A stretch of DNA of 54,256 nucleotides from Clostridiales bacterium (GTDB taxonomy: Bacteria > Bacillota > Clostridia > Christensenellales > Aristaeellaceae): assembly GCA_015056055.1 (NCBI GenBank), contig SVHC01000021.1, forward strand, positions 1 to 54,256. Reading direction: 5' to 3'. Both the position numbers and the translations under genes were made by a program. The notes beneath the pieces were generated by a model. That model searched no databases. It worked only from the letters and a program-made list of their open reading frames with translations, and had not been told where the DNA came from. This document shows positions 1 through 54,256 of this stretch, piece by piece (within the stretch, counting starts at the first letter, position 1; the number at the start of each line of letters is the position of its first letter).

Positions 1-3000
1 GCCGTACTGCACATTCGTCAGGCGATTATCGTTATCGTAGGTATAGTTGGTGGCATAATCCGCCGTGCCAACGCGCTCACGCAGGGTGGAAAGATTGCTG
101 AACTTATCAAAATTCAGATCCGTGCGGTACAGCAGTGCGCCTTCACTATCGCGCAGAGTGCGGCGACAGGGGCGGTTTGCCATATCGTATTCCACCTGTT
201 CGGTGCGCTTGAGGATGTTATCCTCCACCTGCGCAATCTGACCATTTGCACCATATGCATAGGTATAGTTCGGTGCGGCAGCAACATCGGCAGTATCAAT
301 TGCCATTGCCGTTACGCGGTCAAATTCATCGTAGGCGTACTTCACCTTGCCGCCATTGCCGTACTGCACTTCGCTGACCAGATTGGAACGGTCATCCCTG
401 TACACATTGGTGGAAAGGGGCTGCGTGCCTACCAGAACACTGGTCTTGCGACCCATATCATCATAATTAAAGGTATAGGTCACATCACTTGCAGTGGAAG
501 TGGTGTTGTGCGCCACGGTCTTGATGCGGTCATTCTCGTAGGTATAATCATTGCGGTAGGTGCCGCCATTTGCAGATGCAAGAGTTGCAGTTACGCGGTT
601 GGCAGCATCGTAAACATAGTTCACGCTCTGACCCTTTGCATCCGTTACGGAATGCACAATGCCCACGTTATCATTGGGAACGATGGTCACAGCATTGCCG
701 CGTGCGTCCGTCTGCTGGGTAACATAGTTGCCATCCGCATTGTAAGTAACGCCCGTCTGCATTTTGAGGGTGGACGAATCCGCCTGTACCTTCTGCGCGA
801 TCACATTGCCATATTCATCGTGCTCAAACCATTCCTTCACGCCCATGGGAGTGGTGGAGGTTTTCAGCAGATGCTGCTGCTTTTCGGCAGTGGTGGAACC
901 ATAGGTCATGGTGTATTCAATACCCTCATCACGACCAGGCTGACGGTAGGAAATCAGGTTATCGTAGCTGTCGTATTCCATGCCCGATTTCTGGCTTGCA
1001 AGGTTGCCCGTGGCGATCAGGTTTTTGCCATCGTCATAGGCAAAACTCTGACCAAATTCTTCGCGATGCAGGAAGATATTGGCAAACTGAGCGGTGTTGG
1101 CATTCTTGGTATAAACGCACAGCACTTCTATGCGCTGATAATCACCAGGCACACGCAGCGGGAAGCATGCATGCTGCCAGCCAACCCATTCCTCGTTCAT
1201 GGGCAGCATCAGATAATCACTCCAAGTGCCCGAGGTGTTCATATAGCGCACCGCAAAGCCGAATCCACGGTCAGTGGTGGTCGCATTGGGAACGCTCTTG
1301 GCATTTGCCCAGCCGCCGAGGATGTAAACATCGCCAGCCTTACCGCTAACGGCAATCTGCTGCGTCATGCCCACCTGATTCTTATCAGGAATGCCCTGCA
1401 CCTGCAGATATTTGCCAGACAGTGCTGCAGGGAAGCCATTCGAAGCAGAGGGAGTAAATACGCCGTTCATCATATTCGCGGCAGTGTTTGCGCCCATCGT
1501 CCAGCCAGTGGCAAGGGTCTGAGTGCCGCTTGCATAGGTATAGCGGAAGTCACCGTTTGCAATCAGGTTTACGGAGTTGGCTGCTGCGCCTTCTTCCAGC
1601 TGCGGTGCACCAAACCATACCGTGCCGCCAGAACCTGCGTGCACAAGTTCAATATAATAGGAAGCGGAACCAGATCCATCGGGCGTGGTGTATACCAGGT
1701 GCTGACGCTCCCAGCCATCGGTAGGCAGTCCGTTTCCAGTGCTGGTGCCAATGGTGCCAATGATAGCATCGGTTGTAAGGGTATCTGCCGTGATGGATAC
1801 AGGGCGAATGCGCAGGAATGCACCAGTGCCAGTAATGGCAGATGATTTGGTGTAGGCAGAAAGGGAATACGTTTTGCCACATTCCAGGGAAATGGTCTGG
1901 CGGAAAATGCTCTCGCCACCTGCCGCGCCCTTGGTGATATACATGCTGGGCAGATTCAGGCAGGTATTGGAAGCAGACGAACCATGCACATCCGAGAAAG
2001 AACCCGTAACGCGTACCCAGGAGCTATACTGCATCGGGGCAGAAAGCAGGTTCATCACCGTCTTGCGCATACGGGAAGCATCGGAAGGATTGTTCTCAAT
2101 GGCGCTTTCGTACTTAGTAAAGCTTGCAAAGCCCAGTTCATCGCGCACACAAACCACGTTGCCCGAATCATTGAACTGATAGGTCAGCTTCTTGCCTGCA
2201 TTGCTGGTGGTGTTTGCTACTGCCGTGACTTCGGTGCACATATGCAGATAGTTAAACAGCATCTTAGCTCCGCGCTGGGTAACGGTAGCAGTATAGGAGC
2301 TACCCGATGCATGCAGCTGTTCCAGCGAAATCACGCGGCGCATCTGCTCCGTGGCTCCGCCTGCAATCACAGAACTGTCATAGCGGGAGATGGGTTCGTA
2401 TTCAATGTCCACGCGCACGCCATCATAATTGCAGGCACGGGTCATCTGCAGGCTGGGGAACGCGTAAGTATAGGTGGAATGCGACGCTGTACCGCCCAGC
2501 TCACTGTAACGAACACCAGTAAGACAATCGTAAGTATAGGTGAAGTAGACCGTACGCACCGTACCGCTTTCAGCTGCAGGGGTGGTGATGCTGGAAAGCA
2601 GGTTATTGGTGTAATAAAAATTGGTAGTGCGGCCTGCAGGATCAACGATGCTGGCAATCTGACCTTCATAAGAATTGTAGTTGTACAGCACCGTGTTCTC
2701 CATAGAGTCACGCACTGCAGCCAGCCAGGCATTCGTCCAGCCCGAGGTGATGTTGAAGCGCATCTGATTGTTGCCCTTATCGGTAATCACATAGTAAGTG
2801 GAATAGGGCTGCAGCTTCAGGCTCATGCCTTCAGCATCCTCATAAGGCGCAGAACCCACCTTGGGGAAATAGTGTTCGGTGCCATCGCCATCGACCCAGA
2901 TGTAATAATCCGTACCGCTGATGGTCTTTGAATAGATATACTGATGGGCGCTGGTCTTCCAGCCATAACCACAGTAATAGGGATTGGTTGCGGTGAGGCA

Positions 3001-4632
3001 GCTGTTGTAATAGTGGGAAACGGATACAGGCATGCGGTTACCAGTCATCACGGTATCCGTGTGTTCCAGTACCATGTTACCGTTGAAAATATCCGTGTAC
3101 ACCGTACCTGCACGGCCTGCACTCATGGATTCGTACTGCCACCAACTTTCGAGACCTGCATGAGAAACATAGTTTACATACATGGTAGGCTTGTAAGAAG
3201 TGGAAGAAGCATCCGCAGAATACAATTCGGAATAATGATTGCCAGAAACATTATCAGGCTTACGGAAAGCCACGCCATTGTTGCGGCTGATACCAGAATC
3301 ATCGGTCATGCACCAATGCTTGTACATGTTGGTAAGATCGAAGTACAGGTAACCAGAGCTGGCAGCAGGAATACATTCCTGTGCAGCAGTTTCCACATTA
3401 GCTGCAAGATCAGGGTTAAAGTTGAGCCAGTTGACAGAAGAAACATTCCAGGGAGCAAGCACTTCGTGTGCACTGATGTAATTCGTGCTGGCAGAAGACT
3501 GAACACGCAGGCGAAGCTGAGCACTGATCACAGTATCGCTGGTTTTGAGCTGCGCAAGCTGTTTAAATCGCATAAGGCCAACGAAGCGCTGACCCGTGGA
3601 ACCAGTACCGACCTTAATGTAGGATACAGAGTACGGATTGGTGGAAGTATCCTGGCAAAGGGTGGTATCTTCGATGTTCAGGGTGGCATTGGAAGAGATC
3701 ACAACAGGATCAATGGTCACAGGGAAGGTCGCATCCGCCACAAATGCGGTATCCAGAATATATTCCATGCGAATATACTCGCCGCAATCAGTAAGACAGA
3801 TATCTGCAATGGTTTCTTTTCCAGCAGCGTCGTAAACATACGGAGTATCCATTGCAAATGCAAGATTACCAGTTTCCTTATCCTTGATCAGCAGCTGCTT
3901 TTCGGCAGTGACTTCATAATCAAAGGATTTCGGCAGGCGAAGTTTCACATGCTGCAGCGCAGAAGGCTCTGCAAGGATGATATCTTCCTTCACGGTGTTG
4001 CTGCCCAGAGTGTAGCGAACACTGATACCAGGGAGAATGTTCTCATAAGTGTTCTCTGCCTTGAGCTGCGCAATATCACCACGGCGCTCCTGCTCGGTTT
4101 CAATCTCAGCAGAAAGATCCGAATTGCGGAGACTTTCCAGCGTGCGACCAACGAACTTCGGCATGCGCTGTGCCATTTTTACCAGGCGTTCCTGCTTCAT
4201 GGCTGCACCAGTGCGGGGTTTTGCGCGGGTAGGAGTGCATTCTTCCTCAAAGCCCCATGCGAAAGTCTTTCCGCCATCAGCAATGGAGGCAAGATTGTTT
4301 CCATCGGGCTGCTGCGGGAATTCCACACGCATGCGGTTGGCATGATTGCGAAGCACTGCACGACCATGCTCGTTTACGGCTTCTTCCAGGGTGTTATCGA
4401 TATCCTGCCACGCACCATCTTCCGTATCACGGAAGTGAACAGGTTCGGCGAATACGATAACCTGATGGCGATTGAGGCCAACGGTGTAATGCTTGATGAA
4501 TTCCTGACGCATTGCAATATCCTCTTCACCAGGCATGCGTGCGAACAGTTCATCCATGCGACTTGCGTGTTCCATCTGCTGCGGAATACGCGGGAACGAT
4601 TTGTTATCGTTCAGATTCATCTTGTTTTCCAT
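1..4632 (-). CDS. Rhs/YD-repeat protein with DNRLRE domain (3' end outside window)
   Basis: I translated the minus strand and found one open frame of 1544 codons from an ATG at 4632 (AAAGGAA just upstream) to base 1, with no stop, so the C-terminal part lies beyond the window. Residues about 300-480 match a DNRLRE-type beta domain with phrases such as ITIDPVV and RFVGLMRFK. Residues about 535-1000 hold Rhs-like strands (SHYYNS, IVDPAGRTTNFYYTNN). Residues about 910-1170 look like two CBM-type jelly rolls. From about 1200 to the edge, YD repeats recur (NYTYDNDNRLTNVQYG, YAYDEFDRVTAMA). There is no signal peptide. Such proteins form large shells, often around a C-terminal toxin that would be outside this window. 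It starts 54 bp after a truncated NlpC/P60 gene on the same strand. The large plus-strand frames over this stretch are shadows. The family is confident; the role is inferred. Confidence 0.9.
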   Translation of the reverse strand, partial: MENKMNLNDNKSFPRIPQQMEHASRMDELFARMPGEEDIAMRQEFIKHYTVGLNRHQVIVFAEPVHFRDTEDGAWQDIDNTLEEAVNEHGRAVLRNHANRMRVEFPQQPDGNNLASIADGGKTFAWGFEEECTPTRAKPRTGAAMKQERLVKMAQRMPKFVGRTLESLRNSDLSAEIETEQERRGDIAQLKAENTYENILPGISVRYTLGSNTVKEDIILAEPSALQHVKLRLPKSFDYEVTAEKQLLIKDKETGNLAFAMDTPYVYDAAGKETIADICLTDCGEYIRMEYILDTAFVADATFPVTIDPVVISSNATLNIEDTTLCQDTSTNPYSVSYIKVGTGSTGQRFVGLMRFKQLAQLKTSDTVISAQLRLRVQSSASTNYISAHEVLAPWNVSSVNWLNFNPDLAANVETAAQECIPAASSGYLYFDLTNMYKHWCMTDDSGISRNNGVAFRKPDNVSGNHYSELYSADASSTSYKPTMYVNYVSHAGLESWWQYESMSAGRAGTVYTDIFNGNMVLEHTDTVMTGNRMPVSVSHYYNSCLTATNPYYCGYGWKTSAHQYIYSKTISGTDYYIWVDGDGTEHYFPKVGSAPYEDAEGMSLKLQPYSTYYVITDKGNNQMRFNITSGWTNAWLAAVRDSMENTVLYNYNSYEGQIASIVDPAGRTTNFYYTNNLLSSITTPAAESGTVRTVYFTYTYDCLTGVRYSELGGTASHSTYTYAFPSLQMTRACNYDGVRVDIEYEPISRYDSSVIAGGATEQMRRVISLEQLHASGSSYTATVTQRGAKMLFNYLHMCTEVTAVANTTSNAGKKLTYQFNDSGNVVCVRDELGFASFTKYESAIENNPSDASRMRKTVMNLLSAPMQYSSWVRVTGSFSDVHGSSASNTCLNLPSMYITKGAAGGESIFRQTISLECGKTYSLSAYTKSSAITGTGAFLRIRPVSITADTLTTDAIIGTIGTSTGNGLPTDGWERQHLVYTTPDGSGSASYYIELVHAGSGGTVWFGAPQLEEGAAANSVNLIANGDFRYTYASGTQTLATGWTMGANTAANMMNGVFTPSASNGFPAALSGKYLQVQGIPDKNQVGMTQQIAVSGKAGDVYILGGWANAKSVPNATTTDRGFGFAVRYMNTSGTWSDYLMLPMNEEWVGWQHACFPLRVPGDYQRIEVLCVYTKNANTAQFANIFLHREEFGQSFAYDDGKNLIATGNLASQKSGMEYDSYDNLISYRQPGRDEGIEYTMTYGSTTAEKQQHLLKTSTTPMGVKEWFEHDEYGNVIAQKVQADSSTLKMQTGVTYNADGNYVTQQTDARGNAVTIVPNDNVGIVHSVTDAKGQSVNYVYDAANRVTATLASANGGTYRNDYTYENDRIKTVAHNTTSTASDVTYTFNYDDMGRKTSVLVGTQPLSTNVYRDDRSNLVSEVQYGNGGKVKYAYDEFDRVTAMAIDTADVAAAPNYTYAYGANGQIAQVEDNILKRTEQVEYDMANRPCRRTLRDSEGALLYRTDLNFDKFSNLSTLRERVGTADYATNYTYDNDNRLTNVQYG

Positions 4633-4686
4633 AGTTCATTTCCTTTCATATTGTAGATTGATAATTGTGGAACGTTGCGGAAGTAC

Positions 4687-5013
4687 TCAGCATCCATCCT
4701 GAGTACCCAGAATGGAATCCAGCTTATTCTGGATTTTTTTGATTCCGCCTTCAATGTTGTCACTCAGGCGTTCGATGGTTGCCTGATAAGTTGCAGGCCA
4801 CAGGAGTTCAAAATCATCATCATAAACCTCCTGATTGCTGCGTGGTACTGTGCCGCCATATTTCCAGCATTTGCCCATTGCTGTATAGGCACGTGCAACC
4901 AGGGATGAACAATCGAATATTCCATCAGCTGTTCGTTTTGCCTGACTGTAAGAACATCCGATTTTTCCAATAGCCCATTCTGCTGCTCGGGCGGCTACTT
5001 TAACATGATTCAT
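4687..5013 (-). CDS. truncated NlpC/P60-like peptidase
   Basis: This 108-aa product starts at an ATG preceded by AGAGAGG; a start 17 codons further upstream lacks such a site. Residues 1-75 resemble the N-terminal half of phage-type NlpC/P60 cell-wall peptidases, with the nucleophile motif IFDCSSLVARAY (Cys35) and FELLWPATYQ. After residue about 78 the sequence changes to a charged helix ending SILGTQDGC. The region that should carry the catalytic His and third polar residue is absent, so it is probably not an active peptidase. It lies 54 bp upstream of the Rhs gene and may be co-transcribed with it. It could be a decayed endolysin, or a short protein that keeps only the binding half. Confidence 0.65.
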   Translation of the reverse strand: MNHVKVAARAAEWAIGKIGCSYSQAKRTADGIFDCSSLVARAYTAMGKCWKYGGTVPRSNQEVYDDDFELLWPATYQATIERLSDNIEGGIKKIQNKLDSILGTQDGC

Positions 5014-5436
5014 TAAGGTGCCTCTCTTTCTATTGGCAATCGATGTTCGGAACGTCCTGCTCACACTTTCGGTACGCTTAGAGCTTGACCGTACACAGTT
5101 TTATCTGCAAGTGCATCTTCGCAACTTTCCCCAACAGGCGAATGCCAATTATTCAGTTATCAAGGAGCGCTGAAGGATTACCTCCTTCGCCTTACGAACG
5201 CTGGAACTCACAGAAGGAAGGAGTAGATTTTATTTTTTCTTTTTCTTAACATTCTAATTATCCCGCTCCTGCTTTCCGTTTTTTCCGCATAAAAAAAGCA
5301 CCCGTCTTATACGACAGGTGCCAATTAACACTATAGCTTTATGCTGTTTGATTCATGTACTAAAATCAATAAACAGGCATCGAAATACAATGTATGTGGC
5401 TACGTACAGTCCTGTGCATTGCCACATACATTTTTA
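5014..5436. other. gene-free gap, leader of the NlpC/Rhs pair
   Basis: No convincing gene is present here. It contains a minus-strand terminator at 5291-5321, a purine-rich stretch near 5200-5250, and what should be the promoter for the NlpC-like and Rhs genes, for which I could not pick clear boxes. A short plus-strand frame at 5341-5541 has no ribosome binding site and overlaps the helicase remnant. Confidence 0.5.
5291..5321 (-). terminator. rho-independent terminator
   Basis: On the minus strand GCACCTGTC, a six-base loop and GACGGGTGC form a nine-pair stem with one wobble, followed by seven T. It closes the transcript coming from the helicase remnant and separates it from the NlpC/Rhs pair. 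Confidence 0.85.
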
Positions 5437-6839
5437 TTATACTTGATTTTCGTCAGAATTTTTAGATACTATCTTAATCCCTCTCTTTGTATCGCCTTTT
5501 CTGCTAGTACTCCTAGATTCAATGCGATACGGAACATATAATGCCTCCAACCCTTTATTTACCCTATTTCTTGTTGGCCTGGGAGGCAATGCCATCATAA
5601 ATCCCAATTCACTAAGGATATTCTGTCTCTCATCATCTACCAGATAGTCCCTTCGTGCTCCTGACAATATTTTATTATTTCTTCCTCAGATATAATTTCC
5701 GTTGCTTGTTGTGGAATATATTCTATTCCCTTACATGTAGCAAACTCTTCTATATCCCTTATCCACTTGAATCCTTTATCTCCACAAAGGATCTTATTTA
5801 CTCTCCATTGTTCGGCATATCGGTTCGTAAACACCTCAAATCTCCCCAACAAATGATTGAATTTCAAATATTGATTGCTATCTTCTATCATTTTAATATA
5901 CATCGGGAGTACCGATCCGCCCAGAGTAGATAAACTGTACTCACCTTCATATAAATGCGCTATATCTAGTGCGCCTCTATCATAGAATTCTTTCTCAAAG
6001 TACAGTGTAGATGCTTCTTTCTCAATCTCGTTACTGAGATAATTATTTGCAGATGGCTTTCCCATTTTATGAGCATAATGCCATTCCATGTAATTCTTAT
6101 GCAGCATATCATCAGTAACCGCATGTTGTTTTGCGTCAAAAATTACATATAACACATCTAAGCCTTCACGTATCCTTCCTGCAAACTGCTGTATTTCCGA
6201 AAGAATATGGCTTTCACAAAAAGCAATCTTTAGATTCGTATCTTTGATATTAACGCCTTCCTTAAGACTGGATGTTGTCAATAATATTCTGCATTTCTCG
6301 TTCAAACTTTGTGTTTCTTGAATCGTTTCCTTTGTCAGAGCGCATTTTTCCTCCAATCCAGCATATTCCGTCTTTAGCTCAGATACCTTGTCTTCACTCA
6401 TGCAGATTGCAATTTCACTTTCATCAAACCCTAGTTCTTTCAATCTTGCCACCAAACTTTTTTTGCCTGAAACTATTCTTCTTGCAGAGTTACTGTAATA
6501 TATTGTCTTTTCAGCCTGCGGCATCCTACCTATAATTTCAAACGCAGATTTTTTATCGATGATCCTAATCGTTTTCGGCAATACTTCAACACAATCTTCC
6601 GTCATGTCAAATATTTTATATTTCTTTTTCAAGTATCCATGCATTGGCTCAGGGGTTCCAGTCATCAAGATTACTTTTATCCTCGGATATTTCTCCGCTA
6701 TATATTCAACAAAAGCAAATACATGGAAAGAAGATGCTGCGTATGTAGCATCCGAAAACATCGAATGCGCCTCATCAACCACAACAAAATCGAAGTGTTC
6801 AATAATTTCGTCTATACTCCATCCAAAATCGTAGGTTAT
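5437..6839 (-). pseudogene. DEAD/DEAH-box helicase remnant (5'-truncated and frameshifted)
   Basis: The frame opens right after a TGA at 6842-6840 with no ATG or ribosome binding site, and reads into FVVVDEAHS (motif II, DEAH), LMTGTPEP (motif III), LLTTSSLKEGVN (motifs IV-V region) and QQFAGRIREG (motif VI). The N-terminal RecA lobe with Walker A is missing. The frame stops at 5637, and a second frame of 76 codons (5437-5667) overlaps it by 31 bp and continues with DERQNILSELGF and a basic tail, as expected of one protein split by a frameshift. Helicases of this type occur on mobile elements of gut Clostridia (from memory). It is flanked by ardC and the NlpC/Rhs pair. It might be two expressed fragments, but decay is the simpler reading. 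Confidence 0.7.
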
Positions 6840-6842
6840 TCA

Positions 6843-7251
6843 CAATTATTTGTACACTTCGCTTTTTTACAATAACTGATCAACAATTCTGTTCTATCTG
6901 TATAGTAACACAAATACACCTAAAATTACAGCCAATTCTCCTTATTCCGCTGACGCGCCTTCGGCTTGTCGTGCGAATTTCGCCTTCGGCTCAATCGCAC
7001 ATTTATTATCTAATTACCTTAAATGCGAAAATTTTTATTTCTCTTATGATACAGCAAAAATTTCGCAATTTTCCATTCGAAGAACTTTTCATCATCCTTC
7101 TCTTCCCCTTTGTGCTGTTACCCTTATCACCTTTACCGTTGTTTGTATCCGTTTATTTGAAAAACACCTTGTTTTTAAGCCGTTTAAGTGTGCAAATTAT
7201 CAACTGTTTTCTTTGCCAGCCTCCTGACAACCAAGAGGCTGGCTATAATGG
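6843..7251. other. AT-rich gap with scar-like repeats
   Basis: No gene is supported. The stretch is strongly AT-rich and contains two copies of CGCCTTCGGCT near 6965-6995, 20-odd bases apart. At about 7218-7245 there is an inverted repeat, CCAGCCTC / GAGGCTGG, just past the ardC stop. That stem has no T-run on either strand, so it is at best a weak terminator. The missing 5' part of the helicase gene would have lain here, so this gap probably marks an old deletion or insertion. Confidence 0.45.
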
Positions 7252-8070
7252 TTAACCGAGTATCAGGTTCACAGCCTTTTCCGCCTTCCCTGCCGCGCTT
7301 AGAATGAAACGTTTGTCATCTTTCAAGACTTTCAGCCAGTTCTGAATGTAGGCTGTGGAGTTTCGGAAGCTTTCCAAGGTTTCCAATCCGACGTAGTTCA
7401 CGAGCGTTGCTGCACCAATTTCTGCGACAAGCTCCTCTTTGCTGTAGGCTTCAGAACCAAAGAAAGCAGTCTTTTCAATGCGGTTCAGGCGTGAAGGATG
7501 ACCTGTCGAATGTGCAGCCTCATGGAATGCTGTGCTATAATATTCAGAAGTTGCAGCAAACTGTTCCATGCGAGGAATCGTAATAGAATCAGTGGAAGGG
7601 CGATAGAAAGCTCTGTCTCCTTTTTCATGGATCAGCTTTACACCTTCGCGGGAGCAATAGTCAGCAATAATGCGGTCGGCGGTTTCGTCTGCGTTTGCGG
7701 TCTTCGGCATAGGTTTATCATACTTGGCTTTCAGCCCTTCGCATTGATCAATATGGAAGACATTGTAGTATCGAAGGAACGGCACTTCCTTCTTTTCGCC
7801 TGTCTCTTCGTCTTCCTGTTCAATCCATTTCCAGAACACGACCATCTGCGACTTCTCGCCCTTCTTGACCTTGCCGCCTTCCTGCTGACACTGGTTAAAG
7901 GTCAGGTATTCGCCAGCCCTGCCAAGAAGCATTTGGTTCAAGAGGCTATAAGGTTTTCCAGTCGCATGACTGATGCAGCCGCCCGAGGAAATCCAAGGTT
8001 TTTGCCAAGGGATGTTTCCCTGCTCCATTTCTGCAATAATGCGGGAAGTAACTTCTGCGTAAATATCCAT
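7252..8070 (-). CDS. ArdC-like antirestriction protein
   Basis: The 272-aa protein has two expected parts. Residues 1-110 form the ArdC_N single-strand DNA-binding domain (WQKPWISSGG, NQMLLGRAGEYLTF, GEKSQMVVFWKW). Residues 125-270 form a zincin-like metallopeptidase domain with HEAAH (His183, Glu184, His187) and AYSKEELVAEIGAA. The start was set at the ATG behind AAAGGAG; a start ten codons upstream has no site. ArdC-family proteins protect incoming conjugative DNA from restriction, so this gene marks plasmid- or ICE-derived cargo. It follows a 94-aa gene on the same strand after a 120-bp gap with two strong hairpins. Confidence 0.88.
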   Translation of the reverse strand: MDIYAEVTSRIIAEMEQGNIPWQKPWISSGGCISHATGKPYSLLNQMLLGRAGEYLTFNQCQQEGGKVKKGEKSQMVVFWKWIEQEDEETGEKKEVPFLRYYNVFHIDQCEGLKAKYDKPMPKTANADETADRIIADYCSREGVKLIHEKGDRAFYRPSTDSITIPRMEQFAATSEYYSTAFHEAAHSTGHPSRLNRIEKTAFFGSEAYSKEELVAEIGAATLVNYVGLETLESFRNSTAYIQNWLKVLKDDKRFILSAAGKAEKAVNLILG

Positions 8071-8091
8071 TTTCTTTGCTCCTTTGCTTGT

Positions 8092-8187
8092 GGGGAGCAA
8101 GGAATTGTGGTAGAATGTCCTTGCTCCCCTGATTCTGTGGTAAGGGTCTGGGGTGCGTGGGGCTGAATGCTGTGGTAGGCATTCAGC
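8092..8187 (-). promoter_or_regulatory. double-hairpin leader of the ardC-like gene
   Basis: Two perfect inverted repeats lie between the 94-aa gene and ardC. GGGGAGCAAGGA at 8092-8103 pairs with 8118-8129 (12 bp), and GCTGAATGC at 8162-8170 pairs with 8179-8187 (9 bp). TGTGGTA occurs three times, at 8106, 8136 and 8171, once in each loop and once between the stems. The first stem ends about 22 bases before the ardC start. Control of ardC by RNA structure or by a protein binding the repeats is an inference. Confidence 0.5.
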
Positions 8188-8190
8188 TTT

Positions 8191-8475
8191 TTAATTTGCC
8201 AAGACGACGGAGAAGCGGCGGGTGGTGGTAGTCTTGCCGTACTCCTGCCAGATTTCGGGAAGGTCTTTTCGCAAGGCGGTGGTATCAATGCGGGTACTGG
8301 TGACGGGCTTCCAAGTGACCTTGAAAGCTCCTGCCGTGAGGGTGTCTGTATTACATTCGGTCATGTGTCCCTTAATTGCGTCCTGAATGGCTTCGATCTC
8401 TGCATTCAGTTCTTCAGCCATCTTGCGAAGTTCTGCCAGTTCTGTGAGTTTGCAAATAAGTTCGTTGGTTGCCAT
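8191..8475 (-). CDS. small conserved mobile-element protein, function unknown
   Basis: The 94-aa product has a helical, probably coiled-coil N-terminal half (LTELAELRKMAEELNAEIEA) and a beta-rich C-terminal half (GAFKVTWKPVTSTRIDTTAL, TTTTRRFSVVLAN). I do not recognise a named family. Similar small proteins sit beside ArdC-like genes in Clostridia mobile elements, as far as I recall, and here it precedes ardC on the same strand. The start has a good AGGAGG seven bases upstream, and a clear promoter lies at 8527-8555. Confidence 0.7.
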   Translation of the reverse strand: MATNELICKLTELAELRKMAEELNAEIEAIQDAIKGHMTECNTDTLTAGAFKVTWKPVTSTRIDTTALRKDLPEIWQEYGKTTTTRRFSVVLAN

Positions 8476-8526
8476 AGTGTTTGCCTCCTGTTTGGTGAAT
8501 CTTTTGCGTTTTTACCTCGCACCTAT

Positions 8527-8555
8527 ATAATACAGGTTTTCCCAATCATTATCAA
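8527..8555 (-). promoter_or_regulatory. sigma-A-type promoter for the 94-aa gene and ardC
   Basis: On the minus strand TTGATA is followed after 17 bases by TATTAT, about 50 bases before the start codon. It faces away from the plus-strand promoter at 8596, so the XRE protein made from that promoter could control both. Confidence 0.7.
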
Positions 8556-8595
8556 GACTTTTCTAAAGCGTTTTCTAAATATTTTTTCACTATCA

Positions 8596-8624
8596 TTGAC
8601 GTTAATCAGAAAAAACTGTATAAT
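8596..8624 (+). promoter_or_regulatory. consensus promoter for the small XRE gene
   Basis: TTGACG, 17 bases, TATAAT, then AAGGAGG shortly before the ATG at 8644. This is close to ideal for a vegetative promoter. Confidence 0.85.
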
Positions 8625-8643
8625 ATTTAAGGAGGCGATAATA

Positions 8644-8853
8644 ATGACGATTTCTCAGAAAATCAAAATGGCTCTCGCATACAAAGGTATGAGCGAGGCA
8701 GAACTAGCTCGTTCAATCGGTACAAGCCCTTCCGCATTTAACCAACGAATGAAAACTGGAAAGTTTTCTTCTGAAGAAATGAAAAAAATTGCAGAATCAT
8801 TAGAAGCTAGTTTTTTCTTCGGCTTTGAGTTCAAAGATGGCACAAAGATCTAG
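8644..8853 (+). CDS. small XRE-family HTH regulator
   Basis: This 69-aa protein is almost only a helix-turn-helix domain: IKMALAYKGMSEAELARSIG, then SPSAFNQRMKTGKFSSEEMKKIAESL. It starts at the ATG behind AAGGAGG and has its own consensus promoter; a longer frame upstream would have to start within that promoter region and is rejected. It is transcribed divergently from the 94-aa/ardC pair, the usual arrangement for a repressor of that operon and of itself. That role is inferred from position. Confidence 0.85.
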   Translation: MTISQKIKMALAYKGMSEAELARSIGTSPSAFNQRMKTGKFSSEEMKKIAESLEASFFFGFEFKDGTKI

Positions 8854-8955
8854 GGGGCTATATAAAACTTTTCTGCCTGTAATATCTTCGTGCAAATAAA
8901 GAGTCTGATTCATCTGTTCACAAGCCGCATAATATCAGTCGCTTTTACGGATGTA

Positions 8956-8984
8956 TTGACATATATAGCATCCTGCTCTATAAT
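8956..8984 (+). promoter_or_regulatory. consensus promoter for the second XRE gene
   Basis: TTGACA, exactly 17 bases, TATAAT; the ATG at 9039 follows AAAGGAA. Both boxes match the vegetative consensus perfectly. Confidence 0.88.
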
Positions 8985-9038
8985 TATCTTGTAAGCTAAC
9001 TTGCATACACTTTCCCTTGTTAGAAAGGAATCATTCTT

Positions 9039-9500
9039 ATGGATAACCGCTTAATCTCTCATAGCGATACCGCTTCTCATACATTTGGAAGCTTCATGCG
9101 GATGAAAAGGGAAGAAAAAGGGATCTCGCTACGCAGTTTCGCAAAAGAACTTCAAATTACAGCCGCATATTTGAGCGACGTTGAGAATGGTAATCGTCCA
9201 GCCCCCAAGAGTCGCCTAAATACCATATGCGATAAGCTCTGCCTTACCCAAGAAGATCGCGCTACTTTTTTTGATCTGGCTGCACTGACCTGTGGCAACC
9301 ACTACGAGGATATCAACCCTTACCTTACCCAAAATGAAGCAGCTCGAATTGCTCTGCGTAAGGCCAGAGATGCTGGCTTGTCAGATTCTTGGTGGCAAGA
9401 AATTATTTCTCAAATCGATGAAATCACAACAAATCAGATTCTTGGTGGCAAGAAATTATTTCTCAAATCGATGAAATCACAACAAATGAGTAATTTATAG
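9039..9500 (+). CDS. XRE-family transcriptional regulator with a duplicated 3' end
   Basis: Residues 15-65 form a classic XRE helix-turn-helix (FGSFMRMKREEKGISLRSFA, ITAAYLSDVENGNRPAPKSR). The remainder is helical with WWQEIISQIDEITTN. A 53-bp perfect tandem duplication (9382-9434 and 9435-9487) makes the last part odd: the second copy is read in another frame and adds QILGGKKLFLKSMKSQQMSNL. Without the duplication the protein would end TTNE at residue 133 instead of 153. The promoter is a perfect consensus. The gene is convergent with the tns operon, separated by a shared terminator, and may be cargo of the Tn7-like element. Confidence 0.85.
   Translation: MDNRLISHSDTASHTFGSFMRMKREEKGISLRSFAKELQITAAYLSDVENGNRPAPKSRLNTICDKLCLTQEDRATFFDLAALTCGNHYEDINPYLTQNEAARIALRKARDAGLSDSWWQEIISQIDEITTNQILGGKKLFLKSMKSQQMSNL
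9382..9487 (+). repeat. 53-bp perfect tandem duplication
   Basis: Copy one is 9382-9434 and copy two is 9435-9487, identical and adjacent. The unit is not a multiple of three, so it shifts the frame of the XRE gene end and replaces an early stop. Confidence 0.97.
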
Positions 9501-9564
9501 CTCTATCCATTAGTAATTTTCAGTTCGTTACCTACTACAACGGCCTCCCAAATTGAATAAGGTC

Positions 9565-9619
9565 AAAAATAACCACTAATGCACCTCAATCACGCGCAGT
9601 GCATAGTGGCTATTTTTTT
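9565..9619. terminator. bidirectional terminator between XRE gene and tnsC-like gene
   Basis: AAAAATAACCACTAATGCAC at 9565 pairs with GTGCATAGTGGCTATTTTTT ending at 9618, with two small mismatches. There is a T-run for the plus strand and an A-run that becomes a T-run on the minus strand, so it serves both convergent transcripts. Confidence 0.8.
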
Positions 9620-9623
9620 GTGT

Positions 9624-11030
9624 TCAATTATTTTCTGTCAGTTCAATTATTTGATTAACTATATCTGCATCCGTATGCTTCATCAGATATGGTATGGTTG
9701 CTTGAAAATTCTTCTTTTTCACACCCGATAATACCCGCACATCCGACCAGTAAAACGGAACACCCTTAGCTTGTAGTTGCCGATATGCCCATATGATTTT
9801 TCTTGCCCAGCTTTCGGGATAGGATTCGGTATGTCTTGCAAATATAGCTTTGCATCGAGGCATATTTTCAAGCTGATGCCCGCGTAAACCCATCTCACGA
9901 TATACGAGTCTTTCTGACACTCGTTCAGGTCTTCCATTTTCGTTAGCTGTACCATCATATATACCACTTACAACCGTTTCTAGTACAGGGGCGGTTTCTG
10001 CATCTAGCGTTTCCCAGTCTACAGGAGCTGCATCTTTCATATAATGGCTATCCATTTCTTTCTGAATCTGTTCCATTTTCAGCGATGGGGACGTCAATTC
10101 TTCAACCGTCAGCCCGAGGAAAAAAGCAATCTGACAGACTACAGAAAAATCAAAGTGGCTACCCAGCAAAACACGCTGGATCTGATGCATACTGGCAATG
10201 CTACATAAATACTGATTGAACTCCAATCTGTTATACTGCAGTCCGAGGGAACGCCTTGCAAGTTGCATAGCTTGTTCAAAAAACATGGTGCTTTCTGGCG
10301 TTCCTACCATACAAATACTGATTCCCGAATTGTTGATAAGCTGGGTAAGCATCCCCACAAGGTTCTTGCCATTTTTACTGTTGGCAACGTTCTGAATTTC
10401 GTCAACTATCAACAGTCCAATATGATTCAGCGCGACCGTACTTACCATACCAATCAGCATATCCACCGTTGATGCTCTGGATTTTATCGCATACTGATAA
10501 TATGTCGTTCCTAATTCTTCATTCGCTTTTCGCAGGATTTCCAGTAAAAGCCCCTTCACAGAGGAATCAAACGGACACTGCACCATCAGGCAGGGAATGA
10601 TTTTGCTGTGTGGCGTTTCAGTTTCTATCAGACGCTTTTCTGTTATCAGGAAAATAGCACGACTGATTGCACTACTCTTGCCTATTCCTGAAGCGCCAAT
10701 AATAGTATAGGAATCACTGCCGCCCATAATGCCGTTGTACGCCTGTTGCTGAATCGCCCTGTTGTTCTCATACCGTTGTTGGATTGCCAGCGTTGTATTT
10801 TTCTTTTGCAGCGAACGCAGAAGGGAAAGATATAGTTTACTGTATATCTCTATGGACATCTGAGAAGGCAGATATATTCTGTACAAATCCGACAATGCCA
10901 TCAGCCGCACAGCTTCATTTTTATTTCTGATACTTTCATCATATTCAGGCAGGATGGTCAGCGCAGACGCAAGTTCATTCCCTGGCAGCATTTTCGGCAT
11001 AGCATTTACAGCTTCCATCAGATTAACCAT
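9624..11030 (-). CDS. tnsC: TnsC-like AAA+ ATPase joined to a TnsD-like C-terminus
   Basis: Residues 1-275 are a TnsC/TniB-type AAA+ ATPase: Walker A GASGIGKSS (Lys118), Walker B LLIVDEIQN (Asp210-Glu211), sensor VGTPES, and the conserved MQLARRSLGLQY that marks Tn7-like TnsC proteins. From about 278 the sequence no longer follows TnsC as I know it. HQIQRVLLGSHFDFSVVCQIA, VDWETLDAETAPVLE, GRPERVSERLVYREMG and WARKIIWAYRQLQAKG look like the C-terminal DNA-binding half of TnsD. The C-terminal TnsC segment and the N-terminal TniQ zinc domain of TnsD are both missing, as if an in-frame deletion fused neighbouring tnsC and tnsD. It overlaps tnsB by 8 bp. The ATPase part is certain; the TnsD match rests on remembered family patterns. 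Confidence 0.85.
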   Translation of the reverse strand: MVNLMEAVNAMPKMLPGNELASALTILPEYDESIRNKNEAVRLMALSDLYRIYLPSQMSIEIYSKLYLSLLRSLQKKNTTLAIQQRYENNRAIQQQAYNGIMGGSDSYTIIGASGIGKSSAISRAIFLITEKRLIETETPHSKIIPCLMVQCPFDSSVKGLLLEILRKANEELGTTYYQYAIKSRASTVDMLIGMVSTVALNHIGLLIVDEIQNVANSKNGKNLVGMLTQLINNSGISICMVGTPESTMFFEQAMQLARRSLGLQYNRLEFNQYLCSIASMHQIQRVLLGSHFDFSVVCQIAFFLGLTVEELTSPSLKMEQIQKEMDSHYMKDAAPVDWETLDAETAPVLETVVSGIYDGTANENGRPERVSERLVYREMGLRGHQLENMPRCKAIFARHTESYPESWARKIIWAYRQLQAKGVPFYWSDVRVLSGVKKKNFQATIPYLMKHTDADIVNQIIELTENN

Positions 11031-12852
11031 TCTTCACACTTCCCATCACAAAATCCTTGTGTGTCTTGCGCTGTTCCTTCTTTCGCGTCTTTCTGACTTG
11101 CTTGATATCCGTATCACCATGCCGAACCGCAGAGCTTGCAATTGCTTCAATATGGTCTGCAAGGTCGATTTTTCCTTGGGTATTTTGGAATCTCACAGCT
11201 CTCTCACGGGTTTTTTGTTCATCTTTGAGTAAATCTACGTCCGAAAGCTTAAAACCGAAAAAACGGCTCTCAGCCAGTGTAAACTCCGTGAATATACCGT
11301 CATTCAACAGCCATACACTGGCAACGTCGTCAGGATTATACGCAACTGTAGCTGTTCCACCGTGTAAATAATGCTCAGTGAAATCCTCATTCTTATAGCG
11401 CAGCTTATTCACAAGTAATCCGTTTCTGTTGAATTTGCCTGTCGTTCGGGTGAAAAGTGTCAGCATCAATTCATCATATCTGACAGTGATAAGATTAGCA
11501 CCTGATTGTGATTTTCCCCAATTCCAGATGTCGCTTGAATGAGGATTTATGTTCTCTGCAAGCATTTCCCGCGTAAATGGGAAATCCTCAATAATGCGCT
11601 GATTGTTGTAGAAAAGGATGCAATGCAGAACAATTTTCTCAAAGTCCGCCATCGTTAGACAAGCATCACGCCGATAATCATGCACACCCCGTTCTTGAAA
11701 ATCAGGTTCTATCACGCCTTTGCCCTTCAGGTGTTTTTTATAGCACCCCTGAATCAGGTCAAAAAACTTCTCGACCACACCCTTTAGTTCTGGGCGATAT
11801 GCAGGGAGATTTATGATCGTCACACCCAACTCTGCCAGCTGTTCTATGTTGGAAGACTTATACTCAGTACCCATATCAGTTACAAGAGTCGCAGGCAACT
11901 GATTGCAGTCCCACTCTTCTCTCTGAATGCTGATGCCGAATTGCTTACACCATTCAACCTTGTCTGCAATCATATTGACCAGCAGATTTTTCAGGCTGTA
12001 CACGCCGCCTTCCCATGACAACGAATAGCCACAACACAAACCGCTATAAGCATCTACGCAGGCGGTCAGTATTGGTCTTCCTACCAGATTACCAGCATCA
12101 TCAACTAAATAAATATCGCAAATAGTAGAATCCAGCATACCCGTTCCGATCACAGGCGCAAACTGCTGCACACCATCTCCTAGCAAAGGTCTGTGATTAC
12201 GCTGATATTTCTTCAATCCTTCTCGCGAGATGTAATAAGTCTGCATCTTCCTGTGTTTCATGTAAAAATACTTAAATTGGTGCATAGAGGGATATTCAGG
12301 CAACAACCGTCCCGAAGAATCGCAGTATTTCTCTTTCAGCATCATGGTGTAAGCAGTGCTCAGGCTGTTCTTATGTCGTGTGTAGAAATACTTATTGAGT
12401 GCCCAGCGCATGTTTTTCTCATCCCGAGTCAGCTTTCTCTCCTGTTTTTTCGGCTTGGGAGCCAGTGCCGCAATGTCTTGATAAACAAGATACAACCAGA
12501 GATAATTTCTGATCGTCTGTTTGCTTACTGCCTTCTCTGCTGCAATACTGGTAATCATGGCACAGCGTTTCTTTTCATCACCGATAAAAGGCAAAACACC
12601 TGCAATTAGCCTGAAATGCTCATGTACGAAGCGTCTGCTTTCTTTATCCAATAAATCATACTCACAGATATTCTTGCCAGTAGCAGTCAGCATTTCTTCT
12701 TCGGTACATTCTACATAATCTGCAACCTCAGATTGTGATACCCACTTTGGCATGAATTTTCTTGTGCAGCCAACAATCAGCACAGAATCTTCCCTGACCT
12801 CCAGAATTCTAATGATATTGTCCCCACACTTCAAAAGCTCATTTTTCTGCAT
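11023..12852 (-). CDS. tnsB: TnsB-like DDE transposase
   Basis: The 609-aa protein is a Mu/TnsB-type rve transposase that cuts the 3' ends of the element and joins them to target DNA. The triad is visible as Asp241 (GMLDSTICD), Asp326 (LVTDMGTEY) and Glu361 (RPELKGVVEKFF), giving a DD35E spacing. N-terminal residues about 85-130 form HTH-like segments for end binding. The C-terminal third has the Mu-C beta barrel and a basic tail (QVRKTRKKEQRKTHKD) that in TnsB contacts TnsC. It overlaps tnsA by 14 bp and the tnsC-like gene by 8 bp, so the three are one operon. Confidence 0.92.
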   Translation of the reverse strand: MQKNELLKCGDNIIRILEVREDSVLIVGCTRKFMPKWVSQSEVADYVECTEEEMLTATGKNICEYDLLDKESRRFVHEHFRLIAGVLPFIGDEKKRCAMITSIAAEKAVSKQTIRNYLWLYLVYQDIAALAPKPKKQERKLTRDEKNMRWALNKYFYTRHKNSLSTAYTMMLKEKYCDSSGRLLPEYPSMHQFKYFYMKHRKMQTYYISREGLKKYQRNHRPLLGDGVQQFAPVIGTGMLDSTICDIYLVDDAGNLVGRPILTACVDAYSGLCCGYSLSWEGGVYSLKNLLVNMIADKVEWCKQFGISIQREEWDCNQLPATLVTDMGTEYKSSNIEQLAELGVTIINLPAYRPELKGVVEKFFDLIQGCYKKHLKGKGVIEPDFQERGVHDYRRDACLTMADFEKIVLHCILFYNNQRIIEDFPFTREMLAENINPHSSDIWNWGKSQSGANLITVRYDELMLTLFTRTTGKFNRNGLLVNKLRYKNEDFTEHYLHGGTATVAYNPDDVASVWLLNDGIFTEFTLAESRFFGFKLSDVDLLKDEQKTRERAVRFQNTQGKIDLADHIEAIASSAVRHGDTDIKQVRKTRKKEQRKTHKDFVMGSVKNG

Positions 12853-13216
12853 TGATCACAAGCCCCCAATCCGTCACACCATGCCTGAGCCAATACTCTC
12901 TTGAAGCATCCAGCAGTTTGATCGTCATCGGTTTCGTAAGCAATTTTCTCTGCACACACTCCCTGATCATCATGTCGCCATCGGACTTGATACACAGGAA
13001 ATCAGATGTATATTCCCCTTCTTCCAGCCCATCCAGAGGCACATTACACCTGATTTCCCTGATGCTGTCATCCGCTTGGAGCATATCGGCATAAACAGAT
13101 TGAATCGGATCGTATGAACGAAATACACCCTCACACTTACTGATTACCCGTTTTTCGCATCTGCCCTTGTACCCTTTCTTCCTCACAGAAAAACCTTCTT
13201 TCTGGCTCCAGCACAT
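12839..13216 (-). CDS. tnsA: TnsA-like transposon endonuclease
   Basis: This 125-aa protein carries the TnsA endonuclease core: EYTSDFLCI (Asp72), then RECVQRKLL (Gln89, Lys91), then DASREYWLRHGVTDWGLVI. TnsA cuts the 5' ends of the element, which makes transposition cut-and-paste rather than replicative. The N-terminal RKKGYKGR stretch is typical. The first acidic residue of the Tn7 TnsA site is not obvious, since the expected helix reads DPIQSVYADML. The start was set at ATG 13216, 11 bases after GGAGG; an inner GTG at residue 11 is possible. First gene of the tnsABC operon. Confidence 0.8.
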   Translation of the reverse strand: MCWSQKEGFSVRKKGYKGRCEKRVISKCEGVFRSYDPIQSVYADMLQADDSIREIRCNVPLDGLEEGEYTSDFLCIKSDGDMMIRECVQRKLLTKPMTIKLLDASREYWLRHGVTDWGLVINAEK

Positions 13217-13411
13217 CCACCAAAAAGCCTCCCAAAAATCCCCCAGAAATAGATTTTTTTCCCAAATCCATTTATTTTTGGGAAAGCAGTAAAATCATCC
13301 AATGAAACTCCATCTTTGGACTAATTTTTCCTAATTTCCTTCCCAAAAACATGTTTTCGAAAATACTCTATGTAGTGGTGCAAAGGCTGTTATCGTGTTT
13401 GCGTCTATTTT

Positions 13412-13483
13412 CCCGATTTTTCATTATCCTCCACCCACTCCAAACAACCCGATTTTCAGGTCTTTTTCGCTTCCACTCCACCA
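13412..13483. repeat. candidate TnsB-binding direct repeats
   Basis: CCCGATTTTTCA (13412) followed by a TCCACCCACTCC block, then CCCGATTTTCA (13448) followed by a TCCACTCCACCAC block, give two units about 36 bp apart in the same orientation. Repeated sites near the tnsA end are expected for TnsB binding. The assignment is inferred. Confidence 0.4.
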
Positions 13484-13486
13484 CTT

Positions 13487-13520
13487 AAAATTGGAATTTT
13501 ATGTGCTAAAAGCCGCTTTT
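13487..13520. promoter_or_regulatory. paired short palindromes near the element end
   Basis: AAAATTGGAATTTT (13487-13500) and AAAAGCCGCTTTT (13508-13520) are two neighbouring inverted repeats with six-base arms. They may be part of the transposon end or an operator for tnsABC; nothing further can be said. Confidence 0.35.
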
Positions 13521-13544
13521 TATCAAGTTTTTTCTCTATATTGG

Positions 13545-13582
13545 TAAAAAAAGACCCTGAAGGACGAATCCTTCAAGGTCTT
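13545..13582 (-). terminator. ppdK terminator
   Basis: On the minus strand AAGACCTTGAAGGA, a four-base loop and TCCTTCAGGGTCTT form a long stem followed by seven T, 74 bases after the ppdK stop codon. Confidence 0.92.
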
Positions 13583-13655
13583 ATCTTTTAATTGGTCAGG
13601 CGATAACCATTCTCATGGGTGATGAGGATAATGATTAGTGCACTGCGACAATTTC

Positions 13656-16295
13656 TTACTTGCCCTTCTTCTCGTTGATTGCGGCGTGAGCAGCAGCCAG
13701 ACGAGCGATCGGTACGCGATAGGGAGAGCAGGAAACGTAGTTCAGGCCAACCTTGTGGCAGAACTCAACGGAGGACGGATCGCCGCCGTGCTCGCCGCAG
13801 ATACCGATCTTGAGATCGGGGCGGGTCTGACGACCCAGGGTGGTAGCCATCTTGATCAGGCTGCCAACGCCGTTCTGGTCGATACGGGCGAAGGGATCGC
13901 TCTCCATGATCTTCTGATCATAGTAGTGGGTGAGGAACTTGCCGGCGTCGTCACGGGAGAAGCCGTAAGTCATCTGGGTCAGGTCGTTGGTGCCGAAGGA
14001 GAAGAACTCGGCCTTTTCGGCGATCTCGTCAGCAGTCAGAGCTGCACGCGGGATCTCGATCATGGTGCCGACCTTGTACTCGATCATGGCAGCCTTTTCG
14101 GACATAACCTTCTCAGCGGTCTTAACAACAACATCGCGAACGAAAGCCAGTTCCTTGACATTGCCTACCAGCGGAATCATGATTTCCGGATGAATGTTGT
14201 AGCCCTTCTCGGCGCGAACTTCGATAGCGGCCTCGATAACGGCGCGTGTCTGCATCTCGGCGATTTCCGGATAGGTGACAGACAGACGGCAGCCGCGATG
14301 ACCGAGCATCGGGTTGGACTCGTGCAGAGACTCGATCTTCTGGATAACGGCCTCAACAGTTACGCCCAGTTCGTTAGCGATAGCGGTGATTTCCTCAACA
14401 TCGGAAACCTGGGGCAGGAACTCGTGGAGCGGCGGATCCAGGTAACGGATGGTTACCGGGCGCTCTTCCATAGCCTCGTAGATGCCCTTGAAGTCGCCGC
14501 GCTGCATCGGCAGCAGCTTGTTGAGCGCTGCACGGCGCTGCTCTTCGGTATCGGCAAGAATCATCTCGCGAACCGCGGTGATACGGTCGGAGCTGAAGAA
14601 CATGTGCTCGGTACGGGTCAGACCGATACCTTCTGCACCGAAGCGAACTGCGGCAGCAGCATCGTCGGGAGTGTCGGCATTGGTACGAACCTGCAGACGG
14701 CGGGCGGCGTCGGCCCAGCCCATCAGACGTGCGAAGTCGCCGGTCATGTCGGCGGCAACGGTGTCGATAGCTTCGCCGTAAACCTTACCGGTGGAACCGT
14801 CGAGGGACATATAGTCGCCTTCAACGAAGGTGCGATCGCCGATGCGCAGAGTCTTTGCCTCTTCGTCAACGATCAGAGCGCTGCAGCCTGCTACGCAGCA
14901 GGTACCCATACCGCGGGCAACAACAGCAGCGTGGGAGGTCATACCGCCGCGGCAGGTCAGAATGCCCTGTGCGTGGTTCATGCCCTCGATGTCTTCCGGA
15001 GAGGTCTCCAGACGGACAAGCAGTACCTTCTGGCCGCTCTTGGCAGCAGCGGTAGCTTCAGCAGCAGTGAAGTAGATACGGCCGCAGGCAGCACCCGGGG
15101 ATGCCGGCAGACCGGTAGCAATAGCGGTGGCAGCCTTCAGAGCCTTGGCGTCGAACTGCGGATGCAACAGAGCGTCCAGCTGCTTGGGCTCAACCTTGAG
15201 GATAGCATCATCGGTGGAGATCATGCCCTCGTCAACGAGGTCAACAGCGATCTTCAGTGCAGCAGCGGCAGTACGCTTACCATTGCGGGTCTGCAGCATG
15301 TACAGCTTGCCGCGCTCGATGGTGTACTCCATGTCCTGCATGTCGCGATAGTGCTTTTCAAGGGTATCGGCGATGGTGACGAACTGATCGTAAACTTCCG
15401 GCATAACGGCCTGGAGAGTATCGATCTGCTGCGGGGTACGGATACCGGCAACAACGTCTTCGCCCTGTGCATTGATGAGGTATTCGCCGTAGAGCTTCTT
15501 CTCACCGGTGGCGGGGTTGCGGGTGAAGGCAACGCCGGTACCGGAGGTGTCACCCATGTTACCGAATACCATGGACTGTACGTTAACGGCAGTGCCCCAG
15601 TCGCCGGGGATGTCGTTCATGCGGCGGTAGTAGATGGCGCGCGGGTTGTCCCAGGAACGGAAAACAGCCTTGATAGCCTCAAGCAGCTGAACCTTGGGAT
15701 CCTGCGGGAACTCTTCGCCCTTGTTGGCGAGGTAGAGTTCCTTGAAGCGGCGAACGACTTCCTTCATATCCTCGGCATCGAGGTCGGTGTCGAACTTGGC
15801 GCCCTTGGCTTCCTTGATTTCGTCCAGTACGGCTTCGAACTTACGCTTCTCGATCTCCATAACAACGTCGGAGAACATCTGGATGAAGCGGCGGTAGGAG
15901 TCATATGCAAAACGCTCGTTGTTGGTCAGGTTGGCCAGACCCTTAACGGCGGTATCATTCAGACCAAGATTGAGGATGGTGTCCATCATACCGGGCATGG
16001 AAACGCGTGCACCGGAACGAACGGATACGAGGAACGGATTTTCCAGATCGCCGAACTTCTTCTGGCAGATCTCTTCCGTCTTGGCAAGAGCCTCGTCGAT
16101 CTGGGCGAGGATTTCTTCGGGAATCTGCTTATTGTTGTTGTAGTAAGCAGTGCAGGCTTCGGTGGAAACGGTGAAGCCCTGCGGTACCGGCAGACCCAGG
16201 TTGGTCATTTCAGCAAGGTTTGCGCCCTTACCGCCGAGCAGATTCTTCATATCCGCGCGGCCTTCCCGGAACAGATATACATACTTATGAGCCAT
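13656..16295 (-). CDS. ppdK: pyruvate, phosphate dikinase
   Basis: The 879-aa enzyme interconverts pyruvate, ATP and phosphate with phosphoenolpyruvate, AMP and pyrophosphate, a central glycolytic/gluconeogenic step in many Clostridia. The N-terminal ATP-grasp domain starts with GGKGANLAEMTNLGLPVP. The phosphohistidine domain has GGMTSHAAVVARGMG, with the catalytic His at residue 455, as in the Clostridium symbiosum enzyme. The C-terminal PEP/pyruvate barrel ends with GICGEHGGD (Cys833) and VSCSPYRVPIARLAAA. GCAGGAGGG precedes the ATG. It is a single-gene unit with its own promoter and terminator, and its 3' end faces the transposon. The 901-codon plus-strand frame over it is a shadow. Confidence 0.98.
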   Translation of the reverse strand: MAHKYVYLFREGRADMKNLLGGKGANLAEMTNLGLPVPQGFTVSTEACTAYYNNNKQIPEEILAQIDEALAKTEEICQKKFGDLENPFLVSVRSGARVSMPGMMDTILNLGLNDTAVKGLANLTNNERFAYDSYRRFIQMFSDVVMEIEKRKFEAVLDEIKEAKGAKFDTDLDAEDMKEVVRRFKELYLANKGEEFPQDPKVQLLEAIKAVFRSWDNPRAIYYRRMNDIPGDWGTAVNVQSMVFGNMGDTSGTGVAFTRNPATGEKKLYGEYLINAQGEDVVAGIRTPQQIDTLQAVMPEVYDQFVTIADTLEKHYRDMQDMEYTIERGKLYMLQTRNGKRTAAAALKIAVDLVDEGMISTDDAILKVEPKQLDALLHPQFDAKALKAATAIATGLPASPGAACGRIYFTAAEATAAAKSGQKVLLVRLETSPEDIEGMNHAQGILTCRGGMTSHAAVVARGMGTCCVAGCSALIVDEEAKTLRIGDRTFVEGDYMSLDGSTGKVYGEAIDTVAADMTGDFARLMGWADAARRLQVRTNADTPDDAAAAVRFGAEGIGLTRTEHMFFSSDRITAVREMILADTEEQRRAALNKLLPMQRGDFKGIYEAMEERPVTIRYLDPPLHEFLPQVSDVEEITAIANELGVTVEAVIQKIESLHESNPMLGHRGCRLSVTYPEIAEMQTRAVIEAAIEVRAEKGYNIHPEIMIPLVGNVKELAFVRDVVVKTAEKVMSEKAAMIEYKVGTMIEIPRAALTADEIAEKAEFFSFGTNDLTQMTYGFSRDDAGKFLTHYYDQKIMESDPFARIDQNGVGSLIKMATTLGRQTRPDLKIGICGEHGGDPSSVEFCHKVGLNYVSCSPYRVPIARLAAAHAAINEKKGK

Positions 16296-16350
16296 AAAAA
16301 TCCCTCCTGCGAATTTTTGATCTCCATATATCTATACTTCTAGCCCATTA

Positions 16351-16380
16351 ATTATAAACAAACAAGCCATATTTCGGCAA
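16351..16380 (-). promoter_or_regulatory. probable ppdK promoter
   Basis: On the minus strand TTGCCG is followed after 18 bases by TATAAT, about 55 bases before the ppdK start codon. Confidence 0.6.
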
Positions 16381-16409
16381 GGACTTTTTTGTTAAGGAAT
16401 TAAAACATT

Positions 16410-16438
16410 TTGCCTTTTGTGCGCATTTATGGTATAAT
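16410..16438 (+). promoter_or_regulatory. promoter of the deacetylase gene
   Basis: TTGCCT, 17 bases, TATAAT, then AGGAGGAG before the ATG at 16470. Confidence 0.7.
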
Positions 16439-16469
16439 ACTTTTGAACAACACCCTAGGAGGAGTACAA

Positions 16470-17630
16470 ATGAAGCGTACTGCCGCATGGTTTCTGATTT
16501 TTCTCCTGCTTTTTTCCCTGCCGACAGCGCTGGCTGAAAGCGTGATGGAGACGCTTGAAATCGCCGAGCGCGAAAGCGTGAAGCTTTCCAACGATCTTCT
16601 GCCCGAAACGGCAAAGCTCATTGCGTCCCACAAAAACGTTTCCTGGCAAAGCTCCGACCCCGATATTGCAACGGTTGACCGCGGATATGTGCTGCGCGCA
16701 AAGCGTACCGGCGAATGCATTATGACCGGTACGGATGACGGACGGGAAATCGCTTCCTTCCGCGTGGTCGTAAAGCCGGGCGCTCCCCTTGAAGGTCACC
16801 CCGTGACCGTTACGGCATTCACTGCGCTCAAGCTCAAGGAAGCTTCGGACGATGTCAAGCGCATTCTTTCCGACTATTCCGACCTTACGTGGGAAAGTTC
16901 CGACCCGGCAATTGCCATCGTAAACCATAGCAATGTGCTTTACGGCAAAAAGGAAGGCACCTGCGAAATCTACGCGCTGGAGGACGGAATGAGCGTTGCC
17001 AAGCTCGATGTTACCGTAACCTTCAACAGCGAAGTGGAAGAAAAGTTCATCGCATTCACCTTTGACGACGGTCCCAGCAAACCCACCTGGACCATTCTGG
17101 ATACGCTGGATGAATACGGAATCAAGGCTACCTTCTTCATGGTCGGAGAAATGGTTGACATGCGTCCTTCCACCGTGCTTGCCGTATATGAAGCCGGTCA
17201 CGAAATCGGCAACCATACCTACAACCACTATAACCTTGATAACCTTTCCTATGAGCGCGCCCGCCGTGAAATCGAAAAGACCGACGAGGCAATCTTCAAA
17301 ATCACCGGCGAAAATCCCACCGTCATCCGCGCACCCGGCGGTGATTTGACCGTAAAACATTCCGAAGAATACTACGACGGACGCTACTTCATCTACTGGA
17401 CGCTGGGTACCGGCGACTGGAAGAGCCGCGATACCGATAAGGTCTGCAGCGTCGTGCGCAACAAGCATCACAACCATGCCGTTGTCCTGATGCATGACCT
17501 CTACCCCACCACGGCAAAGGCCGTGAAAAAGCTCGTGCCGGAGCTGATTCTTAAGGGTTACACCTTCGTGACCGTATCCGAAATGATCGAAATCACCGGC
17601 GAACCCGAAGGAAAGATATACGCGAAGTAG
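16470..17630 (+). CDS. secreted Ig-like/NodB polysaccharide deacetylase
   Basis: The 386-aa product begins with a signal peptide (MKRTAAWFLIFLLLFS...TALA, cut near residue 22). Two bacterial Ig-like (Big_2-type) domains follow at about 25-105 and 110-190, each with the WxSSDPxIAxV signature. A NodB deacetylase domain fills about 193-375: TFDDGPS (Asp199, Asp200), HTYNH (His249, His253 metal ligands), RAPGG and LMHD. It probably removes N-acetyl groups from peptidoglycan or another surface polymer outside the cell. The start was chosen at the ATG behind AGGAGGAG because it begins the signal peptide directly; an upstream start adds 20 residues overlapping the promoter. Confidence 0.92.
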   Translation: MKRTAAWFLIFLLLFSLPTALAESVMETLEIAERESVKLSNDLLPETAKLIASHKNVSWQSSDPDIATVDRGYVLRAKRTGECIMTGTDDGREIASFRVVVKPGAPLEGHPVTVTAFTALKLKEASDDVKRILSDYSDLTWESSDPAIAIVNHSNVLYGKKEGTCEIYALEDGMSVAKLDVTVTFNSEVEEKFIAFTFDDGPSKPTWTILDTLDEYGIKATFFMVGEMVDMRPSTVLAVYEAGHEIGNHTYNHYNLDNLSYERARREIEKTDEAIFKITGENPTVIRAPGGDLTVKHSEEYYDGRYFIYWTLGTGDWKSRDTDKVCSVVRNKHHNHAVVLMHDLYPTTAKAVKKLVPELILKGYTFVTVSEMIEITGEPEGKIYAK

Positions 17631-17642
17631 GATTCTCAACTT

Positions 17643-17677
17643 GGTCGGAGTGCGGAATGCGCTTCGGCCTTTATTTT
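17643..17677. terminator. terminator between converging genes
   Basis: GGTCGGAG pairs with CTTCGGCC (with wobbles) and TTTATTTT follows on the plus strand. It overlaps the last codons of the convergent M23 gene. Confidence 0.6.
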
Positions 17678-18258
17678 GCCAGAAAGTCCTCCGGATTCTG
17701 TGAAATGCCATTCTCAATCACTTCAAAATGCAGATGCGCTCCGTATGCCCTTTCCGCGCAGGGATAATCGCCGACCTTGCCGATCCGCTGCCCGCGCAGA
17801 ACGCAGTCGGAAGGCTCCACTTCGCTTTGCTCAGAAAGGCATCCATAGCGAAGCAGCACTCCATCCCTTGTTTTTATCTCCACGGTGCAGCCGTATTCCG
17901 GGGATCGGTACACAGACGTGACCGTTCCGCTTTCCGCTGCGCACACGTCAGTCCCCTCCGGGGCGGAAAGATCGATTCCCGTATGTCCCGAAAAAATCCC
18001 CAGCTCCCGGCGGTATACCGCCGCATTCGGCGCATGGTGCGAAATCACTTCCCCTTCCAGAGGCCATTGGAAGGAAATTTCCGGACTCTGCCCAAATTCG
18101 GTTTCCTTCGGCAGACTTTCCGCTGCCGAAACGGCATGGACAGCGGCAGGCTGCCGACTTCTGTACCACATTCCTGCGCCGCCCAGCATCAGGATCAGCG
18201 CCGCAAGAGATACGTAAAATCCGGATCTTGCCCAGAATGCGCGCATTTTTTGCACCAT
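17671..18258 (-). CDS. membrane-anchored M23 metallopeptidase, SpoIIQ-like
   Basis: The 195-aa protein has one N-terminal membrane segment (residues about 13-32) and a LytM/M23 domain (about 60-190) outside the membrane. The zinc-binding residues are present in GHTGIDLS and GAHLHFEV, so it may still cut peptide bonds in peptidoglycan. Size and layout fit SpoIIQ, which works at the engulfing forespore membrane, but a generic M23 protein is possible. The start codon follows GGAGGGG, which sits inside the 3' arm of the terminator of the upstream gene (18261-18302), so expression may depend on how that hairpin folds. Confidence 0.85.
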   Translation of the reverse strand: MVQKMRAFWARSGFYVSLAALILMLGGAGMWYRSRQPAAVHAVSAAESLPKETEFGQSPEISFQWPLEGEVISHHAPNAAVYRRELGIFSGHTGIDLSAPEGTDVCAAESGTVTSVYRSPEYGCTVEIKTRDGVLLRYGCLSEQSEVEPSDCVLRGQRIGKVGDYPCAERAYGAHLHFEVIENGISQNPEDFLAK

Positions 18259-18260
18259 AT

Positions 18261-18302
18261 AAAAACCCCTCCGCAGAAAGTATCGCCTGCGAAAGGGGTT
18301 TT
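18261..18302 (-). terminator. terminator/attenuator upstream of the M23 gene
   Basis: AAAACCCCTTTCGCAG pairs with CTGCGGAGGGGTTTTT on the minus strand. It ends transcripts from the HEAT-repeat gene, and its 3' arm contains the M23 ribosome binding site. Confidence 0.85.
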
Positions 18303-18315
18303 ATACCGAAATCTT

Positions 18316-18642
18316 TTAGTTTTGTAATGCAAGCATCGCCTTTTTGGCCTCGGCAATGACCTGAGCATCCTTTTCCGTATCCAGCAGATGACGGAGATGG
18401 ACGCCCGCTGCCGGACGCTTCAGAAGACCCAGCGCATATGCTGCCGCGGCACGCTTTTCCGGATTGGAATCTCTAAGAAAGGGGATCAGCGCATTGTACG
18501 CCTCATCGCTTGCACACCTTCCCAGACCGCGGATGGCGGCAATTGCCACTTCCGTTTTTTTGGATCCCGAAAGATTGATCAAGGCATTCACATTGCGCTT
18601 TTTTATGCATTTTTCCACCTTAGCGAGATTGTTGCCAAACAT
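18316..18642 (-). CDS. small HEAT-repeat protein
   Basis: The 108-aa product consists of HEAT-like helix pairs: KTEVAIAAIRGLGRCASDEA, NPEKRAAAAYALGLLKRPAA, and AQVIAEAKKAMLAL. Such repeats make a curved protein-binding scaffold; the partner is unknown. The start is the ATG eight bases after GGAGG, not the GTG three codons upstream. That ribosome binding site is one arm of an eight-pair hairpin (18650-18675). Confidence 0.8.
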   Translation of the reverse strand: MFGNNLAKVEKCIKKRNVNALINLSGSKKTEVAIAAIRGLGRCASDEAYNALIPFLRDSNPEKRAAAAYALGLLKRPAAGVHLRHLLDTEKDAQVIAEAKKAMLALQN

Positions 18643-18649
18643 ACAAAAC

Positions 18650-18675
18650 ACCTCCAGTTGTATTATGCTGGAGGT
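18650..18675 (-). promoter_or_regulatory. hairpin that hides the HEAT gene ribosome binding site
   Basis: On the minus strand ACCTCCAG, a ten-base loop and CTGGAGGT form a perfect eight-pair stem. The 3' arm is the Shine-Dalgarno sequence and the 5' arm is a true anti-Shine-Dalgarno. A TATAAT lies just upstream on the same strand, so the hairpin would be at the very 5' end of the message. Confidence 0.7.
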
Positions 18676-18708
18676 ATTATACGCCTGAATTTTGTCAGAA
18701 AATTGAAC

Positions 18709-20580
18709 TTAAGCAGGCTTTTGTCTGCCTTTGCGCTTTGGAGTCTGCGTTCCTTTCGCGGTTCTGCGCTTGGAGAAATCCGGCTTTTCAAATTTCACGC
18801 TGCGGTCGGCCGATTTTGCAGCTTCCACAAGAAACGCCGAAAAACGGGAAATGCTGCCCAGAAAGCGTCTGGCTTTCTCCTGCGCCGCGCCGTCCTCCGC
18901 ATGCGCCATGGTATAAAGCGCACGCTCCCATTTGCCTGTGGTTTCCGCAGAGCGAATTTCCACCGGCACAACGCGGATCAGATTTTTTCCCTTTTCGGTG
19001 GAAACCAGCGTTTTTCCCTGCCGCTTGATATAGCCGGTGGCAATCAGGCGTTCCAGAATGGCCGCGCGGGTTGCAGGCGTTCCAAGGCCGGATGCCTTCA
19101 ATCGTTCGCGCAGTGCTTCGTCATCCACCAGCTGGCCTGCATTTTCCATAAGACCGAGCAGGGATGCATCCGTATGCCGCTGCGGAGGGCGCGTGCTCTT
19201 TTTCTGCATGGAAACGCTTTTGACTTCGCGCGTGTCGCCTTCCTTCACATCGGGAAGTTCCTCGCCGGAAGCTTTGTTCGCATCGCGGTACAGCGCACGC
19301 CAGCCTTCGTCCACGGTGACGGTTCCCGTGGAAACAAAATCGTATTCCTCCACGCGGGTAACGAGCTTCGTGCTGTCCTGCAGACATTCCTTCATATGCG
19401 CGGCAATCAAACGTCTGGCTACCAGATCGTAAATTGCGGCCTCATCGCCGGAAAGCTCGCCCACTTTGTGCCCCGTGGGCACGATGGCATGGTGATCGGT
19501 GAGCTTGGAATCGTCATATATGCGCTTTGTTTTGGTCAGCGGCTCCGCAAGGACCGCCTGCGCAAAGGGCATGAGATTTGCGGGAGACGCCTTGAGCGCC
19601 GCCGGAATTTTGGGAGCCATATCATTCGGAAGATGGCGGCTGTCCGTTCGGGGATAGGTGATAAGCTTTTTATTCTCATACAGAGACTGCGCGGCTTTGA
19701 GCGTCCTGTCTGCCGAGAAGCCCAGGCGCGTGTTCGCATCCCGCTGCAGCGAGGTCAGATCATACAAAAGCGGCGGCTGGAGCTTTTTCCTCTCCCGCTT
19801 TGCCTGTGTGACCGTGCCTGTCTTTCCCGTTACGGCACTTTTTACCTTCTGGGCAAGTTCACGGTCATACACATGCCCGTCCTTTTCCTCCGGATTTTTC
19901 CACAGACCTTTGTAGTCGCCAAAATCCGCCGTTACCTCCCAGTAATCGCGCGCCTGGAAACCATCGATTTCCGCATCGCGCGCAACGATCAGGGCAAGCG
20001 TCGGGGTCTGCACCCTGCCGACGGGAAGCACCGCATTGTATGCCAGTGAAAATGCCCGCGACGCATTCATGCCCACCAGCCAGTCCGCTTCGCTGCGGCA
20101 GCGCGCACTGGCATACAGTGCGTCGTATTGTGCCGACGGCGCAAGCGAATCAAATCCCGCGCGGATGGCCGAATCTGTCATAGAAGAAATCCACAGCCGC
20201 TCCACCGGCTTTTTGCAGCCGGCTTTTTCATATATGTAGCGGAAGATGAGTTCGCCCTCGCGCCCGGCGTCTGTCGCGCAGACGATGGATTCGATTTCGG
20301 CGCTGTTCATCCATTTTTTGATTACGGAAAACTGGGATTTTGTTTTGGGCAGCACCTTCGTGGGAATATCCGCAGGCAGAATCGGCAGCGTATGCATCGA
20401 CCATTTTTTGTATCGCTCGTCGAGCTCGTCCGGCTCGCACAGGGATACGAGATGGCCGATTGCCCATGTAATCACCCATCCGTCGCCGCGCAAAAAGCCT
20501 TCGCCTTTTTCCTTTGCGCCCAGAACGCGCGCAATGTCACGTCCGACCGAAGGTTTTTCCGCCACTACAAGCTTTGCCAT
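18709..20580 (-). CDS. topB: DNA topoisomerase III
   Basis: This 623-aa type IA topoisomerase passes single strands and separates linked DNA. The Toprim domain opens with LVVAEKPSVGRDIARVLG and has CATDAGREGELIFRYIY. The catalytic tyrosine is Tyr309 in LITYPRTDSRHLP. There are no C-terminal zinc fingers, only a short basic tail (KRRTAKGTQTPKRKGRQKPA), as usual for TopB. AAGGAGC precedes the ATG. It is divergent from the DUF362 gene. The intact Toprim and Tyr motifs leave little doubt; a plasmid-type paralog is possible but nothing nearby suggests transfer. Confidence 0.95.
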   Translation of the reverse strand: MAKLVVAEKPSVGRDIARVLGAKEKGEGFLRGDGWVITWAIGHLVSLCEPDELDERYKKWSMHTLPILPADIPTKVLPKTKSQFSVIKKWMNSAEIESIVCATDAGREGELIFRYIYEKAGCKKPVERLWISSMTDSAIRAGFDSLAPSAQYDALYASARCRSEADWLVGMNASRAFSLAYNAVLPVGRVQTPTLALIVARDAEIDGFQARDYWEVTADFGDYKGLWKNPEEKDGHVYDRELAQKVKSAVTGKTGTVTQAKRERKKLQPPLLYDLTSLQRDANTRLGFSADRTLKAAQSLYENKKLITYPRTDSRHLPNDMAPKIPAALKASPANLMPFAQAVLAEPLTKTKRIYDDSKLTDHHAIVPTGHKVGELSGDEAAIYDLVARRLIAAHMKECLQDSTKLVTRVEEYDFVSTGTVTVDEGWRALYRDANKASGEELPDVKEGDTREVKSVSMQKKSTRPPQRHTDASLLGLMENAGQLVDDEALRERLKASGLGTPATRAAILERLIATGYIKRQGKTLVSTEKGKNLIRVVPVEIRSAETTGKWERALYTMAHAEDGAAQEKARRFLGSISRFSAFLVEAAKSADRSVKFEKPDFSKRRTAKGTQTPKRKGRQKPA

Positions 20581-20589
20581 AATTGCTCC

Positions 20590-20618
20590 TTGAATTCCAT
20601 TCTTTTTATTGCTATAAT
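20590..20618 (+). promoter_or_regulatory. promoter of the DUF362 gene
   Basis: TTGAAT, 17 bases, TATAAT; AAAGGAG precedes the ATG at 20660. Confidence 0.72.
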
Positions 20619-20659
20619 CACACTGTAACCCATTTCAAACACGTGAAAAGGAGTTTCCC

Positions 20660-21766
20660 ATGAAAAAATCGCAGGTATACTTCACCGATATGCGCGTACA
20701 CGACGAGGGACTGGCCGAAAAGCTTGTATCCCTTGCAAAACGTGCCGGCATCGAAAACATTGACTTTACCGGAAAATTCGTCGCCATCAAAGTCCATTTC
20801 GGCGAGATGGGCAATCTTTCGTTCCTGCGCGCCGACTACGCACGCGCCCTTGCGGGGCTTATCCGTTCCCTTGGCGGAAAGCCGTTCGTAACCGACTGTT
20901 CCACTTTGTATGTCGGTTCGCGCAAAAATGCACTCGACCATCTGGACGTTGCCTATGCGCACGGATACAATCCGCTGTGTCTTGGCTGCCACACCATTAT
21001 TGCCGACGGCCTGAAAGGCACCGACGAGACCATTATCCCCATCGACTGTGAATACGTGAAAAACGCCAAAATCGGCCGTGCCATCGCAGACGCCGATATC
21101 GTGATTTCCCTGAATCACTTCAAGGGCCACGAGGCAACCGGCTTTGGCGGCGCACTGAAAAACCTCGGCATGGGCTGCGGTTCTTCCGCCGGAAAGGCCG
21201 AAATGCACGAAACCGAAAAACCTGCCGTGGACAGGGATATCTGCGTGGGCTGCGGTGTCTGTGAAAACAATTGTGCGCACGATGCCATCCACGTAGCGGA
21301 CGGAAGTGCGCACATCAATTACGAAAACTGCAAAGGCTGCGGCCGCTGCATCGGCGTATGTCCGCAGGGTGCGCTGCACACCGGCGAGGCCGAAGGCTGC
21401 GCAATTCTTGCCCGCAAGATCGCCGAATATTCGCTGGCTGTCTGCAAGGGAAAGCCGCATTTCCACCTTTCGCTGGTAATCGACGTAAGTCCCTGCTGCG
21501 ACTGCTACAGCACCAACGACGCGGCCATCATCCCGGACGTAGGCATGTTTGCCTCATTTGACCCGGTTGCCATCGACGTAGCCTGCGCCGACATGGCCAA
21601 CCGCCAGCCCGCCATTGCCAATTCACTGCTCGGCGAACGCGGCGGCGACTGCCATCACGACCATTTCCATGCAATGCATCCTGTCAGCGACTGGCGCGCC
21701 GGTGTAAAACACGCTGAAGAAATCGGTCTGGGCAGCACCGAATATGAACTGATCACTGCGGAGTGA
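20660..21766 (+). CDS. DUF362 domain protein with two 4Fe-4S clusters
   Basis: Residues 1-180 and 260-360 match DUF362 (VAIKVHFGEMGNLSFLRADY, ADIVISLNHFKGHEATGFGG, FDPVAIDVACADM). Inserted at about 193-240 are two ferredoxin motifs, CVGCGVCENNC and CKGCGRCIGVCP, for two 4Fe-4S clusters. Members are common in anaerobes, are thought to act in electron transfer, and have no defined substrate. The gene has its own promoter. Its last 14 bases overlap the end of the convergent solute-binding protein gene; both stop codons lie in one palindrome. Confidence 0.9.
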   Translation: MKKSQVYFTDMRVHDEGLAEKLVSLAKRAGIENIDFTGKFVAIKVHFGEMGNLSFLRADYARALAGLIRSLGGKPFVTDCSTLYVGSRKNALDHLDVAYAHGYNPLCLGCHTIIADGLKGTDETIIPIDCEYVKNAKIGRAIADADIVISLNHFKGHEATGFGGALKNLGMGCGSSAGKAEMHETEKPAVDRDICVGCGVCENNCAHDAIHVADGSAHINYENCKGCGRCIGVCPQGALHTGEAEGCAILARKIAEYSLAVCKGKPHFHLSLVIDVSPCCDCYSTNDAAIIPDVGMFASFDPVAIDVACADMANRQPAIANSLLGERGGDCHHDHFHAMHPVSDWRAGVKHAEEIGLGSTEYELITAE

Positions 21767-23381
21767 TAAACTCGATTCCGCGCAAAACATTTCCCTCGCG
21801 GATGCCGGACAATCCCGAAACGTCCAGCGTGGAAATTACCGTTCCCGAACGGAAGAACAATCCCAATATCGGCAGCTCATTTATAATATGCAGCTGAACA
21901 CTTGCCATGGCTGTGCGCATGGACACTTCGTCCTTCGCAGCCATGGCTTCATTTAAGTACGAATCCATAGCCTCGTTGGCATAGCCGGAATAATTCAGCT
22001 TACCGTTTGAGCTCAGAAGCGGCTTAAGATCCGGCTTGGTGGAAAGGTTTACACCGATCAGCGCCAGCTGGAAATACTTGTTTTTCAGCGCCTTCTTTAT
22101 GGTTTCCTGCGTCCATTCCTTGCTGTCGGGGTCAAGCGTCTTATAGGTTGCTTTGATTCCGAGCAGATTCAATTGTTCAACAATCGCAGCTGCTGCATTG
22201 GAACGCGTAGGCGCGGAAGGTTCATCGTAGGTGATGATTTCCAGTTCCAGCGTGGTCAGGGTGCCGTTCACATATTTATCCAGATAGAAATCGCCGTTGC
22301 TGTCGACCCATCCGCTGTCATTGAGAAGCTGCAGCGCACGTTCGGGCGAATAGTTGTAGGCCGCGGCCTGCATTTCATACAGCCAGCTGCCCGGAACCAC
22401 GGGAACCTCCGTCTGCTGCACCATGCCCAGATAGGAGTTTTCCGCCAGCGTTGATCGGTCGATCGCATACATCAGCGCCTGACGCACGGTCTTATCGCTC
22501 AGAATCGGATCGCTCAGGTTCGGAATGATACATTCATACGTTGTGGTGGGATAATCCAGCGAAACGCGGCCTTTCAGATTGCGTGCAAGCGCCGCAGTGG
22601 TTGAGCGGGTTGCAAGCGTATTGATTCCTCCGGTCTGCAATGCGGACAGCGCATCCACCGTTTCGGAAAAGAACACAGCCTGCACGGAATGCACATTCGT
22701 GGTCTGCTTCCACCACAGGGGATTGGCTTCAAGCCGCAGCGCCGTATCGGTAGTATACTGAATATACCAGTAAGGACCGGTTCCCATCGGCATGGCGGCA
22801 TCCACATAGCTGCGCGAAACCACCGGGAACGTCATCGCATACAACAGCGCATACGCATCCGAATCCGCCTTTACGCTGACCTGCAGGTCATTCAGCGCGA
22901 TCATGCCCTTGATATCGGCAACGCGCGAATACCACGGATAGGCTTCGCCCGCGGCAACGATCGTATTATACGTTGCCACAACGTCATAGGCAGTAAGCGG
23001 GTTGCCGTCATGAAAGACGATACCTGAACGCAGCGTAAACGTCCAGATATTTTCCTCGCTGACTTCCCAGCGGTCTGCAAGGAGCGGAACAGGCTTCATC
23101 GAGTCGTCCAGCTCGACTACGCTTTCAAACACCAGCGTATTGATGTTCATCACGTCGCGCGTTGTGCAGTAAATCGGATTGACCGATGCATTCGGGTCCG
23201 CCACAATGCCAAGCACGATGTCCGCTGTGTTCGATGGGTCCGGCTTAGGCGTAGTCGTATAAAGAGACGACTGCCGCCCCGGAACCGTCGTAGAGGACGT
23301 GCCTGCCCGGCATCCGGACAAAAGTATCGCAAGCACCAGAAGGATGCCTACGATTTTTGCAGAGGAACTGATCTTTTTCAT
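21753..23381 (-). CDS. solute-binding lipoprotein (SBP family 5, peptide/nickel type)
   Basis: The 542-aa protein starts with a lipoprotein signal (IVGILLVLAILLSGCRAG; lipobox LSGC) and has the family 5 fold: VFESVVELD...PVPLLADRWEVS, TFTLRSGIVFHDGNPLTAYDVV, VRQALMYAIDRSTL. It should capture a peptide or similar solute outside the membrane for an ABC importer, yet no permease or ATPase gene is nearby. It is third in line after polA and coaE, 25 bp from coaE. The start was set at the ATG behind AAAGG that begins the signal peptide; 19 upstream codons would overlap coaE. Confidence 0.93.
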   Translation of the reverse strand: MKKISSSAKIVGILLVLAILLSGCRAGTSSTTVPGRQSSLYTTTPKPDPSNTADIVLGIVADPNASVNPIYCTTRDVMNINTLVFESVVELDDSMKPVPLLADRWEVSEENIWTFTLRSGIVFHDGNPLTAYDVVATYNTIVAAGEAYPWYSRVADIKGMIALNDLQVSVKADSDAYALLYAMTFPVVSRSYVDAAMPMGTGPYWYIQYTTDTALRLEANPLWWKQTTNVHSVQAVFFSETVDALSALQTGGINTLATRSTTAALARNLKGRVSLDYPTTTYECIIPNLSDPILSDKTVRQALMYAIDRSTLAENSYLGMVQQTEVPVVPGSWLYEMQAAAYNYSPERALQLLNDSGWVDSNGDFYLDKYVNGTLTTLELEIITYDEPSAPTRSNAAAAIVEQLNLLGIKATYKTLDPDSKEWTQETIKKALKNKYFQLALIGVNLSTKPDLKPLLSSNGKLNYSGYANEAMDSYLNEAMAAKDEVSMRTAMASVQLHIINELPILGLFFRSGTVISTLDVSGLSGIREGNVLRGIEFITPQ

Positions 23382-23406
23382 ACCCTTTAATTTCCTTTGG
23401 TAGGGA

Positions 23407-24027
23407 TTACTTCTCGCGAATCCTGCGCAGAAGCGCATGGTACATCTGGCTGATTTCCGCCAGCGTGCGTTCCATCGTCTTATCCGTATGAATTACGATG
23501 TCGGCACGGTCCGTCTTTTCCTTTGACGGAAGCTGGCTGGCAATGCGGCGGCTTGCCGAATCGGCATCCAGACCGTCGCGCTGCATGATGCGCTCCAGCT
23601 GTTTTTCGGGTTCAACCGTAACCACCCACACCTCGTCGCACATTGTGTCCATGCCGGTTTCAAAAAGAAGCGGCACATCCATAACCACCACGCTCCCGGC
23701 AGGGCTGGAATCGATTCCTTCGACAATGCGGCGCTGTACCAGAGGATGCACAATCCCCTCCAGTGCACGGCGCGCCCCGACATCCTCGAACACGATTGCA
23801 CCCACACGTCTGCGGTCTACCGAACCGTCCTCGCGGATGGCACCGTCGCCGAACAGGGCGCGAATGGGATCCACCGCAGCGCCGCCCGTTTCGAGCAGTT
23901 CATGCGATATTTTATCCGCGTCCAGATGGATGGCTCCCAATTCCGCCAGTCTGGCCGCGACGGTAGACTTGCCGCAGGCAATGCCGCCCGTCAGACCCAG
24001 AATAAACGGTTTCTCATTTGCATGCAT
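23407..24027 (-). CDS. coaE: dephospho-CoA kinase
   Basis: The 206-aa enzyme phosphorylates dephospho-CoA in the last step of coenzyme A synthesis. The P-loop is GLTGGIACGKST at residues 11-22, followed by LDADKISHELLE, the lid region (VMDVPLLFETGMD) and QRDGLDADSASRRIASQ. The start ATG follows GGGAGG and lies within the last 14 bp of polA, so translation is coupled. The polA-coaE pairing is common in Firmicutes. Confidence 0.96.
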   Translation of the reverse strand: MHANEKPFILGLTGGIACGKSTVAARLAELGAIHLDADKISHELLETGGAAVDPIRALFGDGAIREDGSVDRRRVGAIVFEDVGARRALEGIVHPLVQRRIVEGIDSSPAGSVVVMDVPLLFETGMDTMCDEVWVVTVEPEKQLERIMQRDGLDADSASRRIASQLPSKEKTDRADIVIHTDKTMERTLAEISQMYHALLRRIREK

Positions 24028-26581
24028 TCCAATTTCCTCCCGTGGATATATCCGCACAAAGCGGCACCGAAAGCTTCACGACGCTTTCCATTTCCTGCTT
24101 CAGAATCTGCCTTACCTGCTCTGCCTCTTCCATCGGCGCTTCCACGATAAGTTCATCGTGCACCTGCAGAATCAGCCGACTTTTCAGTCCGCCCGCACGC
24201 AGCGCCTCACTCACGCGCACCATGGCAAGCTTAATGATATCCGCCGCAGTTCCCTGAATCGGGCTGTTCATCGCGGCGCGCTCACCAAAGGAGCGGATGT
24301 TGTAGTTTGCGTTTTTTAATTCAGGCAGATAACGGCGGCGGCCAAAGAGCGTTGACACGTATCCCTGGCTCTTACCCGTTTCCACGCACGCATCCATATA
24401 GGCCTTTACGCCGGGATACGTTGCCAGATACCTGTCGATAAACTCCCTTGCGCTCTGCCGGGAGATTCCTAGATTTTTTGCCAGGCCGAAATCGCTGATT
24501 CCGTAAACGATACCAAAGTTTACGGCCTTTGCCGCAGAACGCATCTGCGGGGTAACCTCCTCAGGAGCAACGCCCTCTACCGCCGCAGCGGTGCTGAGGT
24601 GGATATCCGCGCCCTGCCGGAAAGCTTCCTGCATTGCGGCATCGCCGGACATATGCGCAAGCACGCGCAGTTCAATCTGCGAATAGTCCGCGTCCACAAG
24701 CGTATATCCCTCGGGCGCAATAAATGCACGCCGGATTTCGCGGCCCATTTCGGTTCTGACGGGAATATTCTGCAGATTGGGTTCCAGCGAGCTGATTCGG
24801 CCCGTAGCCGTGGCCACCTGATCAAAACTTGTATGAATGCGCCCATCCGCACCGCGCAGGCGCAGAAGTGCTTCAATATAGGTGCTGTTAAGCTTATATA
24901 CCTTGCGGTATTCCAGAATCAGGCGGGCAATTTCATACTTTTCCGCCAGATTTTCCAGAACAGCCGCATCCGTGGAATAGCCGCGCTGCGTTTTTTTGCC
25001 GGAGGCGGGCAATCCCATCTTTTCAAAAAGGAGTTCGCCAAGCTGCTTGGGCGAATTGAGGTTCACCCGTTCGCCTGCGATTTCATAAATTTTTTCGGAA
25101 AGGCTCTCGATATGTGCGCGATATTCCCCGCCGAGGCGAATCAGTTCGCCCTCGTCCACAAGAAAACCCGCCTTTTCCATATCCGCGAGCACCCGTGCAA
25201 GAGGCATCTCGATTTCTGAAAATACGCTTTCCAGTCCGGCTTCGGCAATGCGCGTCTTCTGTGCCTGCTTTACTGCAGCCATATCCGCCGTTGGCGCCGC
25301 AGGATCGTATTCAATATCCACCTGCTCGGTAACCTTTTTCAGCGTAAATCCGCCGGGCAGCTGCGGGTCAATCGCATAGGCAGCAAGCTTCACATCATAT
25401 GCACTTTCCGCCGGAAGTGCGCCCGCCGCATAAAACTGCTTGATATCGTGCACGGTAACATCCGCACGTTCCCACACAGGCGCAATTGCGCAGAGAATGT
25501 CCGCCTCCTCAACACCTGCCGAAAGCAAATCTCCGCCGCCCAGAAGAACCCTGAAATGCGTACCGTTTGCGCTGACGTAGAACGCATCATCCTCAAAAGA
25601 CAGATACACTTCGCCGGAACAGTTCTTTGCCCACTGTGCCAGTTCATCAAGGGAAATTTCGGCCACTTCGCGCGCCTCGCGCACGACCTGCGGCGCATCC
25701 TGCGCATCCGAATCGCCTTCGGGGAACATTTTTGCCACCTGCTCGGCGATCTTTACCAGTTTATACTTTTTCAGTGCGCCAAGACCGCGCCCAATCGTTG
25801 CAAGCGCGCATTTTTCCATATCGAAATCCACCGGCGCATTCCGTATAATGGTCGCCAGCGTTTTGCTCATGCGCGCGGAATCGGCATAGGTTTCGATCCT
25901 TTCGCGCAGTTTGCCCTTTTCCTTTACCACGCCTTCTTCCAGCACATTTTCCAGCGTGCCGTACTGCGAAATCAGGCGAATGGCCGTCTTTTCGCCCACG
26001 CCGGGAATGCCGGGAATATTATCGCTGTTATCGCCCATAAGACCCTTGATATCGACAAGCCTTTCGGGCGTGGTGCCGTAATTTTCAAAGATGTATTCCG
26101 GGGTGATATGCACAACATCCGCCGTGCCGCGCTTGGTGTACATCACGGTAACGCCCTTACCGGCAAGCTGGAATGCATCCCTGTCGCCTGTGATCAGAAC
26201 GCACTCATCCCCTGCCTTTTCCACGATAGCCGATACCGTGCCGAGCATGTCATCCGCCTCAAAACCGGGCACGGAAACAATCGGCACCTCCATGGCGTCC
26301 AGAATCTCGCGAATCACCGTGAACTGCGTGCGCAGATCATCCGGAGTAGCTGCTCTTCCGGCCTTGTATTCAGCGAAGGATTCGTGGCGGAAGGTCGGAC
26401 CGTGCGGGTCAAAGGCAACGGCAGCATACTCCGCGCCTTCATCCCTTACAGCGCGCAGCAGCATATTCAGAAAGCCGAAAACGGCGTTCGTCGGCGTACC
26501 GTCCGCATCCATGGGCGGAAGCGCGTGATACGCGCGGTGCATAATGCTGTTACCATCCAGCAGGAGCAATTTTCGGCTCAT
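24014..26581 (-). CDS. polA: DNA polymerase I
   Basis: The 855-aa protein has a 5'-3' exonuclease domain at residues 1-290 (LLLDGNSIMHRAYHALPP, GFEADDMLGT, LMGDNSDNIPGIPGVGEKTA). At about 300-450 lies a degenerate 3'-5' exonuclease domain, and at about 460-855 the family A polymerase domain: motif A VDADYSQIELRVLAH, motif B RSAAKAVNFGIVYG, motif C LQVHDELIVEAP. The proofreading domain lacks the acidic DxE (it reads LSFEDDAF) and its partner Asp (HDIKQFY), as in Bacillus and Taq enzymes. It acts in Okazaki fragment maturation and repair. It is the first gene of polA-coaE-SBP and has a promoter at 26623-26651. Confidence 0.96.
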   Translation of the reverse strand: MSRKLLLLDGNSIMHRAYHALPPMDADGTPTNAVFGFLNMLLRAVRDEGAEYAAVAFDPHGPTFRHESFAEYKAGRAATPDDLRTQFTVIREILDAMEVPIVSVPGFEADDMLGTVSAIVEKAGDECVLITGDRDAFQLAGKGVTVMYTKRGTADVVHITPEYIFENYGTTPERLVDIKGLMGDNSDNIPGIPGVGEKTAIRLISQYGTLENVLEEGVVKEKGKLRERIETYADSARMSKTLATIIRNAPVDFDMEKCALATIGRGLGALKKYKLVKIAEQVAKMFPEGDSDAQDAPQVVREAREVAEISLDELAQWAKNCSGEVYLSFEDDAFYVSANGTHFRVLLGGGDLLSAGVEEADILCAIAPVWERADVTVHDIKQFYAAGALPAESAYDVKLAAYAIDPQLPGGFTLKKVTEQVDIEYDPAAPTADMAAVKQAQKTRIAEAGLESVFSEIEMPLARVLADMEKAGFLVDEGELIRLGGEYRAHIESLSEKIYEIAGERVNLNSPKQLGELLFEKMGLPASGKKTQRGYSTDAAVLENLAEKYEIARLILEYRKVYKLNSTYIEALLRLRGADGRIHTSFDQVATATGRISSLEPNLQNIPVRTEMGREIRRAFIAPEGYTLVDADYSQIELRVLAHMSGDAAMQEAFRQGADIHLSTAAAVEGVAPEEVTPQMRSAAKAVNFGIVYGISDFGLAKNLGISRQSAREFIDRYLATYPGVKAYMDACVETGKSQGYVSTLFGRRRYLPELKNANYNIRSFGERAAMNSPIQGTAADIIKLAMVRVSEALRAGGLKSRLILQVHDELIVEAPMEEAEQVRQILKQEMESVVKLSVPLCADISTGGNWNACK

Positions 26582-26622
26582 TCGGGCATATCTCCCTTTT
26601 TTGCAAATATATAACCGATTGT

Positions 26623-26651
26623 ATTATACCGCAAATTTTGAAAAAAAGCAA
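26623..26651 (-). promoter_or_regulatory. polA promoter
   Basis: TTGCTT, 17 bases, TATAAT on the minus strand, about 40 bases before the polA start. Its -35 box sits next to that of the divergent promoter at 26653. Confidence 0.65.
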
Positions 26652-26652
26652 C

Positions 26653-26681
26653 TTGCGCCAATCGCGCTCACATGCTATCAT
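26653..26681 (+). promoter_or_regulatory. promoter of the 138-aa membrane protein gene
   Basis: TTGCGC, 17 bases, TATCAT, then GAAAGGAGC before the ATG at 26711. Confidence 0.55.
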
Positions 26682-26710
26682 AGAAGCGGAAAACTGAAAG
26701 GAGCAGATCC

Positions 26711-27127
26711 ATGAAAACACTGGCCAAAATTCTTGCGGGCATAACCATTTTGGTGGTAGCCATTCTTGCATATCTGATTCTGAGTTCCGGGCTCAGCCTG
26801 AAGGTGGACGTAAACACCGTAAGCGCCGCGCAAAACCTGCCCGAATACGTTCAATGGGCCGGTTCGGAAGAAGGCTCTACCGAACATTCCATTGTATACA
26901 TCACGGTAGAAGCCAAAAATCGCAGCCTGATCCCCGCCGAATGGGCGCAGCTGAATTTCGGCACGCTGGACGGCGACCTTGTAGCCTACGACCTGGTTGG
27001 CGGTCCTGTGGATATTCCGTCCTTCGGAAGCGAAACTTTTTCCGTTACACTGATCACGTCCAATCCCGCACCGCGCAGCATCTGGGTTTCCTACTATCTG
27101 GCCGGGCGCGAAAGTATCTCGGAATAG
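26711..27127 (+). CDS. membrane-anchored protein of unknown function
   Basis: The 138-aa product has one N-terminal hydrophobic helix (residues 8-28, ILAGITILVVAILAYLILSS) and then a soluble beta-rich domain that probably faces outward (HSIVYITVEAKNRSLIPAEW, VDIPSFGSETFSVTLIT, SIWVSYYLAG). The soluble part looks like a small Ig/LEA-type beta sandwich, but I cannot name a family. AAAGGAGC supports the start. It lies 51 bp before yabP and could share its transcript, which might hint at a role in sporulation. Confidence 0.72.
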   Translation: MKTLAKILAGITILVVAILAYLILSSGLSLKVDVNTVSAAQNLPEYVQWAGSEEGSTEHSIVYITVEAKNRSLIPAEWAQLNFGTLDGDLVAYDLVGGPVDIPSFGSETFSVTLITSNPAPRSIWVSYYLAGRESISE

Positions 27128-27178
27128 TATTTCTCTCCCGCGCGTACAATGCCATAACACAGAACCGGAGGTGGCATT

Positions 27179-27445
27179 GTGCAGGAAAATATTCAGACCG
27201 TTCACACACTCAGTCTTTCCGGCCGGGAACGCGCAGCCGTAACGGGTGTTTCGGATGTGGAGCTTTTTAACGAGCAGCTTGTTTCCCTGAGCACGGTTTC
27301 GGGCACGCTTACGATTATGGGCGCTTCACTGCACATTTCGCAGCTGGACCTGGAAAACGGTTCCCTGCTGATCGAAGGGCAGATCGATGCCCTTGAGTAT
27401 GACGACCGACAGAAAAAGCGCGGGCTGAGCCGCCTTTTCAAGTAA
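27179..27445 (+). CDS. yabP: sporulation protein YabP
   Basis: The 88-aa product matches the YabP/YqfC family: HTLSLSGRERAAVTGVSDVE, then TIMGASLHISQLDLENGSLL and a basic C-terminus. YabP is needed for spore coat or cortex formation in Bacillus. It starts with GTG, eight bases after GGAGGTGG. It is followed after two bases by yabQ, then a divIC-like gene and ppx/gppA, a block conserved in Clostridia. Confidence 0.9.
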   Translation: MQENIQTVHTLSLSGRERAAVTGVSDVELFNEQLVSLSTVSGTLTIMGASLHISQLDLENGSLLIEGQIDALEYDDRQKKRGLSRLFK

Positions 27446-27447
27446 GG

Positions 27448-27792
27448 ATGCTGTTTTACACGTCAGGCCAGATCTACATCTTTCTGGCCGCCCTTTTTGC
27501 AGGAATTGTGATCGGCGTATGGTACGATATTCTGCGCATCGTCCGCCGCATCCTCGCCGCCGGAATGTGGATTTCTCTCGCGGCGGATATCGCGTTCGGG
27601 CTGGGCGCAGGGCTGATTGCCATTTGCTGCCTGTATATTTCCTGTTACGGGGAAGTACGCCTGTATTCCATTATCGGAATGCTGATGGGCTGTTTCCTGT
27701 ATCTCGCAACCGTTTCGCGCCTGATGCGCGCTGCGGGCAGAAATATACGCTCCCGCATGGAATGGTTTCAAAAGAAATTTCAGAAAAACTGA
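27448..27792 (+). CDS. yabQ: spore cortex protein YabQ
   Basis: This 114-aa integral membrane protein has about four hydrophobic helices (QIYIFLAALFAGIVIGVWYD, LAADIAFGLGAGLIAICCLY, IIGMLMGCFLYLATVSRLM) and a basic C-terminal tail. The opening with GIVIGVWYDILRIVRR is typical of YabQ, which localises to the forespore membrane and is required for cortex synthesis. It starts two bases after the yabP stop. Confidence 0.88.
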   Translation: MLFYTSGQIYIFLAALFAGIVIGVWYDILRIVRRILAAGMWISLAADIAFGLGAGLIAICCLYISCYGEVRLYSIIGMLMGCFLYLATVSRLMRAAGRNIRSRMEWFQKKFQKN

Positions 27793-27804
27793 CGGAGGCT
27801 TCCA

Positions 27805-28095
27805 ATGACGCAAAAGCAAAAGAAATTTATTCAGCCCCGTTTCTGGGTGATTCTTTCTGTCATTCTGCTTATCGTATTCGCATTCGCATTTGCCGTGCAG
27901 TTTGTTCGTCTGCGCACGCAGAAACAGACTCTGGAAAACCTCGAATACGAACGGATGCATCTGATGGAAGAATTGAGCGATATGACCCGCGAACTGGAAT
28001 ACATGCAGACTGACGAATATATTGAACAGGCCGCGCGCGAGCAGCTGGGCATGCTGCTGCCGGATGAAGTTCGATATGTTCCTGCCGGGCAATGA
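27805..28095 (+). CDS. FtsB/DivIC-type septum formation initiator
   Basis: The 96-aa protein has a short cytoplasmic N-terminus, one membrane helix (residues 12-31) and an external coiled coil (RLRTQKQTLENLEYERMHLM) ending in the DivIC/FtsB signature IEQAAREQLGMLLPDEVRYV. It should act in the FtsL-DivIB-DivIC divisome subcomplex. The gene overlaps the next one by 4 bp, so the two are translationally coupled. Confidence 0.9.
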   Translation: MTQKQKKFIQPRFWVILSVILLIVFAFAFAVQFVRLRTQKQTLENLEYERMHLMEELSDMTRELEYMQTDEYIEQAAREQLGMLLPDEVRYVPAGQ

Positions 28096-28961
28096 TCGGT
28101 ATTGTTGATATCGGATCGAATTCCGTTCGCCTTCTGATCGCCGAAAAGCAGGGAGCGGATTTTACGGAAATCGACCGCCATTTCAAAACCACGCGCCTGA
28201 TCGAAGGCATGCAGGACGGAATGCCCACGCCCGCTGCCTGCGAAAGAACGCTTGCCGCCATGCAGGAATTCACACGCATTGCACGCTCTGCCGGATGCAC
28301 CACCGTGGCCGGATTTGCGACCAGCGCCATGCGCGACGCGAAAAATCGCGATGAACTCATCGCCCGCGCTGCGGATTTTGGTCTTGCCGTTGAGCTTTTG
28401 AGCGGAGAAGACGAAGCCCGCCTTGCCTATATGGGCTGCACGGAAGATGGTCTTGCCGGAATGATCGACATCGGCGGCGGCTCCACCGAGCTTGTAACAG
28501 GTGAAAACGGCCGCGTCCTTTCCTGCGCATGCGTTCCGGTCGGTGCAATTCGCCTGTCAAACAATCTGAAAGGCAAATCGCCCGATGAAATTCTGAACCA
28601 AGCCGCACGCATACTGGAACCGGCATGGAACGCAGTCAAAGATTCAGGAGCAGCAAACTGGGTCGGCATCAGCGGAACCATGAAAGCTCTGAAGGGGCTT
28701 GAAATCGGAAACCTTGATCGAAAGGCCATTTCCGGACTGCCGCTGACAAGGGAATATACCGATGAAATCTTCCGCCGCCTGTGCGCAATGCCCTTTAAAG
28801 AGCGGCTTCTTCTGCCCGGAATTGATGTTTCCCGCGCCGACGTTCTGCATTACGGCGCAGGCATTCTGGCGGCATTTTTCCATGTATCCGGCGTTGACAA
28901 AATCAAAATCACCGACGGCGGCGACAATATGCTGGGATACGCAAGGCTCAGATTCGCATAA
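28092..28961 (+). CDS. Ppx/GppA family phosphatase
   Basis: This 289-aa protein of the ASKHA fold splits polyphosphate or guanosine pentaphosphate. Motifs are IGIVDIGSNSVRLLI (phosphate 1), LSGEDEARLAYMG, IDIGGGSTELV (phosphate 2) and VGISGTMKALKG. The HD-like C-terminal part of long Ppx enzymes is missing, so it is the short form common in Firmicutes. It overlaps the divIC-like gene by 4 bp and ends the yabP-yabQ-divIC-ppx unit, followed by a hairpin. Its substrate, polyP or pppGpp, cannot be told from sequence. Confidence 0.9.
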   Translation: MIGIVDIGSNSVRLLIAEKQGADFTEIDRHFKTTRLIEGMQDGMPTPAACERTLAAMQEFTRIARSAGCTTVAGFATSAMRDAKNRDELIARAADFGLAVELLSGEDEARLAYMGCTEDGLAGMIDIGGGSTELVTGENGRVLSCACVPVGAIRLSNNLKGKSPDEILNQAARILEPAWNAVKDSGAANWVGISGTMKALKGLEIGNLDRKAISGLPLTREYTDEIFRRLCAMPFKERLLLPGIDVSRADVLHYGAGILAAFFHVSGVDKIKITDGGDNMLGYARLRFA

Positions 28962-28969
28962 TATTTTAG

Positions 28970-28993
28970 GCAGTCCCGAAGAATCGGGGCTGT
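28970..28993 (+). repeat. first copy of a 24-bp hairpin repeat
   Basis: GCAGTCCCGAAGAATCGGGG plus CTGT, a nine-pair stem with a GAA-type loop, directly after ppx. This copy lacks a T-run. Confidence 0.85.
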
Positions 28994-29331
28994 CAGTCTG
29001 TCAAAAAAGTATTTTTGCCAGACTTGTGGACGGGGAAGCAAGCATTCCTCAATGCGCAATAGTCGCCCAGCGTCGCTAAGCTAGCTGTGCTCCTTTGCTT
29101 ATTGGACTCACGCCGTGCTGTTTCGCCCACAGGGCGCGCACTTCGTTCGTCCCCTCACCAGATTTTACTGGAACCCTTCGGATTCCGGCCGTAAAATCTG
29201 CAAGGAAGCGATTTTTTCTTTGATTCGCAATCTCATCTGCGAAAAAATACGCTCCTCGCGGCGTACACGCCGCCACTGCGGATTTGAACTCTTTTTTCTT
29301 TTTAGGCAATTTAAATTTTTTTGATAAGCAA

Positions 29332-29361
29332 GCAGTCCCGAAGAATCGGGGCTGTTTTTTT
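29332..29361 (+). terminator. second hairpin copy with T-run
   Basis: Identical 24 bp to the copy at 28970, here followed by seven T, so this copy is the complete terminator. Confidence 0.85.
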
Positions 29362-29426
29362 CCATCTGCGCATGATATAATAAATGCATATTCTTACCAC
29401 TATTATTATGGCAGGAGGATATCCCC

Positions 29427-32093
29427 ATGCAAATCACCTTTCTTCGCTGCGACTATATGGAAAATCCCGTCGGTTTTGATTTTGACCGTCCCACGCTTGG
29501 CTGGGCGGTGGAATGCGAAGGTCTGAACAAGCGCCAGAGCGCATACCGCCTGCAGATTGCGCTGGACACAGATTTTGCCGCTCCCGTAATGGATGAGCAT
29601 AAAATTTCAGACGCATCGAACGGAATTCGCCTTGAAATGACCCTCGCGCCCAGAACCCGGTATTTCTGGCGCGTGAAAGTATGGGACGAGGCAGGAAATG
29701 AGTCCGACTGGTCCGAAACCGCCTTTTTTGAAACCGGCAAATATTCTGAGCCCTGGAAGGCCGAATGGATTCGCTCCTGCGAGGACGGCGACGAGGATTG
29801 CCCCATGCTGCGCCGCACCTTCACCATTGACCGCCCCATCCGCAGGGCGCGCGCCTACGCATGCGGCGTAGGTCTTTACAAGCTGTATCTGAACGGCAAA
29901 AAGGTCGGAGACGAGGAGCTTACTCCCTATATCAACGCCTACGATCACTATCTGCAATACCAGACCTATGATGTGACCGACATGCTGAAGGAAGGCGCAA
30001 ATGCCATCGGCGGCATGCTGGGCAACGGCTATTACAAGGGCCATATGGTATATCTGGGCGACAAGCCCATGCGCGGAATGTACGGCAACGAATTCGGCCT
30101 GATCGTGGAAATGATCATCGAATATGCCGACGGAACACAGGAAATCATCTCAACCGACACTTCCTGGAAAACCGCCATTTCCCCGCTTCTGCGCTCTGCG
30201 ATCTACAACGGCGAAGTGTACGATGCCCGCAGGGAATATCCCGGCTGGGCGACGCCGGAATTTGATGATTCCGCATGGAAAAACGCCATTCCCTCCGGCG
30301 TGAACAAGAGCCTTCTGCACGCCCGATTGAGCATGCCCGTGCGCATCACGCAGGAACGCCCGCCGGTTCGCATTATCCGCACGCCCGCAGGCGAGGATGT
30401 TGTGGACTTCGGCCAGAACTGCGCAGGCTGGGTGCGCATTCGCCTTGATGCCCCCGCAGGCACGGAAATCAAAATCCAGTACGGCGAACTGCTCGACGAA
30501 AAGGGCAATTTCTTCAACGATAATCTGCGCGCAGCTCTTTGCGAAATGATCTATACCACGCGCGAGGGTTATCAGGAATATGAGCCGCTTTTCACCTTCT
30601 TCGGTTTCAGCTGCATCCGCGTGACCGGATGGCCGGGCGAACTCAAGCCCGAGCAGTTCACCCAGTGCGTGGTTCATACCGATTTGCCCGTAACAGGCGA
30701 TTTTGAATGTTCCAACCCGCTGGTAAACCGCCTGTTCCTGAACGCCATGTGGGGACAGCGATCGAACTTCCTTGATATCCCCACAGACTGCCCGCAGCGT
30801 GACGAACGCATGGGCTGGACTGCCGATTCCCAGGTATTTGCCCCCACCGCGCTGATGAACATGGAATCAGCCGCATTCTACCGCAAATATCTGCATGACC
30901 TGTGGCTTGAACAGAAGGACAACGGCGGACTTGTTCCCAATGTCATTCCCAATTTTATGCAGCGCATGTACGGCGGCGAAAATGTTCCCACCAGCGGCTG
31001 GGCGGATGCCGCCACCGTAATCCCGTGGAATGTTTATCTCTTCTTCGGCGATACCGCTGTTCTGGAAAAGCAGTACGACAGCATGAAGGCATGGGTCGAT
31101 TACATGCGCTCCATGGATGCAACCGGCAGCGACATGTACATTCCCACGGCCTTCCAGTTCGGCGACTGGCTTGCGCCTGATTCCCGCGACCCGCTCGGCT
31201 GCGTCGGCTCTACGCCCACGGACCTGATCTCCACCGTATATTACGCGCATTCGACCACGCTTGTGGCCAAAGCCGCAAAGATTCTGGGCAAGGAAGAAGA
31301 CGCCAGATTCTATTCCGACCTTGCAGACCGCATCCGCAAGGCATACCAGCGCGAATTCGTTTCCGCAAACGGACGCATTGTTTCCGATACGCAGACGGCG
31401 CCGGTATTGTCCATCCAGATGGATATGCTCGATCCTGCCCACAAACCCAAGGCAATGAAATCGCTGCTCAAGCGCATCCGCGAGGACGGCTACTACCTGT
31501 CCACCGGCTTCCTCGGCACGCCGCATCTGTGCCCCGTGCTGTCGGACAACGGATGCAACGAGTATTCCTATCACCTGCTGCTCAATACAGACTGCCCCAG
31601 CTGGCTGTATGCCGTAAAGCTCGGCGCGACCACCATCTGGGAAAGATGGAATTCTATGCTTGCGGACGGCTCCATCGGCGACCGCGGCATGAACTCCTTC
31701 AACCACTATGCCTACGGCGCAATCGTAGAATGGCTGTACCGCTACGTGGCAGGCATCAACCCCGTTGAGTCCGCACCGGGATTCAAGAAAATCCTGATTC
31801 GCCCGATGGTAAACAGTCTCCTCGACCATGCCCGCGCAAACATCCGTACCCAGTACGGCACGGTTGAAAGCGCATGGAAGCTGGAAGGCGAAAGCATCAC
31901 CATTGAAGTAACCATCCCCTTCAACACCACCGCAGAAATCCATCTGCCCGATGCCGACGGTATCCCCGTGACCGAAAACGGCAAGACCATCTTCGGCACC
32001 TGCCTTTCCCGCGGCTCCGGCAAGTGGACCTATACCTATATCCCCAACCGCAAGACCATCGACAAGCGCGTCGTGATTCAGAACAGGTTCTAA
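29427..32093 (+). CDS. GH78 alpha-L-rhamnosidase
   Basis: The 888-aa protein shows the full bacterial GH78 layout. An N-terminal fibronectin-like domain (TLGWAVECEGLNKRQSAYRL, RTRYFWRVKVWDE) is followed by the Bac_rhamnosid_N beta domain (ARAYACGVGLYKLYLNGKKV), a further beta domain (DVVDFGQNCAGWVRIRL), the (alpha/alpha)6 catalytic domain from about 430 (IPTDCPQRDERMGWTADSQV, GATTIWERWNS) and a C-terminal beta domain. It releases L-rhamnose from plant glycosides or polysaccharides. There is no signal peptide, so it acts in the cytoplasm on imported substrates. AGGAGG precedes the ATG. It is a single gene with a strong terminator. Confidence 0.95.
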   Translation: MQITFLRCDYMENPVGFDFDRPTLGWAVECEGLNKRQSAYRLQIALDTDFAAPVMDEHKISDASNGIRLEMTLAPRTRYFWRVKVWDEAGNESDWSETAFFETGKYSEPWKAEWIRSCEDGDEDCPMLRRTFTIDRPIRRARAYACGVGLYKLYLNGKKVGDEELTPYINAYDHYLQYQTYDVTDMLKEGANAIGGMLGNGYYKGHMVYLGDKPMRGMYGNEFGLIVEMIIEYADGTQEIISTDTSWKTAISPLLRSAIYNGEVYDARREYPGWATPEFDDSAWKNAIPSGVNKSLLHARLSMPVRITQERPPVRIIRTPAGEDVVDFGQNCAGWVRIRLDAPAGTEIKIQYGELLDEKGNFFNDNLRAALCEMIYTTREGYQEYEPLFTFFGFSCIRVTGWPGELKPEQFTQCVVHTDLPVTGDFECSNPLVNRLFLNAMWGQRSNFLDIPTDCPQRDERMGWTADSQVFAPTALMNMESAAFYRKYLHDLWLEQKDNGGLVPNVIPNFMQRMYGGENVPTSGWADAATVIPWNVYLFFGDTAVLEKQYDSMKAWVDYMRSMDATGSDMYIPTAFQFGDWLAPDSRDPLGCVGSTPTDLISTVYYAHSTTLVAKAAKILGKEEDARFYSDLADRIRKAYQREFVSANGRIVSDTQTAPVLSIQMDMLDPAHKPKAMKSLLKRIREDGYYLSTGFLGTPHLCPVLSDNGCNEYSYHLLLNTDCPSWLYAVKLGATTIWERWNSMLADGSIGDRGMNSFNHYAYGAIVEWLYRYVAGINPVESAPGFKKILIRPMVNSLLDHARANIRTQYGTVESAWKLEGESITIEVTIPFNTTAEIHLPDADGIPVTENGKTIFGTCLSRGSGKWTYTYIPNRKTIDKRVVIQNRF

Positions 32094-32178
32094 GCCCTGC
32101 GGCGGGGAAGCAAGGTCGCCCGCCGCTGCGGATTGAGTTTCTCTTTTCCGTCCAAACCATATTCGCGTTTTGACAAGC

Positions 32179-32213
32179 AAAGAGGTTGCCTTCACATCGA
32201 GGGCAACCTCTTT
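32179..32213. terminator. bidirectional terminator
   Basis: AAAGAGGTTGCC pairs perfectly with GGCAACCTCTTT (12 bp, 11-base loop). It separates the rhamnosidase gene from the convergent Spo0A-family gene. Confidence 0.92.
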
Positions 32214-32234
32214 CTATTCTATCTCACATTCTGA

Positions 32235-33011
32235 TCAGGTCTGCAATGCTGCCAGCGCTTCCACATCGCGCACAACAGAAACCAGCGTCATAATAAATTC
32301 CGCGCAGCCGGGCACCTTATCCTGCCAGAAGGCATCGCGCCCGAGCATGGAATTGACCTTTTCCACCTGACCGTTTTTCCATGCCTTGGAAATGGCATAG
32401 CGAATCAGGCGCTCCACATTTTCGACCGTAGTGGAATATCGGGCAGCCACGCGCCGGTAGACTTCCTCAATCTTTCCTGAGAAGGCTGTACCGCTTTCTG
32501 TGATGATGCGCACACACTCGCGCAGGAATTTATAGCCGGAAAGCCGCGTACCGATGCCCAGAGCCGTGCATATCTTCAGCACGATATCACCGCCGATATT
32601 CTGGGGCAGTGTTTTTCCGCGATATACGGGCGGCATGGTATCATTGCGACCGGCTGCAAGAATGCGCTTCAAAAGTTCGCCGGGCGCCACAGGCTTCGTC
32701 AGCCAGTCGCGCGCACCGAGGCTTTTGGCAAGTTCCTCCACCTTTGCGGTGCCTTCCGAAAACAGCAGAATCAGCTTCTGTCCCGCGCCGGGCAGAAGTT
32801 TTTTGAGCTCTTCCAGATCTTTGAGCCCCTTCTTCATGCTGCAATCGATGATGGTCACGTCCGGCGTTTCGGCACAGATTTTCTGCGTAAGCTTGCCTTC
32901 TTCGCTTTCGGTGATCACATCTTCAATCTCGCGGTTCTTTTTCAGATAAGAAGAAAGAGCCTCCAGCAGATGGTAATTCCTGTCTGCCAGCAAAAGCCGT
33001 ATTTTCTTCAT
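32235..33011 (-). CDS. spo0A: Spo0A-family response regulator
   Basis: The 258-aa protein joins a receiver domain (Asp10; phospho-acceptor Asp56 in VTIIDCSMKK; Lys106 in WLTKP) to a Spo0A_C DNA-binding domain: IGTRLSGYKFLRECVRIITE, IEEVYRRVAARYSTTVENVE, RLIRYAISKAWKNGQVEKVN. Spo0A starts sporulation in response to phosphorelay or orphan kinases. The receiver is diverged, with one Asp where two acidic residues are usual and no DIxMP motif. It may be the main Spo0A or a paralog. It is the last gene of an operon with RmuC, flavoproteins and a helicase, 18 bp after rmuC, not next to spoIVB as usual. Confidence 0.85.
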   Translation of the reverse strand: MKKIRLLLADRNYHLLEALSSYLKKNREIEDVITESEEGKLTQKICAETPDVTIIDCSMKKGLKDLEELKKLLPGAGQKLILLFSEGTAKVEELAKSLGARDWLTKPVAPGELLKRILAAGRNDTMPPVYRGKTLPQNIGGDIVLKICTALGIGTRLSGYKFLRECVRIITESGTAFSGKIEEVYRRVAARYSTTVENVERLIRYAISKAWKNGQVEKVNSMLGRDAFWQDKVPGCAEFIMTLVSVVRDVEALAALQT

Positions 33012-33029
33012 CGCATTCCCTCATTCCGG

Positions 33030-34172
33030 TTAAAAGTCGTCGTCCTTTTCTCCGCTTACGCTGCGGAGCTTTCTATTGATGGCACGCGTGCGCACGTCCA
33101 CGCTGTCCAGATCGCTGATTGCGCCCTGCAGACGGCTGCGTGCCTTGTCAACCGCCTCGCCATAGCGGGCAAATTCTGTTCTTACCGCACCCAGAAGCTG
33201 CCATACCTCGCCGGTGCGCTTTTCGATGGCAACGGAGCGGAAACCCATCTGCAAACTGTTGAGCAGCGCTGCCAGCGTAGAAGGCCCGCAAGTCACCACG
33301 CGCAGTTCACGCTGCAGTTTTTCGCACAGGCCGGGCCGTTTCATAACCTCGGCATACAGGCTTTCCACCGGCAGAAACATCACGGCAAAATCCGTTGTTT
33401 TGGGCGGCTTGATATATTTATCGTGGATTCGGCGCGCTTCTTCGATAACAGCGCGTTCCAGAGCCGCGGCGCACTTTTTGACGGTTTCGGAATCGCCCGT
33501 TTCCGTCGCATCGATCAGGCGGCGGTAATCCTCCTGCGGGAATTTGGAATCGACGGGCAGATACACCGCCTCGTCCTCCCTGCCCGGCATTCGGATGGCG
33601 AATTCCACCCGGTTTGCGCCTTCGATATTCACGTTTGCCTCGTACTGCGAAGGAGCAAGCGTTTCTTCCAGCAGCGCGGCAAGGCGAATCTCACCCCATG
33701 TGCCGCGCAGGCTTACGTTGGAAAACACCTTTTTCAGATCGCTTACGCCCATGGCAAGGCTGTTCATTTCGCCAAGCCCTCTGTGCACGCTTTCAAGCTG
33801 CTTGCTTATCACCTGAAAGGATTCGCCCAGACGCGCTTCCAGCGTAGTCTGCAATCGCGTGTCCACCATCTTTTGCATCTGTTCCAGGCGCGTTTCCATC
33901 AGCAGGCGCATTTTTTCCTGACTGTCCTCCACGCCGTCCGACACATGCGAAAGCTGCTCGGCAGCCGCGCTGAGATTCCGGCTGAGAATATCCAGCGCCT
34001 GATTGGCCTGATCGTTATCCCGGCGCGTCTGAGCCGAAATTGCTCGCAGCGATTTACGCAGTCTGGCCGTTTGCCGTGCCTGAAGAATAACCAGCACGCA
34101 GCCTATGACCAGCGAGCACAGAACGATCACGACCGCCGGATTCTGATTGGCATATGCCATCCATTCGTTCAT
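33030..34172 (-). CDS. rmuC: RmuC-family protein
   Basis: The 380-aa protein has an N-terminal membrane helix (residues 12-29), a coiled-coil stretch to about 120, and the RmuC nuclease-like domain (LRGTWGEIRLAALLEETLAP, PVDSKFPQEDYRRLIDA, FAVMFLPVESLYAEVMKRPG). RmuC limits inverted-repeat recombination in E. coli. Its start codon overlaps the stop of the upstream flavoprotein gene (ATGA). Confidence 0.93.
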   Translation of the reverse strand: MNEWMAYANQNPAVVIVLCSLVIGCVLVILQARQTARLRKSLRAISAQTRRDNDQANQALDILSRNLSAAAEQLSHVSDGVEDSQEKMRLLMETRLEQMQKMVDTRLQTTLEARLGESFQVISKQLESVHRGLGEMNSLAMGVSDLKKVFSNVSLRGTWGEIRLAALLEETLAPSQYEANVNIEGANRVEFAIRMPGREDEAVYLPVDSKFPQEDYRRLIDATETGDSETVKKCAAALERAVIEEARRIHDKYIKPPKTTDFAVMFLPVESLYAEVMKRPGLCEKLQRELRVVTCGPSTLAALLNSLQMGFRSVAIEKRTGEVWQLLGAVRTEFARYGEAVDKARSRLQGAISDLDSVDVRTRAINRKLRSVSGEKDDDF

Positions 34173-35728
34173 TTCTTTTCTTTCTCCATCAGGGCAAGTG
34201 CGCAGCGGATTCCGTCCACCGCAGCGGAAGTGATGCCGCCCGCATAGCCCGCGCCTTCACCGCAGGGGAAAAGGCCCGAAAGGCTTGCTTCGCAGCTTTC
34301 GCCGCGCGGTATGCGAACCGGCGAGGAAGAACGCGTTTCAACGCCCGTCAAAACCGCATCCTTCTGCGCAAAGCCGCGCAGACGCCTGTCAAAAACCTCA
34401 ATGCCGCCGCGGATTCCCTGCACGGCAAAATCCGGCAGACATTCGGAAAGGTTCATCCATGTAACGCCCGGCTGATAGCTGGGTTTTACGCTGCCCGCGC
34501 CGGAGGAAGCCTTATTCTTCAGGAAATCGCCCACGAGCTGCGCAGGTGCGCGATAGCCGCCGATGCCAAAGGCACGCTGTTCCCATGCGCGCGCGAAACG
34601 CACGCCCGCAAGGGGATCATCCGCACCGAAATCTTCCACCCTTACATCCACCAGAAGGGCGCTGTTGGCATTTTCTGCGGCGCGGGCATGTTCGCTCATG
34701 CCGTTGACCACGACGCCGCCCTTTTCCGATGCGGCTGCAATCACGCGTCCGCCCGGGCACATGCAGAAGGTATAGATGCCGCGTCCGTCCGGAAGGCGTG
34801 CGCTGAGCTTGTACTCCGCCGCGCCGAGCGCCGGATGGCCCGCAAACTGACCGTACTGCGAACGGTCGATCAGGGTTTGCTTGTGTTCGATACGCGCACC
34901 GATGGAGAACGGTTTGGGTTCCAGACGCACGCCCGTTTTCATCAGCATTTCAAAGGTATCTCTCGCACTGTGACCCACGGCAAGGATCACGGCGGATGCG
35001 GGGATTTCCTTTTCCTCGCCGCATGCGTTTTTCACGACCACGCCGGTGAGAGAGCCGTTTTCGCTCTTAAGGCCGGTCAGGCAATGTTCAAAAAAGATTT
35101 CGCCGCCCAGGGAAAGGATGCGTTCGCGGATGTTTCTGACAACCACGGTGAGCTTATCCGTTCCGATGTGGGGCTTTGCCATGTACAGAATATCCTCGGG
35201 CGCGCCGCACTCGTGCAGGGTGCGAAGTACGCGGCCGATATGTTCGCTTTTGATGCCGGTGGTAAGCTTGCCATCCGAAAACGCACCCGCGCCGCCCTCG
35301 CCGAACTGCACATTGCTGGTTTCATCCAGGTCCCCGCCCGCCCAGAAAGCAGATACATCGCGCTTTCTGTCCTCCACGCGGCGGCCGCGCTCAACAACGA
35401 TGGGGCATGCTCCTGCCTCCGCCAACGTAAGCGCAGCAAACAGGCCCGCCGGGCCAAGACCGACAACAACGGGTCTTGCGCGCAGGGCAACCTTTTCGAT
35501 GGGCGCAAACTCCTCCGCCTCGACCAGCTGACCGAAGGGAACGCGCCGCTTTGTTTCCACATCCATGGAAATCACGAAATGCACGTCCGCCTTATCGCGC
35601 GCGTCCACGGATTTCTTGCGGATATGTACGTCCAGAATATCGCTCTGTGCCAGTTTCAGCATGCGCGCTGCGGTGGCGCGAACGTCCGCATCCAGCGCAA
35701 TTTTCACATTTGTAATGCGGTAAATCAT
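34169..35728 (-). CDS. FAD-dependent oxidoreductase (COG2509 type)
   Basis: The 519-aa flavoprotein has a small N-terminal RNA-binding-like fold (YRITNVKIALDADVRATAAR), then an FAD-binding site VVVGLGPAGLFAALTLAEAG with ERG and a later FPCGEGAGYAGGITSAAVDG near the end. Members are called uncharacterised FAD-dependent dehydrogenases and have no proven substrate. The start is the ATG of an ATGA overlap with the upstream gene; a start 16 codons earlier would lie inside that gene. It is in the middle of a coupled operon between another flavoprotein and rmuC. Confidence 0.9.
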   Translation of the reverse strand: MIYRITNVKIALDADVRATAARMLKLAQSDILDVHIRKKSVDARDKADVHFVISMDVETKRRVPFGQLVEAEEFAPIEKVALRARPVVVGLGPAGLFAALTLAEAGACPIVVERGRRVEDRKRDVSAFWAGGDLDETSNVQFGEGGAGAFSDGKLTTGIKSEHIGRVLRTLHECGAPEDILYMAKPHIGTDKLTVVVRNIRERILSLGGEIFFEHCLTGLKSENGSLTGVVVKNACGEEKEIPASAVILAVGHSARDTFEMLMKTGVRLEPKPFSIGARIEHKQTLIDRSQYGQFAGHPALGAAEYKLSARLPDGRGIYTFCMCPGGRVIAAASEKGGVVVNGMSEHARAAENANSALLVDVRVEDFGADDPLAGVRFARAWEQRAFGIGGYRAPAQLVGDFLKNKASSGAGSVKPSYQPGVTWMNLSECLPDFAVQGIRGGIEVFDRRLRGFAQKDAVLTGVETRSSSPVRIPRGESCEASLSGLFPCGEGAGYAGGITSAAVDGIRCALALMEKEKK

Positions 35729-36936
35729 CCTTTTGCCGCCTCGCTTCCTGCCAAAAGTCCGCTTGCCCAGGCCCACTGCAGATTGTAGCCGCCGCAGCTG
35801 CCGTCCACGTTCAGAATTTCACCCGCCGCGTACAGATGCGGCACTTTTTTCGATTCCATGGTATAGGGATCAAAATCCTTCGTATCCACGCCGCCTGCCA
35901 TGACCTGCGCACCGGCATAGCCGTTCGTACCGGTCACTTCCAGACGCCATCCGGTAAGGACGGAGGCTATCGCGCGGAGTTCCTTATCCGTAAGAGAACC
36001 TGCGGTGCGGGAAAGCGGCATGGCGCCGGCTTCCTTCAGGACGACCTGACCGAATCTTTTGGGCACAATGCCGGTGAGGAAATCCTCCAAAGCGCGCACG
36101 GAAAGGCGCTCTCTTCTCGCCCACAGAAGCTTTGCATCCTCCAAGGCGCAGATTTCGATTTCGGCATGCTTTTTATCCAGCAGCGCATAGGAAAGCGGGC
36201 GGGATACCTGCATCACGGCAGGGCCGGAAACGCCGTAATCCGTGAACAGGATTTCACCCTTGGAAGCGGCAACTTCCTTTCCGTCCACCAGTGCGCGGGC
36301 CCATCCGTCGATTTTGATGCCCTTCAAGGCACGCACAGATTCCGGCTGCGTTTTGATCTGCACAAGCGCAGGAACGCAGGGCGTGACCTTATGACCCAGC
36401 TGGCGCATAATTTTCATTCCTGCGCCGTCGCCGCCCAGATTCGGGGCAGCCATTCCGCCCATTGCGCAAATCACGCGATTTGCACGGATGCTCCGTCCGT
36501 CCTTCGCCTGCACGCGGAAACCGTTTTTCTCCGGCTGCACGGATGCGACCTCAAATTCCACAACCGTTTCGCCGCCCAGCTCTTCATAGCCCAATCGCAG
36601 CGCATCCAGAACGCTCGCCGCCTGATTGCTGCGCGGGAACACGCGTCCGCCGTATTCTTCGCGGGACTCAAGGCCGAGTTCGCGGAAGAATTCACACACC
36701 GTCATCGGCGAGAACTTCTCCATCGCAGGACGCACAAAGGCGGGACTTCCGAAATAATCCTCCGCTTTTGCCAGCGTATTTGTCAGGTTGCAGCGCCCGT
36801 TTCCGGTGGCAAGCAGACGTTTTCCCACGCGCTGCTGTTTTTCCACGATCATAGTGCGCCTTCCGGCTCTTGCCGCTGCGATGCCCGCAATCAGCCCGGC
36901 TGCGCCGCCGCCCAGTATCAATACGTCTGCCGTCAT
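35725..36936 (-). CDS. HI0933/YhiN-family flavoprotein
   Basis: The 403-aa protein has the FAD dinucleotide motif ILGGGAAGLIAGIAAARAG at its start, the family hallmark KRLLATGNGRCNLTN, GRVFPRSNQAASVLDAL, and the closing FAD contact GEILNVDGSCGGYNLQWAW. The family (BaiN/HI0933) includes a proposed bile acid reductase in gut Clostridia, but this member cannot be assigned a substrate. Both ends overlap neighbours by ATGA. Confidence 0.92.
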   Translation of the reverse strand: MTADVLILGGGAAGLIAGIAAARAGRRTMIVEKQQRVGKRLLATGNGRCNLTNTLAKAEDYFGSPAFVRPAMEKFSPMTVCEFFRELGLESREEYGGRVFPRSNQAASVLDALRLGYEELGGETVVEFEVASVQPEKNGFRVQAKDGRSIRANRVICAMGGMAAPNLGGDGAGMKIMRQLGHKVTPCVPALVQIKTQPESVRALKGIKIDGWARALVDGKEVAASKGEILFTDYGVSGPAVMQVSRPLSYALLDKKHAEIEICALEDAKLLWARRERLSVRALEDFLTGIVPKRFGQVVLKEAGAMPLSRTAGSLTDKELRAIASVLTGWRLEVTGTNGYAGAQVMAGGVDTKDFDPYTMESKKVPHLYAAGEILNVDGSCGGYNLQWAWASGLLAGSEAAKG

Positions 36937-39068
36937 TGTTCAATCTCCAATCGGTCGATTGTTGCTTTGTCTGCAAAGAACATCAATTTGTGCAGCGCAC
37001 GGGAACAGGCGGTGTAAAGCCTGCGCCGTTCGCCGTCGTCAATTTCAATATCCGGCCATACAACCGCAACCGCATCAAATTCCATGCCCTTGAGCATGTG
37101 ATAGCAGGCAACGGCAATATCATCGGATTCATAAAGGCTGTCGTCATCCCCATCCAGAAGGTACGCGCCTTCGATTTTGCGGCTGAGACTGTCTGCCTGC
37201 TTTGCCGTGCGCGTGACCACCGCAACGCGGCGATATTCCGTGCGCATCTGTTTAACTGCCTCAACCACGGCGCTTTCATCGTATTCCAATACGGCAGGCT
37301 TGTCGCCCTCGCGTCCGAACGGAATGATTGCCTCGGTTTCCGGCAGCAGCGAATTCAAAAAACGCGTGATCGGCAGGGTCGATCGATAGCATTTGCCCAA
37401 AGTCAGAACCGGAGCTTCCTTCAGTCCGAAGCACGAAGCCCATTCCTCCGGTCTGCATGCCTCCATGCCCGGGCAGGTGCGCTGCCTGGGGTCGCCCAGC
37501 AGCGTAACTTTTGCATTTGGATAATAAAGCGACAGTGCACGCAGCGCCGCATGGGAATAATCCTGCGCCTCGTCCACAATCAGGTGGCGGATGTTTTTAT
37601 CCGGCTGCGTAAAGCCGAGTTCCAGCATAATGCATGCGATGGCGGCGGCATCCTCCCACCAGACGCATCGCGCCTGCGCATTTTCCTCCGCTGCTTCGCG
37701 CAGAGCCTCCGGCGCATCCTGCATCATATTGGCAAACAGGCGCAAAGGATCGGTTTCCGTCATGCGCTTTATCAGCGCGCGTGCCGGATACAGGCGCTGC
37801 ATGGCAGCCATGCGCGCTGCCGTGGCAAGCTGCTTGCCTTTGAAGCGGCCAATCATGCTTTTTTCGTACTGCTTTTCCAGTGCGCTCGTCCAGGTTTCAA
37901 GCCGCTGATTCAGAACCGTCTGAATGCGCAGCATGCGAAGCGCCGGAGACAGGATCGAAAATTCCTTTGTGTACATATATTTCAGCTGCTTTGCCTCGGC
38001 AAGCACCTGACCTTCGATGATTACATCCTCGAAATCCGGTCCGTGGGTTCGATAGTGGGCACAGTATGCGCGGATCTTTTTCAAAAATGCCGCGCCGCTT
38101 TTGTACTGCACGCTTTCGCGCCGCAGGGTATATTCCGCATCCGTCAGCCTGCCAAGCTGGCGCACAGGCAATTCCACCTGCGCACCCAGAAGCGCGGTCA
38201 TGATTTCGTGCAGCGTGCGGGAGCGTGTATTTTCCTCGCCGAGCTCCGGAAGCACAGTGGAAATGTACTCCCCAAAGGCGTTCGATGGCGAAAGGATAAT
38301 AATCCTTTTGGAATCCAGGCTGTCCCTGTGACGGTACATCAGATACGCCGCGCGGTGCATGGCAACGGAAGTTTTTCCCGAGCCGGCAGCACCGACCACG
38401 CACAGGAGCTTGACATTGTCATACCGAACGGCAACGCTCTGCTCCTTCTGAATGGTGGAAACGATCTGGCGCATGTGATTATCCGTCGCGCCGGAAAGGA
38501 TGTCCAGAAGCAGTTCATCTTCGATGGACATTTCGGTATCGATATAGTAAGCCAGTCGGCCGTTTTCCATTTTGTACTGGCGCTTCAAAAGCATCTGTCC
38601 GCGCATGATTCCGTCCGGGCAGGTATAGGAAACCTCCCCCGGCATGGAATCGTAATACAGGGCACAAACCGGAGCACGCCAGTCGTACACCACGTTTTTC
38701 CCGGTGGCGGGATCGGTCAGCGAATACAGGCCGATCACGATTTTTTCAATTTCCTCCGCGCCCGCCTCGCGGAAATCCACGCGGGCAAAGAAGGGGTTGA
38801 GCAGCATCTGCGTGAACTGCTTTTCGTTTTGCTTGTTCCGGTCGTACCGGGCCAGATAATGATGCACTTCCTGCGAAATCTGCTCCAGGTCCTTGGGCGA
38901 CAGCGCCGTTGGCTTCAAGCGGAGTTCCTCCCACGCATCCACCAGCATCAGGCGAATGGATTCCATGTTTCCGTCCGCAAAGCCCTTCGCCTTTTCAATC
39001 GCCGCAGAAAGCAGCTGCTGCACCCGGGCCGTAAACAGCTGTTCTTCCTGCAGCTGCGTAATCTGCAT
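36933..39068 (-). CDS. HelD/UvrD-like superfamily 1 helicase
   Basis: The 711-aa ATPase has an N-terminal coiled coil, a P-loop VVGAAGSGKTSVAMHRAAYL at about 247-266, IVDEAQDYS (motif II), LGDPRQRTCPGM (motif III), YRSTLPITRFLN (motif IV), and a C-terminal motif VI region (YTACSRALHKLMFF). This is the layout of HelD, which strips stalled RNA polymerase from DNA in Firmicutes; a repair helicase IV is the alternative. It is the first gene of a five-gene operon. AGGAG lies ten bases before the start. Confidence 0.92.
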   Translation of the reverse strand: MQITQLQEEQLFTARVQQLLSAAIEKAKGFADGNMESIRLMLVDAWEELRLKPTALSPKDLEQISQEVHHYLARYDRNKQNEKQFTQMLLNPFFARVDFREAGAEEIEKIVIGLYSLTDPATGKNVVYDWRAPVCALYYDSMPGEVSYTCPDGIMRGQMLLKRQYKMENGRLAYYIDTEMSIEDELLLDILSGATDNHMRQIVSTIQKEQSVAVRYDNVKLLCVVGAAGSGKTSVAMHRAAYLMYRHRDSLDSKRIIILSPSNAFGEYISTVLPELGEENTRSRTLHEIMTALLGAQVELPVRQLGRLTDAEYTLRRESVQYKSGAAFLKKIRAYCAHYRTHGPDFEDVIIEGQVLAEAKQLKYMYTKEFSILSPALRMLRIQTVLNQRLETWTSALEKQYEKSMIGRFKGKQLATAARMAAMQRLYPARALIKRMTETDPLRLFANMMQDAPEALREAAEENAQARCVWWEDAAAIACIMLELGFTQPDKNIRHLIVDEAQDYSHAALRALSLYYPNAKVTLLGDPRQRTCPGMEACRPEEWASCFGLKEAPVLTLGKCYRSTLPITRFLNSLLPETEAIIPFGREGDKPAVLEYDESAVVEAVKQMRTEYRRVAVVTRTAKQADSLSRKIEGAYLLDGDDDSLYESDDIAVACYHMLKGMEFDAVAVVWPDIEIDDGERRRLYTACSRALHKLMFFADKATIDRLEIEQ

Positions 39069-39114
39069 ATCGGTTCACTCCTCGGTTTAAGGAATAGGTT
39101 GTGTTTTGCAAAAC

Positions 39115-39170
39115 ACCTCATCAGTCTCGCTGCGCTCGACAGCTTCTCCTCAAGGAGAAGCCTTACGGTC
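39115..39170. repeat. dispersed repeat family A, copy 1
   Basis: CACCTCATCAGTCTCGCTGC, then GACAGCTTCTCCTCAAGGAGAAGCC, the latter with a CTTCTCC/GGAGAAG hairpin. The same block recurs at 46400, 48065 and 50138. Confidence 0.75.
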
Positions 39171-39209
39171 GAAGTAGCCGACTGTTTTCAGGACAGCATA
39201 ATTCATTTT

Positions 39210-39276
39210 ATTATAGCACAGTTTCGTGAAAAATTCTATTGTTTCTCTTTTCGAATCGCGCAAAACGCGCTATAAT
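39210..39276. promoter_or_regulatory. divergent -10 boxes for the helicase and nadE
   Basis: TATAAT is present on the minus strand at 39215-39210 and on the plus strand at 39271-39276. Neither has a good -35 box at 17 bases; the plus-strand one is preceded by GCGCAAAACGCGC, a small palindrome that could be an operator. Confidence 0.4.
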
Positions 39277-39312
39277 ATAGGCAAATACAGTATTTTCCGG
39301 GAGGTTTGGTCC

Positions 39313-41190
39313 ATGCATTACGGATTTATTCGCACGGCGGCAGCTTCGCCGCGCGTATACCTCGCCGATACGGCATCCAACATCAACGAAATCCGCAATC
39401 TTATGCAAAAAGCGGAAGAAAAACAGGTGGAGCTTCTGGTGCTGCCGGAAATGTGCATCACCGGCGCTACCATCGGCGATCTCGTTTTCCAGAATACGCT
39501 TCTCACAGGCGCGCTGAACGGGCTGAAAAATCTTTGCGAAGCGAGTAAAAATGTTTCCTTCGCAGCGGTCGTCGGTCTCCCGTTTGCGCTTTCTTCCCGC
39601 ATTTTCAACTGTGCCGCCGTTATCAAGGGCGGAAAGGTTCTGGGTCTTGTGCCCATGAAGGGCGATTTACGCTATTTTGCCGCGCCGGATGCATACGCAG
39701 GCTCCGTGCGGGTGTTTGGCGAAGATGTTCCTTTTGGACGCGACCTGATCTTCGCATGCGAAAATGATTCTGACTTCACCTTTGCAGTCGCATCGGGAGA
39801 GGATGCGTTCTCCGTTTCCTCCGAAGGCAATAGCCTTGCGCTTGCGGGCGCTTCCATTATTGCCTGCCCCGCCTGCGCATGCGAACTGGCAGGACGCGCC
39901 GAATACCGCCGCATGATGCTGGGCAGCTATTCCGCACGTCTCACCGCAGGCTGCGTTTACGCCTGCCCCGGAAAGGGCGAATCCGTTACGGACTGCGTTT
40001 ATTCCGGTCACAGCCTGATTTTTGAAAACGGCCGTATGCTTGCCGAATCCCGCTGGCAGGAAGGACTCACCGTAAGCGAAATCGACTGCGCATTCCTGAT
40101 GGCGGAGCGCCGCCGCAGAAGTGACTTTGCCGCAGAAGCCGCTGCACGAACGATTTTCTTCCCGATGGAGATGAGGGAGCTTTCCCTCACGCGGCACATT
40201 TCCGCCATGCCTTTCATTCCGGAAGATGAAGAGGCACGCACCGCACGCTGCGCAGAAATCCTGCACATTCAGGCCGCTGCCCTTGCACAGAGGCTTATGC
40301 ATACCCACGCAAAGTGCGCCGTTATCGGCGTATCGGGCGGCCTTGATTCCACGCTGGCTCTGATTGCAGCAGCGCGCGCACTGGATATCGCAGAGCTTGA
40401 CCGCAAAGCACTTCTCGCCGTGACCATGCCGTGCTTTGGCACCACATCGCGCACGCGCAACAACGCCCTGAAGCTTGCCGAAGGTCTTGGCGCCACGCTG
40501 ATGGAGGTCAACATCGGCCGCAGCGTTCTTGCACATTTTGAAGATATCGGCCATTCGCCCGAAACGCACGACGTCACCTTCGAAAATTCCCAGGCGCGCG
40601 AACGCACGCAGGTTCTGATGGACCTTGCAAACCGTCACGGCGGATTCGTGGTCGGCACGGGCGACCTTTCGGAACTTGCGCTCGGCTGGGCGACCTACAA
40701 CGGCGATCACATGTCCATGTACGGCGTAAACGGCTCTATTCCCAAAACGCTCATTCGCCATGTGGTGCGCTATGCCGCCGACACCACGGACAACGCCATT
40801 CTGCGCGAGGCACTCCTCGATGTACTGGATACGCCCGTAAGCCCCGAGCTTCTGCCGCCGGTGGACGGCGATATCGCGCAGAAGACCGAGGATATCGTCG
40901 GTCCCTATGAATTGCACGATTTCATGCTGTATCACCTGATTCGCCGCGGAGATTCGCCCGAAAAGGCCATGCGACTTGCACAGCATGCCTTTAAAGGACA
41001 GTATGACGATGATACCATCCGCAAGTGGCTGAAAACCTTTGTGCGCCGCTTCTTCGCGCAGCAGTTCAAGCGTTCCTGTCTGCCCGACGGCGCAAAGGTC
41101 GGCACCGTTTCCTTCTCTCCACGCAGCGACTGGAAAATGCCCTCCGACGCCTCCGGCGCACTGTGGGCCGAAAACGCGCAGAATTGTTGA
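39313..41190 (+). CDS. nadE: NAD+ synthetase with altered glutaminase domain
   Basis: The 625-aa protein has the two-domain form of glutamine-dependent NAD synthetase. Residues 1-270 are the nitrilase-type glutaminase domain and 310-625 the NH3-dependent synthetase, which is intact: ATP loop GVSGGLDSTLALIAAARAL, MPCFGTTSRTRNNA, GTGDLSELALGWATYNGDHM. In the glutaminase domain Glu46 (LPEMCITG) is present and Lys116 is near its place. The nucleophile motif, usually EICEDLW, reads VASGEDAF, so the Cys is Gly162, and the NYGEFYE region is shortened. It probably uses free ammonia. The start is at GGGAGG-ATG; 29 upstream codons are rejected. Confidence 0.93.
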   Translation: MHYGFIRTAAASPRVYLADTASNINEIRNLMQKAEEKQVELLVLPEMCITGATIGDLVFQNTLLTGALNGLKNLCEASKNVSFAAVVGLPFALSSRIFNCAAVIKGGKVLGLVPMKGDLRYFAAPDAYAGSVRVFGEDVPFGRDLIFACENDSDFTFAVASGEDAFSVSSEGNSLALAGASIIACPACACELAGRAEYRRMMLGSYSARLTAGCVYACPGKGESVTDCVYSGHSLIFENGRMLAESRWQEGLTVSEIDCAFLMAERRRRSDFAAEAAARTIFFPMEMRELSLTRHISAMPFIPEDEEARTARCAEILHIQAAALAQRLMHTHAKCAVIGVSGGLDSTLALIAAARALDIAELDRKALLAVTMPCFGTTSRTRNNALKLAEGLGATLMEVNIGRSVLAHFEDIGHSPETHDVTFENSQARERTQVLMDLANRHGGFVVGTGDLSELALGWATYNGDHMSMYGVNGSIPKTLIRHVVRYAADTTDNAILREALLDVLDTPVSPELLPPVDGDIAQKTEDIVGPYELHDFMLYHLIRRGDSPEKAMRLAQHAFKGQYDDDTIRKWLKTFVRRFFAQQFKRSCLPDGAKVGTVSFSPRSDWKMPSDASGALWAENAQNC

Positions 41191-41281
41191 TTTCACGAAA
41201 ATTTTTGCCCGCATGCGTATTTTCTGCCATTCAAATCCATAATAAATGATGACCCCAACATTCTAAGGAGGAATCATTATT

Positions 41282-41536
41282 ATGAAAAAACTGGGTTTGA
41301 TGGTACTGGTATTTGCCCTGTGCACTGTGCTTTCCGGCTGCTGGAACGGCTCCCCGATGGATAATTCCGCAGTCCAGCCGACCTTCGGCGCCGCTCCCGA
41401 AGCCACAAACGATCCCTTCATGGGCGATACCGCAGCCACCCCGCTTACCGGCGAGGCAGGCGAAATCAGCAGTACCGGCGTTGACCCGTCCGCTACCGAT
41501 GCGCCGCTTTCGGACAACGGTATTGCCGGAATGTAA
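41282..41536 (+). CDS. small lipoprotein of unknown function
   Basis: The 84-aa product has a lipoprotein signal (KKLGLMVLVFALCTVLSGCW; lipobox LSGC with Cys20) and a short acidic, Ala/Thr/Pro-rich tail without a recognisable fold. AAGGAGG lies nine bases before the ATG, and a strong terminator follows. It could share the nadE transcript, since no terminator is seen between them. Low-complexity lipoproteins like this are common in Clostridia and have no assigned role. Confidence 0.75.
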   Translation: MKKLGLMVLVFALCTVLSGCWNGSPMDNSAVQPTFGAAPEATNDPFMGDTAATPLTGEAGEISSTGVDPSATDAPLSDNGIAGM

Positions 41537-41548
41537 TTGCACTTTGAG

Positions 41549-41578
41549 TTCCCGCAGGCTTTGGCTTGCGGGAATTTT
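41549..41578 (+). terminator. terminator after the lipoprotein gene
   Basis: TTCCCGCAGGC pairs with GCTTGCGGGAA and is followed by TTTTT. Confidence 0.9.
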
Positions 41579-41583
41579 TCTGC

Positions 41584-41612
41584 TTGTCAGTTTTGAACGC
41601 ATGTGATATAGT
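41584..41612 (+). promoter_or_regulatory. promoter of the phosphodiesterase gene
   Basis: TTGTCA, 17 bases, TATAGT, directly after the terminator; AAGGA precedes the ATG at 41647. Confidence 0.6.
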
Positions 41613-41646
41613 AAGCTTTATAAGAAATCGAAGGATGTGCCGCCAT

Positions 41647-42216
41647 ATGAAATGGATGATTGCATCGGATATTCACGGTTCTGCCCACTGGTGCGAAAAA
41701 ATGCTGGCCCGGTTTGAGGCGGAAAAAGCCGATAGACTGCTTCTTTTGGGCGACCTGCTTTATCATGGTCCCAGAAATGATTTGCCCGAAGGCTACGCGC
41801 CCAAAAGCGTGATTGCGCTGCTGAACGGCATGAAGGAGAAAATTCTGTGCGTCCGCGGAAATTGCGAAGCCGAGGTTGACCAGATGGTGCTTTCTTTCCC
41901 GGTGATGGCGGAATATGCCGTGCTTCCCGCGGGAAACAATCTGATTTACGCCGCGCATGGGCACCACGCCGGTGAAACCGCTCCGCCGCCTTTGTGCCCG
42001 GGCGATATTCTCCTTTGCGGACATACGCACATTCCGAGGTGCGCCGTGCATGAAAATTTTGTCTATCTCAATCCCGGCTCCGTTTCCATTCCCAAGGAAA
42101 ACAGCGCGCACGGATATATGATTTTTGAGGACGATACCTTCACATGGAAGGATATTGAAAGCGGAAATGCTTATATGCAGTTCCGAGCGGGTAGCACTGC
42201 CCCCACTTCGATTTAA
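41647..42216 (+). CDS. YfcE/MJ0936-family phosphodiesterase
   Basis: The 189-aa protein is a small calcineurin-like metallophosphoesterase with all metal-binding motifs: ASDIHGS at the N-terminus, LLGDLLYHGPRN, VRGNCEAEVD, YAAHGHHAG and LCGHTHIP. YfcE-type enzymes split phosphodiesters in vitro; the cellular substrate is unknown. The start at MKWMIASDIHG puts the first motif in its normal place; a longer start would cover the terminator and promoter. A dispersed repeat begins on the base after the stop codon. Confidence 0.92.
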   Translation: MKWMIASDIHGSAHWCEKMLARFEAEKADRLLLLGDLLYHGPRNDLPEGYAPKSVIALLNGMKEKILCVRGNCEAEVDQMVLSFPVMAEYAVLPAGNNLIYAAHGHHAGETAPPPLCPGDILLCGHTHIPRCAVHENFVYLNPGSVSIPKENSAHGYMIFEDDTFTWKDIESGNAYMQFRAGSTAPTSI

Positions 42217-42281
42217 CAGAGCCCGAAAAAACCTGCAAGGCAAGGGAGCTTGCTTAAACGCAAGTGACCGCAGACTGCAAG
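42217..42281. repeat. dispersed repeat family B, copy 1
   Basis: It starts CAGAGCCCGAAAAAACCTGC, has AAGGGAGCTTGC, and ends CAAGTGACCGCAGACTGCAAG. A second copy lies at the right edge of the window (54171-54256). It abuts the stop codon of the phosphodiesterase gene. Confidence 0.75.
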
Positions 42282-42377
42282 CGCAGCTGACACAGCAAGA
42301 ATACCGCGTATTCCTTCGAATCCGCCGGTCCGCGCGACGGCGCTGCGCATCCGTCCGCTATTCTTAAAACAGCAAGC

Positions 42378-42418
42378 AAAAATCCTTACAATTTTTCTTT
42401 CATTCCTAAGGATTTTTT
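42378..42418 (+). terminator. terminator after the phosphodiesterase gene
   Basis: AAAAATCCTTA pairs with TAAGGATTTTT around an 18-base loop; a T-run is present. Confidence 0.7.
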
Positions 42419-42448
42419 CGTTTGCGGGGATTTGTCAGAGCTCTGTGC

Positions 42449-42478
42449 GGCATCCGCTATGGTGGGTGCCCTTTTTTT
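42449..42478 (+). terminator. second terminator before the amylase gene
   Basis: GGCATCC pairs with GGGTGCC (one wobble) and seven T follow. Confidence 0.65.
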
Positions 42479-42529
42479 GCACTTTTCCCTATTTTGTTCG
42501 TTTTAAGCCAAAAACATGTTTATTACAAC

Positions 42530-42557
42530 TTGATTTTTGACGCAGATGTGATATACT
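42530..42557 (+). promoter_or_regulatory. promoter of the amylase gene
   Basis: TTGATT, 16 bases, TATACT, about 80 bases before the start codon. Confidence 0.5.
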
Positions 42558-42637
42558 GAAAGCTATATTAAGAGTATATTTAGCGCTTTATTCGGTATCG
42601 TTTCCGGAATCGTTTTCGACAAGGAGGAATATGCATT

Positions 42638-44104
42638 ATGAAAAGGTGCCTCGCACTGTGCCTTGCGCTTTTGATGTTGCCCGCCTCCACCCTGGCGGAA
42701 AACCGGGTGTTTTATGAAATCTTCCCCGCCTCTTTCCGCGATTCCGACGGCGACGGCTGCGGCGATCTGAATGGCATTACCGAAATGCTGGATTACATTG
42801 CTGACCTTGGCGCGGAGGGAATCTGGCTGATGCCCATCTGCCCCTCGCCGACTTACCACAAATATGACGTGACCGATTATAAGGCAATCGCGCCCGAATA
42901 CGGCACGATGGAGGATTTTGATCGCCTTGCGGCGGAAACAGATGCACGTGGTATCAGGCTTTTGGTGGATCTCGTGCTGAACCATTCCTCCAGCCTGCAT
43001 CCGTGGTTTCTGGAAGCAAGTCGCTGCCTGGCAAACGGCGAAGAAAGCCCCTATACCGACTATTACCATTTCTCGCAGGAAGCAATCCCCGGCTGGCACA
43101 CCGTTCCCGGCGCACCCGGCTGGTATTACGAGGGCGGATTCACCTATGAAATGCCTGATCTGAATCTCGATAACGAAAGCCTGCGGCAGGAAATTCTTTC
43201 CATCTGCAAATTCTGGATTGATCACGGCGTGGACGGATTCCGTCTGGACGCAGTTTTGCACTATTACGGCGAAGACATTGCGCAGAACGTGGCCTTCCTC
43301 ACATGGCTGATGGAACATCTGCGCGAAATGAAGCCGGACATTTATGTCGTTGGCGAGGCATGGAAGGATGCCGGAACCATTGCGCAGTATTATCCTTCGG
43401 GAATCTCTTCCCTGTTCAACTTTCCCTTTTCCGGTGCGGAGGGCGAAATCGTAAATGCCATTCGTTCCAAGAAAGGCGCAAGTTTCGCAAAGAAGGCTGA
43501 AAAATGGTACGCCACGGTTTCCGCAAACGGCGGCGTGGATGCACCGTTCCTATCCAATCATGATAATGCCCGCGTTGCAGGCACCCTGATGCAGAAAACA
43601 GCCAACCTGAAACTGGCCGCCTCCATGATGCTGACCCTGCCCGGAAATCCTTTCATCTACTACGGTGAGGAAATCGGCATGACCGGCAGCGGACGCGACG
43701 AAAACAAGCGTCTGCCGATGATCTGGGGTGAAAACGAGTCCATCTGTCTGCCGCCCGCAAATGCGGACCAAACTGCATCCTGCCAGGGCAGCGTTCGGGA
43801 GCAGCTTCACGATCCCGCATCCCTTTTGAATCACTACAAAACCCTGACCGCACTGCGCAAGCAGTATCCCGCCATTGCAAACGGCACTCTCACCGCACTG
43901 GAAACGGAAAACAACAGCGTTTGCGCGTATCGTCTGGAATATAGTGGAGAAACTATTTTCGTAATGCACAATCTGGGCCGCAAGGAAGCCACCGTCGCAT
44001 TCAGCGGCAGTCTCGTTGCCGCTCTGCCCTGCGCAGAAGGAGAAATCCTTTTGAACGATGGCATGCTGACGCTTCCCGCGCAGTCCACCGCAATCCTGAA
44101 ATAA
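42638..44104 (+). CDS. secreted GH13 alpha-amylase
   Basis: The 488-aa protein has a signal peptide (MKRCLALCLALLMLPASTLA, cut before ENRV) and a GH13 barrel. Conserved regions are DLVLNH (110-116), GFRLDAV with nucleophile Asp204, VVGEAW with acid/base Glu240, and SNHDN with Asp309. A C-terminal beta domain follows. It cleaves alpha-1,4 bonds of starch or maltodextrin outside the cell. There is no lipobox, sortase motif or starch-binding module, so it is probably released. AAGGAGG lies ten bases before the ATG. glgP follows after 39 bp and malQ after that, a starch/glycogen cluster. Confidence 0.94.
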   Translation: MKRCLALCLALLMLPASTLAENRVFYEIFPASFRDSDGDGCGDLNGITEMLDYIADLGAEGIWLMPICPSPTYHKYDVTDYKAIAPEYGTMEDFDRLAAETDARGIRLLVDLVLNHSSSLHPWFLEASRCLANGEESPYTDYYHFSQEAIPGWHTVPGAPGWYYEGGFTYEMPDLNLDNESLRQEILSICKFWIDHGVDGFRLDAVLHYYGEDIAQNVAFLTWLMEHLREMKPDIYVVGEAWKDAGTIAQYYPSGISSLFNFPFSGAEGEIVNAIRSKKGASFAKKAEKWYATVSANGGVDAPFLSNHDNARVAGTLMQKTANLKLAASMMLTLPGNPFIYYGEEIGMTGSGRDENKRLPMIWGENESICLPPANADQTASCQGSVREQLHDPASLLNHYKTLTALRKQYPAIANGTLTALETENNSVCAYRLEYSGETIFVMHNLGRKEATVAFSGSLVAALPCAEGEILLNDGMLTLPAQSTAILK

Positions 44105-44143
44105 AACGCAATCCTCTTAGTTTGAAGGAAGGGAGCCATCACG

Positions 44144-46372
44144 ATGCTGACCAAACTGACCAACTACGCAAAAAAGCCCATCGCCGAGTGCACCAATGAG
44201 GAAATCTATGCCGCCCTTATGCAGCTGACCAAAGATCTTGCTGCAAAGCGTCCGGTTACATCCGGCAACCGCAAACTTTATTACGTTTCGGCGGAATTCC
44301 TGCTGGGCAAACTGCTCAGCAACAACCTGATCAATCTGGGCATCCGCGAGGAGGTTTCCGCCGCGCTGAAAGAAGCCGGAAAATCGCTTTCCGAAATCGA
44401 AGAGTGCGAAAACGAGCCGTCCCTCGGCAACGGCGGTCTGGGAAGACTGGCAGCATGCTTCCTTGACTCCATTGCAACCCTGCAGCTGCCCGGCGACGGT
44501 ATTGGCCTGAATTACCATTTCGGCCTGTTCCGCCAGCTTTTCCGCGAAGAAAAGCAGTATGAAGTTCCCAATCCCTGGATTACCGACGACGGCTGGCTGG
44601 AAAAGACGGACGTTGCCTTTACCATTCCGTTCAACGGCTTCTCCCTCAAATCCCGCATGTACGATATCGCCGTTCTGGGCTATGAGGGCGGCGCAAACCG
44701 CCTGCACCTGTTCGACGTGACCACGCTGGACGAGGACCTTGTGAAGGACGGCATCAATTTTGACAAGACCGACATTGCCCACAATCTGACCCTGTTCCTC
44801 TATCCGGATGACAGCGACCGCGCAGGCCATCTGCTTCGCATCTATCAGCAGTACTTCATGGTCAGCAATGCCGCGCAGTACATTCTCGCGCAGGAAAAGG
44901 CCATGGATCACACCCTGAAATCGCTGGATAAGCATGTGGTTATCCAAATCAATGACACGCATCCTTCGCTCATCATTCCCGAACTGATCCGCCTTTTGAC
45001 CGCAGAGGGCATCTCCACGGACGAGGCAATCCGCATTGTTTCCAATACCTGTGCCTACACCAACCACACCATTCTTGCAGAGGCACTGGAAAAGTGGCCG
45101 CTGGAGTACCTTGAAGAGGTCGTTCCGCATCTGGTTCCCATCATTCTGGAGCTGGATAAACGCGTTAAGGCCAAGTACGAGGATGAAAAGCTGCACATTC
45201 TGGACGAAAGCGGCCGTGTTCACATGGCGCACATGGATATGCATTACGGATTCAGCGTAAACGGCGTTGCCGCGCTGCATACCGAAATCCTCAAATCCAC
45301 TGAGCTTGCACCCTTCTACGCCATTTATCCGGAAAAGTTCAACAACAAGACCAACGGCATCACCTTCCGCCGCTGGATCATGAGCTGCAACCCCGAACTG
45401 TGCGAATATATCACCTCGCTGATCGGTGACGGCTGGAAAAAGGACGCCACCGAGCTTGAAAAGCTGCTCGCCTTCAAGGAGGATGACGAAGTTCTCAATC
45501 GCATGCTCGCCATCAAGGAAAACAACAAAAAGGCGCTGGCAAAGGAGCTTGATCTCAACCCAGATTCCATTTTCGATATCCAGATCAAGCGTCTGCACGA
45601 ATACAAGCGCCAGCAGATGAACGCGCTGTACGCCATCTACAAGTATTTTGAAATCAAATCCGGCAAGCTGCCCGCCCGCCCGATCACCATGATCTTCGGC
45701 GCAAAGGCCGCACCCGCCTATATCATCGCAAAGGATATTATCCACCTGATTCTGTGCCTGTCCAAAATCGTGCGCGAGGATCCGGAAGTCAGCCCGTATC
45801 TGAAGATCGTGATGGTGGAGAATTACAACGTCACCTTCGCGGAAAAGCTGATTCCCGCCTGCGATATTTCCGAACAGATTTCCCTCGCTTCCAAGGAAGC
45901 CAGCGGCACCGGCAACATGAAATTCATGCTCAACGGCGCGGTCACACTCGGAACCATGGACGGCGCGAACGTAGAAATCTCCGAGCTGGTCGGCGAAGAC
46001 AATATCTATATCTTCGGCGAATCCAGCGACGCCGTTATCGAAAAGTATGCAAAGCGTTCCTACCGCTCCGCCGATATCTATGACGGTGATCCTCTGGTTG
46101 AAAAGCTCGTTGACTTCATCATCGATAAGAAGATGATCCGCATCGGCGATCCCATTTGCCTCGGCCGCCTGTATAAGGATATCATCGTGAAGGACTGGTT
46201 CATGGCGCTGCTTGACCTGCGCGCCTATATCGACGAGAAGGAACGTGCCTTCGCCGATTACGAAAACCGCCGCGAATGGGCGCAAAAGATGCTCGTGAAT
46301 ACCGCAAAGGCCGGATTCTTCTCCTCCGACCGCACGATTGCGCAGTATAACGAGGATATCTGGAAGCTGTAA
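44144..46372 (+). CDS. glgP: glycogen/starch phosphorylase
   Basis: The 742-aa enzyme releases glucose-1-phosphate from alpha-1,4-glucan ends. Landmarks are [13 protein letters not shown], the [20 protein letters not shown] glycine loop, QINDTHPSL, and the pyridoxal-phosphate lysine Lys593 in [13 protein letters not shown]. The length is slightly short of the usual 800-840, as in other Clostridial forms. GAAGGAAGGGAG precedes the ATG, 39 bp after the amylase gene, so they may share a transcript. The large minus-strand frame over glgP and malQ is a shadow. Confidence 0.97.
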
Positions 46373-46397
46373 AAAGCGAGGCACAGCCACTGCAATT

Positions 46398-46501
46398 TCC
46401 ACCTCATCCGTCGGCTGACGCCGCCACCTTCTCCTCAAGGAGAAGGCCAAAGGCTTCCCCCTCCGGGGGAAGCTGTCGCGCGAAGCGTGACTGATGAGGG
46501 C
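46398..46501. repeat. dispersed repeat family A, copy 2 (two facing halves)
   Basis: One half reads CACCTCATCCGTCGG, then CACCTTCTCCTCAAGGAGAAGGC. The second half is the related block inverted: CTTCCCCCTCCGGGGGAAGC, then CGTGACTGATGAGGGCG. Together they form a large inverted structure between glgP and malQ. Confidence 0.75.
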
Positions 46502-46552
46502 GTATCCAATATCCCTGATACAAAACTCCCCAAACTTTGAAAGGAGGATACC

Positions 46553-48019
46553 ATGGCTGATATTCTCGCCGCGCGTCAAGCGGGCATACTGCTGCCGATT
46601 TCTTCCCTTCCGTCCCGGCACGGCATTGGAGACATGGGTCCGGGCGCACATTCGCTTCTGCCCCATCTGGCAAAGGCCGGGGTTCGGGTATGGCAGATTC
46701 TGCCGCTGAATCCGCTGGGATTCGGCAATTCGCCTTACCAGCCCTATTCCTCGTTTGCAGGCGACCCGATTTATCTGAATCTGGACGCACTGGGCGTAAG
46801 CGCGCCGGATTATAAGAAGACCGCCACCCGCGTGGATTATGAAGCCGTGCGCGCATTCAAGGAGCCCTATCTGAAAAAGGCATTCGAAAAGTTCGTGCCC
46901 GACGAAGGATACGAAACCTTCATTCAGCAAAAATGGGTAAAAGATTACGCCGTATTCATCACGTTCAAGAAGCACAATGACATGCGCTGCTGGATCGAAT
47001 GGCCCGCCGCCATGAAAAACTGGGCATACGAGCACGCGGTTGACCTTTCCGAATACGACGAGGACATCCGCTATGAAATGTTCCTGCAGTACGAATTCTA
47101 CCGCCAGTGGATGGCGCTGAAAAACGCCGCAAACGAACTGGGCATCAGCGTGATGGGCGATATTCCCTTCTACGTGGGAATCGACTCCCTTGACGTATGG
47201 AGCGGAAAGGAAAACTTCCTGCTGGAGACCGATGGCAGACCCACATTCATTGCGGGCGTGCCGCCGGATTATTTCAGCGCAACCGGTCAGCGCTGGGGCA
47301 ATCCCATCTATGACTGGGAGCACATGCAGAAAACGAACTTCGCATTCTGGCTGGAACGCCTGCGCGCAAACAGTCAGCTGTTTGACATTATCCGAATCGA
47401 CCATTTCCGCGCATTCGATACGTACTGGTCCATCCCCGGCGAGAATCCCACCGCCGAATTCGGCGAGTGGCTGGAAGCGCCCGGCTATGAATTCTTTGAT
47501 ACCGTGCGCGAAGTGCTGCCGAGCCTCAACATCGTGGCCGAGGACCTCGGCGACCTGCGCGACGAAGTGCATGAGCTGCGCGACCATTACGACCTGATGG
47601 GCATGAAAATCGTTCAGTTCTTCCTTTCTCCGGGCGACTCCATGAAGCACGATGATGAGGATGAAAAGGAAAGCGCCATCATCTACACCGGCACGCACGA
47701 TAACCAGACCATTCTGGGCTTCTATAAGTCCCGCACCGCCGACGAGCGCCGCGCCTACCGCAAGGCATTTATGCAGGCAGGCTACAAGAAGGGTTCCCTT
47801 TCCGAAAAGTTTGCCCGCTTCGCCCTTGACGATGCCGCGCGCCTTGCCATCATTCCGGCGCAGGATATTATCGGCCTTGACGATCGCGCCCGCCTGAATA
47901 CCCCCGGCACCGTGGGGTCCCCCAACTGGGAATGGCGCATGGATTCGCATTATCCGCTTTTGAAGGGGCTGAAAGCCTTCAAGCGCGCGATCAAACTGAG
48001 CGGTCGCACAAAAGAATAA
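46553..48019 (+). CDS. malQ: 4-alpha-glucanotransferase
   Basis: This 488-aa GH77 amylomaltase moves alpha-1,4-glucan chains between maltodextrins. It starts LLPISSLPSRHGIGDMGPGA, and has the nucleophile region IIRIDHFRAFDTYW, acid/base IVAEDLGDL, and YTGTHDNQTILGF. The C-terminus GTVGSPNWEWRM is diagnostic. AAAGGAGG precedes the ATG. Working with GlgP, it lets the cell use short maltodextrins. Confidence 0.97.
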   Translation: MADILAARQAGILLPISSLPSRHGIGDMGPGAHSLLPHLAKAGVRVWQILPLNPLGFGNSPYQPYSSFAGDPIYLNLDALGVSAPDYKKTATRVDYEAVRAFKEPYLKKAFEKFVPDEGYETFIQQKWVKDYAVFITFKKHNDMRCWIEWPAAMKNWAYEHAVDLSEYDEDIRYEMFLQYEFYRQWMALKNAANELGISVMGDIPFYVGIDSLDVWSGKENFLLETDGRPTFIAGVPPDYFSATGQRWGNPIYDWEHMQKTNFAFWLERLRANSQLFDIIRIDHFRAFDTYWSIPGENPTAEFGEWLEAPGYEFFDTVREVLPSLNIVAEDLGDLRDEVHELRDHYDLMGMKIVQFFLSPGDSMKHDDEDEKESAIIYTGTHDNQTILGFYKSRTADERRAYRKAFMQAGYKKGSLSEKFARFALDDAARLAIIPAQDIIGLDDRARLNTPGTVGSPNWEWRMDSHYPLLKGLKAFKRAIKLSGRTKE

Positions 48020-48029
48020 TCACCAACTG

Positions 48030-48063
48030 TAAATCCCCGAATTCGATGAATTCGGGGATTTTT
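48030..48063 (+). terminator. malQ terminator
   Basis: AAATCCCCGAATTC pairs perfectly with GAATTCGGGGATTT around a three-base loop, followed by more T. Confidence 0.93.
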
Positions 48064-48065
48064 AT

Positions 48066-48122
48066 GGCTACACCTCATCCGCCTGCCTGCGTCAGGCACC
48101 TTCTCCTCAAGGAGAAGGCTGC
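48066..48122. repeat. dispersed repeat family A, copy 3
   Basis: CACCTCATCCGCCTGCCTGC, then CACCTTCTCCTCAAGGAGAAGGC. It ends one base before the -35 box of the next gene's promoter. Confidence 0.75.
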
Positions 48123-48123
48123 C

Positions 48124-48152
48124 TTGCATACCGCGCTGAACTGTGATATAAT
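48124..48152 (+). promoter_or_regulatory. promoter of the EamA transporter gene
   Basis: TTGCAT, 17 bases, TATAAT, directly abutting repeat A copy 3; GGGAG precedes the ATG at 48187. Confidence 0.72.
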
Positions 48153-48186
48153 CTTGCAGAAAATCAATCTGTTTGGGAGAACAGCT

Positions 48187-49242
48187 ATGAAAGCAAAACA
48201 TATCGCCACGATATATGCCATTGCGGCGGCGGCGCTGTATGCCATCAACGTTCCGTTTTCCAAGCTTCTTCTGAATTCGGTGCAGCCGACCATGATGGCG
48301 GCATTCCTGTATCTGGGTGCAGGATTGGGACTATTTGCCTATGGCGCAATTTCGAAAGCAACAGGCAAGGCGGCGCAAACCGAACCACTGACGAAAAAGG
48401 AGCTTCCCTACACCATTGCAATGGTGATTCTGGACATTATCGCGCCGATTCTGCTGATGCTGGGCATTCAATCTTCAAACGCCGCGAACGTTTCCCTGAT
48501 CAACAATTTTGAAATCGTTGCGACCTCTATCATCGCGCTGGTAATTTTTAAGGAAGTCATTTCCAGACGGCTGTGGATTGCGATTGGCCTTGTAATCGCC
48601 GCAAGCGTTCTTCTTACCTTCGAAGGCGCGGGATCGTTCGACTTCAACGTCGGCTCCCTGTTTGTCTTTGGCGCATGCGTGTGCTGGGGCTTCGAAAACA
48701 ACTGCACCAAAATGATCAGCCACAAAAGCTCCGTGGAAATCGTCGTGATCAAGGGCATTTTCTCGGGTCTTGGCAGTCTGATCGTTGCGCTGGTGATTGG
48801 CGAAAGCCTGCCTTCCGTGCTCTATGTACTGTGCACGCTGCTGCTCGGATTCGTTTCCTATGGTCTGAGCATCCATTTTTACATCATGGGTCAGCGTGAC
48901 CTGGGTGCGGCAAAGACCAGCGCCTACTACTCCATTGCTCCGTTCCTGGGCGTGGCATTCGGCATGCTGATCCTGGGCGAAAGACCGGGAATTCAGTTTT
49001 ACGCCGCCCTGATCGTCATGATCATCAGCACATATTTTATGATCAAGGACACCGTCGAACTGCAGCACACCCACGAGCATACGCACACGCATAGCCATGA
49101 GCACCGCCACGGGGACATCGTGCATGCCCATGAGCACGCACACACGCATACGCATCTGCATATTCATGCCGAAAACAACGACTCCCACGACCATACACAC
49201 AAACAGCCGCTTCAAATTCATACGCACGCGCACTCCGCATAG
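48187..49242 (+). CDS. EamA/DMT transporter with His-rich tail
   Basis: The 351-aa membrane protein has about ten hydrophobic helices in two EamA halves (residues 1-140 and 150-290), e.g. ATIYAIAAAALYAINVPFSK and SIHFYIMGQRDLGAAKTSAY. The last 58 residues are a soluble tail with 22 histidines, mostly alternating (HTHEHTHTHSHEHRH, HEHAHTHTHLHIH), which should bind Zn, Ni, Co or Cu. The family exports metabolites and amino acids; the tail suggests metal transport or metal-sensing, an inference. The start is at GGGAG-ATG; a start 85 codons upstream falls inside malQ. It has its own promoter. Confidence 0.9.
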   Translation: MKAKHIATIYAIAAAALYAINVPFSKLLLNSVQPTMMAAFLYLGAGLGLFAYGAISKATGKAAQTEPLTKKELPYTIAMVILDIIAPILLMLGIQSSNAANVSLINNFEIVATSIIALVIFKEVISRRLWIAIGLVIAASVLLTFEGAGSFDFNVGSLFVFGACVCWGFENNCTKMISHKSSVEIVVIKGIFSGLGSLIVALVIGESLPSVLYVLCTLLLGFVSYGLSIHFYIMGQRDLGAAKTSAYYSIAPFLGVAFGMLILGERPGIQFYAALIVMIISTYFMIKDTVELQHTHEHTHTHSHEHRHGDIVHAHEHAHTHTHLHIHAENNDSHDHTHKQPLQIHTHAHSA

Positions 49243-49263
49243 CAAATCATTCATACATACAAC

Positions 49264-49298
49264 AACCCCGACCCGTGAGCAAATCACAGGCCGGGGTT
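49264..49298. terminator. bidirectional terminator
   Basis: AACCCCGACCCGTGA pairs with TCACAGGCCGGGGTT (two mismatches); T-rich DNA follows on the plus strand. It separates the transporter from the convergent sugar transferase gene. Confidence 0.85.
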
Positions 49299-49305
49299 TC
49301 TGTTT

Positions 49306-49977
49306 TTATCTTGCGCCTTCGCCATCGAAGACAATGTGCACGGTTTTGAGCACGCATTTGAAATCCATGGCGAGGGAACGGTTTTTGATATACTCCATAT
49401 CGTAGATGATCTTCTCCGGCGGACGGAGGTCATAGCCGCCGTTCACCTGTGCCCAGCCGGTGAGACCGGGCTTTACGGCAAGCCTGCGCGAGAAACCGGG
49501 CAGACGCTCTTCAAACGCCTCGTAAAAAAACTGTCTTTCCGGACGCGGGCCGACAAGGCTCATATCGCCCTTCAAGATGTTCCAAATCTGCGGGAGCTCG
49601 TCAAGACGCGTCTTGCGAAGGATGCGGCCTACTTTGGTCACGCGGGGGTCATACTTTTCCGCCCACTGGGGACCTGCGGCTTCGGCATCCGTCCTCATAG
49701 AACGGAATTTCAAAAGCGTGAACGGTCGACCGTCCGTGCCAAGGCGCTCCTGCCGATAGATGATGGGGCCATTTGAATCCAGCCGCACAAACACGGCGAT
49801 AATCGCGATCGGAAGCAAAAGCAGAATCCCGCCGAAAAGGCCAACGCAAAAATCAATCGCACGCTTCACGGCATCGTAAACCGGCTTTTTTGCAATCTCC
49901 GTGCTGGGCAAAATGCGCATTGCATCCGCAAACGCCTTGCCTGATTTGGCGGCTTCCCTTTCCCATGCTATATTCAT
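49306..49977 (-). CDS. priming sugar transferase (undecaprenyl-phosphate type)
   Basis: The 223-aa protein is a short bacterial sugar transferase (PF02397, WbaP C-terminal domain): one membrane helix at about 43-66, then YRQERLGTDGRPFTLLKFRS, RVTKVGRILRKTRLDELPQI, NILKGDMSLVGPRPER and PGLTGWAQVNGGY. It loads the first sugar phosphate onto undecaprenyl phosphate for capsule, exopolysaccharide or glycoprotein synthesis. No other polysaccharide genes are nearby. It is a single gene with its own promoter. Confidence 0.93.
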   Translation of the reverse strand: MNIAWEREAAKSGKAFADAMRILPSTEIAKKPVYDAVKRAIDFCVGLFGGILLLLPIAIIAVFVRLDSNGPIIYRQERLGTDGRPFTLLKFRSMRTDAEAAGPQWAEKYDPRVTKVGRILRKTRLDELPQIWNILKGDMSLVGPRPERQFFYEAFEERLPGFSRRLAVKPGLTGWAQVNGGYDLRPPEKIIYDMEYIKNRSLAMDFKCVLKTVHIVFDGEGAR

Positions 49978-50042
49978 TCAAACACAATCCTTGTACCGTT
50001 TTTTGCTTTGGTATGCGCAAGCAGAATCATGCGCACTGTTAT

Positions 50043-50071
50043 AGTATATAACATCCGGCAGGAAAATGCAA
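50043..50071 (-). promoter_or_regulatory. promoter of the sugar transferase gene
   Basis: On the minus strand TTGCAT, 17 bases, TATACT, about 65 bases before the start codon. Confidence 0.6.
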
Positions 50072-50137
50072 GTTTCGCCGAAAAACTGCCGCAGAAAGCC
50101 CCCTGACGAAAGGGGGGGGACGATGTTCAAAGCATTT

Positions 50138-50207
50138 TGGAGAGAAACATTCTCTCCCTCAGTCAGCCTATCGGCTGCCAGCTCCCTCATCAGAGGGAGC
50201 CACGCCA
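50138..50207. repeat. dispersed repeat family A, copy 4 (diverged)
   Basis: Contains CTCTCCCTCAGTCAGCCTAT, then GCCAGCTCCCTCATCAGAGGGAGCC, with a GCTCCCT/AGGGAGC hairpin, just after the 3' end of the glycosidase-like gene. Confidence 0.6.
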
Positions 50208-50214
50208 CAACGCC

Positions 50215-52320
50215 TTATTCCAGTTCGCCCTGCAGCGCAGTGAGTTTTACGGGTTCGTCCCTGTCGGGCGTGCGGAAGCAGAGATATACATCCCTATCGG
50301 GCGTGCGTTCGAAGCGGATATCGTAAACCAGCTTGCCGCCCTTGTTTTCGACGGTGAAATCCGCCTTTCCGCAGCGGCTCATCAGGCCGGAAACGGAAAT
50401 GCGCTTACCCTCCGCGAGCCAGTGCCTCGGAATGCCCTCGCAGATGTGGATAGCGTTGTCATCCTCATAGAGAAGCGCATCGAGCATATAGCCGCATACG
50501 GATACCGGAGTCCATAAATGCTGGAAATCGCCGGAGGTTTCCTTCGAACCCTTCTCCTGACCGCGCTCCTCGCACCAGGTGACAAGGGGCGTCGCATGAT
50601 TGAGAACGGGATACAGGAACGCGCTTGCCTTATCGCGCTCGCCCATGCGCAGGTACACGCTGGAGAAATTGTCCAGCGCCATGGCGACCCAGATTCCTTT
50701 GGGCATCCAGCCGGTTCCCATGGGCAAACCGCCTTCGCTGATCTTTTCGGAAAGAACATGGCGAATGGTGCCCTGAATCAGGGGATCATCCGCGCCAAGG
50801 AGTTTGCCCGGATGGAAAGCAAACAGGCAGCCGAACATGGAAGTATTGTTCGAGCCGGGAACGGCGGGAATCCACTCGTATCCATCTTCCTTGATGCTGT
50901 TCTCGCGCAGGGAGGTGATAAGATCCTGCACGGTTTCTTCGCAGTATTCGCTGAAGATCTTTGCATCCTCTTCATAGCCCAGGATCTGCGCAGCCTTCAG
51001 AATCAGCCGATCTGCCGCGGATGCCTGAATGTCCTGCGGATAAAAGAAGCCGTAGAAATCGCCGTCATCCATCATGCCGCAGTCGCCCATGCCGCGCTGC
51101 ATCATGCCGCGATGCGCCTTTACAGGATCGTTTTTGGTGCTCCGGCGGCTTTCGCGGTTGAAGAGAATCGAACGCTTCATGCGCGGATAGATTGCTTTCA
51201 GATATTCGATATCGTCGGTGATGTAATAGTGCTGCAGGGCGGCGTTTGCCTTATAGTAGTTGATGCCCCACATATCGTGTTCCCAGCCCTTGGAGTAGAC
51301 CCAGCAGCCGTTATCGTCCTGCGCTTCCAGATACAGGGGCAGGTCGTCCGCCACCAGATCCACATAGCCTGCGCGATCCAGAATGTGCGTTGCGATCAGC
51401 GGTTCGCCGCTGTGCACGGAGCGGTAATAGATGGTGCCGTTGGAAATGCCGTGCCGTCCGCCATGGGGTTCGCGCATAACGAAAAGATCGGCAAGGCATG
51501 CGCGGTAGGCCGAAATTACGCCTTCATCACAGATGGAGATCTTGACGCTTTCGTCCAGAAGATCGCACCATTCCTGAAGCGCGTCCGCCATTTCCTTTTC
51601 GTAGTCCGCTTTGGAAAGCGCTTCGTACTCTTCCAGATTGTTGTTATACGGCAGCACGAACCAGCCGGTCTTTTTCTCGCCGGGTTCCAGAATAAAGCGC
51701 GCCGTGGTGTACATCATGGACGGGCCCTTCTCCTTCGGCGGCGGCGTGACCATGGGAACAAAAATGCCGGTGGCGCGGCCGTTTTTGAAGATGGGATATT
51801 CGTCTGCGCCCAGAGCATAGCCGATGATGCGGTCTGAACGGCCGTTTGCATTGAGGGTCAGCAAAAGATTGGTATGTACGCCGTCGATCCAGCCCAGATT
51901 GTTGATGACCCAGCCGCTCATATTGCGGAAATGAACCATCATATCGTGCTGAATGCTTCCGTTGTTTTCAAATTCCATCTTGATCACAAGGCCGGTTGCG
52001 GTGGCAGTGGCATTCACGGTGCAGGCCACCTCGCCCTTGCCCTCCGCGATCATCCAGGGTGCGCCGCTTGCGTGGCGGTGCCAGCCGGAAAGGCAATATT
52101 CCGCGCCGTCCTGATTGATGGTCAGCTCGGTTTCCTGATCGATCTTCGGCTGCGAAGAGGAAAGCGGGAATGCATCCTTCAGGCAGCCGTAGGAATACTT
52201 GACAATCATTTTGTTTTCTTCCATCTGCAAATGGAATTTTTGGCTTGCAGACGGGCGGCACATGGTGATCATATGCGGCGCGGCAAAAGCATAATTAAAG
52301 TTCACTCTGGGTTCAGACAT
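50215..52320 (-). CDS. six-hairpin glycosidase-like enzyme, substrate unknown
   Basis: The 701-aa protein has an N-terminal beta-sandwich (about 1-225), a helical (alpha/alpha)6 domain (about 235-620; EHDMWGINYYKANAALQHYY, GMGDCGMMDDGDFYGFFYPQ, FHPGKLLGADD) and a C-terminal beta domain (about 625-701). This is the overall layout of GH families such as 65, 78, 94 and 127, but I cannot match a family. Acidic residues in the DDGDFYG and WEHDMWG motifs are candidate catalysts. There is no signal peptide, so it acts in the cytoplasm. GGAG lies eight bases before the chosen ATG; a start three codons upstream overlaps the site. No linked transporter. Confidence 0.78.
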   Translation of the reverse strand: MSEPRVNFNYAFAAPHMITMCRPSASQKFHLQMEENKMIVKYSYGCLKDAFPLSSSQPKIDQETELTINQDGAEYCLSGWHRHASGAPWMIAEGKGEVACTVNATATATGLVIKMEFENNGSIQHDMMVHFRNMSGWVINNLGWIDGVHTNLLLTLNANGRSDRIIGYALGADEYPIFKNGRATGIFVPMVTPPPKEKGPSMMYTTARFILEPGEKKTGWFVLPYNNNLEEYEALSKADYEKEMADALQEWCDLLDESVKISICDEGVISAYRACLADLFVMREPHGGRHGISNGTIYYRSVHSGEPLIATHILDRAGYVDLVADDLPLYLEAQDDNGCWVYSKGWEHDMWGINYYKANAALQHYYITDDIEYLKAIYPRMKRSILFNRESRRSTKNDPVKAHRGMMQRGMGDCGMMDDGDFYGFFYPQDIQASAADRLILKAAQILGYEEDAKIFSEYCEETVQDLITSLRENSIKEDGYEWIPAVPGSNNTSMFGCLFAFHPGKLLGADDPLIQGTIRHVLSEKISEGGLPMGTGWMPKGIWVAMALDNFSSVYLRMGERDKASAFLYPVLNHATPLVTWCEERGQEKGSKETSGDFQHLWTPVSVCGYMLDALLYEDDNAIHICEGIPRHWLAEGKRISVSGLMSRCGKADFTVENKGGKLVYDIRFERTPDRDVYLCFRTPDRDEPVKLTALQGELE

Positions 52321-52387
52321 GGAATTCACTCCTTGTATGGCACAGGGGCCAACGCATCATTAAACCTGTGCGCGCCCCTGTTGTATT

Positions 52388-53383
52388 TTAGTCTGTAAGG
52401 AATCGCAGTGCGGGCTGCGCATTGAGATCAAGTCCGGCGAGAACGCCGTTTTGATAGCGATAGTACGCCGCGCTGCCGATCATTGCAGCGTTATCGGTGC
52501 AAAGCTTTTTGGGCGGCATATAAACCTTAAGTCCGGCCTTTTGGCCGCAGCGCTCGATTTCGCTTCGAAGCAGGCTGTTTGCTGCAACGCCGCCGGAGAG
52601 AGCCAGCTTGCCCACGCCGCTGTCCACCGCGGCTGCAACGGCCTTTTCCACCAGCGTATCGACCACGACGCGCCGGAAGGATGCGGCAAAGTCCTCGCGG
52701 CAGATTTCCTGCCCGAGCTGGCGCAGCTTGTGCGTTTCGTTGATAACGGCGGTCTTTACGCCGCTGAAAGAATAGTCATACTTTCCCTGCACCTTTGCAC
52801 GCGGGAAATGATATGCCTTGTCGTTGCCCTCGTCGGCAAGCTTATCCAGAAGCGGACCGCCCGGATAGGGAATGCCGATCACGCGGGCCGCCTTGTCGAA
52901 CGCTTCGCCCGCTGCGTCGTCCGTGGTCTGCCCAAGAAGGGTGTACTTTCCATAAGCATCCACGCGCACGATGTGGCTGTGACCGCCCGATGCAACCAGG
53001 CACACAAACGGCGGTTCCAAATCCGGATGCGCGAGATAGTTTGCGCTGACGTGGCCTTCGATATGGTTGACCGGAATCAGCGGCAGTCCCTTTGCATAGG
53101 CAAAACCCTTTGCCCAGCTTACGCCGGTGAGCAGCGCGCCCACAAGACCCGGGCCGTAAGTAACCGCAACGGCATCCACGCTTTCCCCTGCGGGAAGCAC
53201 TTCATCCAGAAGCGGATCCAGCGCGAGCACATGATTGCGCGAGGCAATCTCCGGCACCACGCCGCCATACAGCGCATGAATATCAATCTGCGTGGAGATC
53301 GCTTCCGAAATCACCTTTCGTCCGTCCTCAACCACGGCCATTGCAGTTTCGTCGCACGAAGATTCAACAGCGAGTATCCGCAT
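52388..53383 (-). CDS. tsaD: tRNA threonylcarbamoyladenosine synthase TsaD
   Basis: The 331-aa enzyme transfers threonylcarbamoyl from threonylcarbamoyl-AMP to A37 of ANN-decoding tRNAs. ASKHA motifs are ILAVESSCDETAMAVVEDGR, the metal-binding NHIEGHVSANYL, LVASGGHSHIVRV, DDAAGEAFDKAAR and KLALSGGVAANSLLR. The start is at MRILAVESSC. The first 20 bp overlap the end of the upstream DUF1461 gene, so they are likely coupled. It is near-universal and usually essential. Confidence 0.97.
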   Translation of the reverse strand: MRILAVESSCDETAMAVVEDGRKVISEAISTQIDIHALYGGVVPEIASRNHVLALDPLLDEVLPAGESVDAVAVTYGPGLVGALLTGVSWAKGFAYAKGLPLIPVNHIEGHVSANYLAHPDLEPPFVCLVASGGHSHIVRVDAYGKYTLLGQTTDDAAGEAFDKAARVIGIPYPGGPLLDKLADEGNDKAYHFPRAKVQGKYDYSFSGVKTAVINETHKLRQLGQEICREDFAASFRRVVVDTLVEKAVAAAVDSGVGKLALSGGVAANSLLRSEIERCGQKAGLKVYMPPKKLCTDNAAMIGSAAYYRYQNGVLAGLDLNAQPALRFLTD

Positions 53384-54008
53384 AGTATTTAAGCCCCTTT
53401 CCAACACTCAAAGCCAGCAGCAGCATTCCTGCAAAGCGCAATCCGATCGACCCCGCCATTGCCCGGAAGAAATCCTCCGGAAACATGCGGATCAAAGTCG
53501 ACGATGCGCTCAGAAGCCACAGATCATTGGTAAACAGAATTTTGTGAAACAGTGTGAACGCCCATGTGAAATCCACCGCGCAGACGGCGGCAATCAGAAG
53601 GATCGCGCCCGCCATTGCGCCCAGCGCCTGCCACGCTCCGCGAAGAAGCAGGATGGAAGCGTTCCATTTTTCCCGCAGGCATACGGTCAAAATCCCGATG
53701 GCAGAAAGCGCCCACGAAACGCACATTACCCTCCGGCAGAGAAAAACAAGGTTCCTTACGTCCACCATGTGCATGCGTTCCCGCTCGGAAAAATTCGCCC
53801 CGGAAAGCTCGTTTTCCCCTTTCAGATAGCCCGCAACCTCGCAGTTCAGAAGAGAAAGCTCTTCCTCCGAAAAGAGTGACCTTTCCGCCACCCGAAGCCG
53901 CACCTGATGGTATTCATAGGTATCCGTGCCCACAGCCACGGAATACAGCGCGGTAAGAAGCAGCGCGACCGACAAAAACAGCGCGCTGAAAAAAGCAACG
54001 ATTTTCAT
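53364..54008 (-). CDS. TIGR01906/DUF1461 family integral membrane protein
   Basis: The 214-aa protein has four hydrophobic helices (about 4-25, 90-110, 120-145, 190-207) and the family's conserved external motif HMVDVRNLVF and FHKILFTNDLWLLS, then RMFPEDFFRAM. DUF1461 proteins occur widely in Firmicutes and are implicated in membrane lipid or lipoprotein acylation (Lit/Lit2-type intramolecular transacylases belong to this family). The start at MKIVAFFSALF begins the first helix; 20 extra upstream residues are not needed. It overlaps tsaD by 20 bp. Confidence 0.88.
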   Translation of the reverse strand: MKIVAFFSALFLSVALLLTALYSVAVGTDTYEYHQVRLRVAERSLFSEEELSLLNCEVAGYLKGENELSGANFSERERMHMVDVRNLVFLCRRVMCVSWALSAIGILTVCLREKWNASILLLRGAWQALGAMAGAILLIAAVCAVDFTWAFTLFHKILFTNDLWLLSASSTLIRMFPEDFFRAMAGSIGLRFAGMLLLALSVGKGLKYYADTRC

Positions 54009-54100
54009 TGTGCCGATACCTGCTTTTATGCAGAATGGATATTTTGAAACCCAAATCTCATCCGTCACTCACGAAACTGGCGGATCAGATTCGGATTGCT

Positions 54101-54169
54101 TGAGTGCAGAATACGGAGCGCACCTTTTGGTGTGCGCCCCGTCAAATCGTTGACAAAGTCAACGATTTG
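54101..54169. other. two neighbouring hairpins upstream of the DUF1461 gene
   Basis: GCGCACC/GGTGTGCGC (about 54119-54137) and a perfect 12-bp inverted repeat, CAAATCGTTGAC at 54143-54154 with GTCAACGATTTG at 54158-54169. No T-run follows either stem. They lie between the DUF1461 gene and repeat B copy 2. Confidence 0.6.
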
Positions 54170-54170
54170 C

Positions 54171-54256
54171 CAGAGCCTTAAAAAGCCTGCAAGGCAAGGA
54201 AGCAAACTTGCAGTCAAGGGAGCTTACATGGACGTAAGTGACCGCAGCCTGCAAGT
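54171..54256. repeat. dispersed repeat family B, copy 2 (cut by window end)
   Basis: Starts CAGAGCCTTAAAAAGCCTGC and ends GTAAGTGACCGCAGCCTGCAAG, matching the copy at 42217-42281 with an extra 20 bp in the middle. Confidence 0.75.

Follow-up and report, generated by a model that had tools for sequence, protein, structure and literature searches.

According to the passages of PMC2918618 that deal with protein contacts in Tn7, the interaction between TnsC and TnsD is placed in TnsC residues 1-293 and TnsD residues 1-309, removal of the 7 N-terminal residues of TnsD abolishes TnsC binding, and the 50 C-terminal residues of TnsC are the part bound by TnsA. The same passages report that DNA binding by TnsD requires its zinc site as well as its C-terminal part: a change of the zinc-site residue C124 leaves 0.05 of the attTn7 binding, and the C-terminal deletions tested showed no DNA binding. 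In their two-hybrid data, TnsC 1-293 and TnsC 1-332 score 0.20 with TnsD, vs. 1.0 at full length and 0.075 for the empty vectors; at odds with this tabulated 0.20, the text has the 223-residue deletion (TnsC 1-332) losing the TnsD interaction. Dominant-negative TnsD mutants were readily found, the truncated ones being nonsense mutants that retain the N-terminus (PMC2918618). As for the wider group, a TnsC survey reports TniQ/TnsD to be ubiquitous across its Tn7 branch (PMC10293859). The sections of that survey drawn on here name TnsAB and TniQ-TnsF fusions, which likewise join parts of the Tn7-like machinery, but with partners other than those of the gene described below; no TnsC-TnsD fusion is named in them, and its absence from print is not claimed.

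Organisation of the operon

The window (the whole stretch of 54,256 nucleotides that was analysed, contig SVHC01000021.1 of assembly GCA_015056055.1) carries on its minus strand an operon running away from ppdK, in which a tnsA-like gene, tnsB and a fused gene follow one another with consecutive overlaps. Its features are listed below, with identities to L006 (tnsB-C-D of the MAG Eubacteriales S22M_St_66, JAUNDE010000062.1), the nearest relative found for both halves of the fused gene, or to other related loci.

9624..11030, minus strand: fused gene, an uninterrupted frame of 468 codons by ORF reading
9624..10208, minus strand: tnsD-derived part, residues 275-468 and stop; about 83% identity to L006 TnsD 254-443; weak PF15978 match
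10206..10208, minus strand: junction codon 275 (TTA); TT common to both parents in the codon comparison with L006
10209..11030, minus strand: tnsC-derived part, residues 1-274; about 90% identity to L006 TnsC 1-275; TniB PF05621 and AAA_22
11023..12852, minus strand: tnsB, 609 aa, intact frame; Mu-transpos_C PF09299; 55% identity to L033 TnsB over 608 aa
12839..13216, minus strand: tnsA-like gene; weak PF08722 match; 44-69% identity to ten related TnsA
13626..13650, minus strand: probable right end of the transposon, TGTCGCAGTGCAC..., at a distance of 5 bp from the stop codon of ppdK
13656..16295, minus strand: ppdK (pyruvate phosphate dikinase); PPDK_N and PEP-utilizers_C

The first-pass annotation had read an intact 468-codon frame with the operon overlaps kept, and both are retained (14 bp for tnsA/tnsB, 8 bp for tnsB/fused gene). 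By sequence comparison, the first 274 residues of its product come from TnsC and the following 194, read in the same frame, from the C-terminal part of TnsD. The tnsC-derived part covers the N-terminal region, both Walker motifs (A and B) and the stretch past the ARRS motif, and the tnsD-derived part is without the TniQ domain.

Of the two Pfam families proposed at first for the two halves, TniB was recovered on the first (PF05621, fused-protein residues 107-260, E 1.6e-13, an AAA+ core with Walker A and B present), but TnsD on the second remained below threshold (PF15978, residues 335-396, E 0.0019, 17.7 bits vs. a cut-off of 32.4), the match covering profile positions 295-354 of 355. A weak PF15978 match is usual in this element family: the separate TnsDs score no better than E 0.00019 in L006 and E 0.00089 in L033, and in L088, L090 and L101 no match is seen at E 0.01. 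The second half was not settled by Pfam and NCBIfam alone, and the comparison with L006 was decisive: the second half, taken for TnsD at first from residue 278 on, is 83% identical to L006 TnsD over residues 275-464. Its reading as a normal TnsC tail was rejected, the tails of five TnsCs (L006, L033, L031, L034 and L035) being a different sequence.

Concerning the other two genes, the Mu-type C-terminal domain of TnsB scores 22.8 bits with PF09299 vs. a cut-off of 21.7. The PF08722 match of the tnsA-like protein (E 0.0022) is under the cut-off and no TnsA match was found for it among PDB sequences; the gene is common to ten relatives, and its more likely start is the GTG at 13186, in register with the start of most of them. 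The family alignment of TnsA shows EC[VI] in place of E/Q-x-K, and at the first of the catalytic positions a conserved Glu is missing. This motif and the catalytic Glu and Lys positions, which we take to be those of Tn7 TnsA, are seemingly not conserved in the family, whose TnsA may be inactive or use another site.

Parent genes and junction

L006 was the one relative returned by a scan of one genome per species (84,980 species) with six short exact peptide seeds. Its tnsC and tnsD are separate, complete genes (TnsC of 416 aa from position 842, TnsD of 449 aa from 2089) that overlap by four bases, and its TnsD has a full TniQ domain (PF06527, residues 5-157, E 5e-20). Residues 1-275 of the fused protein are 89.8% identical to L006 TnsC 1-275, and residues 275-464 are 82.6% identical to L006 TnsD 254-443, without a gap on the window side across the join. 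Since this relative carries separate tnsC and tnsD genes, each matching one half, the fusion is proven, and the TnsC-TnsD chimera of the first-pass annotation is borne out. The two loci are alike in their gene order tnsB-C-D and in an 8-bp tnsB/tnsC overlap; they are unlike in that L006 keeps the C-terminal region of TnsC and the TniQ domain in its two separate genes. The L006 contig begins inside tnsB, its tnsA lying beyond the contig, so that none is visible.

Codon 275 is TTA in the window, TTC in L006 tnsC and TTG in L006 tnsD. The junction, initially put at about residue 278, was correct to within a few residues, but the codon comparison places it at 275. Relative to L006, about 1,184 bp are absent from the window, which correspond to TnsC 276-416 and TnsD 1-253; the absence of the TnsC C-terminus and of the TniQ zinc domain, stated from the outset, is thereby given its limits.

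Lost parts and search for another target selector

A complete TnsC is not present, the residues past about 274 of its relatives missing from the window protein, nor is the N-terminal TniQ domain with its CCCH zinc site. In the lost TnsC 276-416, 53 of the 141 positions are invariant among five TnsCs, with a nearly solid block at 301-327. By an alignment counted by hand, the fused TnsC part stops opposite about residue 308 of Tn7 TnsC, which, by the usual build of AAA+ proteins, would be the boundary between the AAA+ core and the lid. The core itself is common to Tn7 TnsC (7mbw, 8glu) and the window, L006 TnsC 105-354 aligning with Tn7 TnsC 129-388. For TnsD, it is L006 residues 5-210 that align with Tn7 TnsD 4-210 (8glu chain X), a stretch absent from the window protein.

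A TniQ profile search, which first gave 0 matches among 14 control genomes, was repeated with four genomes carrying TniQ elements as a positive comparison. One match above the cut-off was found in each of these four vs. 0 in the window's own genome, listed as 95% complete. Queried with L006 TnsD, the same 95% complete genome held no second tnsD beyond the fused gene, and the earlier statement that the window has no other tniQ or tnsD can be extended to the genome at this completeness. With PF15978 at E up to 1, four places were matched, among them the fused gene (E 7.4e-4); the three others (E 0.02-0.75), all under the cut-off, were set aside as chance, 12 of the 14 controls having matches at such a level.

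State of related copies

A relative of tnsA was found in 16 of 309 family genomes, one of which (G285) is distant. Besides the window's own, these genomes are fifteen in number, and the complete set of four genes, each with an open frame, is seen in only one of them (G172, locus L033). Four have other internal deletions (G039, G108, G201 and G019). In G120, tnsC and tnsD are whole and tnsB is broken, with a fragment of tnsA at another place. The tnsD end is missing in G216, the tnsC end in G228 and most of tnsC in G096; G222 has one copy cut by the contig end and a tnsA fragment in a second place, four genomes (G231, G086, G100 and G269) have fragments or frameshifts, and G285 has a partial match only.

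Separate full-length open tnsC and tnsD occur in seven further loci (L033, L034, L087, L088, L089, L090 and L101). Twelve distinct contigs labelled as viral match tnsA or tnsC: four have all four genes without stops (L088, L089, L090 and L101), L087 has tnsB-C-D with its start cut, four are cut by the contig end (L091, L097, L098 and L100) and three break off within the operon (L094, L095 and L096). Two copies from outside the family are also affected: tnsD is shortened in L035, and the tnsC frame of L039 is interrupted by a stop. Complete copies of the element therefore exist, and within the window's bacterial family damaged ones predominate.

Among the internal deletions, L036 has two (TnsB 59 to TnsC 71, and TnsC 145 to TnsD 137), L037 one from TnsB 75 to TnsC 213 and L062 one within TnsB. 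At L036 (6362-9015, minus strand, at the 3' end of guaA), tnsA is followed by a frame resembling a serine recombinase (by eye), then by TnsB 1-59 fused to TnsC 71-145 and a TnsD without start. At L038 (7099-7773), approximately TnsB 1-133 and the last 85 or so residues of TnsD form an in-frame product of 225 aa, directly after an open tnsA. Four of the six internal junctions of the family are in frame (window, L036 B-C, L038 and L062, as opposed to L036 C-D and L037) vs. one third expected, a mild excess (P 0.10) that was not accepted as a sign of selection. L094, in which TnsB runs into cargo, and L031, L032, L060, L095 and L096, truncated into unrelated sequence, were omitted from this count.

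Search for the junction in other genomes

The fused protein as query gave matches in 15 of 301 family genomes (E 0.001), 6 of 396 genomes of the order sample (E 1e-8) and 20 of 391 genomes of the class sample (E 1e-15), samples that overlap and that each include the window's own genome. Among the genomes listed, a match spanning the junction was found in this genome only. In the others, the TnsC match stops between residues 40 and 299, and any match to the TnsD end is a stretch of its own, with frame lengths of 125-532 aa. A degenerate junction pattern, run against 105 loci, matched two stretches of the own genome and no others. As for plasmids, 358 records were matched; among the 20 matches listed, 19 stop before the junction, and the remaining one is weak (25% over 134-353). 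The phages searched with the fused protein gave no match. In the viral contigs, short exact peptide patterns returned no relative of the fused protein, a near-literal junction pattern had no exact match and no relative of the L038 fusion was found, while the TnsD-end profile retrieved only two contigs, both known beforehand.

Young deletion or selected protein

Compared with L006, both halves of the fused gene give a dN/dS of 0.08 and the TnsB part one of 0.13, values that mostly cover time before the deletion. The dS to L006 is unequal among the parts (0.72, 1.16 and 1.31), given which the pieces of the operon may not have one common history. Amino-acid changes polarised with L087, L088 and other outgroups number, for both halves, 21 on the window lineage and 16 on the L006 lineage, with 28 assignable to neither; the corresponding figures are 10, 6 and 12 for the TnsC part, 11, 10 and 16 for the TnsD part, and 33, 27 and 20 for the TnsB part. 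More distant outgroups (window/L006: TnsC 10/6, TnsB 35/25, TnsD 7/11) gave no clear excess either. A wholly neutral window branch would give about 484 nonsynonymous changes in the two halves. Since free drift fits at most about a tenth of this branch (scaled by hand), the deletion is young or the protein still constrained. Recency and selection are equally compatible with the open frame and one copy does not separate them, which leaves the original wording, 'recent origin or selection', standing as it was.

Origin and fate of the fused gene

The explanation that we favour, at a probability of roughly 0.8, is that a recent internal deletion removed target selection and left a crippled Tn7-like relic, not a new mode of targeting. 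An in-frame deletion between adjacent tnsC and tnsD was one of the two origins first put forward, and it is supported because L006 keeps both genes and related copies show other internal deletions. The ancestor would have been a Tn7-like tnsA-B-C-D operon at the 3' end of ppdK, in which the loss of about 1,184 bp across the tnsC/tnsD border, the ends probably being joined at the 2-bp match, would have kept the frame by chance and brought the TnsC AAA+ core and the C-terminal TnsD part into one gene. Its product would form no working TnsC assembly, the lid being gone, would be out of reach of TnsA, the TnsC tail being gone, and would not bind the target through a TniQ zinc domain; by analogy with Tn7, with TniQ domain and TnsC tail missing, it should neither bind the target as TnsD does nor signal to TnsA. 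The element would be unable to pick a target and be stuck unless supplied in trans, and the open frame would mirror the youth of the deletion. Against this reading were counted the three clean operon frames without clear amino-acid excess, as in a selected gene, the four of six junctions in frame, the unequal dS, the lack of a visible tnsA in L006, and the position of the break, which lies roughly where the AAA+ core ends and a fused protein might fold. As a relic, the locus shows loss of mobility in a Tn7-like element, the operon being broken inside while its outer parts remain.

Internally deleted repressor copies occur in other transposons. That the fused protein is similarly kept as an interferer, poisoning the TnsC-TnsD complexes of an incoming element and guarding the occupied site, is in our view unlikely. 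Frame and sequence are kept, the protein, broken opposite about residue 308, would by analogy retain the TnsC region that touches TnsD in Tn7 as well as the TnsD end, and three other loci (L036, L038 and L062) have in-frame fusions; these, however, join different parts, with no common domain set. From the passages of PMC2918618 cited above, the score of 0.20 for TnsC 1-293 and 1-332 and the commonness of dominant-negative TnsD mutants can be invoked. However, 0.20 is weak ground where the text has TnsC 1-332 losing the interaction, TnsD fragments that had lost the N-terminus failed to bind TnsC, and those dominant-negative TnsDs that are truncated keep this N-terminus (PMC2918618), which the window protein lacks. 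Moreover, no second genome with the window's fusion was found in the samples searched, nor any relative of the L038 fusion in the viral contigs. The broader proposal that in-frame collapse of tnsB-C-D is recurrent (window, L036, L038 and L062), some products being kept as site occupiers or as poisons of TnsC-TnsD complexes that make the host cell or the resident element immune to intact relatives, is held to be just as doubtful. Should the fused protein have any function, nature would have supplied a test of the minimal TnsC plus TnsD for target reading or, alternatively, an inhibitor of Tn7-like transposition.

An error in the assembly is very improbable: the genome is a draft of 80 contigs, but the two parts meet cleanly and without a frame shift, a further copy of tnsC or tnsD that might have been mis-joined was not found in the genome, and the nearest relative is the same for both halves.

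The least probable reading, and the other of the two first put forward, is a compact working element whose fused ATPase reads its own target and activates TnsAB without TniQ, for which it speaks that none of the three frames (TnsA, TnsB and fused gene) is interrupted, the TniB/AAA core is matched and the C-terminal TnsD part is 74-80% identical to L006, L087 and L088; but TnsC 276-416 and the TniQ domain are missing, the parts mapped in the cited passages of PMC2918618 to TnsC-TnsD contact, zinc-dependent DNA binding and TnsA binding are gone, zinc site and TnsD C-terminal part are both needed there for Tn7 DNA binding, TniQ/TnsD is ubiquitous in the Tn7 branch as surveyed in PMC10293859, the samples searched yielded no further instance of the junction and no positive evidence emerged, so that self-targeting is unlikely.

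Ends, target site and neighbouring sequences

The stretch 13626-13650 is probably the right transposon end, and the neighbouring end sequence recurs elsewhere in the own genome (G000:C4). The 3' end of ppdK is the probable target of the insertion. Judged by eye from the flanking DNA, other copies lie at other 3' ends, namely guaA for L036 and L035 (supported by domain search for L036); for L039, the final codons point to a gene for a ribosomal protein. The window element and its relatives match in this the habit of Tn7, which inserts behind conserved genes.

Within 13216-13660, ACATAGAGTATTTT / GACATAGTACTTTT lie upstream of tnsA and are common to many copies, and ATTATCCTC / GAGGATAAT are oriented toward each other within the right end; the right-end consensus also recovered the site at 13377. 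Neither repeats nor this consensus gave a convincing left end in the window, whose contig ends at base 1, and hits at 946, 24434 and 30576 (3 mismatches) were rejected, 0.8 being found per shuffled window.

The second right-end-like stretch of the own genome (L080, 7384-7500 at G000:C4) has 75% identity over 119 alignment columns. Past it lie a type I restriction-modification methylase gene and, by eye, specificity-like and restriction-like frames. The 16 kb at G000:C4 gave no match to tns genes, and the stretch is possibly a cargo island moved in trans.

Downstream of the fused gene, an HTH gene (9039-9500) lies on the opposite strand, followed by other genes, including an ArdC-like anti-restriction gene. 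At 1-4632, a repeat-rich protein of at least 1,544 aa, named RHS/YD-like by eye and without a match among PHROGs families, runs off the contig end. Finally, a perfect 53-bp tandem duplication (9381-9486) inside the HTH gene alters its C-terminal end, and is probably recent since its copies are identical.
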